NCBI GenBank assembly: GCA_013306675.1
Contig: JABLUY010000021.1
Coordinates: 67,984 to 131,983 of the forward strand
Direction of reading: 5' to 3'
DNA from: Thraustochytrium sp. TN22
Lineage: Eukaryota > Sar > Bigyra > Thraustochytrida > Thraustochytriidae
Length of the DNA stretch: 64,000 nucleotides
The notes under the pieces were generated by a model. That model was not told where the DNA came from, did not search any database, and saw only the letters and a program-made list of their open reading frames with translations. This document shows positions 1 through 64,000 of the stretch, one piece after another. A program made the translations under genes and the position numbers. Each line of letters begins with the position of its first letter. Position 1 is the first letter of the stretch.

Positions 1-88
1 CGAGCGCGGCACTGCACTGCGGCAGCGTTTGCCTTGGTCGCAAGATCTTGTTTCAATTTTTTAAAAAAGGTAGCCTACCACCAACCAC

Positions 89-3000
89 TCACAGAATGCG
101 AAGAGCTCGGAGGTGATCGTCCCGTGCGCCCAAAAGGCAAAGAAGGCCGTCGCCTCCCGCCACGAGCGCAGGGCTGGAAAAGGTCTCCGCGGGAAGGTCA
201 ATGCTTGCGGTGCAGCGCGGCGCGGACTTGCTACGATCCGACTCCGACTTCGAGTCGTCCCACTTCACAACGCTGAGACGGCCGGCCGTGCTGGCGACCA
301 CGAGACAGTGGCCGCCGTCGTCAAAGAGGACCGGTCGTGTCCCAAGGGCAGCGTCCAAAAGCAGCTGCCAGCGCTCCACGCCGTCAGCAAGCGCCAGAGC
401 GCGCACCGAACTGTCGTGGCTCGCCACGTAGAGGCAGTCGGCGTCCGCGGCAGGCGCTGAAAAGATGGGGCCGCACCCGGGCCACGCCTGCCACACCTCC
501 TCGCCCGAGCCCAGGTCCACGCAGTGCACGGAGCCCTCCGCAGTGGCCGCCAAGGCGCGCGAGGTGCCGGCAATTCGCGTTAGCCCGCCAAAGACCGGGC
601 CCGCAACCTGCAGCGTCCACCGCGGGCTCTGGTCCGCCTCGCCAAAACACGCCACGCTGCCCGCGAGCGTCGCCACCACCACCGCTGCCGCCGCCGCCGC
701 CATGCCCGTGTTCGCGAGCTCCGCTGCAGACGTCACGTGGCCGTCCACCGCAAGCCGCGCCTTGATGCTAAAGTCCGCTCGCGACACGCACAGGAGACGC
801 TCGTCGTAGGTGCCCACCCAGATGTGCTCCGCGGTCACGAGCGGCGTCGCCTTGAGATGCGCGCCGTACGGGCACGAGCGCAAAACCGCGCCACTTTGTG
901 CGTCCAGCTCCACCAGTGACCCGGCCGGCAGCGACTCCGCGGCCGCGTGGCCCTCGGCGTCGCTCGCCGCGTACACGCTCGCGTAGAGGCGGTCGCCGTC
1001 CAGTGCCACAGCCGCGTGCACGCGGCCCGGCGTCTCAGGCTGCCGCCACATCAGGTGGCCGTCCGCCACGCGTACGGCGACCAGGTCATGTCCGTGCGAC
1101 CCCGCGTACGCGACGCCAGCGGCGACCACGGGCGCCGCGTCCACGCACCGCGCCAGCCGCACCGCCCAGACCGCCGCCGGCGTCACCTCCACGGCGGCCG
1201 CCCCAGCCGCCTCCGCAACGCGGGCTCGCTTGGCGCTTGGCTTGGACTGCACCTCGCCCTCGCCGGCGAGGACGTCCGCCAGCGCCGCCTCGCCCAAGAG
1301 CACGGCCGGGTCCACCTCGACCGCGTGCCCGGCCCGTCGCAGCGACCACGCCAGGTGCGTCGCCAAAAGCGAGTCGCCGCCCAGCGCCCGGAACGAGGCG
1401 CCTAGGTCCAGCGCCGCGTCCGAGCGCAGCCCCAGCACGCGGCGCACCACCGCCTCCAGCCCCAGCCCCAGCCCCGCGCCGGCCGCTGCAGCCCCCTCCA
1501 TCTCGGGCGCCACCGCCGCCGACAACGACCCGGCGTGCTGCGCCAAGAGGGCCGCGCGGTCTACCTTGCCGGTCGGCGTTCGCGGGAAGGCCTCCACGCA
1601 GACGAGCTGCGGCGCACCGGCGCCTTCCGGCACCGCGCGTAGGGTTGCGGTGGCGGCTTTGGCGCGCAGCGCCTCCATGTTCGAGCCGGACGCCTGCACA
1701 AAGGCCACCAGACGGTCCTCCACGACCTCCGCCAGTACCGCGCCCTGTGCCAGATCCAGCGCGCCACACAGGTCGGCCTGCACCTGGTCCAGCTGCACGC
1801 GGACGCCGCGCAGCTTGCGCTGGCCGTCCACCCTGCCGACCCAGTAGTACTCGCCTTCTGCGTCGCGAAAGCACAAGTCGCCTGTGCGGAAGCGCTCCGG
1901 CTCGTAGAACGCGCGCGCCGTCGCGTCCGTGAGGCCCAGGTAGCCCCGGGCCACCGGGGCGCCGCGTACCACCAGCTCACCAACGACATGAGCGCCCCGG
2001 ACCGTGTGCAGGGCGCCCTCGGGCTCCTCATCGTCCTCGGGCTGGACAAGCGTCAGCTCAGTCCCTGCAATGGCGTGCCCTATCGGCATGAGCTCCACTT
2101 CGAGCGGGCCGCGCCGCGCACGTAGCGCCGCCTCGGCGCAGTCGAAGTCGGTCAGATCCACGACCGCCGCGTCCGCGGCCGTCTCCGTGCTCCCGTACAG
2201 CGACACGAGGCGCGCGTGCGGACACGCTTCCATCCTCCACTGCTGGAAGCGCTTCACAAGCGTCAGGCCAACGGCGGCACCGCTAATGGTGACCAGGTGC
2301 AGCTCGGGCCACGGCGGCACGTGCTCCATGACGAGCGCCAGCTGCGACGGGATCCAATGCATTCGGGTCACGCCAGCGGCGCGTGCGCGCGACGCCAGCT
2401 CGAGCATGTCCGCGAAGTGCGCCGGCGCGGTCCAAAGGGGGATGCCCGCGAGCAGTGGCGCGAAAATCTCCGCGAGAGCGTCCACGAAGACCAGCGGCGT
2501 GCGGCGCAGGCAGAGCGCGCCCGCTTCCGCGTACGGAAAGGCCTCGTGCTGCCAGTCGATGCGGTTGCGCAGGCCTGCCGCCGTGCCACGTACGCCCTTT
2601 CCCACTGCGCCCTCTCCCGTTGACCCGGAAGTGTACAGCACGTAGGCGACCTCCATCGCAGCGGCCGCGGCCTCGGCCGCGGCTTTGGCTGGCTCCGGCT
2701 CCGGCAGCGCGCCCACCGACATGATGGCCTCGCGCACGTTGAGTGAGCCATCGGGGTCCAGCAACGCGACACGGAAGACGCCGAGCGCTGCCAGCTCGCG
2801 CACCGCGGCCGCCTCATCCGAGGCGCCGACCAGGAGCGCGGCGCGGGGCCGCGTCTGCCGCACGGCAAGCGCGAGTCGCTCGCGCACCGCCTCTTGCGGG
2901 CTGCACGGGTCGCCGCACAGAACGCAAACGGCGCCCACGCGCATGCAGGCCAGCAGCGCCGTCACCTGTGCGGCCACGTGCTCGTCTGCCACGGCCACCA

Positions 3001-3190
3001 GCACGTGGTCGCCGGCGCGCGCGCCGTGCCGCCAGTACAGCTGCGCGGCAGCGTCGCGCGACCACGCCTGCAGCTCCGCGAACCCCACGGCCGTCTCCGC
3101 GCCGCCCTCGCCCGCCACTCGCACGGCGTCCTCGTCGCCGAAGACCGCGCAGACCCGGTCGAGCTGCGCCACCAGCGCGCCGAGCGCCAT
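89..3190 (-). CDS. AASDH/ACSF4-like adenylation-PCP-PQQ protein
   Basis: 1,033-residue intronless frame with the three-part architecture of aminoadipate-semialdehyde-dehydrogenase-like proteins (AASDH/ACSF4/U26). Residues 1-550 are an AMP-forming adenylation domain: P-loop YTSGSTGEG at about 186, LYGSTE at 331, RTGDL at 435, GRVDGQRKLRG at 452, and the C-terminal catalytic Lys at 542 in PRTPTGKVDR. A carrier domain follows, with the phosphopantetheine Ser at 607 in LGGDSLL. From about 680 to the end there are repeated beta-propeller-like blades of PQQ type (for example GSVHCVDLGSGEEVWQ). Family knowledge: the domain activates a carboxylic or amino acid and loads it on its own carrier; the physiological substrate is unsettled, and no reductase domain is present. 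The start is an ATG whose upstream DNA turns into CCCGG repeats. The preceding gene in this direction is the protease at 3308-4873, 117 bases away. Confidence 0.87.
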   Translation of the reverse strand: MALGALVAQLDRVCAVFGDEDAVRVAGEGGAETAVGFAELQAWSRDAAAQLYWRHGARAGDHVLVAVADEHVAAQVTALLACMRVGAVCVLCGDPCSPQEAVRERLALAVRQTRPRAALLVGASDEAAAVRELAALGVFRVALLDPDGSLNVREAIMSVGALPEPEPAKAAAEAAAAAMEVAYVLYTSGSTGEGAVGKGVRGTAAGLRNRIDWQHEAFPYAEAGALCLRRTPLVFVDALAEIFAPLLAGIPLWTAPAHFADMLELASRARAAGVTRMHWIPSQLALVMEHVPPWPELHLVTISGAAVGLTLVKRFQQWRMEACPHARLVSLYGSTETAADAAVVDLTDFDCAEAALRARRGPLEVELMPIGHAIAGTELTLVQPEDDEEPEGALHTVRGAHVVGELVVRGAPVARGYLGLTDATARAFYEPERFRTGDLCFRDAEGEYYWVGRVDGQRKLRGVRVQLDQVQADLCGALDLAQGAVLAEVVEDRLVAFVQASGSNMEALRAKAATATLRAVPEGAGAPQLVCVEAFPRTPTGKVDRAALLAQHAGSLSAAVAPEMEGAAAAGAGLGLGLEAVVRRVLGLRSDAALDLGASFRALGGDSLLATHLAWSLRRAGHAVEVDPAVLLGEAALADVLAGEGEVQSKPSAKRARVAEAAGAAAVEVTPAAVWAVRLARCVDAAPVVAAGVAYAGSHGHDLVAVRVADGHLMWRQPETPGRVHAAVALDGDRLYASVYAASDAEGHAAAESLPAGSLVELDAQSGAVLRSCPYGAHLKATPLVTAEHIWVGTYDERLLCVSRADFSIKARLAVDGHVTSAAELANTGMAAAAAAVVVATLAGSVACFGEADQSPRWTLQVAGPVFGGLTRIAGTSRALAATAEGSVHCVDLGSGEEVWQAWPGCGPIFSAPAADADCLYVASHDSSVRALALADGVERWQLLLDAALGTRPVLFDDGGHCLVVASTAGRLSVVKWDDSKSESDRSKSAPRCTASIDLPAETFSSPALVAGGDGLLCLLGARDDHLRALRIL

Positions 3191-3234
3191 GCCTGCCGCC
3201 TGTCGCTTGCCGCCGCTGCCGCCCGAACTGCACG

Positions 3235-3276
3235 GCCTGGCCCGGCCCGGCCCGGCCCGGCCCGGCCCGGCCTGGC
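3235..3276. repeat. (CCCGG)n array in the leader of the AASDH-like gene
   Basis: Seven or so near-perfect CCCGG units start about 45 bases upstream of the ATG at 3190. It is one of several short-unit arrays that sit in 5' leaders in this window. Confidence 0.85.
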
Positions 3277-3307
3277 CCCGCGCGCGCCGCGCCGCGCCGC
3301 CCTCTCT

Positions 3308-4873
3308 CTACTCCGCGTCGGCCGGATTTGCCGCGGCCGTGCCCGGGCCACTGGCGGCGGCGAGGACTCGGACCACGAGGGCCACCTTGTCCAGGTCCGT
3401 GTCCGAGTTCTCCGTCTTCCTCCTGGGCCTCTTGTGGCTGCTGCTGGCGTGGCGGAGGGGCCGGCGGCCCAGGGGCCAAAGCGCGGCGCGCAGCGCGAAG
3501 ACGGCGAGCAGGACCAAAATGGCCAGCGTACGTGACGCCGTGGAGAAGAGCTCGTGCTGCAGACTCACAAAGTGCTGCTGGTGCTGGTGCTGCTCTGCCA
3601 GTGGGAGCGGCGACGCAAAGGCCGCAGGGCTCTCCAAGCAAAGCGTCTCGTTGGCGGAGCCGGTCATGCAGAACTGGGCGCCCGCAAAGGCGCTGCAGTC
3701 GCCAAAGGCGCAGGAGGCGTCCAACATGATGTTGGCCTGCGACGCAATGCCGCACATGCCCAGGGGCATGCCGGTGTTGCGCGCGATCTTGATGTAGCCG
3801 CGGTCGCCCCAGCCCTCGCCCCACTGCTGCTTGAGCAGCCAGTAGTCCTTGCCATCGTCCGTCGTGCCGTATCCTACGAGCAGCATGGCGTGGTCGACCT
3901 CCGCCGTGCAGCTCGGGGAGTCCAGGACGCCGCTCGTGTAATGCTTAAAGTCCTCCGTGTAAGCGTGTATAGCCACAGCAACGGGCTGAGACGCCACGGC
4001 CAGCATGAGCGCCTCCTCGGTCTGCTCGATGAATGCCACGCCGCTGCGCCCAAGGCCGTCCTCGGAGTTCAGGTCCACGATCGGGCCCGGCGTGCCGCGG
4101 AAGCCATTCACCACGCCCGGCACCGCGTCATCCGCCAGCTCGCACGCGCTCTTGCCCTTGAACGAGTACGGATATTCCCTACCCGCGGCCATGGCGTGCT
4201 GCGCCATGTACCGCATGGCAAAGTAGTGATTGCCACCGTCGCAGCCCACTTGAAAGGGCTCCGGGTCGCAGTCGATGAGCTGCTCCTCCGAGAGGGCAAT
4301 GAGCTGGCGCTCGCGGATGTGCATGAGCCCCTCGAGCGCGCCCGTCGCGGCGAACGCCCAACACGCCCCGCACGAGCCCTGCGTCTTGACGTCCGTCACT
4401 GCGCCGCGCTCGCGCCAGTCCACGTACGCCGGCGGCGCGTCAGACCTGCGCTGCAATCGCCGGCCGCGGCCGGACCGCTCCGGCTGCAGCTCCAGGTGCT
4501 CCCGGCGCTCGTCGCCGTGCAGGGGCCGGAGGCCGCCTGAGAGCGCCTCCCGCTCCGCCGCGCTGAGCGCCGACAGCACGTTGACGCCCACACGGAAGCC
4601 CAAGCCCTCTTGTTCCAGCTCCGCGTTGCGCCGCTCCACCCAAGCCTCGTGCGCATGGAAGATGGCCTGCCGCGCCTCGTCGTGCGCCGGCCCGAACTCC
4701 AGCCCGTGCGCGCCTTTCCACGCCTCCCAGCGCGTCGAGTTCCACCTTCCGGCGGCCTCCTCGCGCTCGTCTTCGCGCAGCGCATGCTTCAGCCCGCGCC
4801 GCCCGGTCGCTGCCGCGGCCGCCGCCGCCGCCTCCGCCGCGCCTGCGTAGAGTGCCGCCGCCGCCGCTGCCAT
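3308..4873 (-). CDS. papain-like (C1A) cysteine protease with C-terminal membrane anchor
   Basis: 521 residues. An Ala-rich N-terminus (1-22) is followed by an I29-like propeptide (about 45-110) and a papain domain (about 148-390). Visible are the oxyanion Gln165 and catalytic Cys171 in QGSCGACWAF, the GCDGG motif at about 210, and the catalytic His328 in VDHAMLLVGYG. The position that carries the conserved Asn in papains (xNSWG) reads KQQWGEGWG, so Asn is replaced by Gln349. A hydrophobic helix at about 447-467 and a short basic tail suggest a type I membrane protein facing the lumen of a lysosome or vacuole; most C1A proteases are soluble. Whether the Asn-to-Gln change weakens activity cannot be told from sequence. 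The N-terminus is not a textbook signal peptide. The start is the first ATG. Confidence 0.87.
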   Translation of the reverse strand: MAAAAAALYAGAAEAAAAAAAATGRRGLKHALREDEREEAAGRWNSTRWEAWKGAHGLEFGPAHDEARQAIFHAHEAWVERRNAELEQEGLGFRVGVNVLSALSAAEREALSGGLRPLHGDERREHLELQPERSGRGRRLQRRSDAPPAYVDWRERGAVTDVKTQGSCGACWAFAATGALEGLMHIRERQLIALSEEQLIDCDPEPFQVGCDGGNHYFAMRYMAQHAMAAGREYPYSFKGKSACELADDAVPGVVNGFRGTPGPIVDLNSEDGLGRSGVAFIEQTEEALMLAVASQPVAVAIHAYTEDFKHYTSGVLDSPSCTAEVDHAMLLVGYGTTDDGKDYWLLKQQWGEGWGDRGYIKIARNTGMPLGMCGIASQANIMLDASCAFGDCSAFAGAQFCMTGSANETLCLESPAAFASPLPLAEQHQHQQHFVSLQHELFSTASRTLAILVLLAVFALRAALWPLGRRPLRHASSSHKRPRRKTENSDTDLDKVALVVRVLAAASGPGTAAANPADAE

Positions 4874-6024
4874 GCTCGATCCTCGATCGTCCTTCAGCTT
4901 CCGAGTCGGGTCGTTTTACGAATGCACGGCTCCGTCTCCGGAGCGCCGCGCCGCGACCGCGACCGCGACCGCGGAGTCCAACTCCGCCTGCGTGCAGGAC
5001 CTCCTGGACAAGCTGCGGCGACAGGCTCCACCAGTCCCTTTTCGTACTTGTACAAGTTGTACTAGTACCGTGTCTGCGACACCTGCGACATGGCGCCACT
5101 TGGTTCTGTCCGGGGACAATAAAAAATCACACACCGTCGCGCACCACTTTACAAGCGATACCGCCGTCACCGCCGTCACGGTGTTGGCGACGCCATGATC
5201 GCTTTGGCGAGCGGAAGCTCGAGGAGCTAGCTCGCGATCAGGCGCGGCGTGGCGTGCCCCAAAGCAGGCAGGCGCGTGAGCTCGTGGCTGCCAGCCACCA
5301 CGCTGCGAGCCAGGCGAGGCGCACTCTCTCTTTGGCCCGGGGCCACGCGCTTCTCGACGCACGCGGAGCGCAGTCCGCTCTGCTTCTTAGCTGAAAGGTT
5401 CTTAGCTGAAAGGTCATCGCTCTTACCTACTGCAAGGCCTCTCACGCCGTTTTTGTGAGAGTGAAAATGCACACGCACGACGTCGGCAGCGAGGCCAGAA
5501 ACGTCGAGCCGGATACGCGCTCGCGGCGGTGCGGATGAACTGCCGGCAACGCACTGCAGTGCGCCCCGCACGAGCCTACTAGGCCAAGTAGCTCGGACAA
5601 CTTGAAGCAAGACGCACGGGACGCTCGGGAGAGGGATGCCATGCGCGAACGTCATCGCGAACCCAAGGCCAAAACCTCGTTCTAGCTAGCGGGAGCCGCG
5701 GGGCCCGGCGCCCGTGACGCGAGCGCGGCGCGGCGCGGCGCGGCGCGGCGCCGTGACGCAGGAGCGCCCGCGGCTGCTTCTGTAGGTGTCGCAACGAGCG
5801 CGAGCCTCGTGCCCTGGACGGCAGCGCAGAACTGTGGACGACGCACGCCCGGCCGACGGGGCTTAAGTTACTACGAGGAGTGAGGGCAACCTCGCGGAGA
5901 GGAGGACGACGCGCAGCAGACGCGCGCTGGCGGCGGCAGGGGGGCGGAGGCGGCAGACCTGGCTGGCAGTCCGAGGGCGAGGCGGAAGCTCCGGAGCGAG
6001 TAGCGCTGGACAGTGCCGTTCACC
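4874..6024. other. intergenic, no gene seen
   Basis: Divergent spacer between the protease (minus) and a membrane protein (plus). It contains short direct duplications (TTAGCTGAAAGG twice at 5388-5414) and a GGCGC run at 5726-5750. The open frames here are GC-driven, change composition along their length and match nothing I recognise. It probably holds both promoters. Confidence 0.6.
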
Positions 6025-6573
6025 ATGAGGCGGCTTGGGGTGCAGCTGCGCAACAGGGCGCTACAGGAGCAGCACGACGGCGATGGCACGAACGCCGCGG
6101 CCGAGCAGGCCAATGCGCAGCACCAGGGCGACAGTCTGGCCAAGATCAAGGAGTTCACGGGCGAACCGGGGTTCTGGGCCGCCTGCGCGGCTGGCGCGGT
6201 GGCCCTCATCATCTGCGTGGCGCTCGTGGTGATGCGTCTGCGTCGCGGCCGCCTTCGCAAGAAGAACTACCGCGACAACTGGCCGCGGTCAAAGTCGGAC
6301 TTTGGTCTGCAGCTCCCCTACAAGCCGCGCCAGAACGGCTCCGACGTCTCCACTGACTTCTCCGCCGACTCGGCGCCGGGCGGCTCGTTTTCCGAGTCGT
6401 CCATCGCCGCGCCTTGGAACTCGCCATACGAGCCGCCCCCAGATTCGGCCTTCGGGGACGACACCGAGAACGGCGACGACGACGAGATCGTCGTCGACGC
6501 CTCCATAAAGTACCAGGACTCGCTCGGCCGCCGTCCTTATTTCGATGACATGGTACAAGGCCGTGTCATTTGA
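6025..6573 (+). CDS. small single-pass membrane protein, unknown
   Basis: 182 residues from the ATG in a good context (CACCATGAGG). Residues 1-49 are polar; 50-71 form one hydrophobic helix (FWAACAAGAVALIICVALVV) followed by a basic stop-transfer stretch RLRRGRLRKK; the rest is acidic, Ser- and Pro-rich with clusters such as DDTENGDDDE. The positive-inside rule predicts a cytosolic C-terminal tail. I recognise no family. The even coding composition, the ATG context and the clear transmembrane segment support a real gene; low complexity of the tail is the main reason for doubt. Confidence 0.6.
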   Translation: MRRLGVQLRNRALQEQHDGDGTNAAAEQANAQHQGDSLAKIKEFTGEPGFWAACAAGAVALIICVALVVMRLRRGRLRKKNYRDNWPRSKSDFGLQLPYKPRQNGSDVSTDFSADSAPGGSFSESSIAAPWNSPYEPPPDSAFGDDTENGDDDEIVVDASIKYQDSLGRRPYFDDMVQGRVI

Positions 6574-7610
6574 CCATGCGACCTTCCTTACAGTCGATCT
6601 CTCTTCCCATTTGCGCCGCACGCACTCCAATCTTCATTTCAATTTAGCCAAGACAAGGCCCGTTCGCCGAGACACGAAGCTCGCAAGTCGAGCATCCAAA
6701 GGCGCTTGCCGAGCACCATGCTCGCATGCAAGTCCTCGTCCCTGGTCACCCCCTTGCAACTGCTGCGGCGGCCCGTTGTTGAACCATACATGTCAATTCA
6801 TTCACAGTCAATTCATTCATGCATGCACGCACCCTCCGTCTCCTCAAGCCGCTCGCCTCGCTCACTCTCACAGTGAGGTTGTTCCGGGTCGTTCGTATCA
6901 TGATCTTGAGCCGCCGTCACGATGATCATGTGCAGCAGCAAGCTCGCCGTCAAGCTCGCGGTCCGCGCGCGAGCTCTCTCGTTCGGGCCCAGGTTGAGCC
7001 CGGAATCGAGGGGCGCGGACATGGACGCCAGCCATGACGCCGAGCGGGCTGGCGTCCACGCAGGCGGAGAAGCCGCGCGCGCATGCAGGGAAGCAAGCCT
7101 GCGCGCGCCCAGGCGCTCGGACCTCAAGTTGGATTCTTTCCTCTGTCGCCTCCGAGTCCTGCTCTTTGCTCTTTGCTCTTTGCTCTGCTCTGCCCCGGCC
7201 GCGAGCGAGTCTGCGACCAGCAGACCGAGACCGAGCTCGCGCGCGGCGCGCGGCGCGGCGCGGCGGTGGCGGCGGCGGCGGCGGCGGCGGGAGCGGGCGG
7301 CGGGAGCGGCGGCGGCGGCGCGGCTCGGCGCGGCGCGGCGCGGCCGCCGCGCGCGCGGCGGCGCGCGGCGGCAGGGCGCGCGCGGAGGCAGGCCAGGCCA
7401 GGCCAGGCCAGGCCAGGGCGGCCGACCGCGGCCGGGGCACGGCCAGGCCGGCCGCGCGGCGCGGCGCGGCGGCAGCCCGAGGCGGCGGAGCGTGGCGAGG
7501 CGACGCGAGGCGAGGCGAAGGGAAGCGAAGGGGAGCCAAGCGAATCGGCAAAGGCAGAGGCCGGGAGCGGTCCGTCGGGCGTGCCCCTTTGCTGTCTCCG
7601 GTCCGAGGCC
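6574..7610. other. spacer and long repeat-rich leader of the kinase gene
   Basis: The first 500 bases are less GC-rich, with short direct repeats (GTCAATTCATTCA twice near 6795-6820). From 7230 on it becomes almost pure GC with GGCGGC, GGCGC and GGCCA runs. Open frames continue into the kinase here but without an ATG or protein-like composition, so I read it as promoter plus 5' leader. Confidence 0.55.
7390..7416. repeat. (GGCCA)n array in kinase leader
   Basis: About five GGCCA units, roughly 195 bases before the chosen ATG at 7611. Confidence 0.85.
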
Positions 7611-8861
7611 ATGCCGCTGCGCATCAACCTGAACTGGTGCCGCGGCGGCGCGGAGAGGCGCAGCAATGGGCGGCAAGACGGCATGGCCGGGCAGCTGTCG
7701 CAGCAGCAGCAGCAGCAGCAGGCGCAGGCGCAGGGGCGGCAGCATGCCGGGGGGCAGCAGGCGCCGCAGGGCCAGGATCAGGCCGCGCAGCAGAACCAGA
7801 TCAAGCACATGAACGAGCTGGAGAACTGCTACCAGGTGGACTGGTCCAAGGAGGGCTTCCTGGGCAAGGGCTTCTTCGCCGAGGTGTACCGCGCGCGCGA
7901 CATCCGGACGGGTCGGCAGGTGGCGGTGAAGCGCATCTCGCGGCACAACCAGGACGTCAAGGCGCTGCGCACGGAGATCGAGGCGCTTCTGCGCGTGCAG
8001 GGCCACCCGAACATTGTCAGTCTGTACAATGTCTTCATCGACGAGGACGCTGTCATCCTGGCCATGGAGCTGCTGGAGGGCGGCGAGCTCTTCTCGCGCA
8101 TCGTCAGCCACGGCGGCTACTCGGAGCGCGACGCCTCCAAGCACTTTGCCAAGATCACCCAGGCGCTGCTCTTCATGCACAGCCACGGCATCGTGCACCG
8201 CGATCTCAAGCCGGAGAACCTCGTTCTGGCCACCAAAGACCCGGACTCGGACATTAAGATCTCCGACTTTGGCCTCTCCAAGGTGCTCGACTCGGGCAGC
8301 AACGTCATGTACACGGTGTGCGGCACGAGCGCCTACGCGGCGCCCGAGGTTGGCATCAACCAGAACTATGACAACCGCTGCGATTCGTGGTCGCTCGGTG
8401 TCATCCTCTATGTGATTCTCGCCTCGTACCACCCGTTCGACCCGTACGGAAAGCTCGACGACATGGGCCTTCGTCAAGCGGTTTGCAGCTACAAGTGGGA
8501 CTTCAATGACAAGGTATGGGCCAACATGAGCGACAAGGTCAAGGACCTCATTCGCCAGTTGCTCTGCCCCGTCGAGAACCGCCTCTCCATGCAGCAGATC
8601 CTCGAACACCCCTGGATCCGCGCCAACGAGGAGCTCCCGCGCCAGCCACTTGCGCAGCTCTCCTCGCGCTCGCTCCACGCCTTCATGTCAAGCAACATGG
8701 CGCTGCCCATGGACCAGCCGGACGTCATTCAGGAAGGCGACGTTGAGATGGTCGACGACGACCTGGACGACGACCTCACGGCCGGCGATGAATTTGAACC
8801 TTTACCCTTTGACGGCAACACCTACGCTCCGCAGCCGGGCTACCCGGGCATGCAGGACCCT

Positions 8862-8905
<44 letters not shown>

Positions 8906-9059
8906 CCTACACATGGACCAGCAACAGCAACAACACCAGCAGCAAGACCTGATGCACCAGCACCAGCACCAAGCCGCCGCGGATGGCAACGGCAACGGCT
9001 ACCACGACCCGAACCAGGGCCTGCACGACCTCTCGCAGGTCAAAATGACGACCACATGA
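7611..9059 (+). CDS. CAMK-type serine/threonine protein kinase
   Basis: 482 residues from the ATG at 7611. A Gln-rich leader (about 30-65) precedes a complete kinase domain (about 77-336): glycine loop LGKGFFAEVY, VAVK with Lys107, HRDLKPEN with Asp198, DFGLSK with Asp219, activation segment GTSAYAAPE, and the C-lobe Arg in ENRLSMQQILEHPW. Sequence style and the position of HPW fit the CAMK group (CaMK, Chk2 or DCLK-like); I see no FHA domain, calmodulin-binding helix or EF-hand, so the subfamily stays open. The C-terminal 120 residues are acidic and then a pure poly-Gln/His tract encoded by CAG repeats (8867-8901 and beyond). All catalytic residues are present, so an active kinase is expected. 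Confidence 0.88.
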
Positions 9060-9436
9060 CCATCCGGTACGATACACGCCAAGATGAATGGGACCAGGTA
9101 AGGATGCGCAGGAATATGCAGCATTCGGAGCAGTAGAGATTGAAACTCTCCGCCGGCTACTACCTCTGTAGACCTACGGCCGGTGGCGGAAAACCAAGGT
9201 ACTTTGATCACAATTACGCACACGCAGAGCGCTATGTTTATGTTTGCTCGCTCTTGAGTGGCCTTGTGTTGCATGTTCGGCGGTCACCAATGCATAGGTA
9301 AGGTTACTGGGTGTTCCCGACGAGTCGCGCCGCCAACAAAATCTCCTCATCTCACTGCAAACAAATCAACCAAGTCCGCAGACCACAGAACCGAGCAAGG
9401 CGCCACAAGCAGGCAGGCAGGCAGGCAGGCAGGAGG
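9060..9436. other. spacer between kinase and thioredoxin genes
   Basis: Tail-to-head spacer with lower GC. No gene seen. It ends in a GCAG array that touches the next start codon. Confidence 0.6.
9409..9433. repeat. (GGCA)n array three bases upstream of a start codon
   Basis: About six perfect GGCA units in the 5' leader, ending just before the ATG at 9437. Confidence 0.9.
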
Positions 9437-10645
9437 ATGCAGCGCGCCGCGAGCCACGCGCTGCGCGCGCGCGCGGCGGCCGGGCGCCGCGGCGCGCTCG
9501 TGTCGGCGCGGCCGCTCATGACCCTGTCCACCAGCACCAGCACGAGCGCGAGCTCGACTCCGACGTCGACTTCGAGGTCGCCAGCGGCGTCGGCTTCGCC
9601 TCTGCTGGCGGCCACGGAGACGCCGGCCGCCATGCGCACGGTGCTGCAGACGCGCGGGCTGGCCGGTGGCGCCGGCGCGGCGCCAGAGCTGGTCTTCGAG
9701 GTGGACGAGGCGAGCTTCGCCAGCAAGGTCATGCAGTCCAAGGTGCCCGTGGTGCTGGACTGCTACGCGAACTGGTGCGGCCCGTGCAAGCAGCTGGACC
9801 CCATTCTCAAGAAGCTCGTGAAGGCGCAAAAGGGCAAGGTCGTGCTGGCCAAGCTCGACACCGACCGCAACCCGCAGCTCGCGCAGGCGCTCAAGGTGCA
9901 GTCGCTGCCCACTGTCATGGCCGTCTTCCAGGGCAAGCTCGTGCACCACTTTGTGGGCGCGCAGTCTGAGGCGCAGGTCAAGGAGTTCATCGACAACGTC
10001 ATCAAGATGACCGGCGCCGGCGGGCCCGCGCCTGCCGAGGGCAGCGCCATCGAGGAGGCCGAGGGCCTCATCCAGCAGGCCGAGCAGGCCATCGAGAGCA
10101 ACCAGGTCCCGAGCGAGCAGATCGTCCCGGTCCTTAAGGAGCTCGCCGACCTGCACTCGCCCGAGGGCGACAAGGAGAAGGACAAGTCCGTCATTTCGCG
10201 CTTTGAGGTCGTGCGCGCGCGCGCTCTCGTCGGTCTCGGCACGCTCGCGCTCCAGGCCGAGTCCGTCAAGGACGCTGCCGCGATCGCCGACATGCTGCGC
10301 AAGTCTTACAAGGCCCACCTCGAGCTGCCCGCTGTCGTCTCCTATCTGCGCTCCGTGCAGTTTGCCGAGCAGGCCGGTGACCTCGACGGCGACGAGGCCG
10401 GGAACCTCGAGGCGCGCCGCGACTCGCTCTCCAGCGAGGAGCGCCTGCGCCTCGCGCAGACCTTCATCGCCAAGAAGCGCTACGACCAGGCCATCGATGA
10501 GGCGCTTCTCGTCCTCAAGACCGACCGCAACTTCCAGGACGGCGCTGCCAAGAAGCTCCTGCTCGACATCTTTGAGCTCCTTGGCCCCAAGGACGACCTC
10601 GTCAAGGCGGCGCGCAAGCGCATGGCCTCCTACCTTCTTATGTAG
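9437..10645 (+). CDS. mitochondrial-type thioredoxin-TPR protein (CnoX/YbbN-like)
   Basis: 402 residues. The N-terminus (1-35) is Arg-, Ala- and Ser-rich without acids (MQRAASHALRARAAAGRRGA), a typical mitochondrial presequence. A thioredoxin fold follows (about 85-190) with the active site WCGPC (Cys114, Cys117) and the cis-Pro in SLPTVMAV. The last 200 residues are helical repeats resembling the tetratricopeptide tail of bacterial CnoX/YbbN (EERLRLAQTFIAKKRYDQAI; AAKKLLLDIFELLG). Bacterial homologues are chaperone-redox proteins that hand clients to GroEL; a mitochondrial Hsp60-linked role is an inference. The chosen ATG follows a GGCA array by three bases; an upstream in-frame extension lacks an ATG. 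It is convergent with the next gene, 175 bases apart. Confidence 0.88.
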   Translation: MQRAASHALRARAAAGRRGALVSARPLMTLSTSTSTSASSTPTSTSRSPAASASPLLAATETPAAMRTVLQTRGLAGGAGAAPELVFEVDEASFASKVMQSKVPVVLDCYANWCGPCKQLDPILKKLVKAQKGKVVLAKLDTDRNPQLAQALKVQSLPTVMAVFQGKLVHHFVGAQSEAQVKEFIDNVIKMTGAGGPAPAEGSAIEEAEGLIQQAEQAIESNQVPSEQIVPVLKELADLHSPEGDKEKDKSVISRFEVVRARALVGLGTLALQAESVKDAAAIADMLRKSYKAHLELPAVVSYLRSVQFAEQAGDLDGDEAGNLEARRDSLSSEERLRLAQTFIAKKRYDQAIDEALLVLKTDRNFQDGAAKKLLLDIFELLGPKDDLVKAARKRMASYLLM

Positions 10646-10820
10646 AGCGAGCAAGAAAGAGAGAGGGAGGAAAACAACAAAACAAAAGACGGCGGAGAGA
10701 AGGGCTGTGAAGATTTTTTTCGATGCTTGATGCTTTCGCTCCTTCGCAACGGATGGCTTTCCCCCCACACACACACACAAAAAACATCTCCGAGATGGTC
10801 GTCCGCTTTTCGTCTTTCTT

Positions 10821-12662
10821 TTACATCGTGATGCCAGGGACAGAGGTCTCCGTGAGCTCCGCGTTGCGCGCGCGCATGTCTGCCAAATCCGCAAACAAGC
10901 GCTCGGCTTGTGACGCGTTCACGTTGCTCCCGAGGTTCGCAGCGCGCGAGTCCATGTCGCGCGCGCGGTTCGCAGCGCGGCCCGTGCGCCGCGCCACCTC
11001 CGTCAGGTCGTCGAAGACCGCGCGCAACGCATGCAGCATCTCGTACACGCGCGCGCCTGACGAGTCGTCGTCGGGCAGCTCCTCGGCCGCCGTGAAGACC
11101 AGCTCGTCCGTGACCGCCTCGGTGCGCTGCAGCGCCTCCGACGCCTGGTTGATGTCGCGCTGCAGACGCCGCACGTCCGCCAGCACCCGCGCGATCTCCG
11201 CTGACTGCTTGCCCACCTGCCTCACTGCCTCCGTCACCCGTGCCACGAAGATCTCGCGCTCGTTCGCCTCCGGGAGCGCCTCGCTGGCGCTTGCCAGCGC
11301 CACGGCGCGCTCGCGCTGCGCGTGCAGCGCCAGTCGCATCTCACGCACCTCCTCGCGCAGCCACTGTGCCTCCATGACCCGCGCCTCCGCCTCCGCGGCG
11401 GCCTTGCGCCGCTGAGTCTTGACCTCATCCAGCCGCTGCTCGAGCGCCTCCACGGCCGCGCCGCCCTCACGGACCAGCTCCTCGTGCGCCGCGACAGCGC
11501 GCTCCAAGTGCGCGCGCAATTCTGGCAGGTTCGCCGGGTACCCGGGAAGCGCCTCGCGCACCTTGCGCTGCACGGCGACCTGCTGGGCAAAGTCCTGCTC
11601 CAGGCCCGCCAGCTCCTCCACGTCCGCGCGCGCGCGTACCGTGCGCGCCTCCAAGTCCCCCGTGGCCGCCTCGGCCGCCACGATCGAGGCCTCCACGGCC
11701 GCGATGCGCTGCCGCAGCGCCTGCGTGCGCTCCTGCTCGCCGGCTTCGTCACGAGGACTCGCGTCCGCGCTGCTCGCCTGCGCTTGCGGTCGTGGCGGCA
11801 CCACAGGGGGCGGCCGGCTCGTTGAAGACGACGCCTCGGGCTCTTTGCGTCCGGCTGAAGGCGTTGATGGCGCACAAGTAGAAGTGGTAGTGTCCGCGGG
11901 CTCCAGGTCCTTGGTCTCAGGCGCCTCGCGATGCTGCCATCGCTCGGTCATCGACGCCACCAGCGCGCGCTGCAGCGGCAGACTATGCTCCTGCTCACGG
12001 AGCGCGTCCAGACGATTGCGCTCCAGCAGCGCGCACTTGAGCTCGTGCAGCAGCGTGCGCCGCGCGCGCAACACGAGATCCTCCAAGGCGCCGGGCGCCA
12101 GCGAGTAGGACGCGGCGCGGAAGCTGCGCCACCCGGGCGCGGCCGCCTCGTCCTCGTGCAGGGGTAGCGTCCAGGTGGCCCGCTGCCAGGCCCGCAGGCG
12201 CTTCGCCACGCGCAGGCCGGCATCGGGTCTGGCCGCGCCGGCGTCGCTGCTCTCCGGCGGCCCGCGCGGGCTCGCCCTGGCGCACGCCTCGGCCAGGAAG
12301 CTCAGGATCTCGCGCGTCGAGCGCTCCGACGGGTACAGCAGCTGGTTGTAGCCGCACTCGTGCCCGTAGCCCAGCCGCTTGACCGCGGCCGCGAGCTCCG
12401 CGCACTGGCGGTGCCGCTGCATCACGTTGCCCTGCAGCTCGCGCGCCTCCTGCGGCGCCGCCGCGCCCTGCAGCCTGCGCAGCGCCGCCGCCACGCAGCG
12501 CACCACCTCCTCCGCGCCCAGGCCGCCCAGGCCGCCGGGGCCGCCATCCTGCTCCTGCAGCGCGCCCAGCCCGCGGAAGAGCTCCGCCACCACCGCGTCC
12601 GCGCCGCCCGCGCCCGCGCCGCCGCCCGCGCCGCCCGCCGCCTCGCTCGCCGCCGCGCCCAT
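10821..12662 (-). CDS. CCDC22: CCDC22-like coiled-coil protein (CCC/Commander complex)
   Basis: 613 residues from the ATG at 12662. The N-terminal 120 residues resemble the NN-CH domain of CCDC22: EEVVRCVAAALRRLQ, then CAELAAAVKRLGYGHECGYN and LLYPSERSTREILSFLAE, which match the human order (cysteine-rich helix, GY, FLYPSE, LLLFLAE). The remaining two thirds are charged heptad coiled coil, with a low-complexity linker near 260-320. CCDC22 pairs with CCDC93 and COMMD proteins and acts in endosomal recycling. A longer frame to 12875 adds only an Arg/Pro-rich stretch over GAGC repeats, so I prefer the inner ATG. The identification rests on the YPSE region and overall layout; another NN-CH coiled-coil protein is the alternative. 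Confidence 0.72.
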   Translation of the reverse strand: MGAAASEAAGGAGGGAGAGGADAVVAELFRGLGALQEQDGGPGGLGGLGAEEVVRCVAAALRRLQGAAAPQEARELQGNVMQRHRQCAELAAAVKRLGYGHECGYNQLLYPSERSTREILSFLAEACARASPRGPPESSDAGAARPDAGLRVAKRLRAWQRATWTLPLHEDEAAAPGWRSFRAASYSLAPGALEDLVLRARRTLLHELKCALLERNRLDALREQEHSLPLQRALVASMTERWQHREAPETKDLEPADTTTSTCAPSTPSAGRKEPEASSSTSRPPPVVPPRPQAQASSADASPRDEAGEQERTQALRQRIAAVEASIVAAEAATGDLEARTVRARADVEELAGLEQDFAQQVAVQRKVREALPGYPANLPELRAHLERAVAAHEELVREGGAAVEALEQRLDEVKTQRRKAAAEAEARVMEAQWLREEVREMRLALHAQRERAVALASASEALPEANEREIFVARVTEAVRQVGKQSAEIARVLADVRRLQRDINQASEALQRTEAVTDELVFTAAEELPDDDSSGARVYEMLHALRAVFDDLTEVARRTGRAANRARDMDSRAANLGSNVNASQAERLFADLADMRARNAELTETSVPGITM

Positions 12663-12802
12663 GCTCGCCCGCGCGCGCGCGCCGCCGCGCTCGACCGGGC
12701 TCTGCTCGCTCCCGCCGGGTCCGGGTCCGGGTCGCGCTCTCGGTCTCCGTGCTCGCGCTCGAGCTCTCGGCGGCGGCGGCGGCGTACGAGCGCTCGCGCG
12801 CG

Positions 12803-12828
12803 CGAGCGAGCGAGCGAGCGAGCGAGCG
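12803..12828. repeat. (GAGC)n array upstream of CCDC22-like gene
   Basis: Six or so GAGC units, about 140 bases upstream of the ATG at 12662. Confidence 0.85.
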
Positions 12829-13805
12829 GGCCCGGGCTGCGGCGACGAGGGCCTCGGGCAGCCGGAGAATTCCACGCGACCTGCTGCAGGCGCCGCCGGT
12901 GGCCTTGAGGGATGTGGCGTGCAGGCAGCAGGCCTCGGCGAACTCGACCAGCAGCTCGCTCGTCATGCCGGAGGAAACCGCCCAGCTGCACGGCGCGGGG
13001 CGCATGATGGACTTGCGGAGCGTCGTGCTCAGGCAGTGCTCGTTGTTGCAATCTTGCAGCTCCAGGAGGAAGGGCCAGCCAGGTTCCTCACGATAAGACC
13101 AAGTCTCGCCCATGCATCATCACCTATCTGTACTCCAGGAGTCCGGTAAGCATTGAGCGTCCTGACAGCCTGACAGAGAACTTGCTTGATCCGTGACTCC
13201 TCGCATTCGAAGCGTCCCCCTGGTGCCACCCACACGAGTCATCAAACTTCCTTTGCTCCTTGTAAACGCTCACGCAGGACTCTCTCTCTCTCCCTCTGCC
13301 TCTCTCCGAGGCCGAGGCCTTGACGCGCCAAGCGCTGTCAAGCCTTCGTCGCCTCGTCGCGTCTCCGCGCCGCCGCGTCTCTTCTTCGCTCGCGTGTTCG
13401 CGCTCTCTAGCCAGCCAGCTAGCTACGTAGACGAACTGCAAGAGCAGGCGAGCTTGCTCCCGCCAGGTGTTCCTCCCGTTCCGGCGAGGCGTTCTCCCGG
13501 CCGCCGCGGGCGTGCAGCACCAAGGCGAGCGAAGCCGGGCGAAGCGGCGAGGCGAGGCGGCGCTCGTTCAAATCGGCAGCGCGGATCCGGCTCGGCGCGC
13601 GCGAGGGCGGCGGCGGCGGCGGCGGCGGGGCGCGGGCGCGGCGCGGGCGCGGCCGGCGTGCGTGCGGCAGCGCGGCGGTGCGGCGGCAGCAAGGCCGGGC
13701 GGGACGCGCCTCGTAGGCGCGGCGGAGCGCGGCCGCGCGGCGGTTGACGCGAGCTCGACTCGCGAAGGCTCTACCGCGCGCGCAAGGTCGGTCGGGCCAG
13801 CTGTA

Positions 13806-13827
13806 GCGAGCGAGCGAGCGAGCGCGC
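13806..13827. repeat. (GCGA)n array just upstream of the proteasome start codon
   Basis: Four to five GCGA units ending three bases before the ATG at 13831. Confidence 0.9.
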
Positions 13828-13830
13828 AAG

Positions 13831-14604
13831 ATGGGCTCCCGGTATGACTCGCGCACGACGGTGTTCTCGCCGGAGGGCCGGCTGTTCCAGGTGGAGTACG
13901 CGATGCAGGCGATCGACAACGCCGGCGCCTGCGTGGGCCTGCTGGCCGAGGACGGCGTGGTGATCGCGGCGGAGAAGAAGGCGACGAGCAAGCTGCTGGC
14001 GCCGAGCAAGACGAGCGAGAAGCTCTACATGATCGACGACCACGTGGCGTGCGCCGTGGCGGGTCTCACGTCGGACGCCAACGTGCTCATTGAGTACCTG
14101 CGCAAGGTGGCGCAGAACTACAAGCTGCAGTACCAGGAGCCTCAGCCGCTGGAGCAGCTCATCATGCGCGTGTGCGACCTGAAGCAGGGCTACACGCAGT
14201 TTGGTGGCCAGCGGCCGTTCGGCGTGTCCTTCCTCTACGCCGGCTGGGACCGCCACTTTGGTTTCCAGCTGTACCAGTCGAACCCGTCCGGCAACTACGG
14301 CGGCTGGAAGGCGACTGCCATCGGCGCCAACAACCAGGCCGCCACCTCCCTCTTGAAGAAGGAGTACAAGGACGACTGCACCATTGACGAGGCGCTCGAG
14401 CTTGCCGTCAAGGTGCTCAACAAGACCATGGACTCCGTCACGCCCAGTGCCGACAAGATGGAGTTCTCGGTGCTGCGCATGGACAGGGAAAGCGGCAAGC
14501 TTATCCAGCACGTCATGCACGACAACGAGGTCCAGCAGCTCCTGGACAAGATCATCGCCGAGGAGAAGGAGGCCGAGGAGGACGCCGAGGCCCGGGCCGC
14601 CTAA
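13831..14604 (+). CDS. PSMA4: 20S proteasome subunit alpha type-4 (alpha3)
   Basis: 257 residues, full length for the family. The N-terminal gate and H0 signature [20 protein letters not shown] is that of alpha subunits and matches the type-4 subunit closely; [22 protein letters not shown]-like [13 protein letters not shown], and the [14 protein letters not shown] segment are all present. The tail is acidic and Lys-rich ([15 protein letters not shown]). Alpha subunits form the outer rings of the 20S core and are not catalytic; this one sits between alpha2 and alpha4. Intronless, with its ATG directly after a GCGA array. Convergent with RRP8, 201 bases apart. Confidence 0.97.
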
Positions 14605-14805
14605 GACGAACTACGTAGCATGCACATCAAAACACGAGACAAACTTGATCATCTGTGGACCCACGCAGGCCCTGCGGGGTCTGGTCACCTGCGAACCCGC
14701 GCAGGCCTGAGGGTTGGCGTCAAGCGCCGTGTCGAGAGCCGAGTCAAGGGTTGTGACAGTTTGCAGACGTCATCCACCCTCCTTGTCTCGCCCCGCATTT
14801 TATTA

Positions 14806-15882
14806 CTACCGCTTCTTGTAAACGCAGGACTTGAGCACGCCCTCATCCGCCTCGAGGAAGCCCTTGGTGCGGACCTGGTGTGCCATGGCAGCCTCCTTGT
14901 CTGCGGCGAGGCGATCCTTGCGGAAGCGAAAGAGTACGAACATGCGATTGTCGAGCTGCTCGCTGAGCAGCGCAAAGCCGAGCTGCTTGAGCACGCGCTT
15001 GAAGGACGCAATGCCACGCTCCATCTCGCGCTCGGCTGCCTCGCCAGAACCACCGCTCGCGAAGCGGCTCTTGACCTCTGCCACAATCAGACGCCCGCCC
15101 ACCTTGAGCGTGCGCCGCGCCTCCACGAGGAAGCGCTGGTAGTCCGTGCCCATGAGAGAGAGAGAGAAGACGGCCACATCGAGCGCGTCATCTGGCAGCG
15201 GGACGTCGGCGCTGCTGGCCACCGTCACGTGCTTGTTGGTCTTGCACAGGTCAAATGAGTGCACCTTTTGCGGCGCGGTGCGCGCGATGAGCGCGTTGCC
15301 GCAACCAAAGTCGCCCACGACCAGGTCCTCCGGCATGGCCGCCACCTCCTTGGCGATCACGTCGGCCGGGTTCTGCGGCCAGCGCTGCACCTGGCTCTCA
15401 AAGCCACGATGGTATACCTCGTACAGCTGCGGCTTGCGCGAGAAAAGCTTGGCCGCCTCCTCGCTGGTCGTCGTGTACAACTGCTCGTTGAGCCAGCGGA
15501 ACTGCCCGCTCTCGAGTTTGGCCTTGAACTTGGACTGCAGCGCCGACCTTGGCGGCGCCTGCGACGCTTTGGGCTTGGGCGCTGACTTGGACGATGAGGC
15601 GCCGCCCGTCGCGGCCTGCGGCTTGCCCTTCTTCACCGCGCGCACCTCCTCGCTCGCCGCCGCCGTCTCGGTGCGCGCGCGCTTGCGCGTGGCACCGCCA
15701 CCCGTGCCTCGGCCCGAAGTCGTGGCGCCATGGCCACCGCCGCCACCGCCGCCACCGCCGCCGCCGCCGCGACCGCCGCCGCGCGGCTCGGGCGCGCCTG
15801 CAGCGGCAGCGCTCTTGCGCGCACGCCGCTGCGCGCGCTTGGACGTCTTGCCGCCGCCGCGATCGATCTTGGGCGCGTCCAT
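14806..15882 (-). CDS. RRP8: RRP8-like nucleolar rRNA methyltransferase
   Basis: 358 residues from the ATG at 15882. The N-terminal 150 residues are basic, with a poly-Gly stretch, as expected for a nucleolar protein. The RRP8 methyltransferase domain follows: FRWLNEQLYTTTSEEA, then YHRGFESQVQRWPQNPADVI, the SAM-binding loop VVGDFGCGNALIA, SFDLCKTNKHVTVA, DVAVFSLSLMGTDY and FKRVLKQLGFALL. In yeast Rrp8 makes m1A in 25S rRNA; human NML also acts in rDNA silencing. All class I motifs are present. A longer open frame upstream begins with hydrophobic, non-nucleolar sequence in spacer-like DNA, so the inner ATG is preferred. Confidence 0.95.
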   Translation of the reverse strand: MDAPKIDRGGGKTSKRAQRRARKSAAAAGAPEPRGGGRGGGGGGGGGGGGHGATTSGRGTGGGATRKRARTETAAASEEVRAVKKGKPQAATGGASSSKSAPKPKASQAPPRSALQSKFKAKLESGQFRWLNEQLYTTTSEEAAKLFSRKPQLYEVYHRGFESQVQRWPQNPADVIAKEVAAMPEDLVVGDFGCGNALIARTAPQKVHSFDLCKTNKHVTVASSADVPLPDDALDVAVFSLSLMGTDYQRFLVEARRTLKVGGRLIVAEVKSRFASGGSGEAAEREMERGIASFKRVLKQLGFALLSEQLDNRMFVLFRFRKDRLAADKEAAMAHQVRTKGFLEADEGVLKSCVYKKR

Positions 15883-16281
15883 GATGGGGAATGCGAATGG
15901 AATTTGATGTCCTTCTTCAAGTTGCCTTGCAGTGCTGGCTGGCTGCACGGACAAGCAAGGAATAACACAGAGACAGGGCAGCACTAACGTTATCATTCTC
16001 CGAGTCAGACCTGCCGGACTTGCTCACACGGGGCTGCGTGCGCTCCAGCGTAAAGAAGACCTTCCAGGCTTCGGCCTTTTCCCCAAAAAGACGGACCTGA
16101 CGCCTTGGACGCGCGTTGCGTTGCTATCGACTCGCCACGGGTCGTCTGTCAGCATCATGTCACATGTCTTTGGCATGCAAGCGCGTGCTCGCAGAGCTCG
16201 CACCTCTCTCTTGGCTTGCACAGCACTCTTCAACATTCGGTCAGCGCTTGCTCGCTCGCTTTTGCCAAGCCCGCCCTTCCC
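15883..16281. other. spacer, nothing seen
   Basis: Holds the RRP8 leader and the 3' side of the sulfotransferase gene. Composition is lower in GC than the flanking genes and no open frame shows protein-like features. Confidence 0.6.
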
Positions 16282-17703
16282 TTAGCACATCATGACGGAA
16301 GGATGGGGCACCCAGCGCGGGCTGTAGTTCTTCTTCTTGGCCACGGACTCGTGAAAGACGGCGTTACGCTCCTTGAAGATCTTGACGAGGCCGGTGAAGC
16401 CGGGGCCGAGGCGCTTCATAAAGCCTTCGAACTTTTCCTTGGCGAACTGGTACATCTTGTTCTCCTCGGCGGTGATGAGCTTGATCTTGTCCAGGGCCCA
16501 CTTGTTCTCGCCAGTGAGGTCGCGCGCCGAGACCTTGGCACCGGCCTGGTCCTTGCACTTCTCGTAAATCATGGTGTCGATCGACCAGCCGAAGCGCAGT
16601 GCGAGCATGACCATGAACTCGTCGAGGCGCTCAGTGGTGGCGTAGAGCGCGTAGTCGTCCAGGAGGGCCTTCTTCGCGACCTCGACGTCGTGGCTGCGCG
16701 GATGCGTGATCCAGGAGCACATCTCGCCGCAAGCGACGGTGCGGTTCGGCTTGTCGGCGACGCGCTTGAGGAGGAGGTCGAGCGTGAACTTCTTGCGGAA
16801 CTCATCATCGTGACACACGAAGGGCTTCTTGCCGACCGGCTTGGGGTCGCCCGCGTCGTAGTCGCATGGGCGATCCGGGTACTCGATGAAGTAGCGGCGG
16901 TTGTCGTACCAAGTGCCGTGCGAGATGTAGCGGCTCACCGGCTCGCGGAAGAGCGTCACCATGGAGGCGCCCGGCAGGCAGGCCGGCATCCAGGAGGACC
17001 GCCACGCGTGCTGGTAAAACACCTGAAACTTGGTGTACTTGCACTTGCCCGGGCGGTACTTGATGAAGAAGCCGCGCGTCGGCCCGCCCTTGAGCTTGTA
17101 GTACTTGGTGGCGTTGTGCAGCGCGAGCGCCACGCTCGTGCCGCCCACCTTGTGCAGTTTGGAGAAGAGCAGGCGCTCTGGTGTGGCGCGATTCTGAAAT
17201 AGCGTGAACTCGGAATTTGGCCCGGTCGCGAAGAGCTCCTGCAGCGCCTGCGTCCGCAGCCGGCCCTCTTCCGCCGTCGTGTACAGCGGCGGCGCGTTCT
17301 CCGGCAACTCGCCCGAGAGGCGCTCGATCTCGTCCTCCGCCTCGTCCTCAATCTCCGCGTCCGTCGTCGCCTCCAGGTACGCGTCCGCCTCGGCGTCCGC
17401 GTCGCTGCCCGCAACGTCGCGGAACTGCTCGCGCATCTCGTCCCGGTACGCCTTCTCCAGGTCCTGCTCCTGCCCGATGCCCTTGCTGTCCATGGACACC
17501 ACCAGCATGCCCATGCCGGCACCCACACTGTGCCGGTTCGAGTCCACGCTCGCCATGAGCGCCGCCAGCGCGCTCGCCATGACCAGGCCCAGCGCGAGCC
17601 AGAACTTGCGCGTGTCCGAGAGCCCGGCGGCCGCCGCGCGTCCGGTGCTCAGCGGCGTCCTGAACATCGACTCGATCGTGCTCTTGCCGCCATTCTGCGC
17701 CAT
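16282..17703 (-). CDS. Golgi-type II membrane sulfotransferase
   Basis: 473 residues from the ATG at 17703. A short cytosolic N-terminus is followed by one signal-anchor helix at about 33-52 (FWLALGLVMASALAALMASV), then an acidic stem (about 85-135) and a lumenal catalytic domain. The 5'-phosphosulfate loop reads LLFSKLHKVGGTSVA (about 178-191) and the 3'-phosphate loop LFREPVSRYISHG (about 251-263), both as in galactosylceramide and related PAPS-dependent carbohydrate sulfotransferases. The acceptor cannot be predicted. An open frame extends upstream to 17997, but it is Arg/Gly-rich low complexity and has no second hydrophobic segment, so I take the ATG that gives a classic type II topology. 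Confidence 0.85.
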   Translation of the reverse strand: MAQNGGKSTIESMFRTPLSTGRAAAAGLSDTRKFWLALGLVMASALAALMASVDSNRHSVGAGMGMLVVSMDSKGIGQEQDLEKAYRDEMREQFRDVAGSDADAEADAYLEATTDAEIEDEAEDEIERLSGELPENAPPLYTTAEEGRLRTQALQELFATGPNSEFTLFQNRATPERLLFSKLHKVGGTSVALALHNATKYYKLKGGPTRGFFIKYRPGKCKYTKFQVFYQHAWRSSWMPACLPGASMVTLFREPVSRYISHGTWYDNRRYFIEYPDRPCDYDAGDPKPVGKKPFVCHDDEFRKKFTLDLLLKRVADKPNRTVACGEMCSWITHPRSHDVEVAKKALLDDYALYATTERLDEFMVMLALRFGWSIDTMIYEKCKDQAGAKVSARDLTGENKWALDKIKLITAEENKMYQFAKEKFEGFMKRLGPGFTGLVKIFKERNAVFHESVAKKKNYSPRWVPHPSVMMC

Positions 17704-18775
17704 CTCGCCGCCCTCCGCGCCGCGCCCCCGCGCGTCGCGCGCGCCGCTCCGGACCCGGCGAGGTCGTAGCCCGCGAGGGAGCCGACGGCCCTGGCCCCGC
17801 CGCACCCGCTCGCGCCGCGCGCGACCCGTCCCCTCCCTCCCGCGAGGAGGCGCCGCTTGCGAGCTGGCCTGCTGGCCGCCGCCTGGCCGCCGCCTGGCCG
17901 CCGCCGCGCGCGCGCCCCGCCGCCGCCCGCCCTTGCCCGAGGGCTTTGGTTTTGCAACCTCGCCCGCGGCCAGGCTTGATGAGTGAGACTTGAGCACGCC
18001 CAGGCCATGGCCACTGGACGGTTATGCGGCGCTGCGGCAGCCTGCCTGCAGCGGAGGACGAGGACTCGCAGCCGCGCGCGCTGCCTTCGGCAGGGCCTGC
18101 CTCGGGCCTGTGCATGGCGCTCTGCAGCTTCGTCCACCTCCGAGTTCTCTTCTACGTCTGGCAGGATACGTACGCGGCGTGCTGCAGCGGCTAACATGCG
18201 GTGGCGCGAGGAATTTCAGACGCCAGGCATGTTCTGCGCCACCGCCTCTTGATGGCTAATGCCCTGTCTCGCGGAACACATTCTGTATAAGCTATAACCT
18301 TCTGTATCTCGTAGGCTGGAGGTACTTGAGCCCCGCGGACGCCTCCAGGAAGACGGGTTGGGAACGAGCTCGGAGCGATCCAGTGGCGACGTTCCGGGCG
18401 AGATCAATGTCGTCGTACCGAGCTACCGTGGTAGCGTGCGAATCGTGCCTGACGACCTTGCGCGAGCTTTCGTTGGTACCGGGTACCACTTTACTTTGAA
18501 GGACACTTTGCACCGCAGCGCGTTCAGTCTCGTGGCTCTGGTTTCTTCACGCGCTTTGCGCTCTTGGCAAGCTTGGCTTGCTCCGCGTGCTCGGCTTGCT
18601 CCGCTCCCGCTCATTTCGCTTCATCGGCCGGGCTTTTGCTCGTCGTCCATGCACGCTTTGATCAGCCAGGTTGACTGGCAGAGCTCCGAGTCTTGCCCGC
18701 CTTCAAGCTTCTGCGTGTACGCTTTCTTCTGACAGACGTGGAGTCGTGCAGAGCCGCGTCTGCAGGCAGCACGGC
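17704..18775. other. divergent spacer
   Basis: GC-rich leader of the sulfotransferase near 17704-17950, then less GC-rich sequence with no convincing gene. A short frame at 18358-18732 starts at TTG and has no protein-like features. Confidence 0.55.
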
Positions 18776-19771
18776 ATGGCGGAGGGCACGGGCGCAGCGC
18801 GGCGCGGGCGCGTGCGGCGCGGGGCGCTGTGCGAGCTGCCCGGTTGCGAGAAGCGCGCGAGCTTCGGGGACCAGCTGAAGAAGTATCGATGGTGCGGACA
18901 GCACCGGCTGCCCGGGTCACGCTCGTTCCAGTCGTACTACTGCGAGGAGCACGGCTGCAGCAAGCACGCCTCGTACACGCTGGACGGCGTGCGCAAGCGC
19001 TGGTGCGCGGCGCACAAGCCGGCCGGCGCCTTCGTCAAGGGCGCCACCTTGTGCGAGGCGGAGCTGTGCAACAAGCAGGCCACCTTCGGGCTGGCCGGCG
19101 GCCGGCGGCGCTGGTGCAGCCAGCACAAGGACGAGTGCGCGGTCAACCTGAGCAAGCTGAGGTGTTGCGAGCTGTCGTGCGGCGCGCGCGCCGTCCTCGT
19201 CCATCCCGGCACGCAGCGTAAGTTCTGCCCGACGCACGCGCCAGCCGGCTCGCGCGACCTCAAGGCGCGCGGCCAGCGCTCGGCGACCGAGCTGCAGGAG
19301 CAGCTGGCCTTCGTGGAGGCCGAGAACAACGCGCTGCGCCGTCGCATCAAGCGCCTGCGCACGCTCTGCGACGCCGACGCACTCAAGGAATTCGATCGCG
19401 AGGAGCGCGCTGCTGCCGAGCGCAAGCGCGAGCGCGAGCGCGAGCGTGAACGCGAGCAGGCCGCCGAGCTCCACGCGCAGCGGCTCGCCTCCGAGGCACG
19501 CCTGCCCGCCGGTCAAGTCCCGCCCATGTCCTCCATCGACCTGGCGCATCACGTGGGGCCGTCCGAGGCCGACCCACCTGCCGCTCACGAGGCGGTCGCG
19601 CCTGACGCCGTCCCGCCTCATGCCGTGCCCTCTGACGCCATCGCTCCGGAAGCCGTGCCGCCTCACGCAGACGTTCTCGATCACCACCACCAGCACCCGC
19701 CACCGCCGCCTCCACCGCATCCGGACGCAGACGCGGACCAGGTGCACTACGACCAGAGCTTTTATGCGTGA
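18776..19771 (+). CDS. EsV-1-7 cysteine-repeat protein
   Basis: 331 residues from the ATG at 18776. The first 155 residues contain four consecutive copies of a C-x4-C-(about 15)-C-x2-H module: CELPGC with CGQH, CEEHGC with CAAH, CEAELC with CSQH, and CCELSC with CPTH. This spacing is the EsV-1-7 motif first seen in an Ectocarpus virus protein and in the brown-algal developmental regulator IMM; its biochemical role is unknown, though zinc binding is likely. A leucine-containing coiled coil follows (about 165-230) with a run of Arg/Glu repeats, then a Pro/His/Asp-rich tail ending in HHHQH and poly-Pro. The design (metal knuckles plus coiled coil) would suit a dimeric nucleic-acid or protein-binding regulator. 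It is intronless and uses the host's codon style. Confidence 0.8.
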   Translation: MAEGTGAARRGRVRRGALCELPGCEKRASFGDQLKKYRWCGQHRLPGSRSFQSYYCEEHGCSKHASYTLDGVRKRWCAAHKPAGAFVKGATLCEAELCNKQATFGLAGGRRRWCSQHKDECAVNLSKLRCCELSCGARAVLVHPGTQRKFCPTHAPAGSRDLKARGQRSATELQEQLAFVEAENNALRRRIKRLRTLCDADALKEFDREERAAAERKREREREREREQAAELHAQRLASEARLPAGQVPPMSSIDLAHHVGPSEADPPAAHEAVAPDAVPPHAVPSDAIAPEAVPPHADVLDHHHQHPPPPPPPHPDADADQVHYDQSFYA

Positions 19772-19817
19772 GGCGTCGCTGTGTCAATTGCATTCATTTC
19801 CTGTGTACATTTTAAAA

Positions 19818-20360
19818 GCCAGATGGACGGCTCACTCGTCTTGCCGAGCGAAGCCAGATGGACGGCTCACTCGTCTTGCCAAGCGAAGCCAGATGGACGG
19901 CTCACTCGTCCTGCCGAGCGAAGCCAGATGGACGGCTCACTCGTCCTGCCGAGCGAAGCCAGCTCACTCGTCCTGCCGAGCGAAGCCAGATGGAAGGCTC
20001 ACTCGTCCTGCCGAGCGAAGCCAGATGGACGGCTCACGCGTCTTGCCGAGCGAAGCCAGATGGACGGCTCACTCGTCCTGCCGAGCGAAGCCAGATGGAC
20101 GGCTCACTCGTCCTGCCGAGCGAAGCCAGCTCACTCGTCCTGCCGAGCGAAGCCAGATGGACGGCTCACTCGTCCTGCCGAGCGAAGCCAAATGGACGGC
20201 TCACGCGTCTTGCCGAGCGAAGCCAGATTGACGGCTCACTCGTCCTGCCGAGCGAAGCCAGATGGACGGCTCACTCGTCCTGCCGAGCGAAGCCAGATGG
20301 ACGGCTCACTCGTCCTGCCGAGCGAAGCCAGATGGACGGCTCACTCATCCTGCCGAGCGC
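19818..20360. repeat. 35-bp minisatellite with 167-bp higher-order repeat
   Basis: Sixteen tandem copies of a 35-bp unit (core GGCTCACTCGTCCTGCCGAG). Two copies are shortened by 8 bp (near 19960 and 20127). Copies 4-8 (from about 19936) and 9-13 (from about 20103) repeat the same order of variants, giving a five-unit higher-order repeat of 167 bp. The array fills the space between two convergent genes, and its last copy supplies the final codons and stop of the OTU gene. Because 35 is not a multiple of three, the array reads through in several frames; I do not regard these as coding. Confidence 0.93.
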
Positions 20361-20406
20361 GCTTGCTAATGTTGCTGGCGGTGACGGCAGCACCATTGCA
20401 GCTGCA

Positions 20407-20437
<31 letters not shown>

Positions 20438-20490
20438 GCTGGCGCGGTTGCTGCAGGACCACTCTTGCTGTCACCGTCGTCCTTGTTGCA

Positions 20491-20547
<57 letters not shown>

Positions 20548-21819
20548 ACTACTACTCGACACTTGTCCGCGACTCTCCCAGAGCGCAGCTTCGAGCATTG
20601 CCCGCTCCGTCGCGTCAAGGTCATCGGCAGGCAGGTCATCCGCTACGGCATGAAAAGACGAGGAGGACGAAGACGAGGCACCTGTGGTGTGAGCTGCCGA
20701 GGAGGACGAGGAGGACGAGGAGGACAAAGCCGACGCGGAGGCGGCCGCCGGGACACTCAGACCGTAAAGCTCCGCAAGACTCCGCTTGCGCGTGTCTTCG
20801 AGGAGGTCCCGCTCGAGCTTTCCGGGGTCAAGGCCCGGCAGACCGAGGCCGACGCCAACAGAAGCCTCCCATGGGTCAACAAGCGCGTCGTAGTGGTTTC
20901 CATTTGAGTAGAGTACGCGGATGGGTGCGTCCTTGCCGGCGTAGGTGCCGTGGAAGATGTTGATGGGCGCGGCGGCGTCCTCGAGCGCCGAGGCGGCCGC
21001 CGAGGAGGCGCGCGAATTGGACGGCCTGGGCCGAAGCAGGACGACCGGCTCGCGGCCATACTTGGCTGCACCCGGCCAGCGGTAGACCTCGATGGCGCGG
21101 TTGTACAGCTCGGACATGGCCTGCAGCTCGGCATTGGAGCCGTGCGTGCGGTCGGTGCGCATGCGGCGCACGTACGCGTCGAAGTCGCCCGTGACAAAGG
21201 GCGAGAAGTGAGCGCGGTCCTTGGCAATGTGGTCCACGACCCGCGCGCGGACCTCGCCGTGCCATTCGGGCTCGCCCAGCACCTGCGCGCTCACGGCCCG
21301 AAAGAGACAATTGCCGTCGCCGCGCATGAAGCGTACCTCGAGCCCGCGCTGCTTGCGCAGGTGAGCGAGGAAGTCCTCAAAGGCCACGCGTGGCGCTTCG
21401 CCCGCGTCCACGTCCTCGTTCCTCGCTGCCTTGACCGCCGGCTCGACGCCGGGCTCCTCGCGCTGCGAGGCCCTCAACGTTGTCGCCGCTGCAGCCTCTT
21501 GCGCCGTCTGCGCCGCTCGCGCCGCTTGCGACGCCCGCGCCGCCTGCGTCGCCTGCGCTGCCGGCAGTGCCTGCGCCGCTTGCGCGACCTGCGTCGCCTG
21601 CGTCGCCGGCGCCGTCTGCGCACGCGGCGTTCTCCCCGCGCTCGTCGTGGTCGTGGGCGTCCTGGTCGTGCTGCCGGTCGTCGTCGCGGTCAGGGCGCCC
21701 GCCGGCGTCGCCAAGCCCGCGCCATCCGAGGTGCCGCCGGTGGCCGGCCGCGCGGACGCCGGCCGCGCGGACGCCGCCAGCGCCGCCTCGGCCTCCGCGC
21801 CGCGCAGCACGACGCGCAT
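20341..21819 (-). CDS. OTU-family deubiquitinase, OTUD5-like, with UIM
   Basis: 492 residues from the ATG at 21819. An Ala/Thr/Gln-rich leader (1-115) precedes an OTU domain (about 155-315): MRGDGNCLFRAVSAQVLG with Asp168 and Cys171, then FVTGDFDAYVRRMR, NAELQAMSELYNRAIEVY, INIFHGTYAGKDAPIRVLY and the catalytic His309 in GNHYDALVD. The order and wording are closest to OTUD5/DUBA. At about 401-418 DLDATERAMLEAALWESRGQ fits a ubiquitin-interacting motif, which OTUD5 also has at its C-terminal side. The tail holds two long Ser runs encoded by AGC/AGT repeats and ends inside the neighbouring minisatellite. In mammals OTUD5 trims K48/K63 chains; the same chemistry is expected here. Confidence 0.9.
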
Positions 21820-24594
21820 CGTGCGCGCCACGAGCGGAGGTGGACTGCTTGCCTGATGATGGGACCATCGGCCAGCAGGAGGAGGGAGTCCGGGAGCGCC
21901 GCAGCCTGTGCTGGGGCCTGTGCCTGTACGCGCCGAAGGAGGAGAGAAACGATGCCACGAGCTGCCACGAGGCCAGCTGCCAGTGGCGCAGGGAAACGAC
22001 GTGGAGAAACGACGTGGAGAAACGACGCGAGGCGCGGAGAAGCACGAGCGAGGACCAGCAGGACGAGGTGTGGACAAGAGGTGCAAGTGCCGAGGAAGAG
22101 CACCACGAGAGAGGATGTGCGCAGCACGGCGAGGAGAAACAACCACGACCAAACCACGACCAACCACGAAACGATCAAAGGGTTCAGGCGCGAAGCAGGG
22201 CAAGCGGGAACAACCTAAGGCGAGGAGACACGATCGAAGGCGATCCTTCTGGCTTGCGAGAAAGCACAGCAACCACGGCTGCAGACCAAATACAGTCCTA
22301 ACTTAGATGAGTCGGACTCCGAGTCAGACTTGGACGCGACGGCCGCCAGCCAGAACTGCACTGGCAGGCTGGACAAGCCTGGACAAGAGGAGTTTACGTG
22401 TTGCGGCGTTCAATCGGCTTCTGCGCGGCTTCTGCGTGGCTTGCGTGTGGCATTTGAGAGAGGCACAGCCCGGCTGGAGCGCGTGCTTCACCACTGGAGG
22501 CTTAGCCTAGGCCTTCGAGTAGCTCGCTGGGAACCGCGGTGATGTAGCCCTCAGCTCACCACACCGTGCACTCACACGCGCGCGCGCGCGCGCGCGGGTA
22601 CGCACTCATCATGATCATGATGGCACGAGCTGCAGTGCGTGGCGGGCTCCACGAATTGCAACCACCAGGCTCCGGCCCTGCGCGAGCCAACGAGCCATGT
22701 TGCCGCTGGCCGCCGCCGCGTGGCTGCGGAAGGAGGTCGTAGAAGGTGTCCGCCCACCAGTGCAGCAAACAGCGCACCAAGTCCGCGTTGGCCGGCAGCT
22801 TCGAGTCAGCTCGGCGGCGCGCTGCCGCCGGTTCATCTGTCTGCCGCGCCTCGCCTTGACGTGATGGCGAGCGGCTGGCGGGCGAGCGGGCGAGTCCCGA
22901 TTCGTCTCGAGCGCATTGCATCAGCTTTTCGCTGGCTGGCCCCGAGCTGAGCTCGAGCACGTGTAGGTGTAGTTCGCGCTCGGGCAGCGCAGGCCGTGCA
23001 GGGGCAGCGCAGTGCGCTTGGAGCTCTCCCTCCACTGCACTGCAGCTCTGATTGGCCCTCCATGTGACGGAAGAGTGCAGTCACTCGGCCGCGGCAGCCG
23101 CTTCCAAAGCTTGTGGAGAGAGAGTGCACCGCGTCTCCGCGGCCCGGCCCCGCATCGATCGCCCTGCCAGGCCGCCCTGGCCGCGCACCGCCGCCTCCCC
23201 AGCGAGCCCAGCGGCGCGCCTGGCCAGGCGCAGGTTCCGGTTCTGGCACCCCGGTCGCTCTCACTGTCAGTTCGAATTCAAATTCGATTCGCGCGGCGGG
23301 CTGCGGCGCGGCGCGCTCCGCCTCGCGCGGCACTGGCAGGCGGCGGAGCGAGCGAGCGAGCGAGCAAGCGAGCGAGCGAGCGTGCGCGCGCGCGCGGGGC
23401 GCTCGGAGCGCGCGGCGGCGGGCCCGGCGCGATTGGCGCGTCGCGTGCAGCGCAGCGCCTCACGCATCAACAGCGCAGCCTGAGGCCCCGCCTCCGACGC
23501 CTCCGGCCCGCGGCGCGCAGAGCGCCAAGCGAGGCCCGCGCGCGCGAGGCAGCGGCCCCGCGACCGCGCGGCGCAGCAGCGGCGGCCGCGCCGCCGGCTC
23601 GGCCGGGGCAGCGGAGCCCCGCGCGAGAGGAGGGCCGGGAGCCCCGCGCGCCCATCCTCGTTTCAAAGCTCTAGCTCTAGCTAGCCAGCCTGCCTGCCGG
23701 GCGACTGCGCGTAAGTCTCCATCCCCGGCGCGGCGCGCGGCGGCGCGCGGCGCGCGGCCAGCCTGCGTGCCTGCGTGCCTGCGTGGCCGCCCGCCCGGCC
23801 GCCCCGCCCGTGCGCCGGCCAGCGGCTGCGCCAGGCCTCTCGGCGGCGGCGGCGGCTGGGACGGGGCCAACGGCGACGCGGCTCGCGCAAGCCCGCTCGC
23901 TCGCTTCTGCAAGGGCCCGCGCGAGCGCGGCAACACTGCTTTAGCCTGGCCGAACTAACTTGAACCTCAACCGCTGCCAGCAGCCACACCGCGACACTGC
24001 ACCGCGAGCAGAGCGCCGGAGTCTCCACGAGCAGGCAGGTCAGGACAGCAGGAAGAAGCCCGCGCCGTCGCAGCAGCGTCGCTGGCCAGCCTCCCTTTCC
24101 TCGAGACTCACGTCAGGCTGCCTACAGTGCTCGAAGGCGGGCCGGCGGCAGCGGCCTCCGCTCGCGCGCCCGGCCGCTCGCGGCGCGGCGCGGCGCGGCG
24201 AGCGCTGCGCTCGCAGGCGAGGCAGGCAGCTGAGGCAGGCGCGCGGGCAGCGCGTGCCGCCGGCGCGTGAGTAGCCGCGAGGCGCTGGCAGGCAGGCAGC
24301 AGACCAGGCCTGCGGCCGGTCGGCGGCGGCGCGTGCGCGGCGTGACGACCACCCTCGACCGAACCCCGCGGCGCGCGGCGAGCAGCGCGCGCAGGCGGGC
24401 AGGCGCGCAAGCGGCGCGGGGCGACGCGAGGTGAGGCCAGGCCACGCCGTCTGCCCGCCCCGCCCCGCCGCGCCGCGCCGCGCCGCGCCGCGCCGGCGCG
24501 CGCGCGCGTGAGCGAGCGGAGCGTCCAAGAGCCTCCCCCCCCCGAGAGAGGGCCACGCGAAACACCGGATTGTGTCTCCTGCTCGTCCCTGGGC
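21820..24594. other. 2.8-kb region without a supported gene
   Basis: The first 450 bases are the OTU leader. From 22270 to 23000 the sequence is less GC-rich with GCGC and CA runs. From 23100 to 24580 it is extremely GC-rich with GAGC (23345-23385), GCCTGC (23690-23790), GGCGC and GCAG arrays. No frame combines an ATG with protein-like composition. A leader intron or 5' exon of the MOB gene could lie here but I cannot point to it. Confidence 0.5.
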
Positions 24595-26382
24595 ATGTTC
24601 GTGCAGGCTCCGTCGCGCTTCCTGCGCGCGGCGAGCGAGAGCTCGGCAGATCTGGGCGCCGACGGGGGCGGCGCCATGCCGGACGTGATGGCAGGCACCG
24701 GCAGCAGCAGCAGGACCGTCGTGGAGCTCGGCGCGGACGGCCCCGACCTGCCTGACACGGACGACTGCAACATCGCGACTCACGTGTGCGCTTACAGGTA
24801 CCCGTCCGAGCCGGAGAAGCTGGGCGCCCCGGCCGGCCCGGCCGCGGCGCAGATGCTTGGACCCAAGGTGCTCTCGTATGCTCGCTCCAAGATGCGCATC
24901 AAGACCAAGCCCTCGCACCTCGAGCCGCACGCCAGCGTCGCGGCCGACACGCTCCCGAGCACCGCCACGAGCGGCAGCAATAGGAACAGCAACGCTCCCA
25001 AGGTGTTGCATACGCATACGCAAACGTCGGTGGCGGCGAGCACGCAGCAGCAGCAGCAGCAACAACAACAACAGCAGCAGGAGCAGCAGGCGCAGCATCA
25101 GGTTCAATTGCCGCACGGCGCGAAGCGCGCCTCGGCAGCGACGCAGGTGCACCATCAAGAACACCAACAGCCACCAAGGCTGGCCCCGGCCGCCTCGCTC
25201 GACTCGCAGTCGACGGCGTCCACGGAGGCCAGCGTGTCCACGGACGAGGATGCATGCTCTCGCGCGCGCCAGGGTGGCGCCGCGGCGCCCGTCCCGCTGC
25301 TCGTCGGCGAAGTGGCCCGTCGGGAGGAGACCAACGAATGGCTCGCAACCAACCTGTACCAGTTCTTCAAAGAGGTCTGCCTCATGTATGACATCTGCAG
25401 CGAAGACATGGAGGAGCGCTTTCCGGACGTGGGCCAGGGCTTCCCGCCACACTACGAGTACCGCTGGTCCGCGCCGCTCGACGAGGACCGTGCGCGGCCC
25501 GTGCGCATGTCCGGCCCGGACTACGTGCAGCACGTGCTGGGCTGGGTCGAGGGCGCCATCAACGACCGCCGCTTCTTTCCGGTCGACGAGGACGTGCTCT
25601 TCCCGGACGACTTCCTCGACGTCGTCAAGAAGGTCTACACGCGCCTCTTCCGCGTCTACGCCATCCTCTTCCACCACTGCCGCGCGCTCCTCGAGGAGCA
25701 GGACGCCGAGGACTTCCTCCATAAGTCGTTCCGCCATTTTATGTTCATCGTCCTTGAGCACGGGCTCATCCGCGACCGCGAGTTCAAGGCGATGCGCGCT
25801 GCTGTTGACCAGGTCAAGGAGGCATACGAGGCCAGCCTGCAGTCGCCGCCCGCGCGCCTCGTCGACCTCGGCCATGTCATCACCGCTCCCATCGACCCGC
25901 AGGTCGTCGCCATCCTCGCCTCGGTCACCACCGCCACCACCGTTGCCAAGCCCAAGCCGGCGCGGTCCTCGACCGCGCCCCAGCAGGCCGTGGCCGTAGC
26001 GGCCGCGGCGGCCGCGGCGGCCTCAGCAGCAGCCGCGGCCGCGGCCGCGGCTGCGGCCCATTCCACCATGCCGACCGTCGTCCCGCCCCCGGTCCCGGCG
26101 CGAAGGCCTCCCGCGACGTCTGCGACCCTGTCGCCGCGGCACTCGGACGCCGCGCAGGCCTGTCCGCCGCGATCACGAGGACCCTTTCGCCGCAGCAGCT
26201 CTGGCGTCGACCTGGACACAGCAGAGACCGACGCCACGGCGCGCTCCTCGGCATCGTCATCAAGAGCCGCAGCCGTGCCGCCACCGTTGCCGCAGGCATC
26301 GACGTCGGCGCCCGCCTCAGGCCGGCCGTCTGGCTCTGGTGCCGGCAATGCCGTGTTGCGATGGCTCCTGCACCGCAGCTGA
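24595..26382 (+). CDS. divergent MOB-family protein with long poly-Gln/Ala tails
   Basis: 595 residues if the ATG at 24595 is used (24676 is another option; the frame is open further up but with no ATG). The first 235 residues are low complexity, with poly-Gln near 150-170. A MOB domain spans about 240-415: NEWLATNLYQFFKEV, PPHYEYRWSAP, DYVQHVLGWVEGAINDRRFFP, VVKKVYTRLFRVYAILFHHC and FRHFMFIVLEHGLI all align with MOB1. The zinc site looks changed: the first Cys is there (DICSED), the second is not, the first His position reads Ile in YAILFHHC and the second His position reads Cys. MOB proteins are co-activators of NDR/LATS kinases in mitotic exit and Hippo-type signalling. The C-terminus holds poly-Ala and Pro/Ser-rich sequence. 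Confidence 0.85.
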   Translation: MFVQAPSRFLRAASESSADLGADGGGAMPDVMAGTGSSSRTVVELGADGPDLPDTDDCNIATHVCAYRYPSEPEKLGAPAGPAAAQMLGPKVLSYARSKMRIKTKPSHLEPHASVAADTLPSTATSGSNRNSNAPKVLHTHTQTSVAASTQQQQQQQQQQQQEQQAQHQVQLPHGAKRASAATQVHHQEHQQPPRLAPAASLDSQSTASTEASVSTDEDACSRARQGGAAAPVPLLVGEVARREETNEWLATNLYQFFKEVCLMYDICSEDMEERFPDVGQGFPPHYEYRWSAPLDEDRARPVRMSGPDYVQHVLGWVEGAINDRRFFPVDEDVLFPDDFLDVVKKVYTRLFRVYAILFHHCRALLEEQDAEDFLHKSFRHFMFIVLEHGLIRDREFKAMRAAVDQVKEAYEASLQSPPARLVDLGHVITAPIDPQVVAILASVTTATTVAKPKPARSSTAPQQAVAVAAAAAAAASAAAAAAAAAAAHSTMPTVVPPPVPARRPPATSATLSPRHSDAAQACPPRSRGPFRRSSSGVDLDTAETDATARSSASSSRAAAVPPPLPQASTSAPASGRPSGSGAGNAVLRWLLHRS

Positions 26383-26878
26383 GCTTGCGTGTATTCGTCT
26401 TTTCATGTCCCTGCCGCACGCTCGCCAGCACGGCAAGACGCCGCAAGAGGATCAGGGGCTCCCTTTTGCGGCCCGCTCCCCTGTATCATGCCATGCCTTT
26501 TCTCGATCAACCCTCGCCTCTGGTCAAGACCATGCAATTCTATATCGATCATCTCATATGAGGCAACGTTATTGTCAGCTTGCCCTGCGTGGCAAGCAAG
26601 TTCTTTCCTCCTCTGCTGACCGTCCACATCTTCAAGTTTTATCTCTTGTCTACTCGTGGCGCCTGCGGCCTCCGCGCCCCCACCCCCGCCGCTCGTGGTG
26701 GCAACATGCGATCATCTCATGTGAGGCAACGTTATTGTCAGCTTGCCCTGCGTAGCAAGCACATGTTCTTTCCTTCTCTGCCGACCGTCCACGTCTTCAA
26801 GTTTTATCTCTTGTCTACTCGTGGCGCCTGCCTCCGCGCCGCCCCCGGCCGCTCGTGGTGGCAAGCAAGACGACCCCG
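26383..26878. other. convergent spacer with duplicated segment
   Basis: AT-richer spacer between the MOB and deaminase genes. Most of it is the tandem duplication listed separately. Confidence 0.6.
26547..26868. repeat. two tandem copies of a 163-bp spacer segment
   Basis: The segment beginning GATCATCTCAT at 26547 recurs at 26710 with a few substitutions and ends with GCTCGTGGTGGCAA in both copies. It lies in non-coding DNA between convergent genes, with short indels near its right end. Confidence 0.9.
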
Positions 26879-27567
26879 TCACGTTTCCTCCTGCGTCGCC
26901 TCCTCCTTGTCTGGCGGCGCCTCTGCAGGCCTCTTCTTGCCGCGTGGCTGCAGCTTGCTCAGGTCGATGCGCGACTCCAGATCGCTCTCACGCCGCGCGA
27001 GGCGGCGCGTCGTCTCGTCGATGCGCTCATACGGCGGCCGCGCCACGTTGCCTAGGAATTCGCAGCCGGCCTCCTCGATGAGTGTGAGCGCCCAGTCCAT
27101 CCTGTTGCGGCTAATGTACCGTGGCAGCGCATCACTGTGCACCACGCGCGCCACGCCGCACGCTAGCACGTGCGGCAGGCACTTGGAGCACGGCGCCGAC
27201 GTCACGTACATGGTGGCACCCTTGAGCGCCACGCCCTCTCGCGCCGCGAGCGTGATGCAGTCCATCTCCGCGTGCAGGTCGATCATCTCCGCGAGCTGGC
27301 CCTTGCGCAGCGTGCGTGCGAAGCCCCACGCCAGCACGTCCCCTGCCTCGCTCAGGACCACCGCGCCCCTGCACGGACTCGTCCAAGGTCAGTCCACCCA
27401 GCTCGCCTCGCTCGTCTCCTACGCGCTGCGTCTCTCTCTCACATGTCGTTGCCCTTCTTGGGCGCCGTATTGCCCAGCGTGCGCGCCTCCACGGCGAGCG
27501 TCATGCCGCGCTGGTCGCGCTCCGAGAGCGACGCCAGCGGCACCTCCACGCCGTCCGCCGCGCTCAT
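26879..27567 (-). CDS. CMP/dCMP-type zinc deaminase
   Basis: Two exons: 27567-27443 and 27368-26879, with a 74-base GT-AG intron (27369-27442) that begins GTGAGAG and ends GTGCAG; the junction rebuilds an ATG codon in phase. The 204-residue product has the deaminase core: GAVVLSEAGDVLAWGFAR (joined across the intron), the zinc and proton-shuttle motif HAEMD, then TSAPCSKCLPHVLACGVARV. These are the HxE and PCxxC signatures. The family covers dCMP deaminase, cytidine-type and tRNA adenosine deaminases; the order of motifs and length suit dCMP/riboflavin-type enzymes, but the substrate is not assignable. The C-terminus is a Lys/Glu-rich tail. Start chosen at the ATG opening MSAADG; further upstream is GGCGC-repeat DNA. 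Confidence 0.83.
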
Positions 27568-28023
27568 GGCCGCACGCCGCGACCCGCGCTGCGGTCCGGC
27601 GCGCTGCGCCTTCTTCTCGCGTTGCGTCTCGCGTTGCGTCTCGCGTCGCGTCGCGGCGCGTCGCGGCGCGGCGCGGCGCGGCGCGGCGCGGCGCAGGCTG
27701 GGCGCTTTGGTTTGGGCGAGCCAAGCAAGTTGACGCCTGCTCAGCTGACGACGAGTCAAGGTGAACAGAAGAAGCGAGAGCCGGCCGGAAGGTGAACAGA
27801 AGCGAGCGCCGGAATCACTTCATTCACAGAGCGACCGACAGCAGAGGCTAGCTAGAGGCGAAGAGGGGCAAGCTCTCGCAGCACTGCACATGCACTCAAG
27901 GGCTTTTTCGTTTGCGTCGGAAATGTTGGTGCTGTGGCTGCAGGCGTGTCGCCGGGACAAGTCGCGACTTGCTCGAGCTCAACCAGACCAGGGTCCACCT
28001 CCGTCTTCTTATTACACGATTGC
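27568..28023. other. spacer with GGCGC leader array
   Basis: Contains GCGTC and GGCGC arrays (27625-27692) upstream of the deaminase start and AT-richer sequence toward the CIAO1 stop. No gene seen. Confidence 0.6.
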
Positions 28024-29088
28024 TCAGGGGTCGAGGCAAAAGATCTTGACGACGCCGTCGTCGCCCGCCGAGGCGAGCAGCCGCGGGTCCTTGGGGTTCC
28101 AGCGCACGCAGTTCACGTCAGTCTCGTGCGCCTTTGTGATGCGGCGCTCCTCGCGCAATTGGCCATCGTGCGGCTTGAGCAGCACGATAGCGTCGTCAGC
28201 GCCGGCAGAGGCGACGCGGGTCCCGTCCGGGCTCCAGTCCACGGAAAAGACCGTGCGTTCGTGCAGGTCGTCGAGGGTCTGGGCGCAGCCCCAAGCGCCC
28301 TGGTCGTCGCGACGCCACAGCCGCAGCGCGCAGTCCTGGCTGCACGACAGCAGCTGCGCGCCAAGCGGGTCGAGGCAAAGGCCCCACACCGTGTTGGTGT
28401 GGCCCTGCAGCACGGCGAGGCAGCCCCAGTCGTCGATCTGCTCGGCCCAGACGCGCACCGTGTCGTCGTAAGAAGCGGAGAAGAGGAGCGGCTCGGACGG
28501 GTGCCAGCGCACCTGCTTGACGTCCTGCGAGTGCCCGGTGAGCACCGAGATGCACTCGCAATCCAGGTCTTCGTCCGGCAGCGGCGCGGTCGGCGACCCG
28601 GCCGGCGGCGCCTCCCAGATCCAAATGCTCTTGTCACGGCTGCAGGTGGCCAGCATGGTGCCATCGGCGCTCCAGGCCACCGACTTGACCTCGTTCTCGT
28701 GGCCCTCCAGCGTCGCCACGCACTCCCACTCCTGCTCGCTGGCGCCCGAGCCGTCCGCCGCGGCCCGCTGGCCGCGCTGCCACACCACGGTGGTGGCGTC
28801 AAAGCTGGCCGCCGCCAGGTACGTGCCGCACGGCGAGAACTCGCAGCTGCGGATCGTGCGCGACTGCGTGTCCTCCAGCGTCGCCACGCACACCCAGCCC
28901 TCCTGCGGCGCGCCCGCGCCCGCGCCCGCGCCCGCGCCGCCGGCCTCGCCGGCCTCGCCTGCCGTCGGCGGCCGCGCCCACACGCGGATCGACTTGTCCG
29001 CGCCGCAGCTCGCCAGCAGCCGCCCGCACGCCGACCACGACACGTGCCACACGCGGTCGTCGTGGCCCTCCAGCACCGCCGCCGCCAT
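28024..29088 (-). CDS. CIAO1: cytosolic iron-sulfur assembly WD40 protein CIAO1
   Basis: 354 residues forming seven WD40 blades. Diagnostic stretches are LEGHDDRVWHVSWSACGRLL with GADKSIRVW, SRTIRSCEFSPCGTYLA, WECVATLEGHENEVKSVAWS with SRDKSIWIW, VLTGHSQDVKQVRWHPSEPL with DDTVRVW, and the last blade DVNCVRWNPKDPRLLASAGD. The order and wording match CIAO1/Cia1, the docking platform that passes Fe-S clusters to nuclear and cytosolic targets together with MMS19 and FAM96B. The length equals the usual 330-360 residues; one Gly/Ala insertion lies between the first and second blades. Intronless; divergent from the next gene over 207 bases. Confidence 0.95.
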   Translation of the reverse strand: MAAAVLEGHDDRVWHVSWSACGRLLASCGADKSIRVWARPPTAGEAGEAGGAGAGAGAGAPQEGWVCVATLEDTQSRTIRSCEFSPCGTYLAAASFDATTVVWQRGQRAAADGSGASEQEWECVATLEGHENEVKSVAWSADGTMLATCSRDKSIWIWEAPPAGSPTAPLPDEDLDCECISVLTGHSQDVKQVRWHPSEPLLFSASYDDTVRVWAEQIDDWGCLAVLQGHTNTVWGLCLDPLGAQLLSCSQDCALRLWRRDDQGAWGCAQTLDDLHERTVFSVDWSPDGTRVASAGADDAIVLLKPHDGQLREERRITKAHETDVNCVRWNPKDPRLLASAGDDGVVKIFCLDP

Positions 29089-29295
29089 CCTGCCCGCGCG
29101 CGGCCCGCCGCGCGCCGCTCCAGCTCTGCGCCGCCGGCGCCGCGCCGCCTGTCATTCCCTTCCCTCAGGCTGGCCATGGAGGCAACTTGAGTCAAGCCCG
29201 AGACCAGGCAAGCGAGCAAGGCAAGAACAACGCGGCGGGCGAGGCGCGGCGAGGCGAGCGCCCGCCAGAGCCGCAAGCCCACCTCCGCACGCAGC

Positions 29296-30137
29296 ATGGC
29301 GTCCCGCCGCGGGCTCTTCAAGAGGCCCGAGACGTACCCGCTGGCGCGTCGCGTGTCGGCCGCGGCCGCGGGCGCGGCCCGCTACAAGGCGCAGCCCGGC
29401 GTGCGCCTCCAGGCCTTCGTGGCCGCCACCGCGGGCGACCTGCTGCGCGGCCAGCACGCAGCCAACAGGGAGATGCTCGAGCGCAAGGTGGACAAGGCGG
29501 CCTTGCGACTCTGCGGTGAGTTCTAGCGCGCTGCGAAGCTGCTGCTCGGCGGGCGAGCGAGCGAGCGAGTGGCGACAACCAACGACCTGGGACTCGACCT
29601 TGACGCGCAGGATGCTGACTGACCACCATCGCCACGTCGCTTGCAGCGCTCGGCCTAAGGTATATGCTGGAGGACGCATGCGCCGTGCTGCGCGCCTCGC
29701 GAGGGGCGCGCTTCAAGAGGCTGCGGCCGGAGGCGCTCTACTGGGAGGCGCTCTCCTTCGCGCACGCCTGCGCCGCGAAGCCCGCCTTTCAGGAACGCGC
29801 GCACCTCCACGACGTCATGCCTCTCCATGCGCGAATCAGCATGCGCGACTACTTTGTGCACCTCGACGCCGTCTTTGGCCCAGATCGGGTGGCCAAGCTT
29901 CCCCGGCGCACGCTGCGCAGGTATCTAGCCACGGCCGTTGACCATCTCTCCCGCCTCGAGGCTGTAAACGCGCACGTCAACGTCCCGATCGGCCGAGCCC
30001 GCAATCAGGCCGCAGACAACAGCCACCGCAACGCCGCTGTGGGCGACATCCGGGAGCGCCACCGTAGGCAGCAGCAAGAGCTGAATCGGATCCGTCTCGC
30101 CGCGGCAGCGACCCGCTCAGGCTCGCAGCACATGTAA
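29296..30137 (+). CDS. unknown protein, two exons
   Basis: Exons 29296-29515 and 29647-30137 with a 131-base intron starting GTGAGT and ending TTGCAG; the phase fits (a split Ala codon). The 236-residue product begins MASRRGLFKRPETYPLARR, is Arg/Ala-rich and helical, and has no membrane segment. Its middle (YMLEDACAVLRASRGARFKR; ISMRDYFVHLDAVFGPD) looks like a folded helical domain, but I recognise no family. Basic character would suit a nucleic-acid or ribosome-associated role, which is only a guess. The intron itself carries a GAGC array. It shares a short divergent promoter region with CIAO1. Confidence 0.7.
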
Positions 30138-30409
30138 AGAATCGCTGCAAGCGCTTGGATGCATGAATAAGACGTCCACCTTCGGCGCGACGCATTTCAC
30201 AGCCTGACGACTCGGACGCGGACTTACTGTCAGGCTCAGGCTGCCGGCAAGGCTGTGGTCGCGCGAGACCAGCAGGACAATGTGGTCGTAACGGATCGCC
30301 GCGCCCGAGTGCAGTCACAGTTTAGTGGCTTCGCGCGTGCGGGGCGAGGGCGCTCCGAGCCAGTTCCTGCGCAGTGCAGGCCTGCCAGTGGGCGCGAGGC
30401 TGCGGCACC

Positions 30410-32095
30410 ATGTGGCGACGGCGGGCGCGGTCGCCCACGTCGCCACGAACCGCGGACACGGAGGTTGTGCACGGGACGCAGCCCACGCCGCGGGATGAGC
30501 CTGCGCAAACACCGCCGCGCGAAGAAGCTGCGCAAACACCGCCGCGCGACGAAGCTGCGCAAACTCCGCAGCGCGACGAATGCGACAATGATGCGTCGTG
30601 CGACAAGACCTCATCAGCCGCGAAGGCGTCGGACTCCACGGTGATTGTGAAGGAGGCCGACAAGGGCGATGTCCAGCACGATGAGTCCGCCAACTCAGGC
30701 GAGCCTTCACCGCGCGCCGCCCCACCACAAGACCAGACGTCCGGAGCTGTGCCGTCTGCCCCGCAGGCCCTTGAACAGCCGTCGTCGAAGCCACAGCCGC
30801 AACCTCAGCCACATTCGCCTCGAGTAGAGGACCTTCTGGACGAGGAGGAGCAGGCTTTGTGCGACGAGATGGACCCCGATCCGGGGTCAACAAACGACGA
30901 TCCCGGAGCAACCTCTCGAGCGCCGGTGTCGCGTGCCGGATCCTTCCAGCATGAGGCCAAGACGAAGAGTCCGCCTCGTGCGAGCCGTATCCCGCGGCTC
31001 GCAACCTCACAAAAGCTCAAGACGCCGCCGTCGCCTTTTAAAAACGCAATGAGTGAGCACCCGGAGCACGAGAACCGCGTGCGAGCCCTTGAGCATCGCA
31101 CTTCCGAGCGCCAAGAACCCTTAGAACGCGGCACGACACCGCCTTCGGCGCAGGAGACGCTGGACCGCGACACGGACGAAGACGCGAACAGCGACGAGGA
31201 CCCGTGGGCAATGGAGCGCTTTTCGCCGTTGCCGCGCGCGCGGCAGGCTTCGCAGAGCGAACGGCTGGCGCAGACGCGTCTGGGGGACGTGCAGCGGCGC
31301 TGCGAGGAGACGGTGTCTCAGTTCTCTACGGACGTGTACAACCTCTCGGTGGAGCTGGCAAACTGCAAGGAGGAGCTGGTGCGCGAGCGCGAGCGCAAGG
31401 CGGACTTGGAGCGCGTGCGGAAGCAGTACGAGAAGGACATCAATGCGCTAGCGCGCGAGCTCAGGGACATGACGCTCGAGATGCGCAAGCACGCGGTGCA
31501 GCAGAACCAAATGGAGGAACGAGACGCGGTGCTCCGGTCCATTCTCGCCGAGGTGGGCGTCAAGCAGGTGGCGGGCCTGCGCAAGTTGTTCCACGGCCAG
31601 CGCGCGACGGTCTCGGACTTGGAAGCCAGGCTCTTGGACGCGGAGCAGGACCTGGACTGGACGCGGCAGGCGCACATTCACGCGCAGGAACAGGCGCGCG
31701 CACTGGAAAAGGAACTGAATGACGCGCGCAAGGCGCGGTGGGAAGCGGATGCGAAGCGCGTCAAGCTTGAGGAGGACCTGGAACGCGAGGCGCTCGGTCA
31801 CCGTCGCGCCAAGTTGCTGGCGACGCAGCTGCGCGCGCAGGTGTCTCACCTGTCCGCGCAGCTCAAGGCGCCCTCGGTTCGCGTTGAGACGACGGCATTG
31901 CGCAGCCCGACCAAGTCGCCCGTGTCACCAAGGTCGTCGGCTTCGGTCCACTCGCCAAACTCGGCCGCGCCCTCCTCTGCGTCTCGTGTGCCGCGTGTGC
32001 CGCAGCTGCAGAACGTCATTGGTGTCGGCTCGCCTGCGCCAGCGCGTCGGCGTGCGGGGGCGGGTGCTACGCACCCGGCCAGGCGTCTTCGCTGA
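30410..32095 (+). CDS. coiled-coil protein with disordered flanks, unknown
   Basis: 561 residues from the ATG at 30410. Residues 1-280 are polar, disordered and contain a near-perfect repeat of PRDEAAQTP type (encoded at about 30515-30580). Residues 290-480 are a long charged coiled coil (for example VELANCKEELVRERERKADL and ARALEKELNDARKARWEADA). The tail is Ser/Pro-rich with SPxKSPVSPRSS, a style typical of phospho-regulated cytoskeletal or centrosomal proteins. No known domain is recognised. Convergent with the RCC1/EF-hand gene, 151 bases apart. Confidence 0.75.
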   Translation: MWRRRARSPTSPRTADTEVVHGTQPTPRDEPAQTPPREEAAQTPPRDEAAQTPQRDECDNDASCDKTSSAAKASDSTVIVKEADKGDVQHDESANSGEPSPRAAPPQDQTSGAVPSAPQALEQPSSKPQPQPQPHSPRVEDLLDEEEQALCDEMDPDPGSTNDDPGATSRAPVSRAGSFQHEAKTKSPPRASRIPRLATSQKLKTPPSPFKNAMSEHPEHENRVRALEHRTSERQEPLERGTTPPSAQETLDRDTDEDANSDEDPWAMERFSPLPRARQASQSERLAQTRLGDVQRRCEETVSQFSTDVYNLSVELANCKEELVRERERKADLERVRKQYEKDINALARELRDMTLEMRKHAVQQNQMEERDAVLRSILAEVGVKQVAGLRKLFHGQRATVSDLEARLLDAEQDLDWTRQAHIHAQEQARALEKELNDARKARWEADAKRVKLEEDLEREALGHRRAKLLATQLRAQVSHLSAQLKAPSVRVETTALRSPTKSPVSPRSSASVHSPNSAAPSSASRVPRVPQLQNVIGVGSPAPARRRAGAGATHPARRLR

Positions 32096-32181
32096 TTCTG
32101 TGATGATCGGCTCGGACTGTTTGCTTACGACGTCTAAGTTTGGCTCCAGCTGAGGGCTGCATGGTCTACTACGTTAGCAAG

Positions 32182-32183
<2 letters not shown>

Positions 32184-32219
<36 letters not shown>
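32184..32219. repeat. (CT)18 microsatellite
   Basis: Pure CT dinucleotide run in the short spacer between two convergent genes. Confidence 0.97.
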
Positions 32220-32222
<3 letters not shown>

Positions 32223-32246
32223 AACAAAGTCAAGTAGTTTGTAGAG

Positions 32247-35200
32247 CTAGTCTACGCGCACGTGTTCAAGGCTTTGGATTCCCTGTGTGATGCGCTCGTT
32301 CCATAGCACTTGGCCCTCTTGCTTGCCATCGTCCTGGAATCCACGCACCCAAGGCAGTCTGCGCTCCGAGAGCAGCAGCGCGTGGCGTAGACCGGGCGCC
32401 ACCTGGATGAGGCGCACCTGACGGTTCAAAGCGAGGTAGTGATGCTTGAGCATGTCGGCAAAGGCGAGTATCATGGATTCGCATTCCGCCCAGCAGTCTG
32501 CAGTCCACGGAAACGTATCGCGAAGCTCCTGCCAGTACGTGGCTCGTGCCTCATCCACGAGCTCCAGAATGTGGTCCTCTGGCCACGGCGGACAACGCGG
32601 GCCGTCCTCACGCGTACCGCCGGCGCTGTGAAACTCGTGCCTGCAACGCGCGAACATTTTGCGCTTGGTTGCCAACGTGGCCTGTTGCAGGCGGCCGTTC
32701 GCGTGTGCGGTGTACTGCGGCATGTGAAAGCGCTCGCAAAGCTGATTTCCAAACACCTCCAGCTCCTTCATGAGGCGCTGGATCTCCTCGTGCTCGCGCT
32801 GGAGCTCCGCCGCGCCGAGAGCATTGCGTCGGCTGCGGCCCAGCAGACGCAGCTCGGCTCGCTTCGCGAGGTCGTCGGCACACTGCTCGAGCTCGTCCAG
32901 CGTGACAAAGCCGTTGCCGTCCGCGTCAATCTCGGCAAAGAGCTCCTTGGCCAACTTGCGGTCGATGCCGAGCTGCACGAAGCAATGGCGCAGCTCCTTA
33001 TGGTCTAGGTAGCCCGAGTTGTCACGATCGGCCTCCAAAAAGACGCGGCGGATCTCGCGCGTCTTGATGGCGCGATCCACGTGCTGCGTGAGCGCCACCT
33101 CGAGGTCCTCCTTGGCGCGCGCAATGCGCAAATTCAACCAACGCAGAAAGTCCTCTTTCTTGAAGGACTTGGTCGGCTGCGCCTCGGCGTCGCGCACCGG
33201 ATCGTCCTCGCGGACACTCGTGATGTGACCCTTGAGGAAGGTGCGCATCGTGATGGGCTTGCGCAGCGCGCGCGCCGAGAAGGCGTCCAGCTCCAAGGCC
33301 AGACTTACCTTGTGAGAGGCGAGTCGCTGCTCCTTGGTCATCGGATCCTCAATGACCACGTGCTCCAGCCAATACACAGGCAGCTGGTACAGGCGGCCGC
33401 CGCGCGAGCCCGGGCTGCACGAGCAGCTCTGCGAGGGCGTGCGCGGGTCGCGCACGTCCTCGAAGGCGATCATCTCCCCGCACGCGAGGCAGCGCGCGGC
33501 CTCCTGATAGTCAGCCAGCTCGTCGTGGTGCAGCATGACCTCCTTGAGCAGGTCCGCGCCCACCTTGGTGACGTGGTTGTGCCGCAGGTCCAGGCGGCGG
33601 ATCACCGGCGCGCATTTGAGCGCCTTGCAGAGCGCATCCACGAAGGCATCCGTGACTTCGCAGTCTGTAAGGTCGATCTCGCCAATGTGGAACAGCGGCT
33701 GCGCACTCGGCACGCACAGCTGCCGCCGCAGCCGCGCCGGTATCTCTCCCCAAATTCCCAGCTCGATGCATTCCCGCATGAAGGCCTTGACGAAGCGCCC
33801 GTAGATGTCCACGAAGACGCGCCCCGGCGCGCGCAGCCGGCTATAATACTTGAAGAGGAGCATGCGCTCGCGCTCTTCGCGCCGCAGCCGCGCCGGTGGC
33901 AGCTTGGGCGGCACCGCCGGCGGCGGGTCTGTCCTGCCAATGACGCGCCGCCGGAAAAGGCGCTGCCAAAGCCGCGTGCTGCGGCCCTTGTAGATAATCT
34001 GCTCGTAGCAAAAGTCCAAGAACTCCTCCAGCGAGATGGTCCCGTTCCCGTTCGTGTCGTATTTGGCGATGATGCGCCGCACGCGCCGCACACTCACCGA
34101 GTATCCGAGCTGCTGCATGGCGACACACATCTCGTAGGCGTCGATCTCGCCGGACCGGTCCTTATCAAAGTGGAAGAAGATGCGCCGCATCTCCAGCACG
34201 CCGTTGTCATCCTCCAACCGCCGTCCGTACGCCTGCACGTCGTACAGCGTCTGGTATGGGATGTAGTTGCCTGCCGCGACTTCGCGAGCCCAGCCCTCTT
34301 CCTCCAGCAGGTCGCCCCACTCCGCCGCCAGGTCCGCGACGACGGCGCGGAAGCGCTCCGCGGCAGTTGGCCCCAAGAAGCCCATCTCGCGGCCCATGTA
34401 GGTCGTCCGCCGCCGCATGATCACTGGCGGGACCGACTTCTTGTACTGCGCCTGGAACTTGCTGCTGAAGTCGCGCGCCCGGCGCGCCGCGGCGCCTGGA
34501 GACTCAGCGCGCTCCGGCAGCTCCCCGGGCGCGAAGTACGGTGCCTTGCCGGCGTGTACCAGCGTGTCGACCTCGTTCTGTACGCCGTCGCGCAGGACGT
34601 CCACCAAGCTCGTGCTCACAAGGCCGCGCACGTCCCACGACTCACGCGCGTGCTCGCACTGCGTTGCGCCAGTCTCGTCCACCGTCATGAGCATGTCATC
34701 CACGAGCTCGTCTAGGTAGGCCGCCTCCTCGGCGGGCTCCGCGACGCGAACCGCCCTCAGAAGAGGGCCTTCCAGGTCCGCTTCCGCGCTCACCGGGGCG
34801 GGCATCGTGTGCGCGAACAAAGGCACCTCGCGACCCGCCACCTGCGGCTGCTCCTCGCAGCGCACCGCAAAAGCGCGGCCGTCCTCGTCCAAAACAAGAA
34901 GCGTCGCCCCGCCGCTCTGCACGTCCACAACGCGACCTGCGCCCGTCAGCACCACGGTGTGGCCCTGCTGCTCTCCGCAAGACAGGGCCGCGCCGCCGAA
35001 CACGAGCACGCGCCCATCGGCTGTTAGCACGGCCGTGTGTCGCGACCCGCAGGTCGCAGCGGTCACCGTGCAGTTCTGCAGCGTGTCCACCACGCTGGGC
35101 TCCAGCACGTCAGGCGTCGCCGCCACGGTCTGGCACAACTGGCCATGGCGCCCGCGGCCCCAGCACCACAGGTCCCCGGACTCGGTCACAAGCGCGCTGT

Positions 35201-36016
35201 GCCGGTCGCCGCCAGCGATGCCTGTCACGTCGCAAGTCCACCAGGTCCCCGCGCGGTTCACCGTCTCGGGCCCGAACACGCTCTCGCGCGTCCCATTGCC
35301 CAGCTGGCCGTTCTCGTTGCGGCCCCAGACGAAGAGCGTGCGCCGGTCCACGTCGCTGAGCGCCAGCACGTGGTGCGAGCCACACGCCACCATGGCGGCG
35401 TTGACCTCAGTACGGACGCGCTGCGGCGTCAGCGCCGTGGTGCGGCCCCGTCCGAGACCGAGCTCGCCCGAAGGACCCGAACCCCAGGTGTACACGGCGC
35501 CCGATGCTGTGCGCGCCAGACTGAAGGTCATGCCGGCGGCCAGGTCCGCGACGGGGCCGATGTCGTCACCGCCTAGCCGCTCGATGACGCGTGGTTCGCG
35601 GAGGCTCTCTCGCGCGCCGTGGCCCAGCTGGCCGTGCGTACCCTCGCCCAGCGAGAGCACCCGGCCAGCCTGGTCCATGAGCAGCGAGTGGTGGTGGCCT
35701 GCGGCGATCTTGATGATGCGCTCTCTGCGCATCGCCAGCAACGGCGTGAACCTGTTTAGCAGCTGCTTTGAGCTCCACTTGTTGCGATCTGCCACGCGCT
35801 GTTTGGCGGAGATCTGCCAAGGTGCGTGGACGCGCTCGTGCGCGCGATCTCTCGTCAGCCTCCCTTTTGCCCCAGCAGCCCACCCCGCCCGGCCCAGCTC
35901 AGCTAGCGCCCACTTACCCTCTTGGACGCATGGACGACGTCGGCCTGCCGCTCCTTCACCTGCGTCTGCGCGAACCTGTGCAGGTTCGGCATCGCCTGCT
36001 TGCTCTCAAGCGTCAT
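32247..36016 (-). CDS. large RCC1-repeat / four-EF-hand protein
   Basis: Exon 1 is 36016-35918 (33 codons, ATG with MTLESKQAMPNLHRFAQ) and exon 2 is 35813-32247; the 104-base intron starts GTAAGTG and ends TTGGCAG, phase 0. The 1,221-residue product opens with about six RCC1-type blades (AAGHHHSLLMDQAGRVLSLG; GAVYTWGSGPSGELGLGRG; LFVWGRNENGQLGNGTRES; DLWCWGRGRHGQLC). Two EF-hand pairs follow, at about 570-630 (DKDRSGEIDAYE, DTNGNGTISLEE) and 945-1010 (DRDNSGYLDHKE, DADGNGFVTLDE), all with canonical calcium loops. Between them lies a leucine-rich-repeat-like piece (RRLDLRHNHVTKVGADLL). The last 200 residues match nothing I know. RCC1 propellers bind GTPases, chromatin or membranes; with calcium sensors attached, a calcium-gated scaffold or exchange factor is a fair inference. 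Confidence 0.87.
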
Positions 36017-36466
36017 CGTAACAACGCCGCTCAAGAGTCCGCAGACCAACAAAGAGAGCGAGCGAACCGCCCGCCCGCAGCCCGAGTGCGGCGCCTGCGC
36101 CGACCGAGCCGCCCGGCCGGCCGGCGCAGCTTTGTGTGCGGCCGCTCGCTCGCGACCACCCGCCCGCGCGCGCGCGCGGCGCTGGTCTGGTTTGCTGCAC
36201 TGCCTTGATCGCGGAAGAGATGATGGATTGGTGCTCGTTCACCGGCAGTGGCCGCACTGTTGGCCACCCGGCTCTGAGCACTTTCGCTCCAAACGGATTA
36301 CATCCGCATCCGCTGCACCACAGCGGCGCTCAACTCTGCCGTCGACTTGGTCAAGCGCGGCGCCAAACAACAGGCAGCGAGGACTGGGCACGCATACGCG
36401 CGCGCGCGGGCGCGCTCGCGCTCGCGCTCGAGCGAACGCGCTCGTGCGCGCTTGCGCTTGGCGATC

Positions 36467-39400
36467 ATGCCGCCGCCGAACGAGGACGAGGACGAACAGA
36501 GGCGGCCCCAGCGTGTGCAGAAAAACAACCGCGACGGCAAGTGGGTCGCGCCCCAGCGGACGTACACGGTCTCGAAGCTGTCAGCGGAGCCGCGCCGAAT
36601 GAGCTTGAACGCCGCGGGCGTAGGCATGACCAAGAGCACGACGGAGGGCCGCGCCACGCCGCTGGTGGGGGGGCCAGCAAACCCGGACTTCGAAGCTCGG
36701 CTGAGGGCGCTCGAAGCGGCGGTCGACACGCGCCAAGTCCTCGTGGATGCCGCGGGCTACGCCGTGGCCAGCTTCCAGGCGCTTCAAGAGGTGGAGCACG
36801 AGCTACGCGCCAAGCCAAACCTGGCGAGCATCTTCGAGCGCGCCACGGCTTCAGTCAAGGGGGCGCTCATGTTGCGCACCTCGTATCCGGACCCAGTCAC
36901 GCTGCGCGTATCCAACCTGAGCCCCCTGGACGGCCTACAAGGTCGCGTCGTGGGCAAGCTCACCGCGCAGGCGCCCGAGCAGCTACAGCGCGCTGCGCGC
37001 ACGCAGACCCGCACGGCCAAAGTCTTCGTGCAGTCTGGCCAGGGTTGGCGCGAGCTGCGCGGCGGTAGCGACCTCCGCGCAGCGCTGCGCACTTGGGTCG
37101 TGCAGCGCGAGCGTAGCGAGAGGGCGCGCCTGCAGGACGCCGTGGAGACACTGAGCGAGTTCATGGCGTCCGACTGTGAGCCGCGCTGCACGCTCGCCGT
37201 CCACGGCCTGTGGGACCTGAGCGTCAACAAGGACAACCGCGAGGTGCTCCGTGGGGATGGAGCTCGCCTTGCCAGGCTGGCGGACGCGCTTGAGGACGAT
37301 CGCGCTGTCTACGGGCGCGACGCCATCTTCTTATTGCCTGAGCGTTCCCCGCTCACGGTGCAGCACGCTGCCGCGGCTTGCCTGCGCAACCTGAGTAACG
37401 ACGGTGACAGGATCTTCATCACGGAGATGCAGCGTGCACGCGTGCCGTCCAAGGCGCTAGCCGCCTTGTATGAGCTGGGCCTCAGCGTCTGCACCCGGGG
37501 CGAAGAGAGAACCGTCGAGGGTCTCGCCGGCGGCTTCACCCCGCTCCAGCGCGCCGAGATGCTCGTGGTGCTCATCTACAATCTGCAGGGACGGGCCCAT
37601 GGCGCGGACGAAGACCGTCCTCTTGACGGAGACCTGGTGCGCAAGTATCTGGACTTTTTGCTTTCGATGGCGTACTCGACCGAGGTCCGCAGCATCTTCG
37701 CGCTGGTACTGCGAACGCTGAGCAGATGGCTCGAGCCGGATCGCCTGCTGCATAGCCCAGCCTTCATGCTCGAGGTCGGTCTCAATGACCTGCGCTGGAG
37801 CCAGGCGCTGTGCTGCCTTCTGGAGACTGTCGTCCAGAGTCCGTGCGCCGACGCTCGCGACCGCCTGTTGGTCATCGACCTCGTGGCGCGTAGCGTGTCG
37901 GGCGAGGCGGCCGCGCGATTCGCTGGTGTCAGCAGCGCGGGTAGCGGCACGCAGAGGCATGAGGCCTTCCAAGTCGTCAACCACAGCATGATCTACCATG
38001 TGCTGCGCTGCGCGCAGTACAGCGCGGCCGCCGGGGGGCTCCTGGGCTCAGAGGCGGACGGCGAGCGAAACCCGCTCCGGGGCGACCCGTGGTCTCTGGA
38101 CGTGCAGGCAGCCGGGGATCCGGCATATGAGAGCACGCTCGAGCGCTGCCTCGTCGCCCTGCGCGGCCTCGTCCTGCAGCACGCACGCAAGAGTGCCACG
38201 CCCATGCCCGTGGGCATGCTGACACTTCTGTGGCGATGGCTCGCCTACGCAGTGACTGCGCTTCCCAGGGCGACGGAGGGCGTGCTCCTCGCGCTGGCCT
38301 CGTGCTGCTTCCTGGAGGACTTTTTGCGCTATCTCCCGGAGGACTGCAAGGAGAGCCTCGTGGCGGTGCTCTCGCGCGAGGATGGGCAAGGGGCTGCGAG
38401 CGTTGCGATCGTCCTTCGCGCCCTGACCTCGTGCCCGGAAGGCTGCGAGTTCCTGGCCGCGCGGGCTGGCGGCCTGCAGCTCCTCGTAGATCACCTCCGA
38501 GCCGCCTCAGGGCTGGAGGAGCGCCGGACGCTCGCCGGTGCGCTCGCGGACTATGTCGAGCGGCGGACCGCTGGCCAGGGAGGTGCACGGTCCCCAAATC
38601 GAAGGCACTCGCGGCAACAGCAGCACCAGCATCCGCAGCAGCGGGTCCGAGACTCGCGAGCCGAAGCCGCCCGATGGTCGCGCGGCCTCGACAGGGTCCG
38701 TGCGCACGACACGCTGGGGCTCTACGGAACGCTTCCGCTGGATGCCAGCGAGGACGTGGATGTGCCAGGCTTCTCCCTCTGCATCGACCCGCATGAGTTG
38801 ACTGCAAAGACGCCCGAGGTGGCGGCGGTGGTCGTGGACTCGGAGAGTGCTGACCCGCAGGCGAGCGAGGGCCTCTCGAGCGAGGAGTGGAAGGCGCTCT
38901 GCACAATTTTGCGCGACGAGGACGCTGGCGTTGCTCGCGAGGCGGTGCACGCGCTCCGCGCAGCGGTCTCTCACGAGGGAAGCTGCGCGACGCTGGACAG
39001 CGTGACCGTGGGCCAGGTTGCGGCAGGCCTAGCGAGCGCGCAAGGCCCGGCGAGCATCACACGGCTCCTCGAGGTGCTCGAGGAGGCAGCCAAGACGAAG
39101 GCAGGACGGGCGGCGGCAGAGGCGAACCTGGATGCGGTCGCCACGCTTCTGAACGTTGCCATCTACGTGCAGACGGAGCACGAGCCGACCGAGGAGCTTT
39201 CCGTGCTTATCGACAGCTGCCTTCGCCTCGTGTGGAAGCTGGCCTGGGGCGGGTCGGCGTTACAGACGCACGAGGAGCTGCTCGCAGTGGTGCTTTTGGG
39301 CGCCGGGCAGCCTGAGCTGAGCGCGCAACAGCGAGAATTTTGCGCGCACATCTCGCTGGCCCTGTGCATGCAGAGAAGCGCGGCGGTGATGGAAGCTCTC

Positions 39401-41380
39401 GGGCACATCGCGTGCAGTGAGGAGCCCGCGCTTAGCGTGTGTCTAGACTGCCTGCAGGCCACGGAGCACCCCCCTCTGCAGGTTATCGGCACCCAGTTCG
39501 TGCTGCAGGACTGCCTCGGGGCTGGGGCGATGGAGGCTCTGGTCCGTGGCGGGGGTCTGCGTCGGCTCGTGGAGATGGCCTGGCCCTCTGGCCGTCCGGC
39601 GCAGCGCCTCCACGCGCTGTGGGCGCTGCTCAAGCTCGCAAAGCGCAGCCTGGCTGCGCAGACCGTCTTGGCACGGGATGCGCTGCTTGGGCTAATCCTT
39701 CTGGCGCGAAGCCTTGATACCGAGACGCCCGAGGCGGAGAGTCTCGCAGACGACGAGGAAGCGGCGGCGGCGGAGGAGGAGAATGGGGTGCACATGCAGC
39801 GGCGGGTCCTGTCGCGTCTGGTCGCGACGCTGAGCGGCAACCACCGCAACCGCACGCTGCTGTACCAGGCGGAGCTGCGACTGTCCGTGGAGGCAGACAC
39901 GCTCACGTATGCGAACTACACGCTTCCGTGGCTGCGCAAGCCACGCTCCAATGACGACCTCTCGTCCGGCGGGGGCGCGATGGGAGCGCCAATGAGCACA
40001 GAGCCAGAGGAGGAGCTAAGCGAGGCGGAGCAGAGCAGAGCCAAGTTTGAAGCGTGGCTCGGCACGCTGCTTCACGAAGACGGTCCGGGCCGCCGCAAGG
40101 CCGGGTCCCCTCGTCCGCGCCCACCGAGCACGCCGGCACCGTCCCGGACAGGTAAGGCCCGGCCTCACATGCGACGGAGACTGCACGGCGCGGTTAACGC
40201 GCTGTGGAAGCCGATGCACGAGCGGGAGGAGCGCTGGGCACCCCGGGTCGTCTCGGCGAGTGTCGGGCTTGCTCCTGCCGAGCCGCGCCGTGCAGAGCGG
40301 TCCGCCCTGCTCTGCGACGCGGCGGAAACCCAGGCTGCGTCCGCGCCTCCTGTCGCGAGCCCACAGCCGGACCACGAGCACGCTGGCCAGCCTGAGGGAC
40401 GTCCCGAGGAAGAACATGCGAAGGACGGGGACGTGACGAAGCCGTGGCCGCATGCACGGGCGGAGGAGCAGCAAGCAGGGATCAAGGGCCAGCTCAGCGG
40501 CAATGGATCTCTAACAGACGCGCGAAAGGGCGACCGCCGGCTCAGCGTAGACATGCAGGTGGTCCGTGCCCACGACGCCACGCGTCAGGACGAGCTGGAG
40601 ACGCCCGATGCGAGGCGTGAGCGGCGGCGGCTGGCCATCTTGCAGCAGCTCGGCATCGTGCTCCAGGACAGGCCGCTCCGCAGCCAGCGGCTGCAGCTCG
40701 TGCTGGACCGCGCCTACACCTTTGTGGGCAGCGACGCGAGCAGGGAGGAAGTGAGGCCAAATCACGCCAAGGTCTGCATCTTCCACCACATTCAGGGTGC
40801 GCGTGTGTACCAAGGGTGTGGCATGGCCGAGGTCCGCGTCGATGAGGACAACGTGGTCTTTGTGTACAACGCAGCGGAGTCAGAGCTGCCCCTGCCCGCG
40901 CCTCGCGCGCCACCGCCGGCGCCGGCGCCAGAGCTGCGCGCCATCCGCTTCGCTGACTTTCGTCGTACGCACGTGCTGCTGCTGCACGCAGCCGACTCGC
41001 GTCTGCGCAAACGGCTGGACGCCTCATCCTACGCGCTCCTGAGTGAGCCCCCTGTCGTGGCGCCTCCGCAGACCGTCTTTGCTCGCTTCTCGCTCGACCT
41101 GGCCGAGCGCCGCATCTCGGCACCATGGGATGCGCAAGGGACTATTCGCACAGCGCCCTTTGCCGTGGCCTTGGTGTCCGCCTCGCTCGTGGACCAGCTG
41201 CGCAAGGTCGCTCGTGCCCAGGCCGGCATTGGCTCCGAGGACGTCGACGACGACGCCGACATGGCCCTTTCCCGCGCGAGCACCCGTCGCCGCCGCCGTC
41301 TCAAGGCCAAGAAGCTCAAGTCGGCCCTGCCCGGTGGCTCCAGCACTTTGCAGCTCGAATCGCACGACCCAGGCCCCTGA
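36467..41380 (+). CDS. giant armadillo-like helical-repeat protein, unknown
   Basis: 1,637 residues from the ATG at 36467 (an Arg/Ser-rich open stretch upstream lacks an ATG). Residues about 220-1,150 are alpha-helical with ARM/HEAT-style periodicity; signature lines are VQHAAAACLRNLSNDGDRIF, EEWKALCTILRDEDAGVARE and RLHALWALLKLAKRSLAAQ. After an acidic, disordered stretch (about 1,160-1,420) a smaller folded region appears near 1,430-1,560 (VCIFHHIQGARVYQGCG; FADFRRTHVLLLHAADSRL). The C-terminus is basic (STRRRRRLKAKKLKS). No specific family is recognised; the length and layout resemble large scaffold proteins. Intronless over 4.9 kb. Divergent from the RCC1/EF-hand gene over 450 bases. Confidence 0.8.
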   Translation: MPPPNEDEDEQRRPQRVQKNNRDGKWVAPQRTYTVSKLSAEPRRMSLNAAGVGMTKSTTEGRATPLVGGPANPDFEARLRALEAAVDTRQVLVDAAGYAVASFQALQEVEHELRAKPNLASIFERATASVKGALMLRTSYPDPVTLRVSNLSPLDGLQGRVVGKLTAQAPEQLQRAARTQTRTAKVFVQSGQGWRELRGGSDLRAALRTWVVQRERSERARLQDAVETLSEFMASDCEPRCTLAVHGLWDLSVNKDNREVLRGDGARLARLADALEDDRAVYGRDAIFLLPERSPLTVQHAAAACLRNLSNDGDRIFITEMQRARVPSKALAALYELGLSVCTRGEERTVEGLAGGFTPLQRAEMLVVLIYNLQGRAHGADEDRPLDGDLVRKYLDFLLSMAYSTEVRSIFALVLRTLSRWLEPDRLLHSPAFMLEVGLNDLRWSQALCCLLETVVQSPCADARDRLLVIDLVARSVSGEAAARFAGVSSAGSGTQRHEAFQVVNHSMIYHVLRCAQYSAAAGGLLGSEADGERNPLRGDPWSLDVQAAGDPAYESTLERCLVALRGLVLQHARKSATPMPVGMLTLLWRWLAYAVTALPRATEGVLLALASCCFLEDFLRYLPEDCKESLVAVLSREDGQGAASVAIVLRALTSCPEGCEFLAARAGGLQLLVDHLRAASGLEERRTLAGALADYVERRTAGQGGARSPNRRHSRQQQHQHPQQRVRDSRAEAARWSRGLDRVRAHDTLGLYGTLPLDASEDVDVPGFSLCIDPHELTAKTPEVAAVVVDSESADPQASEGLSSEEWKALCTILRDEDAGVAREAVHALRAAVSHEGSCATLDSVTVGQVAAGLASAQGPASITRLLEVLEEAAKTKAGRAAAEANLDAVATLLNVAIYVQTEHEPTEELSVLIDSCLRLVWKLAWGGSALQTHEELLAVVLLGAGQPELSAQQREFCAHISLALCMQRSAAVMEALGHIACSEEPALSVCLDCLQATEHPPLQVIGTQFVLQDCLGAGAMEALVRGGGLRRLVEMAWPSGRPAQRLHALWALLKLAKRSLAAQTVLARDALLGLILLARSLDTETPEAESLADDEEAAAAEEENGVHMQRRVLSRLVATLSGNHRNRTLLYQAELRLSVEADTLTYANYTLPWLRKPRSNDDLSSGGGAMGAPMSTEPEEELSEAEQSRAKFEAWLGTLLHEDGPGRRKAGSPRPRPPSTPAPSRTGKARPHMRRRLHGAVNALWKPMHEREERWAPRVVSASVGLAPAEPRRAERSALLCDAAETQAASAPPVASPQPDHEHAGQPEGRPEEEHAKDGDVTKPWPHARAEEQQAGIKGQLSGNGSLTDARKGDRRLSVDMQVVRAHDATRQDELETPDARRERRRLAILQQLGIVLQDRPLRSQRLQLVLDRAYTFVGSDASREEVRPNHAKVCIFHHIQGARVYQGCGMAEVRVDEDNVVFVYNAAESELPLPAPRAPPPAPAPELRAIRFADFRRTHVLLLHAADSRLRKRLDASSYALLSEPPVVAPPQTVFARFSLDLAERRISAPWDAQGTIRTAPFAVALVSASLVDQLRKVARAQAGIGSEDVDDDADMALSRASTRRRRRLKAKKLKSALPGGSSTLQLESHDPGP

Positions 41381-41765
41381 TCGCACGTGTGATCACAAGT
41401 CATTGTCTTTCAATGCTGTCGGGTTGGTAGCCATGTAAAGTACCAGTTATCGAATTTCCGCGGCCAAGGGTCACCGAGTCGCCGAGTCCCAGTGCTTGGC
41501 AAATCTTCGTCGCGACCCGGGCCATGGCCTGGTCATGTGAGGTCAGTCTCGGTCTCCGGACCTCGCGGACTCCGTGCCAGTGACGTCCAAGCTCGACACG
41601 GAGTCCTGATAGACGCTGCCTGTCGTGTGATCCAGCCTTTAGCTAAGCTAAGGCAAGTGCCAGCGGCCGCTTCATTCAAGATGTCTGTCTTCTAGCTAGC
41701 AAGGCCCAGCGAGACCCATCTATCTCACCCCAGGGTTCCCATCCGCTCCCAGACGAACGAAGACT

Positions 41766-41802
41766 CTAGCTAGCTAGCTAGCTAGCTAGAGCTAGAGCTA
41801 GA
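41766..41802. repeat. (CTAG)n palindromic array
   Basis: About nine CTAG/AGCT units in spacer DNA; the unit is its own reverse complement, so the array can fold on itself. Similar arrays lie near 48004-48037 and, shorter, near 23670, 55862 and 63040. Confidence 0.93.
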
Positions 41803-42092
41803 GGAACCACGACGCTCTGGCCTGCAAGGGTTTCCCCGCGCCCGGCTCCTGCTCGCGCCAGCCTCCAGCCGCGCCTCAGGCTCGCCCGCGCCGGCCGCGT
41901 TCTCCGCCGCCGGTGCACCAAAGCAAGTTACGAGAACCTTTGCAACTCCTGGAACGCGCGCAGGGCGGCCGGTTCGCCGGAGCGCGGCGCCTGCGATGCG
42001 ACGCAGCTCGCGTCACCTCCTCGAGCAGCCTCGGCCGCCGCGCGACCTGCCCAGCCTTGGAGCAAGCAGCTAGCTAGCTGGCTGGCTGAGTT

Positions 42093-42123
42093 CGCTCGCT
42101 CGCTCGCTCGCTCGCTCGCTCGC
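42093..42123. repeat. (GCTC)n array in a 5' leader
   Basis: About seven GCTC units some 180 bases before the ATG at 42302. Confidence 0.9.
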
Positions 42124-42245
42124 CAAGAGCGAGAAGTCGCTGCCGAAGTCGCGCCGGAACGCCGGAACCGCTGGAACCGCGGATCGATCGATAGTAGCCG
42201 CGCTGCGCGATCAAAGTCGTCTCGGGCGGCGGCGGCGGCGCGCTT

Positions 42246-42290
<45 letters not shown>

Positions 42291-42301
42291 GCGGCGGCGG
42301 G

Positions 42302-42540
42302 ATGGCGTCGCTGGAGGACAAGATCCGGCGCGTGATGGAGATGGACCTGGGCTCTCCGCAGCCGCCGAGCTCGCCGCTGGGTGGCGGCACGGGCGGCGGC
42401 AGCCAGGGCTGCACCGAAGGCGACCTGCTGGACCTCTCGGCCGAGAAGGGCGCTGACGATGGCGAGAACGAGGCGGGCTTCAACGGGTGGCAAACGCCAA
42501 ACACGACCGACGTACAGGTCTCCAAGCCGACGCCGCAGGC

Positions 42541-42605
<65 letters not shown>

Positions 42606-44842
42606 CCCAGGCGCCGGGCGACGCGGCGCGTGCCGAGCCCAACGTGGATCAGGCGCAAGAGGGCGAAGATCAAGAGGGCCAGGAGCAACGGCCTTACAAC
42701 AAGGCACGCAAGGCGGACATGACGGCGACGGCGAGCCCCGGGGTGGCGCGGCCGGCGTCGCCTGGGTCGCAGCTCTATGAACGCGCTCTGCGGCAGCGCG
42801 CGGAGCAGGAGCGCAAGCGGCAGGAGGCCATCCGCAAGGAGGCGAGCTTTAGTCCGAAGCTGGTGAGCAGCAAGAAGATCCGCGAGAAGCGCGCCTCGAC
42901 GCCAGGCAAGTCTCGCTACGACATGCTGTACGCGGACGCGGCGTCGCGTATGCAGCAAATGCAACGGCGCGCGAACGAGGCCTCGGATGAGGGCTGCACG
43001 TTCACGCCCAAGACGAACTGGTCGCGCAAATCCATGGGCGCGTCGCCGGGGGGCGCGGGCGCCGGCGCCGGCGCGGGCGCCGGCGCGGGTGCCGGCTCGC
43101 CCGCCACGCCGCGATCCGAGTCGCTGTATGCGAATGCCAAGGCGCTTGAGGCAAAGCGCAAGAGCATGGCGGAGACGCGTCTGCGCGAGGAGGCCAAGGC
43201 TTGCTCGTTCAAGCCGCAAATCACGGCGCGCGCACGGGCTAAACGCGCCGCCTCGCCGGGCCCGACACAGCGCATGGCTCAGCTGTACGAGGAGGCCAAA
43301 GCCAAGGAGGCGCGCTTGCAGGCGGCGGCGCGGGAGCGCGAGCTGGAGGGGTGCACCTTTCAGCCTAACATCAACCGCAGGCAGTCGGCCGGGTCCGCAG
43401 CCGGCGCGGGCGCGCCAGCGCCCTCACCAGACGCCGTGCAGGACCGCCTCTCCCGCTTCCACAAGGAGGCGGAGCGCCGCAAGGAGAAGCTGCGCCAGGA
43501 GAAGCTGGCTCAGGAGAAGAAGGAGCTCACGTTCCGGCCCAACATCCAGCGGCGTCGGCCGCCGTCGCCGGGCCGCGGCGCGCCCAGTCAGGGCGCCATT
43601 CACGAGCGGCTCTACAGCGAGGCGACCCGTCAGCAGCAGCGCCGCGAGGCCAACGAGGCGACACCGTCCAAGCCGTCGAGCGCCAGCGGCAGCCGTCCGT
43701 CGAGCCCGGGCGTCTTCGACCGCCTCTCCACGCCCAAGACGCCTGCCGCGCCCAACGGCACGCGCGAGGAGCAGCTCGCCATCCAGGAGCTCAAGGAGTG
43801 CACCTTTACGCCCAACACGCGCCCGGGCAGTGCAGGCCGCGCCCGCCGCGCCTCCTCGGGCGCAGCGGCCGCCACCGCTGCTAGCAATGGCGCCGGCTCG
43901 GCCGAGCCCGTCTGGAACCGCCTCTCCAAGAAGGCTCAGGAGACACGCGAGATGCGCGACTTGCGCGAAGAGATGCGCAAGCAGCGCGAGCTCAGCGAGT
44001 GTACCTTTCAGCCCCGCATCCACGAGTCGGCCTCCTCCTCCGGCTCCGCGTCCGGCGCCAAGGGCACGCCCATCTGGGAGCGCCTCAATGAGGACGCCAA
44101 GCAGGCCAAGAAGCGCGAGGAAGAGCTTGCCCGCCAGAAGGAAGCCACCGAGCTCGCTGCCTGCACGTTTCAGCCGCAGATCAACCGGGCTGAAGCCGAG
44201 GCAGACGGCGCGGACGCCAACGGGGCCGCCGCCGCCGCCGCCGCCGGCGGTGCTGCGGCCACCTCGCCCAAGACCGGCAAGCCGGTCTGGGACCGCCTTG
44301 CTGACCCGAAGACTGTCGCTCAAAAGAAGGACGAGCTGCAGCGCCGCCGCGAGGCCACCGAGCTCAAGGATTGTACCTTTGCGCCCAAGCGGTCCGCTAC
44401 GGCCGCCTCGCCCAAGGCCTCCTCGCCGAAGCAGCGCTCGTACCTGGACCGCGTTGCGGCCTCGGCCAAGAAGGACACCCCTGCCGCCGCCAAGAAGATG
44501 AAGGAGAAGAAGGCGGAGGCCTCCACGACGCCCCTGACGCCCGCTGCAGCGCCAGGGACGCCTCCCGCGCCGGCACCAGTTGCGTCGACTCCAGAGGCGG
44601 CCGCGCAGGCACCTGCGCTGCTACCCGAGACGCCCGCGGTCCCTGCAGCGTCGCCGCCTGCAGGACCTGCGACATCAACCCCCCCGGCGCCAGAGCAGAT
44701 GCTCTTGACGCCTGCGACGGCCACGCCCGCGGCACCTTCGGCGTCGACGCCTTTGACTCCCTCCGCGCCTGCGCCAGACGATCCTCTCTCCAGCCTGCAG
44801 AGCAAGATCAACGACATCATGCTCGCCGCGGACGCGGAGTGA
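42302..44842 (+). CDS. CTFxP-repeat protein with poly-Gln tract
   Basis: 846 residues. A pure CAG run (about 42543-42604) encodes some 20 Gln near residues 80-101. The body has nine spaced copies of a module ending in a C-T/S-F-x-P-x-I/L core: EASFSPKL, EGCTFTPK, KACSFKPQI, EGCTFQPNI, KELTFRPNI, KECTFTPN, SECTFQPRI, AACTFQPQI and KDCTFAPK. Each is preceded by a charged helix (typically RLxxEAxxRxxxxxE) and an SP-G-x-R/P linker with VWDRL or LYxEA. The tail is Pro/Thr/Ala-rich. Proteins with ECTFxPxI modules occur in many protists; no function is established that I know of. Helix-plus-core modules in a long row suggest binding along a filament such as microtubules, which is inference. Convergent with the cyclodeaminase gene, 132 bases apart. 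Confidence 0.87.
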
Positions 44843-44974
44843 GTGAGCGAGTGAGCGAGGTGATGGGTGGATGGATGGATGGACGGATGGATGGATGAAG
44901 CGACATGTGAAGATGAAGGAAAAAAAAGCTGGCTTCTCCTTGTGTTATTATTCCACGTGGCTTCAAGACGACAA

Positions 44975-45755
44975 TCACTTCGGGTAGCAGGCCTCCTCGA
45001 AGGTGGCGAGGTCCTTGAGCGAGGCCTCGAGCTTGGAGCGCAGCTCAGCGTCCGGATTGTTGACAAGCGCGGTCTGGTACGCAGCGCGGGCGCCACCGGC
45101 CAGCAGGTGGATGGCCACGCGAGCATCGGAGATGATCTGCGGGTTGCAAATGTTCAGGAACTCGTGCACGGCGCGTGCCTGCGCGTGGCAAGTGCTGACC
45201 AGACGGACCGGGACGTCCAGGGCGTCGGCCTTAATCTTGGCCACCTCCTCGGAAGACAGACCCGAGTCCTTCTTCCAGGTCTTCTGCAGGCTCAGGTACG
45301 CCTCGGCGTCCTCGTCGGCAATGCTCACGCAGGTCTCAGCGGCCTCCTTGAGCTGCTTGGCCAGCTCCTCAGCACGCGCCGCCGTGCCGTTCTCCTGGAA
45401 CTTCTTGGACGTGGTGTAGATGGCTGCCATGCTGCCGCTCGCGGCGCCCAGGCTCGCCGCCACCGCCGCGGCCGCGCCGCCGCCCTACGCGCGCGGCCCC
45501 AGAGCCAAGGTAGCCAAGGTTGACGCCTGCGTCAGTGCTCTCGTCCGCGTTGGCACGCAACAGCAGGCCTCCTCCCTCAGGCCTTTTCAACTCACCGGCG
45601 TCGGCGCCTGCGCCGCGTCCGCAGTTGCCCCAGGCGGTCTCCTGCGTCAGTCCTCCGTCCCGCGCGTGGCGTTGGTCGTCCCGGCGGCGTCAACCGACCT
45701 TGGCCGCGAGCTGCGCCACGAAGGCGCCGATGGCCGCGTCGCCCGCCTTCATCAT
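44975..45755 (-). CDS. stand-alone formiminotransferase-cyclodeaminase C-domain protein
   Basis: Three exons: 45755-45699, a 12-base micro-exon 45607-45596, and 45484-44975. The predicted 192-residue protein reads ...FVAQLAAK, APTP, GGGAAAAVAASLG... across the junctions, which rebuilds the PxPGGG loop that opens the cyclodeaminase domain of FTCD. Later family features are SIADEDAEAY, DVPVRLVSTCHAQA and NPQIISDARVAIHLLAGGAR. The domain deaminates 5-formimino-THF to methenyl-THF in folate and histidine metabolism; here it stands alone, without the formiminotransferase half. Intron 1 (91 bases) uses GTCGGT as donor, weaker than the GTGAGT of intron 2 (111 bases). The exact 5' end is less sure than the domain call. 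Confidence 0.75.
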
Positions 45756-46415
45756 GGGCCCCGGTCGGTCCCTCGCGCGAAGCCGGCCCGCCCTGCTGCC
45801 CCGTGCGCGCCACGCGAGCCCTCCTGGCGCAGGCTGGCGCCAGCTCGCGCCGCTTGCCGTCTGCCGCGCGCCCCGCCGCGCGCGCCTCGCGGTCACGGTT
45901 GGTCCAGCGGCAGGCGGCGAGCGCCCCTATCTTTCTTTCCCTGCGCGGGATCTGCGTCAACTTCACGCCTGGGCTCCGCGAGGCCGCAGCCGGGCGCCGG
46001 TCAGCGCCGGCGGCAAGCGCGGCGGCAGGCGCAGCGGCGGCGCGACGGTGTCGGGCGCCAGCTGGCGCTGGCGGCCAGCGGCGGCGCTGGCGCCGGCGGG
46101 GTCGCCCGGCGGGCGCCTGGGCGGGCGCCCGGGCGGGCGGCGGAAAGAGGCCTGAAAAGGGGCGCAAGCGCGAGGGTTCCCGAGTGCGCGGACCCGGTGT
46201 GCAGGGGCGGCTGCGGCTGCAGCGCAATGCAGGGCCGGCGAGCCACGTGGAGGTGCGGAGGGAGGGAGGGGCCGCGGCGCAGCGGCGGGCGCGGGCGCGG
46301 CAAACCGGAGCGAGGCGGCGAGCGAGGAGAAGGAGGAGGAGGCAGGTCGGGCGGCGCGGGCTGCTGCGCTAGGTCGGATCGCTCAGGCAGGCAGGCAGGC
46401 AGGCAGGTAGGGAAG
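45756..46415. other. divergent promoter region
   Basis: Very GC-rich spacer between the cyclodeaminase (minus) and the opine dehydrogenase (plus). Open frames run through it by composition alone. Confidence 0.6.
46384..46407. repeat. (GGCA)n array in a 5' leader
   Basis: Six GGCA units ending nine bases before the ATG at 46416. Confidence 0.9.
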
Positions 46416-47728
46416 ATGTACGTGGTGGTGATCGGCGGCGGCAACTCGACGCCTATCTTCGCAACGCTCGCGAAGAAGGCGGGCCATGAGGTGGCCATCC
46501 TGACGCGCAAGCCGGACGCGTGGTCCAAGACGGTGGGCTTCGACAATGAGGACAAGGAGTACCTGGATGGCGTCGAGAGCATGGAGGCCGAGATGGATCT
46601 GGTGACGAGCGACCCGGCGGAGTGCATCCCGAAGGCGGATATGATCTTCATCGCGGGCCTGCCGATCCATCATAACCCGACGGTGCTCAAGGAGAAGGTC
46701 GCGCCGCACCTGGACCGCGAGAAGAAGGTCTTCGTCGGCAGCATCTGCTCGTACGGCGGCTTCAACTGGGTCTGCGCTGATGCCCTCGGCAAGGGCAACT
46801 ACGTCATCTTTGGCACGCAGCTCATCCCGTGGTGCTGCGGCACCGCCGAGTACGGCAAGCGGGGCGTCATCTTCGGTGCCAAGCGCATGCTCCGCATTGT
46901 CACCGAGGACGGCAAGGACGCGCACGGCCTCAAGAAGATCCTCGGCGAGGATATTCTCAAGATCCCGGACGTGCGCGACACCGACTTCTTGGCCTCGACC
47001 CTGTGGCCTAACAACGTAAGTGAGCGCGATGAGTCGCGTGTGCGAGCGGGCGAGCGGACGAGCGAGCGCGCAAAAGAGAGACAGATCGACTGACTGATAG
47101 ACTGGCCGCTGACGTTGGACCACACGCACAGTCCTCCCTGCACCCGCCCATCCTGTACGGCCTTTTCAAAGACTGGGACGGCAAGACGGGCTACGACCCG
47201 GCGGAGCTGCCCACGCTCATCTACGCGGACCTGCGCGAGCCGTCCGCTGAGGCGCTGGTGAAGTTCGACGATGAGCTGGTGGCCCTCGTGGACGCGCTCA
47301 AGGTGAACTTCCCGGACAACAAGAACCTGCATGAGGACTTCCGCCTGCGCAGCTGCATCATCGAGAACTACAAGGATCAGGTTGGCGACTCGTCCACGAC
47401 TGCGACCACCGTCAAGACGAACGCCGCCTTTGGCAAGCACAAGATCCCGTATGAACCGCTCGAGGACGGCAAGGTCGTGCCGATTGTCGCGCACAAGTTC
47501 TTCGAGACCGACCTGAGCTTCGGTGTCACCACCTTCATCGACATTGGCAACATGCTCGGCCTCGACCTGCCTTTCATGAAGACCATTTGCGAGTGGAACC
47601 AGAAGCTCGTCAACAAGGAATACCTGACCGCCTCTGGCAAGATTGACGGCAAGGACGCTGGCGAGTGCATCCTGCCCTCGGCCTACGGCCTCGATGCCAA
47701 GTCCCTCGACAAGGGCCGTCGTGACTGA
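46416..47728 (+). CDS. opine (octopine/nopaline-type) dehydrogenase-like protein
   Basis: Exons 46416-47015 and 47132-47728; the 116-base intron starts GTAAGT and ends GCACAG, phase 0. The 398-residue product has an N-terminal Rossmann fold (MYVVVIGGGNSTPIFATLAK) followed by HEVAILTRKPDAWSK, and ADMIFIAGLPIHHNPTVL. The C-terminal half carries the octopine-dehydrogenase helical domain: PILYGLFKDWDGKTGYDP, then FGKHKIPYEPLEDGKVVPIV, where the His/Lys-Pro pattern fits the catalytic region. Enzymes of this family condense an amino acid with a keto acid using NAD(P)H, as a redox outlet in invertebrate muscle or as tumour opine synthesis in Agrobacterium. The substrate here is unknown; a role in redox balance under low oxygen is inference. 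Confidence 0.85.
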
Positions 47729-48368
47729 TGCGTTCGCCCATTTCGTGTGCCAACAAGCAACAGCACAACAAACACCCCAGGCCCAGCGGTAGAATATCAT
47801 GTTCTTCCTCAGGTGGACCTAGGTACTGAGAAGCGTCAGGCAGGTGAGCAGGCAGGCCGGCAAGCACGTGATTGCCTTCAAGAAGATGCCGCGCATATAA
47901 GCAACGTTTTTTTCCAACAAAAATGACTTTTCCCGTTTCAAATGCGGCAGGCCGCACAGGATCATGGGCGCGTAAATGAAGGCCGACCTGGCCCCTGGCT
48001 CTGGCTAGCTCTAGCTAGCTAGCTAGCTAGCTAGCTACTGGAGCAAGCTCTCGAGAAGCGGAGCGCCATTCATCTCAGTAGAGCTTTCGAAAACAGAGCG
48101 CCTTACGCATGGCATTTCTCCCTCTGCCTCAGCCTCAGCAGAGGTCGTGCAGAGCGCCTTGCAGTTGGCTATACTCTCAGGAGCAGTGACGTCGCGCAAA
48201 GAGACACACACGCGTACGATCGAGAGAACTACATCATTAGAGACTGCGCGCCGGTGCGTTGCCACGTTCGCTCTTGGTGGTGTTCTGAACATCAGGGCGT
48301 CAGGGTGCAGGAGCCAGGCCTAGCTAGTTGTGTCAGCGGCCAGTTGATCATCGATTGTGTGAACCCAA
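47729..48368. other. convergent spacer with CTAG array
   Basis: AT-richer spacer. Apart from the CTAG array I see nothing gene-like. Confidence 0.6.
48004..48037. repeat. (CTAG)n palindromic array
   Basis: About eight CTAG units between the convergent opine dehydrogenase and bZIP genes. Confidence 0.93.
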
Positions 48369-50618
48369 TCACGGAGGCTGCGCGTAGACCGGCGGATTGG
48401 AGCGCGGGGGGACTATGTCGAGCGAGCGGATGGCCTCGAGGTTGCGCAAAGACCAGGCCTTGAACTTGTCCATCTGGCTGGTGAGGAGCACGCCACGAAA
48501 ACCTTCGTGGAGCTCCTCGACAGCCGGAAAAAGAAGCCACTCGTTCACAGCCAGCGCGGAGAGGACGCGCTGGAAGGCGTGAAGGGAGAGCTGCTCGCGC
48601 TGGAGGCCGACGGAGAGCTGACGGATCTGCGCAACCTGGGAGTCGGTGAACTGGACGGTCTCGTGCAGGTCCTTACGCAGCATCTCAAGACGGTGCGTGA
48701 GCTGGGCCGGCGTGAGCGGCGGTTCGCGCGGGGGCGCGCTGTCGGAGCGCGTACCGGGAGCGCCGTAGGTGTGACTAAGCGGTGCGGCGTCCATGCCGAG
48801 CACCTTGCGCGCGCCGGTGACGGTGGCGTTGGCGCCGCGCGGGGCTGCGGCCTTGGGCTTGGGCGCCGGCGTTGCGGGCGCCGTGGCCGGCGCTGAAAGC
48901 GAGGCGGGCGGGAGCTCGTCCTCGTCGGCGTGCAGGTCGAGGCCGAGGCCGACACCGGCGCCGCCAGGCATGCCGGCCGGGAGCGGCTTGCGGTAGTAAT
49001 TGTTCCTGGCGGCGTTGCGGCGGAGCGCGAGGGCGCGCGCGGCCTGCTCGCTGGCGGCGAGGCGGTCGGCCAATAGTACGTACATGGCGCCGTTTTCCGC
49101 GCCGTGCAGGCGAAGGAGGTCCGCCCAGCCACCGCCAAAGTCGGTGAACATCTCGGTGGCAGCGCGACGGCGCGGCCGCGACACGCTCAGGTCCTGGGTA
49201 GGGCCGGCCACGAGCTTGTCGATGAAGAATTCGTAGAGCTCGTTGTCGTCGAGCGCCGCGAGTTCCTCCTCGATGCGCTGCTGCGCCTGTGCCGCGTCCT
49301 CCTCCTCCTGGGTCTTCTTGGCGCCGGGCACGGCAACCGGCTTGGGCGGCACGACGGCATCCTCATAAATGGGCATGGGTTGGCGCGAAGCGAGGTAGGC
49401 ATCGCGAAGATCTTGGCTAGAGAACGGGCAGGCCGGCGACCCGAGGCCCCGCGCGCGCGCCGCGACGCCCGCGGCGCCGGCGCCATGGGCACCGCTGCGG
49501 CGCGCCGCCTTGATCGCCTGCCGCCGCTTGTCCAGCACGCTCAACAAGGCGATGCTCTGGAGCAGGTCCTTGACCTCGAGCTCGAGCGAGTCCGTCATGG
49601 TCTTCTTCTTGAGCCGGCGCATCTTGGCGGACGCGCGATTGCGCGCGAGTCGCTTCTCGCGGCGGCCAGACGAGTCCGCCGACGTCATGAGCGTATCGTC
49701 GTCATCGGCGCCGCCAGGCGGGCTCGGCATGGACGAAAAGGTCATGCCGTTCTGCGCGAGCAGCGTGTGCCCGCGCGCGGCGCCGTACGGCGGCGAGGCG
49801 CCGGGCGGCAGCCCCATGGCGGCGCCGGCGCCAGCACCGGGAGCCGGGTTCCCCATGCTGCGCGGTGTCGGCTCGCTGCTGGCCATGCTGCGGTCCAGCT
49901 GCTCGCCTCGCCGCTTGCCCGTGCCGCGCTGCCCACGCGAGAGGTGATCGGTGCCGCCATCCTGGGGCGAGCTTGGCGAGACGGGCCCGGACGATCCGCT
50001 GCCGCTACCGTACGGGCCGACGGACTGCAGCCCGGGCTCGTACTTGAGGAGGCCGAGACGCACGTGGCCGCCGCGCTGCTGCGCCGCGGCCGCGGCCACC
50101 GCCGCCGCGTCCTGCGGCGGGGGCGCCGAAACGCTCGGCAGGGCGTCCGGGCTGCCGGGCCAGCTCGAGTGCATGTCTTGTTGCGACATGACCTTGCGCA
50201 TCTCACTCACGTGCCCGCTGCCATCGTAGCCGGGGAACCGCGGCTGCACGCTTCCCAGCGGCATTCCGTGGTGGTCCAGCCCACCAGACATGGAGGCATG
50301 ATATGGCACCGGCGTCGGTGGCGTGGCCAGACTGCCGTCCAGGCCCAGGTCGTAGTTGCCGAAGGTGTCGCTCTCGCCAAAGCCGTGCGGGTCGTCAAGA
50401 CCGAAGGGCTCCGGCCCGTGGCCCGGCGGCGCCACCCCGGCCCCGTCGCCTGTGTCCATGCGGTGGTCGGCGGGCCCGGGCCCCCCGGGCCCGAGCCCTG
50501 GCCCGGAGATGGTGTTGAACGCTGGCATGGACGTCGACTTCTTCATGCCTGACCCGCTCGAAGGGTACAGCACCTGCGGCGGCGTCTTCCATTGCCCAAA
50601 TAGCGCCTGACGCTTCAT
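48369..50618 (-). CDS. bZIP-type transcription factor, long form
   Basis: 749 residues from the ATG at 50618; an in-frame extension to 50747 begins with a non-ATG codon and is polar. Residues 1-300 are Gly/Pro/Ser-rich. At about 315-375 lies a basic region and zipper: GRREKRLARNRASAKMRRLK followed by SLELEVKDLLQSIALLSVLD. The NRxSAxxxR pattern is the DNA-contact signature of bZIP proteins, and hydrophobic residues then recur every seven. The C-terminal half is unusual for a bZIP: a folded helical region (about 655-735) with LTHRLEMLRKDLHETVQFTD and LSALAVNEWLLFPAVEELHE. This tail is reminiscent of DOG1-like helices of plant TGA factors, but I cannot confirm this. Nuclear, sequence-specific regulation is expected. 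Confidence 0.75.
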   Translation of the reverse strand: MKRQALFGQWKTPPQVLYPSSGSGMKKSTSMPAFNTISGPGLGPGGPGPADHRMDTGDGAGVAPPGHGPEPFGLDDPHGFGESDTFGNYDLGLDGSLATPPTPVPYHASMSGGLDHHGMPLGSVQPRFPGYDGSGHVSEMRKVMSQQDMHSSWPGSPDALPSVSAPPPQDAAAVAAAAAQQRGGHVRLGLLKYEPGLQSVGPYGSGSGSSGPVSPSSPQDGGTDHLSRGQRGTGKRRGEQLDRSMASSEPTPRSMGNPAPGAGAGAAMGLPPGASPPYGAARGHTLLAQNGMTFSSMPSPPGGADDDDTLMTSADSSGRREKRLARNRASAKMRRLKKKTMTDSLELEVKDLLQSIALLSVLDKRRQAIKAARRSGAHGAGAAGVAARARGLGSPACPFSSQDLRDAYLASRQPMPIYEDAVVPPKPVAVPGAKKTQEEEDAAQAQQRIEEELAALDDNELYEFFIDKLVAGPTQDLSVSRPRRRAATEMFTDFGGGWADLLRLHGAENGAMYVLLADRLAASEQAARALALRRNAARNNYYRKPLPAGMPGGAGVGLGLDLHADEDELPPASLSAPATAPATPAPKPKAAAPRGANATVTGARKVLGMDAAPLSHTYGAPGTRSDSAPPREPPLTPAQLTHRLEMLRKDLHETVQFTDSQVAQIRQLSVGLQREQLSLHAFQRVLSALAVNEWLLFPAVEELHEGFRGVLLTSQMDKFKAWSLRNLEAIRSLDIVPPRSNPPVYAQPP

Positions 50619-50955
50619 CCTGCCCGCCGCCCTGTCGACCTCGTCCGCCGTGCTGCTCCGCTGCTGCCGCTCGCGCGCCTGGACGGAGGCGCTCGCCTGC
50701 CCGGCCTCCCTGTCCTGTCTATCCTCAGCACTCGTGTCCGTCGCCACCCCCCTTCCCCGGGCGCCTTCGCTGCGGGCTGCTCCGCCGCGAGGCGGCGCGA
50801 GGCGACGCAGGGGCGAGCTGCTCTACCCGACGCCGCGCCGCACGTCCGCGCGCAGGTCCGCCGCGCCGCTGCCGCGCTGCGCCGCGCCTCCGCCGCCGCC
50901 GCCGCTTCCGCCGCGCTGCCCGCGCAGCACAGGCGGACCCAATTTCGAGCGTAGC

Positions 50956-50980
50956 CAGGCAGGCAGGCAGGCAGGCAGGC
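50956..50980. repeat. (GGCA)n array
   Basis: Six GGCA units about 340 bases upstream of the bZIP start. Confidence 0.9.
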
Positions 50981-51600
50981 ACCTGCGCCGCGCCGCGCCT
51001 CCCTGCGCCGCGCCTCCCTGCGCCGCGCCTCCCTGCGCCGCGCCGCGCCGCGCCGCGCCGCGTGCCCCCCTGCTGCCGAGGCGCGCGCGAGCGAGCCTGC
51101 CGCGCCGCGCCGCGCCGCCGCGCGCCGCCGCCGCGCGCGAGCTAAGTTTCTGCAGTGGCTGCGCGCGCCTTCACTGTCAACGCGTGTCCAGTTGACTGCG
51201 GCGAGCTTGAGCTCAGGCTTTCTTTGGTTGAAAGTGCCAGTTAGCCTAGTGGAAAAGGGTCACTTCCAGACGAAGAGTGAAAGCGCTGCTGCGCTTTGAA
51301 CAAGCGGCCTATGCGCGGCCCGCGGCCTATTTTTGCCCATTTTTTGCGCGACTGGCGCGGCGGCCGCAAGTGGGGCGCGGCGCTTGCGCGGCGGCGGGCG
51401 CCACTTGCGGCGGGCGCCGCGCGGCAGTGGCGCGCGGCCAGACCTCCATCCCGATCCTGAGCCCCTGGCAGCGAGCGCGCCAGGCTAGGCGGGGCGAGAG
51501 CGCCTCGCGAACTGCGCTGCGCTTGCGCGCCCTCGGCACGGCGGCGGCTGCGCGCGACCGCGGCCCCGGCCGGCCGGCGGGTTTGACTTTTTTCAACCAA

Positions 51601-51622
51601 GGCAGGCAGGCAGGCAGGCAGC
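51601..51622. repeat. (GGCA)n array in TRAPPC3 leader
   Basis: Five GGCA units ending 32 bases before the ATG at 51655. Confidence 0.9.
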
Positions 51623-51654
51623 AAGCCGCGGCGGTTGGGGCCGCCGAGGAGAAC

Positions 51655-52224
51655 ATGTCGTCGGCGTCGGCCAAGCAGCGGCTCGGGGAGAGCTGCTACG
51701 CGAAGCTGGACAAGATCAACGCGGAGCTGTTCACGCTGACGTACGGTGCGCTGGTGGCGCAGCTGATGCGCGACCTGGAGGACGTGGACAAGGTGAACGA
51801 GAAGCTGGAAGGCATGGGCTACAACATCGGGCTGCGGCTGGTGGACGAGCTCCTGGCCAAGTCCGGCATCTCCAAGTGCGGGAACTTTCGCGAGACGGCC
51901 GACACGGTATCCAAGGTGGGCTTTAAGATGTTCCTCAACACGGTGCCGACCGTGCAGGCCTGGAACGAGCGCGGCACGGAGTGCACGCTCAGCTTCGACG
52001 ACAACCCGCTCGAGGACTTCGTCGCGCTGCCGGCGTCTTGCGCAGGCCTCAAGTACTCAAATCTGCTGTGCGGCGTCTTGCGCGGGGCACTCGAGTCCGT
52101 GCACCTTGCGGTGACCTGCGAGATTGTTGCGGACTCGCTCAAGGGCGATCCCAAGACCGAGATTCGCATGTCGCTCAAGCACGTCATCGAGGACGAGGCC
52201 GGGGAGGACTACCGCGAGGACTGA
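51655..52224 (+). CDS. TRAPPC3: TRAPP complex subunit 3 (Bet3)
   Basis: 189 residues. The Bet3 fold is clear from NAELFTLTYGALVAQLMRDL near the start, GYNIGLRLVDELLAKSGISK, then the diagnostic CGNFRETADTVSKVGFKMFL with the conserved Cys that is acylated in yeast and human Bet3 (Cys68 in human), and later DFVALPASCAGLKYSNLLCG and CEIVADSLKGDPKTEIRM. TRAPPC3 sits at the centre of the TRAPP tethering complexes that activate Rab1/Ypt1 in ER-Golgi traffic. The length is as usual (about 180). A longer upstream frame crosses GC-repeat spacer and is not used. Convergent with the phosphodiesterase gene, 309 bases apart. Confidence 0.96.
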   Translation: MSSASAKQRLGESCYAKLDKINAELFTLTYGALVAQLMRDLEDVDKVNEKLEGMGYNIGLRLVDELLAKSGISKCGNFRETADTVSKVGFKMFLNTVPTVQAWNERGTECTLSFDDNPLEDFVALPASCAGLKYSNLLCGVLRGALESVHLAVTCEIVADSLKGDPKTEIRMSLKHVIEDEAGEDYRED

Positions 52225-52372
52225 TATTGCGTGAAATGGCCATTGCGCGAGCGAGTGCAGGGGAGGAGGGAGGGAGGTAAGCTCACTCCACTTGTTTAGA
52301 TCCTAGCGTCGGAAAGGGTCGGCACCGGCGCTGCTTGGTGTGTTCGTTATGCGCTCGCTCGCTCGCTCGCAC

Positions 52373-52477
52373 GGCTCGGCTCGGCTCGGCTCGGCTCGGC
52401 TCGGCTCGGCTCGGCTCGGCTCGGCTCGGCTCGGCTCGGCTCGGCTCGGCTCGGCTCGGCTCGGCTCGGCTCGGCTC
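52373..52477. repeat. (GGCTC)21 pentanucleotide array
   Basis: Twenty-one perfect GGCTC units in the spacer between two convergent 3' ends. The perfection of the array points to recent expansion. Confidence 0.97.
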
Positions 52478-52533
52478 AGGGACCACGAGAAACGCAAAGA
52501 AAAGTACAATAAGATGAACTCGATGAAACAAGG

Positions 52534-55500
52534 TCACACGGCCGGCGGCTGTACGTTGCCGTCCGAAGTTGCAGCATCATCTTCCACGCCGCCGAGCACG
52601 GGGAAGGTCACGTCGCAGTCCAGATCGACCGGGGCACGGTCAATCTCCATAAAGCGGTGGAAATAGCGTGGGATGCCCGTGGACGCGAGCGCGGCGGAGT
52701 CGAGCGCGAGGTCCACGTCCATGTCCTCGCTTGAGTCGCCCGTACGGCCGTGCGAGAGCAGGCTGGCCATGGAGGCGCCGCGGTGCATGGGCTTTCTTGG
52801 GGGCGGCGCGCGGCTTGGCGGCGACTGCGCAAACCTGGGCGGCGACTGCGCACGGCCCGGCGGCGACTGCACGCGCGCGCGCTGCTTTAAAAAGGTTCGC
52901 GCCGCGCGCGCCACACCGCGCTCCTGCACCTCGGCCGGGTCCCGCGGCTCGCGCGCTGCTGCGGGGAGCTGGGCGCCCTGCAGCGGCGCAGGGGCCGAGG
53001 CGCGCTCGCCCCACTGCACGAGGTTGGCCCGGATGTTGCTGATGGCGTGTTCCAAGGCGATGTCCGGGACCTGCGCAAGCACCTCGTACAGCGGCAGCAC
53101 GATGGCATCAATGAAGCCGCTCTGGAAGCGCGAGAGCGGCAGCTCGATGGCGCGGTCCATAAAGGGCAGCACGGGGAGGCCACGCTCTTTTTCTAGGTCG
53201 CCCTGGTTGCGGAACTCGACGCAAAGGCGCTCGGTCCACTGCTGGTACACGGTCCATGGCTTGGCGGATGACGAGATGTCAGCGGCGTGCAGGGCGGCCT
53301 CGAGGATGTGCATCTGCTCGAGGTCCGAAACAATGACGCTGCCGCGCTGCGACTGCGAGTTCTGCAGCGCCTGGGATACCTTGATGAGGCGCCCGACGCA
53401 GGCGTCGTGCTCGGCGTTCTCCGTTGCGAGCACCATGGACACGACGGTCTTGCGGAAGACGAGCAGGTCCTCGGGCGCGAAAGCACAGAGCAGGTTGGCC
53501 CCGGGCGCGTGCAGCAGCTCAAACATGACCGAGGCGTGCATCATCTCAAGCGGCGAGCGGTCGTTGTACCGGATAGCCAGCGGGTGCCAGGTCTGTACCA
53601 GAAAGCTGTTGGTCACGCCCGGATGCGCAACGTCGTGGCCGAGGGCCGCGAACACGGCCGCGAAGCGCACCTGCTCCGAGGCGTACTTGGCCAGACCGCA
53701 CGCGACGAAGAAATGGTTCACGGCCTGCGCCACGTCGGCACCGTGGATGGAGTTATGATACGGGTTCGGCATGTAGCGCGACTGCAGCAGCGTCAGGTAC
53801 CGCAACGCCTCGCGCTCCGGGACGTGAAGCTTGGAAAAGACGCCGTGGCGCTCAAAGATGGCAAAGCCAACGGCCACCAGGGCGCCGCAGGTGGCCAGCT
53901 GCGAGACCACAAAGATGTTGAACTCGTCCCACGAGTCGATCCGCTGCAGCATGGCCACGAGCTTAGCCACCTCGGGCTGCTCTGGCAGGCCGAAATTGGG
54001 CTCGGCCGCCCGGGCGTGACCGCCAGCTGCGGCCTGTGAAACTACCTGGACCGTCTTGTCCAGCACAAAGTACTGAATGGGCGTAAGCGAGCCGGACCTA
54101 CTGTGCAGCAGGCGGCCCACGGGGCCGCCCTCTTCGTCAAGATCCTCGGGCCCGGGCGGGGCCGGGCTGACGGTGACCGGGGCGTTGGCCAATAGGACCG
54201 TTTCCTCGTCTTCGTTGTTGCGCATCTTGTGCTTGGGGGAGACCAGTCGCGGCGGGCTGTGCTCTGGAGACGCGGTGGCCGCTGCCGCTGCCGCTGCCGT
54301 TGTCGCTGCTGCTGTCGCTGCCGCTGCCTTGGTGGGTGTGGACGACACCGTAGGGCTTGCGCGGCCTGGCGACTGCAAAATATGCGCGGCCTCGCGCGGC
54401 CTCGCGCTCCCGTTTTGGGCCAGCGCTGCGAGCACCGAGGCTGGCGAGGGCGAGCGAATCTCACGCGGGCTCACCAGGACGGAGGGGCTGCTCGTGCGTG
54501 TGAGGGCGTCCTCGGAGATGTTGAGATCGGCCTCATCGACAAAGATATCATCTTGCTCGTCCTCCTCGTCGTCCTCGTCCTCCGAGAGCGCCTCCTCGTC
54601 CGAGATGTACACGTCCTTGGCGACACCGGCCGAGACAAAGTCGACGTCACTGGAGGAAAACGCGCGCGCGCGGTGCGCAAGGGAAGTGCGCGCCTGATCC
54701 TTGACAAGCGCGGCGCGGATCGGCGACTCGGGCAGGCTCCGCTTACGCGCGAAGATGGCGGCGCTGGAGAGCGCGGAGTTTGCAGAGGCGTACTTGTCGA
54801 GGCCCAAGAGCACCGGTGAGCTCTGCGTGCTGAGCACGCTCATGTGGCCGGAGCCCACGGAGCGCAGCGAGCGCGCGGACTCGAGGCGCCGCACGGCTGG
54901 CGTGTCGGCGAACTCGTGCAGCAGGTACTGCTTGACATCCTCAGGCAGGGCATCGACCCGGCGCTTGACGTCGTCGACCTCGGGGTCGAGCTGCGCCATG
55001 AGCGCGCGCTGGCACAAGAGGGCCTCGCGCCGCGAGAGCGAGACAGACTGTGACCCCGGGTCACGAGTGATGGCGGCCTCTAGGATGCGCACGGACTCGT
55101 GCAGCAGCTTGGAGTTGTACATTGTCTGCTGCAGCGAGGCGTGCGGCGAGACGGCCGGTCGCGCGAACCCCAGTCCGCGCAGAGGCACGTCGGTGACGGC
55201 CGCCGGCCCCGTGCCGGCGCCCGACGGCGACCTCTTGGTCCTCGCACCGCTGCGCAGTGGCGGCGTCGTCTCCGGGTCGTAGTGCTGGTAGTGGTGATGA
55301 TGACGATGCTGGTTGCGTTGATGGTTGTTGTTGTCGTTGGCGCTGCAATTGATGCTACTTTTGGCATCGTCGGCGCTGCTGCTGTTGTTGTTGTTGTTAT
55401 TGCTGGTGCTGCTGCTGCTGCAGGTGACGTTCTTGCTGTTGTCGGCAGCGCCGGCCAGCTGGCGCCGCGTGGCGCTGGGCGGCGTGGGCGCGGGCGGCGG

Positions 55501-55644
55501 CGGTGACCCGGCCGCCGGCCGCCCACGGCCCTGGCTGCTGCTCCCCTTGCGTTGCAGCCCGGGCGCACGCGGCAGCGCCTGCGGCGTCGTCGCGGTTGTC
55601 GGCGGCGGCGGCGAGGGCGGCGGCAAGTCCCGTGCAGCCCGCAT
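52534..55644 (-). CDS. class I 3',5'-cyclic-nucleotide phosphodiesterase
   Basis: 1,036 residues, intronless. The N-terminal half is disordered: poly-Asn/Ser near 70-110 and an acidic stretch near 340-370 (SDEEALSEDEDDEEDEQDDI). The catalytic HD domain lies at about 590-890, with YHNSIHGADV, GHDVAHPGVTN (the HDxxHxxxN signature), LEAALHAADISSSAKPW (third metal Asp) and the invariant Gln region ERGLPVLPFMDR ... LPLSRFQSGFID. All metal ligands are present, so an active cAMP and/or cGMP hydrolase is expected. I see no GAF, PAS or transmembrane segment, so regulation may lie in the long phosphorylatable N-terminus. Substrate preference cannot be read reliably. The start is an ATG. Confidence 0.92.
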   Translation of the reverse strand: MRAARDLPPPSPPPPTTATTPQALPRAPGLQRKGSSSQGRGRPAAGSPPPPAPTPPSATRRQLAGAADNSKNVTCSSSSTSNNNNNNSSSADDAKSSINCSANDNNNHQRNQHRHHHHYQHYDPETTPPLRSGARTKRSPSGAGTGPAAVTDVPLRGLGFARPAVSPHASLQQTMYNSKLLHESVRILEAAITRDPGSQSVSLSRREALLCQRALMAQLDPEVDDVKRRVDALPEDVKQYLLHEFADTPAVRRLESARSLRSVGSGHMSVLSTQSSPVLLGLDKYASANSALSSAAIFARKRSLPESPIRAALVKDQARTSLAHRARAFSSSDVDFVSAGVAKDVYISDEEALSEDEDDEEDEQDDIFVDEADLNISEDALTRTSSPSVLVSPREIRSPSPASVLAALAQNGSARPREAAHILQSPGRASPTVSSTPTKAAAATAAATTAAAAAAATASPEHSPPRLVSPKHKMRNNEDEETVLLANAPVTVSPAPPGPEDLDEEGGPVGRLLHSRSGSLTPIQYFVLDKTVQVVSQAAAGGHARAAEPNFGLPEQPEVAKLVAMLQRIDSWDEFNIFVVSQLATCGALVAVGFAIFERHGVFSKLHVPEREALRYLTLLQSRYMPNPYHNSIHGADVAQAVNHFFVACGLAKYASEQVRFAAVFAALGHDVAHPGVTNSFLVQTWHPLAIRYNDRSPLEMMHASVMFELLHAPGANLLCAFAPEDLLVFRKTVVSMVLATENAEHDACVGRLIKVSQALQNSQSQRGSVIVSDLEQMHILEAALHAADISSSAKPWTVYQQWTERLCVEFRNQGDLEKERGLPVLPFMDRAIELPLSRFQSGFIDAIVLPLYEVLAQVPDIALEHAISNIRANLVQWGERASAPAPLQGAQLPAAAREPRDPAEVQERGVARAARTFLKQRARVQSPPGRAQSPPRFAQSPPSRAPPPRKPMHRGASMASLLSHGRTGDSSEDMDVDLALDSAALASTGIPRYFHRFMEIDRAPVDLDCDVTFPVLGGVEDDAATSDGNVQPPAV

Positions 55645-56260
55645 CTCCTTTCTCTGCTCGGCGCGGCCTCCGCCTCCCGCCGCGCGCCTGCGCCTGCGCG
55701 GGCAACGGCGGGGCGCGCGCGAGGCCGGAGTCTCGCCGCCCCGCGCTCCGGCTCGCGCCGGCGAGCGAGAGTCGAGGCGGGGAGAGAGACCCAGCCCGAG
55801 CGGGAGGGAAGACCTCTCCAGTTTTGCCGCTCGAGTTTTACGAGTGCGTGAGCGAGCGAACTCTAGCTAGGGCCTAGGCCTGGCGAGCTTGCTACTAGAG
55901 TAGCTAGCTGGAGCGCGAGACCCGGGAGCGCTGGGCCCGGACCGCAATGGGCGAGCCAGCTGCTTCACATCACTGCAGCCAGACACAGCCTGCCAGTTGC
56001 AGCCTTGCCATTCATTCGTCATGGTGATGTGAAGACTCTTCCCGTTCACGTATCTGCTCTGCAACGCGGCGACGCCTTCTCACCTTGTCTTCATCATGCT
56101 GATCATCACGCTTGGAAACTCCTCTCGACTGTCGGGTCTTCGAGAGGTACGCAAGCAAGCAAGCAAGCAAGCAAGCAAGTAAGCAAGCAAGCAAGCAAGC
56201 AGGGCCTCCTAGCTGCTTGGCCTTAGGCCTGGAGAGAATCAAATCAAAGCATTCATCACA
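55645..56260. other. spacer with AAGC array
   Basis: Phosphodiesterase leader, then AT-richer sequence with an AAGC array (56151-56201). The last part is host DNA that, before the transposon insertion, would have been the 3' flank of the DnaJ gene. Confidence 0.65.
56151..56201. repeat. (AAGC)n array
   Basis: About twelve AAGC units with one AAGT variant in the 3' flank of the DnaJ gene, left of the transposon. Confidence 0.93.
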
Positions 56261-58556
56261 ATATCCCAATCACACCTCTATGCTTACTCGTATCCGCCTA
56301 CCACGCGGGGGTCCCTCGGTGACGCCCGGCACAGGGGGCACTAAAGCGTATTAAGAGGGTACTTTACTCCCGATTTGCTCCAAAAAAGTGGCCTAGAGTC
56401 TGGCGAAGTTAGTTCCGCATTCGATCAAAAACGCAGCGATGGGGCCGAGCTTGAAGAGGCCCACTCGAAGCGACCCAAGGCTCCTGCCCCCTATTCATTT
56501 TGGCCGAAGGCGTGGTGGTTAGGATGAGATGAGCTCGGCAGTTCGCCCAGAGCGGCTTTGGGGGGAGCTCGCGCGCGACTTCGTCGCGGAGCGCGCTGGA
56601 GCCGCAGGCGCTGCGGCGCGCGGCTGCAGGCGGCCCTGGCGGGTGCCTTGTGCCTGCTCTCAGCTCGCACGCCCCTGCCGCAGCGCTTGGACGTGGAGTC
56701 GGGCCCGCACTGCGACATCATGGCATCGGCGAGGCCTAACCACCGCGTGGAGGACGACAGCGACAGCGACAGCGACAGCGAGTTCGTGCCCCTGGACAAG
56801 CGGGACACAGGGGACGAAGACGAAGAAGGAGAGGAGCTTGGCGACGAGGATGCTCGTGCTGAGGCCGCTGCGCAGCAAGACTTCGAAGACATACTTGCGT
56901 TGGTCGACGAACCGACGCGTGGTGCGAGTGCATGTTCGAGGTCGGCCTCATTCAGCACAAGACCGTTCCGGGGCTCGCAGTCTCGCCGGATGGAGTCGCT
57001 CGCGTCCGGCTTCCAGGCGCGGAGTGCGACGCATCGTCAGTACTATGCAGCGTCGAGATCAAGACGCGCGTCGCGCCTGGAGGCGCGGTAGACGCACGTA
57101 TCGTGAGCACCCAGATGAACACGTGGGGGACGAGACTTGGTGGAAGGCCATACCTGCCGAGCACCGCGCGCAAGTCTTGCACCAAGCTGTGGTCCTCCAA
57201 ATCGATCACGTGCTCTACGTTGCTGCCAGCACGAGTTCGTGTTTGTACGCCTGCCTCGTTGAAGTGCCTCCGGACGCCCGGCTCGCCATGGAGCGCGCTC
57301 TGAAACCGTGGGCGGACAAGCTCACGACATGGGCGCACCAGAGCATCGACAGCGGGTGCGCCGCCCAAGCCACCTGCCATCTTCGGCGAGGAGGAGGGGG
57401 CGGTGCTGAGCTCGCACTTCCGGCTGTGGCGCGCCATGCGCAAGCTTGTCGCTCTGAAGGGGCCCATGCGGCCCGTGCATGTCATCAAGTGCTTACCGCA
57501 GGAGCTATACAACGTCGCAAAGGGCGGCGTCGACGGAAGCACACAGTACGTGGAGCAGATCACCAACACGCAGTGCATGAATCTGAGCTGCGACCAGAAC
57601 ATCGCGTTGCGCACGTACAAGCAGCTCGTTGTCAACGCCATCGTGGTCTACCGCTACTTACAGGCTGCGAGGAAGAGCAACCTCGAAGACAGCGACGGGC
57701 TAAAGGCCCTCCGCGACAAGGTGAACCGCTCTGAAGCGCTCAGCACTGTCTCGTTCCGCCTCACTGTCGACATGGTCCGTCACGTCTACAGGAGCAGGCA
57801 GCTCGATACGGCGCAGGTGGAGTTCAACATGCAGCCAAGCATGCCCAAGCCCACTGGGCTCACCAGGGAAGCGGCGAGGGACCTCGTGACCGCCGGTAAG
57901 CGCAAGCGAACCCCCGAGTTGCAGAAGTTCTTCAACCACGGCCAAGCCCGCGACATCCGCCTCGATGCCGCACTGCAACATGACTCAGAGGCAGCGGGAA
58001 AGGCATCCTTCAACGCCAACAACAAGAGGATTCCCGCCAAGCGGCTCTGCGTCATCTGCGGCAAGCAAACGCACCGTCGTTGCACCATCTGCGGTGTGCC
58101 TCTGCACGTGTTCATGAGAAAGAATGAACGCACAACCTGCTTTTCCAAGTGGCACACGCGCGTGCGCGTCGAGCCTCACGAAGGCTTCAAGAAGCGCAAG
58201 ACAAACGTCAACGGAACACCTTCGCCCATTTGCCTCGATCATGTCGATTCGAGCAGCGCCAGTGCCTCGTCCGGTACCCCTACAGCGCAGAGCAGGAACG
58301 ACCACGTAGCCCAAGCCAGCTACACCGACACCCCATCAAGCCATAGTTCAAGATCCTCTCGCAGCAGCCTCAGCACGAGTCCATCGTGCCCTTGATGCAG
58401 CCCAAGTTGGCCTCAGCATCCGCACAGGCCAGTCGGAAGTGACCAACACTTTACGCTTCCATACAAACCCAGTAGTTGAAAGTTCCAAAAATGATTAGAA
58501 TCATGATAGCAACAGGTCAGTCGAGCGCAAGCAGGAGAGCCGATTTACTAGGGATA
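56261..58556 (+). repeat. transposon unit 1 (2,296 bp)
   Basis: Begins ATATCCCAATC and ends CTAGGGATA just before the next ATAT. About 450 bases of non-coding DNA precede the split coding region (56720-58395), and about 160 bases follow it. Confidence 0.9.
56720..58395 (+). pseudogene. YqaJ-nuclease / piggyBac-like transposon protein, split frame (copy 1)
   Basis: The coding region runs through overlapping frames, so it is probably decayed unless splicing or frameshifting is used. In order: an acidic N-terminus (56720-56930; EDDSDSDSDSEF), as in piggyBac transposases; a YqaJ-like PDDEXK region with FEVGLIQHKTVPGLAVSPDG (56932 on) and VEIK (about 57050-57065), then IPAEHRAQVLHQAVVLQID in another frame (from about 57145); and a C-terminal part (57361-58395) with ELYNVAKGGVDG, as in the third-aspartate region of piggyBac (GGVD), and a cysteine cluster CVICG, CTICG, CFSKWH resembling the piggyBac cysteine-rich domain. 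The central RNase H-like piggyBac core is not visible. Confidence 0.68.
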
Positions 58557-60852
58557 ATATCCCAATCACACCTCTATGCTTACTCGTATCCGCCTACCAC
58601 GCGGGGGTCCCTCGGTGACGCCCGGCACAGGGGGCACTAAAGCGTATTAAGAGGGTACTTTACTCCCGATTTGCTCCAAAAAAGTGGCCTAGAGTCTGGC
58701 GAAGTTAGTTCCGCATTCGATCAAAAACGCAGCGATGGGGCCGAGCTTGAAGAGGCCCACTCGAAGCGACCCAAGGCTCCTGCCCCCTATTCATTTTGGC
58801 CGAAGGCGTGGTGGTTAGGATGAGATGAGCTCGGCAGTTCGCCCAGAGCGGCTTTGGGGGGAGCTCGCGCGCGACTTCGTCGCGGAGCGCGCTGGAGCCG
58901 CAGGCGCTGCGGCGCGCGGCTGCAGGCGGCCCTGGCGGGTGCCTTGTGCCTGCTCTCAGCTCGCACGCCCCTGCCGCAGCGCTTGGACGTGGAGTCGGGC
59001 CCGCACTGCGACATCATGGCATCGGCGAGGCCTAACCACCGCGTGGAGGACGACAGCGACAGCGACAGCGACAGCGAGTTCGTGCCCCTGGACAAGCGGG
59101 ACACAGGGGACGAAGACGAAGAAGGAGAGGAGCTTGGCGACGAGGATGCTCGTGCTGAGGCCGCTGCGCAGCAAGACTTCGAAGACATACTTGCGTTGGT
59201 CGACGAACCGACGCGTGGTGCGAGTGCATGTTCGAGGTCGGCCTCATTCAGCACAAGACCGTTCCGGGGCTCGCAGTCTCGCCGGATGGAGTCGCTCGCG
59301 TCCGGCTTCCAGGCGCGGAGTGCGACGCATCGTCAGTACTATGCAGCGTCGAGATCAAGACGCGCGTCGCGCCTGGAGGCGCGGTAGACGCACGTATCGT
59401 GAGCACCCAGATGAACACGTGGGGGACGAGACTTGGTGGAAGGCCATACCTGCCGAGCACCGCGCGCAAGTCTTGCACCAAGCTGTGGTCCTCCAAATCG
59501 ATCACGTGCTCTACGTTGCTGCCAGCACGAGTTCGTGTTTGTACGCCTGCCTCGTTGAAGTGCCTCCGGACGCCCGGCTCGCCATGGAGCGCGCTCTGAA
59601 ACCGTGGGCGGACAAGCTCACGACATGGGCGCACCAGAGCATCGACAGCGGGTGCGCCGCCCAAGCCACCTGCCATCTTCGGCGAGGAGGAGGGGGCGGT
59701 GCTGAGCTCGCACTTCCGGCTGTGGCGCGCCATGCGCAAGCTTGTCGCTCTGAAGGGGCCCATGCGGCCCGTGCATGTCATCAAGTGCTTACCGCAGGAG
59801 CTATACAACGTCGCAAAGGGCGGCGTCGACGGAAGCACACAGTACGTGGAGCAGATCACCAACACGCAGTGCATGAATCTGAGCTGCGACCAGAACATCG
59901 CGTTGCGCACGTACAAGCAGCTCGTTGTCAACGCCATCGTGGTCTACCGCTACTTACAGGCTGCGAGGAAGAGCAACCTCGAAGACAGCGACGGGCTAAA
60001 GGCCCTCCGCGACAAGGTGAACCGCTCTGAAGCGCTCAGCACTGTCTCGTTCCGCCTCACTGTCGACATGGTCCGTCACGTCTACAGGAGCAGGCAGCTC
60101 GATACGGCGCAGGTGGAGTTCAACATGCAGCCAAGCATGCCCAAGCCCACTGGGCTCACCAGGGAAGCGGCGAGGGACCTCGTGACCGCCGGTAAGCGCA
60201 AGCGAACCCCCGAGTTGCAGAAGTTCTTCAACCACGGCCAAGCCCGCGACATCCGCCTCGATGCCGCACTGCAACATGACTCAGAGGCAGCGGGAAAGGC
60301 ATCCTTCAACGCCAACAACAAGAGGATTCCCGCCAAGCGGCTCTGCGTCATCTGCGGCAAGCAAACGCACCGTCGTTGCACCATCTGCGGTGTGCCTCTG
60401 CACGTGTTCATGAGAAAGAATGAACGCACAACCTGCTTTTCCAAGTGGCACACGCGCGTGCGCGTCGAGCCTCACGAAGGCTTCAAGAAGCGCAAGACAA
60501 ACGTCAACGGAACACCTTCGCCCATTTGCCTCGATCATGTCGATTCGAGCAGCGCCAGTGCCTCGTCCGGTACCCCTACAGCGCAGAGCAGGAACGACCA
60601 CGTAGCCCAAGCCAGCTACACCGACACCCCATCAAGCCATAGTTCAAGATCCTCTCGCAGCAGCCTCAGCACGAGTCCATCGTGCCCTTGATGCAGCCCA
60701 AGTTGGCCTCAGCATCCGCACAGGCCAGTCGGAAGTGACCAACACTTTACGCTTCCATACAAACCCAGTAGTTGAAAGTTCCAAAAATGATTAGAATCAT
60801 GATAGCAACAGGTCAGTCGAGCGCAAGCAGGAGAGCCGATTTACTAGGGATA
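58557..60852 (+). repeat. transposon unit 2 (2,296 bp, identical to unit 1)
   Basis: Every predicted open frame of unit 1 recurs here 2,296 bases later with the same translation; I saw no difference. This means very recent duplication or an assembly artefact. Confidence 0.92.
59016..60691 (+). pseudogene. YqaJ-nuclease / piggyBac-like transposon protein, split frame (copy 2)
   Basis: Identical to copy 1, including where the frames change, so any decay happened before the duplication. Same domain order: acidic start, YqaJ-like PDDEXK region, GGVD region, cysteine cluster. Confidence 0.68.
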
Positions 60853-62041
60853 ATATGGCTATCCTGATTAAACTCCGTCTAGGGCGATGGGATTGGGATA
60901 TGGCTATCCTGATTAAACTCCGTCTAGGGCGATGGGATTGGGATATGCTGGCGAGCTGCTGCTTCTGGTCGGGCGTGAGCGAAGTAGGGAACTGAACCTC
61001 AAAGGTGACGCGCAAGTTGCCGAACTGGCTAGGCACCTCGTGCACCGGCATGCCCTCATCGGGCAGCGTGATTGTCTCAAAGGGCTTGGTGATCTTGCCC
61101 TGGCGGTCGATCTCAACCTCGTGATCGTCGAGGTGCTTGAAGGTCCGGGTAAAGCCGGTGAGCGCCTCCTTGAGCGAGATCTTGATGGTCATGGTGAGGT
61201 CATTGCCGTCGCGCTGGAAAATGCGGTGGTTCTGCTGCACGAGCACGAGCACAACGTCGCCCGGAATGCGCTTGGGCGTCTGCTCGGACATGTACTTGAG
61301 GCGGATCTCCTGGCCCTCCTGCATGCCACGCTCGATATGCGCCGTGAGCGTCTTCTGCTCGTTCTTGCACTTTTCCGTGGATGGGATCTCCTCCTCCTGC
61401 TGCACGATAAAGCCGCCCATTTGCCTCTGCACGAGGCGGCGCTCGTTGGGACAGCGGCCGCACGAGGCGCAACGCGCCTTGGCCTTGGCGCTGAGGTCGG
61501 GCTTGTTGCAGCGCGCGCACACAACCCTTCGGTTGATGCGCGTGTCCTTCTCGGAGCCATTGTAGAGCTCCTCCAGCGTGACCTTGAGGCGCATCTGATA
61601 GTCGCCGCCGCGGTTGCCACGTTGCATGCCGCCAAAGAACCCGCCGAACATGCCGCCGCCCGCCGCGCCGCGTTCTTCCTCGGCCTCGGCCTCGCGCACG
61701 AGCGCCATCCCGCCCTGGTCGAAGAGCATCTTCTTCTCCTCGCTGGACAAAACCTCGTACGCGAAGGACGCCTCGCGGAACTTGTTCTCTGCATCCTCGT
61801 CGTCCGGGTTGCGATCCGGGTGGTACTTGAGCGACAGCTTGCGGTACGCCGACTTGATCTCCTTGGGCGACGCGTCCTCGTCCAGGCCCAGCACCTCGTA
61901 CAGGTCAATCTCCTCCACGGCGGGCGGCTCTCGCGCGCGCCGCCGCCCGCCCCCGCCCCCGGGGAAGAACGCCTCGGTCTGCTGTGCCACCAGCGCGGCC
62001 AGCAGCGTGCACAGCCCGGCGGCCGCCGTCGTCGCCCTCAT
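60797..62041 (-). CDS. DNAJB11: ERdj3/DNAJB11-like ER co-chaperone with transposon-derived tail
   Basis: 414 residues as now read, from the ATG at 62041. A cleavable signal peptide (1-24, MRATTAAAGLCTLLAALVAQ) leads into a J domain (about 46-110) with HPD at 74-76, a Gly/Phe/Met stretch, and a substrate-binding region with CARCNKPDLS and CASCG cysteine pairs, then GDVVLVLVQQNHRIFQRDGN and LPDEGMPVHEVPSQFGNLRV. This fits ERdj3/DNAJB11, an Hsp70 (BiP) partner in the ER lumen. Residues 367-414 come from the inserted transposon, including two copies of a 15-residue repeat. Without the insertion the protein would end LASIL at 367. An open frame upstream to 62440 is Arg/Ala-rich and would bury the signal peptide, so it is not used. 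Confidence 0.9.
   Translation of the reverse strand: MRATTAAAGLCTLLAALVAQQTEAFFPGGGGGRRRAREPPAVEEIDLYEVLGLDEDASPKEIKSAYRKLSLKYHPDRNPDDEDAENKFREASFAYEVLSSEEKKMLFDQGGMALVREAEAEEERGAAGGGMFGGFFGGMQRGNRGGDYQMRLKVTLEELYNGSEKDTRINRRVVCARCNKPDLSAKAKARCASCGRCPNERRLVQRQMGGFIVQQEEEIPSTEKCKNEQKTLTAHIERGMQEGQEIRLKYMSEQTPKRIPGDVVLVLVQQNHRIFQRDGNDLTMTIKISLKEALTGFTRTFKHLDDHEVEIDRQGKITKPFETITLPDEGMPVHEVPSQFGNLRVTFEVQFPTSLTPDQKQQLASISQSHRPRRSLIRIAISQSHRPRRSLIRIAILSLVNRLSCLRSTDLLLS
60853..60942. repeat. two 45-bp tandem repeats at the right transposon end
   Basis: Perfect 45-bp direct repeat (ATATGGCTATCCTG ... GATTGGG) twice, followed by ATAT. In the DnaJ direction each repeat encodes 15 in-frame residues (SQSHRPRRSLIRIAI), so the DnaJ frame now runs through both. 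The right inverted repeat of the transposon lies at the end of each unit. Confidence 0.93.
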
Positions 62042-63388
62042 TTCGCCTGCGCGCTGCTCGCTGCCGCGGCCCTCCTCCTTCTCCTCGTCCTCCTCGTCCT
62101 CCTCCTCCTTCTCGCAGGACCCAACGTTCTGGTCCTCGCGCTGCGGACCTCGCTGCCGCGCCTCGCGAGCGCTCCGAGCGCCGCGGCCAAGGGGCGCTTG
62201 GGGCCGGCGCCGCGCGCCTGCCTGCCTGCCTGCCCGCCTGCGACCCGCGCCGCAGCCTGCGCGCGCCGACTCGGCGCGCGGCCGATGGAAGGATGCGAGC
62301 GAGAAGGGGTCTGCCGCCGCCGGCGCGGTGCCGCCGCGGCCGAGACTCCGGCGCCAAGCTGGCACGGGCACTCTGCGTGTCGCCGCGCGCAACGCTCGCG
62401 CGGCGCCCTGCCTCGCACGGGTGCCGCGCACGGGGCTCACGCGCGCCCTACCCCCCCCCTCATTAAATGGGCTGGAGAGTAGTCTGGAGCGTGGACCTGC
62501 TCGGCATTGTCGCGATCAAGGTCGCCACTGGCATGTATGCGCGGCCACGGACGGAGTTCAAGTTATGGTGGACCGCGCGGCGTCATCTGCTGTGTCTTCA
62601 AGTCACATTGCATCGCATGAGCCGGAGCCGCCACCGCATCGAGAGAAAGCCGACCTCGGCACATGTGCGGCTGCGCATTGTGCGACGACATGTCATGACT
62701 GTCAGTACGTCTGCGCGTTGCCGCGGACGGAATTGTTTGGTGGACAACTGTCGTCTGCTGTGTCTTGCATTGCATCGCATGAACCGGAACCGCCACCGCA
62801 TCGCGAGAAAGTCGTCTCGGCACATGTGCGGCTGCGCGAATGTCATGTCCTGACTGTGAGTACGTCTGCGCGAAGGACTCGGGCCGCCTCGGGCCGGCCT
62901 GGGCAAGATTCCCATCCAAGCTTGCTTGCCACGGTCTCCACGAACTCGTCTCGCATCGTAAAAGGCGTGGAAGCGCAAATCCCGCGCCTCACCAAACGAA
63001 AAGGCACCACAGCATCATCTTCTGCAGCGAGGAGCTGAGCGAACCTAGCTAAGAACTAGCCCCAGTCCGAGTCATAAGCACGCGTGAGCTCTCAGCTCGG
63101 CCGCGGCTGTCGTGGCGACTTCGTGCCGCTCGCCTCGCCGTCGTCGCGCATGGCCGTCTTGGACGGCGTGTTGACGTGAAGCCCAGGCCGCCGTGCTTGC
63201 GCTGCAACGGCCTGCGGACAGCATAAGTGGCTCAGCGCGGAACCTGGCGGGGCGAGCAGGCAGGCGAGCAAAGCAGGCAATCCGAGTTGGCCGCCGAGCG
63301 AGGCTCGATCGATCGATCGGGCGATCGATCCGGGCGGCTGCGCGCGGAGGGGCCGGCGGCGCGGGCGCGGGCGCGAGGCTCGGCGAGG
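62042..63388. other. divergent spacer with imperfect duplication
   Basis: DnaJ leader with GCCT repeats (62216-62230), then an imperfect duplicated segment (listed separately), then leader-like GC-rich DNA before the last gene. No gene seen. Confidence 0.6.
62536..62873. repeat. imperfect tandem duplication of about 165 bp
   Basis: The stretch CTGCTGTGTCTT ... CATTGCATCGCATGA ... GGCACATGTGCGGCTGCGC ... GTACGTCTGCGCG occurs at about 62536-62703 and again at 62711-62873. Spacing between matching points is 162-175 bases because of indels, so it is older than the identical transposon units. Confidence 0.88.
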
Positions 63389-64000
63389 ATGTCGGGCGAG
63401 GAGCGGCAGGTGCCGCCGCGGCCCAGGCTGGCGGACCGGTGGCTGCAGGCGGCCGCGCAGTCGTCGGCGCGCAACGTGCGGCGCGATGAGGACCCAGCGC
63501 TGGGCCAACGCCAGGGCGCGGCCGGGTCGCGCGTCAAGGAGCTGCAGCGGCAGCTCTCGCAGCGCAGCAGCGAGGAGGCGCCGCCGCTGCCGCAGACCAG
63601 GCCGCAGCGGCAGCTGCCGGCGCGGCCGGCCCGGCTCGCGAGCTCGCGCCTGAGCGGGTCCGGCTCCAGCTCCAACACGGACGTGGACCTGGTCAAGCAG
63701 GCCTCCGGCGGGGACGCCGGCGGCGAGGCCGCCGCCCAAAGCGATGAGCTGCAGAAGAGCCCCGGGCCCAAGTCCGGGTCGTCGCGCGGTTCGACGCTGC
63801 GCAAGGACCGCGACGAGGACCAGGGCGGCGCCGGCGCCACGGGCGAGGCCGAGGCGCCCAGCCCGAGCCAGGAGCTGCGCGAGGGCAAGCGGGAGGGTAG
63901 GAGGTCGTCCTCGAGGCGGTCTTCGACACGGTCCGCGCGGTCTGCCGCCACGGAGGAAGACGAGGGCGAACAGGCGCTGACCTCTGCAGATCTGGACGCG
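63389..64000 (+). CDS. unknown protein, 5' part only
   Basis: Open from the ATG at 63389 (MSGEERQVPPRPRLADRWLQ) to the window edge, 204 codons. The visible part is disordered and polar: Gln/Arg/Pro-rich near 45-85, Ser/Gly-rich near 90-110, and a Ser/Arg stretch (RRSSSRRSSTRSARS) near 175-190, then acidic. Such a start is common in large signalling or RNA-related proteins, but nothing allows a family call. Even codon composition over 612 bases without a stop and a GC-rich leader support a real gene. Confidence 0.65.
   Translation, partial: MSGEERQVPPRPRLADRWLQAAAQSSARNVRRDEDPALGQRQGAAGSRVKELQRQLSQRSSEEAPPLPQTRPQRQLPARPARLASSRLSGSGSSSNTDVDLVKQASGGDAGGEAAAQSDELQKSPGPKSGSSRGSTLRKDRDEDQGGAGATGEAEAPSPSQELREGKREGRRSSSRRSSTRSARSAATEEDEGEQALTSADLDA

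Follow-up and report, generated by a model that had tools for sequence, protein, structure and literature searches.

The ends of piggyBac elements begin 5'-CCC, and the RecE, lambda-exonuclease and YqaJ nucleases share the catalytic motifs E-x-G-L, SPDG, EIK and Q-x-x-HQ. The closest precedent for a transposon that encodes such a nuclease is ISL2EU, of the PHIS superfamily, a DNA transposon which, in the available parts of its descriptions, combines a YqaJ exonuclease domain with a DDE transposase (PMC4482050, PMC9179366). In ISL2EU, as far as these parts describe it, YqaJ is encoded in a separate, second ORF, the target duplications are AT, the ends usually begin with GG and the transposase carries HTH/THAP domains. 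What the additional ORFs in ISL2EU and related elements do is still unknown according to the authors of the partly available PMC4482050. KolobokP and KolobokD are likewise DDE transposons that acquired an extra nuclease, but these nucleases are a small His-Me finger and a DEDDh nuclease, and the elements belong to another superfamily (PMC9587614, in the part available). A YqaJ domain inside a piggyBac-like transposase is undescribed in the literature searched, which was covered at the level of titles and abstract openings, with most subscription papers outside its scope.

The element described here is found in Thraustochytrium sp. TN22. Like piggyBac (6x67) and piggyBat (9c0f), it has CCC ends, a palindromic 4-bp duplication, an acidic start and a C-terminal Cys cluster that resembles theirs by spacing. 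Its GGVD motif may correspond to the third Asp of piggyBac, which is D447 in 6x67, and the family matches DDE_Tnp_1_7 below threshold. Unlike piggyBac, it targets ATAT (with ATAA, ATAG, CTAT and TTAT tolerated) rather than TTAA, its predicted protein has about 1,200 residues rather than 594, and the interval between the presumed second and third Asp, which in piggyBac contains a different insertion domain, is occupied by a YqaJ-like domain. The RecE/lambda-exonuclease/YqaJ motifs (PHROG 434, PF09588, LHK-Exo 3syy) are present, but the domain appears to be inserted in a transposase and is too divergent for the Pfam YqaJ model. The arrangement of ISL2EU does not apply, since YqaJ and transposase parts occur in single frames, with an ATAT duplication and CCC ends. 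These elements probably represent a family of piggyBac-like transposases into which a lambda-exonuclease-type domain has been inserted ahead of the third catalytic Asp, the short copies being non-autonomous derivatives.

The window, a 64,000-nt stretch to which the coordinates below refer, belongs to a genome of 37.9 Mb in 453 contigs (labels such as C151 denote contigs of this genome). The element is 2,337 bp long and runs from CCCAATCACACC to GGCGATGGGATTGGG, so that its ends read CCCAATC...GATTGGG (Table 1). A 2,301-bp unit repeats with 100% identity at 58556-60856. In the genome, the element is matched by DNA search at 57 places at least (40 of 101 candidates scored), while its C-terminal frame is found at 99-100% identity at 112 or more (112 of 136 scored), two of which are the long copies on C109 and C394 described below. 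The left-end pattern, with up to two mismatches, occurs at 120 places, versus none for the reversed pattern. The element is a recently amplified, non-autonomous DNA transposon with about a hundred short copies in the genome.

Table 1. Features of the nested elements in the window
Feature	Position	Strand	Basis or remark
ATAT, left target-site copy of outer element	56261..56264	+	sequence; matching ATAT at 60943-60946
Outer element, positions 1-2296, with the inner copy inserted into its single ATAT	56265..58560	+	
Acidic N-terminal segment, frame 2 from ATG	56720..56920	+	in long copies upstream of DDE-like part, 998-aa frame
Putative deletion junction, without 1,771 bp that in long copies cover the core region and the N-terminal half of YqaJ	56921..56928	+	coordinate arithmetic: C394, C109, C81
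YqaJ-like part A, frame 1: FEVGL, SPDG, VEIK	56929..57120	+	
Putative second deletion, 19 bp, approximate place	57118..57126	+	375 bases here versus 394 in C394 and C109 between the same points; codon switch 57122
YqaJ-like part B, frame 0: QVLHQ	57123..57360	+	
Frame change 0 to 1, common to long copies	57350..57376	+	
363-aa C-terminal open frame that holds GGVD (presumed third catalytic Asp) and the Cys domain	57304..58395	+	
ATAT target of inner copy, duplicated at 60898-60901	58557..58560	+	uninterrupted site in other copies
Inner complete 2,337-bp element, CCCAATC...GATTGGG	58561..60897	+	
Broken coding region of inner copy (offset +2296)	59016..60691	+	
ATAT duplicate and final 41 bp of outer element	60898..60942	+	
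ATAT, right target-site copy of outer element	60943..60946	+	

The target duplication is 4 bp. Among 24 single copies with both flanks, taken from 60 copy-holding loci, 20 have identical 4-bp flanks (17 ATAT, two ATAA and one ATAG) and the other four have flanks that differ by one base (ATAT/CTAT, ATAT/ATAA, CTAT/ATAT and TTAT/ATAT); TTAA flanks occur in none of the 24. Excluded from this sample are clustered copies and those that carry an additional right end, located on C11, C111, C133, C177, C18, C233, C255, C325, C37, C46, C52, C61 and C79. The outer flanks that are readable in these are ATAT/ATAT (the window pair, C255 and C111), CTAT/CTAT (C46), ATAG/ATAG (C61), ATAT/CTAT (C37) and, as a poor fit, CTAT/ATAG (C52). 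The alternative of a duplicated TA and ends starting TCCC was rejected in view of the ATAA/ATAA and ATAG/ATAG sites. According to the available part of PMC7351741, hairpin opening in piggyBac leaves a 4-base overhang; since it does, the one-base mismatches could arise if the overhang from the old site is sometimes kept, a connection that we infer.

ATAT occurs a single time in the element, at position 2293, which is 41 bp from the right end, and in the window the inner copy sits in this site of the outer copy, the last part of which is found at 60902-60942. The tandem is a nested insertion, which gives a direct view of the ATAT target before and after its duplication. Close neighbours make up 47 of the 112 C-terminal places, each lying within 500 bp of another such place, and 13 neighbouring pairs are nested as in the window. 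Outside the element ATAT occurs 15 times in 59,200 bp of the window, or about 9,600 times genome-wide by crude extrapolation. Since the site is scarce in host DNA, the element's own ATAT is a fair share of all targets, and the nesting rate observed is roughly ten times the expectation from this share. An extra 45-bp right end follows the copies at C255:154076-154121, C111:12321-12366 and C325:14972-15017; those on C255 and C111, for which no second left part is available, resemble nested pairs from which recombination has removed one copy.

Beside the tandem, a DnaJ-type gene with a J domain and DnaJ_C (60797-62515, minus strand) runs into the transposon, and the last codons and the stop of its frame come from the element's right end (60797-60946), so that the outer insertion seems to have replaced the C-terminus of the gene. 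The window also holds a 35-bp minisatellite of about 16 copies (19816-20359), a 165-bp tandem duplication of about two copies with 91% matches (26546-26864) and an array of about 26 GCTCG pentamers with 97% matches (52353-52477), just beyond the 3' end of a PDEase_I gene (52534-55866, minus strand).

The original prediction listed an acidic start, a FEVGLI/SPDG/VEIK region, a continuation, a GGVD motif and a Cys cluster at 56720-58395. All of these are found there, in four pieces in shifted frames separated by three frame changes, and not in one open frame. The acidic stretch starts in frame 2, FEVGL (56935), SPDG (56983-56994) and VEIK (57052-57063) are in frame 1, QVLHQ (57171-57185) is in frame 0, and GGVD (57523-57534) and the Cys cluster (58048-58155) are again in frame 1, which stays open through 58395. 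A path computed independently from codon usage, for which two host genes and the C151 frame served as training set, gives the order 2/1/0/1 as well and places the switches near 56913, 57122 and 57375. Its score of 48.6 is far above the maximum of 2.5 in 200 dinucleotide shuffles and the 0.0 of the reverse strand, which indicates that the region was coding until recently.

The origin of the first two frame changes is suggested by longer copies of the element. A search of the genome with YqaJ part A gives 119 places, 112 of the short type. The remaining ones are C81, C109 and C394, each in a 998-aa frame at 100% identity, C33 in a 339-aa frame at 94%, and three divergent ones in frames of 1213-1248 aa. 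In the long copies C394, C109 and C81, the acidic segment, a segment like the C151 core and YqaJ-A share one 998-aa frame; on C394 the three occupy 151780-152043, 152299-153375 and 153823-154014, and the C-terminal part, at 154217-155305, is in a different frame. The core-like segment has 28% identity to C151 (query 51-408, spanning both candidate Asp, E 7.1e-7), and the complete YqaJ region of the three copies matches C151 at 34% (E 2.7e-40), the match ending at the frame change. Relative to the long copies, the short copy is without 1,771 bp at window position 56920, a figure that is the same from C394, C109 and C81, and without 19 bp near 57122, as calculated from C394 and C109. As judged from match coordinates, and not from the letters of the long copies, the short copy would thus be an internal-deletion derivative that has lost 1,771 and 19 bp of a longer element.

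This longer element would be about 4,127 bp, if its end offsets match those of the short copies. This length is supported by neighbouring short copies, one of which lies exactly 4 bases from the left end predicted for the C81 copy (9403) and another exactly 4 bases from the right end predicted for the C394 copy (155514). The left ends of the long copies are absent among the left-end matches listed, which are 100 of the 120 at up to two mismatches, so their left 30 bases must differ from those of the short copies by more than two mismatches. It had been suggested that the central core was replaced by the nuclease. This is not borne out, since the long copies have a DDE-like region upstream of YqaJ and the short copies appear to be their internal-deletion derivatives. 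A further form may exist on C48 (80493-82136), where a 625-aa open frame with matches of 75% to the acidic start and 91% to the Cys domain is absent from the YqaJ-A matches listed; it may be another in-frame deletion form or a host gene that arose from the element.

Introns were rejected as the cause of the first two frame changes, since both coincide with the deletions relative to the long copies, and also at the third, where the C151 protein is equally long by inspection and leaves no room for one. The C-terminal part is out of frame in all four long copies, and no copy near-identical to that in the window has the whole protein in one frame among the matches listed. The third change, near 57350, may be due to a single altered base, to programmed frameshifting or to a systematic error of the assembly.

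More distant members of the family have the parts in single frames. YqaJ and the Cys domain share one open frame in six divergent paralogs, C239 (1213 aa), C232 (1248), C151 (1227), C322 (1227), C111 (1064) and C11 (3580), in which the Cys-domain matches are in frames of the same length as, and in register with, the YqaJ matches. Identity to the window Cys domain is 47% in C239, 42% in C111 (602776), 40% in C232, 38% in C151, 36% in C322 and 29% in C11 (134517), the last being a weak match (E 7.4e-4). The C11 open frame, with its YqaJ and weak Cys match at 134517-136829, is far longer than those of the other paralogs. A 352-residue query from YqaJ to the D3 (GGVD) region of C151, for which 115 of 240 candidates were scored, matches C239, C81/C109/C394, C33, C232, C11, C322, C407, C4 (two places), C111, C332 and the short copies among those scored. 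C239 is aligned at 31% (E 4.5e-44) up to position 338 of 352, beyond the D3 motif. C332 has its YqaJ match in a 1403-aa frame; C332, C407 and C4 are absent among the Cys-domain matches listed.

Because single open frames of six divergent paralogs hold both domains, the pairing of YqaJ and Cys domain is to be regarded, from these sequences, as genuine. This agrees with the proposal that a YqaJ-like nuclease and a piggyBac-like C-terminus are paired in one transposon protein; a separate accessory protein, which had been offered as the alternative, is not borne out, since the open frames of the paralogs hold both parts together. Of the intact order YqaJ, GGVD and zinc cluster looked for, YqaJ and the Cys domain stand in six frames, while the D3 region between them is seen in the same frame in C151, from the letters, and in C239, from the alignment. 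A chance composite, in which two unrelated genes became joined in a pseudogene cluster or through misassembly, could be suspected from the broken frames and deletion junctions of the window copies, but it is contradicted already by the six paralogs (29-47% identity to the window Cys domain), which do not have the two halves as separate genes, and can be set aside as extremely improbable.

The arrangement of the parts is clearest in C151, where the letters of 965 of its 1,227 residues are in hand. TIDDR (281) and CLDRG (349), assigned by eye as D1 and D2, are followed by an acidic linker (553) and by a YqaJ-like domain with QRCMDW (636), GNEGSQ (699), FDIGL (733), SADG (749), LKAK (772) and QLLHQ (817). 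KDCVDD (934) comes after this domain, so that the candidate order is D1-D2-YqaJ-D3, with YqaJ between the presumed second and third catalytic Asp, as expected if the core were joined to the nuclease. C151 and the window are 33% identical over the YqaJ region and 32% over the GGVD region. C322 matches C151, in the same frame as its YqaJ, in the region N-terminal to D1 only (query 45-203, E 2.3e-9). The Glu of the EIK motif is changed in C151, which suggests that nuclease activity may not be needed in every lineage. The idea that the core has lost its catalytic role and that YqaJ now moves the element is compatible with the motif residues kept in the window family, but in C151 the three candidate Asp are retained and the YqaJ Glu is gone, and clean 4-bp duplications are a usual product of DDE strand transfer and not of an exonuclease; this explanation is highly improbable.

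The YqaJ assignment itself was to be checked by profile, and the outcome depends on the model. The Pfam YqaJ model (PF09588) matches neither the window pieces nor C151, and across the genome it recovers the C78 gene alone, while PHROG 434 (RecE-like exonuclease) matches the window YqaJ composite, in which X marks the frame break, at E 5.3e-4. In the whole genome PHROG 434 has two matches only, the ordinary YqaJ gene on C78 and C239 (E 1.3e-4); on C151 alone it gives E 0.32. The residues that are catalytic in the YqaJ/RecE-like nucleases, D, ExK and Q, have their counterparts in SPDG, VEIK and QVLHQ of the window family. Alignment of query A1 with the C78 YqaJ by hhalign, from a shallow alignment, covers 14 columns at the SPDG motif (probability 1.2), and a scan of the PDB brings up TEVGLID..SPDGL of LHK-Exo (3syy) at E 0.82, no evidence by itself. 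The window pieces give nothing useful against Pfam, NCBIfam and the PDB, and scans of viral contigs found no intact relatives. YqaJ part B of the window (E 0.016) and that of C151 (0.025) also match, below threshold, the Pfam model of SgrT, a short protein of bacteria; this was taken as chance similarity.

Profiles were also to identify the piggyBac parts. DDE_Tnp_1_7 (PF13843) has no match on the window pieces and matches C151 only below its cut-off (16.0 and 19.1 bits versus 22.4; E 0.0078 on the protein), over model positions 3-90, N-terminal to the candidate catalytic Asp. It is the sole Pfam transposase family that matches C151, and the last of its four matches in the whole genome falls within the C151 frame (E 0.012). 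Matches above the cut-off are found in three long open frames (850-1016 aa) on C398, C16 and C76, which may be host genes derived from piggyBac; their second catalytic Asp is unrecognisable by eye in the alignment. The genome's three PF13843 ORFs gave nothing with hhalign, from shallow alignments. With a profile of piggyBac and piggyBat, the window GGVD region (19 residues aligned) is equalled by 11 of 20,000 shuffles of the window C-terminal frame and stands out, and its C151 counterpart, equalled by 654 of 5,000, does not. Home-made shallow piggyBac profiles do not pick up the C151 core, its D3 part or residues 41-140 of that C-terminal frame, and broader ones recognise neither the window GGVD region nor its C151 counterpart. 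The Cys domain, CxxC..CxxC..CFxxWH, has a piggyBac-like spacing by eye and is conserved in the paralogs. The piggyBac cysteine-rich profile (PF13842) has no match to these loci among the genome matches listed, and the Cys piece of the window no piggyBac match in the PDB. An AlphaFold2 model of the window C-terminal frame has a pLDDT of 35.5, and its fold is unusable.

A YqaJ protein from a non-piggyBac DDE superfamily, PHIS/ISL2EU-like or undescribed, in which a YqaJ accessory ORF was fused to the transposase and GGVD and the Cys domain are convergent, would explain why the piggyBac profile scores below its cut-off with the catalytic Asp uncovered and why the target is ATAT and not TTAA; ISL2EU, in the available text of PMC4482050, is moreover an established case of DNA transposons that encode a YqaJ protein. 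The AT duplications and GG ends that the same text gives for ISL2EU argue against this origin, as do the sole Pfam transposase match of C151, to DDE_Tnp_1_7, and the CCC ends, palindromic 4-bp duplication, acidic start, GGVD (the 11 shuffles above) and Cys domain, which in combination fit piggyBac, so that such an origin appears unlikely. The TTAA target of piggyBac is missing, but the acidic start, CCC ends, palindromic duplication, GGVD and C-terminal Cys domain taken together fit a piggyBac element, and membership is likely as a judgement from several weak, separate features. Since the PF13843 and C322 matches miss the catalytic Asp, confidence is set slightly lower both in the piggyBac-like family with its inserted nuclease and in the broader proposal given below.

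If the piggyBac-like reading is adopted, the parental protein would have about 1,200 residues, with an RNase H-like core carrying the first two Asp, a YqaJ-type domain, the GGVD Asp and a piggyBac-type cysteine-rich domain. In the window's family an acidic N-terminus would precede the core, and the region before YqaJ would be the RNase H-like core with D1 and D2. This core would cleave and join the ends as in piggyBac, while the nuclease domain may trim DNA ends, either the transposon 5' ends or the donor break, or stabilise the transpososome. The short copies, which are without the core and half of the nuclease, would be moved in trans by the full-length transposase through cut-and-paste. In the near-identical long copies the third Asp falls in a different frame, so that these would need frameshifting to supply the enzyme. 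Its source may be these long copies, by frameshifting or after correction for a systematic sequence error, a lost or unassembled intact copy, or a paralog acting across families.

On balance, and with less assurance than for the inserted domain itself, we favour the view that a transposase with two nuclease folds, having the lambda-exonuclease-type domain between the second and third Asp, defines an undescribed piggyBac-related clade that shifted from TTAA to ATAT, has several lineages in one genome and underwent a recent burst that produced about a hundred deletion copies in one of them. If YqaJ does lie inside the catalytic core of a transposase, an exonuclease would be tied directly to the transposition complex, and its purpose could be tested in one protein. 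It would also widen the range of insertions that an RNase H-like transposase fold can accept, and would provide a piggyBac-like enzyme that targets ATAT.
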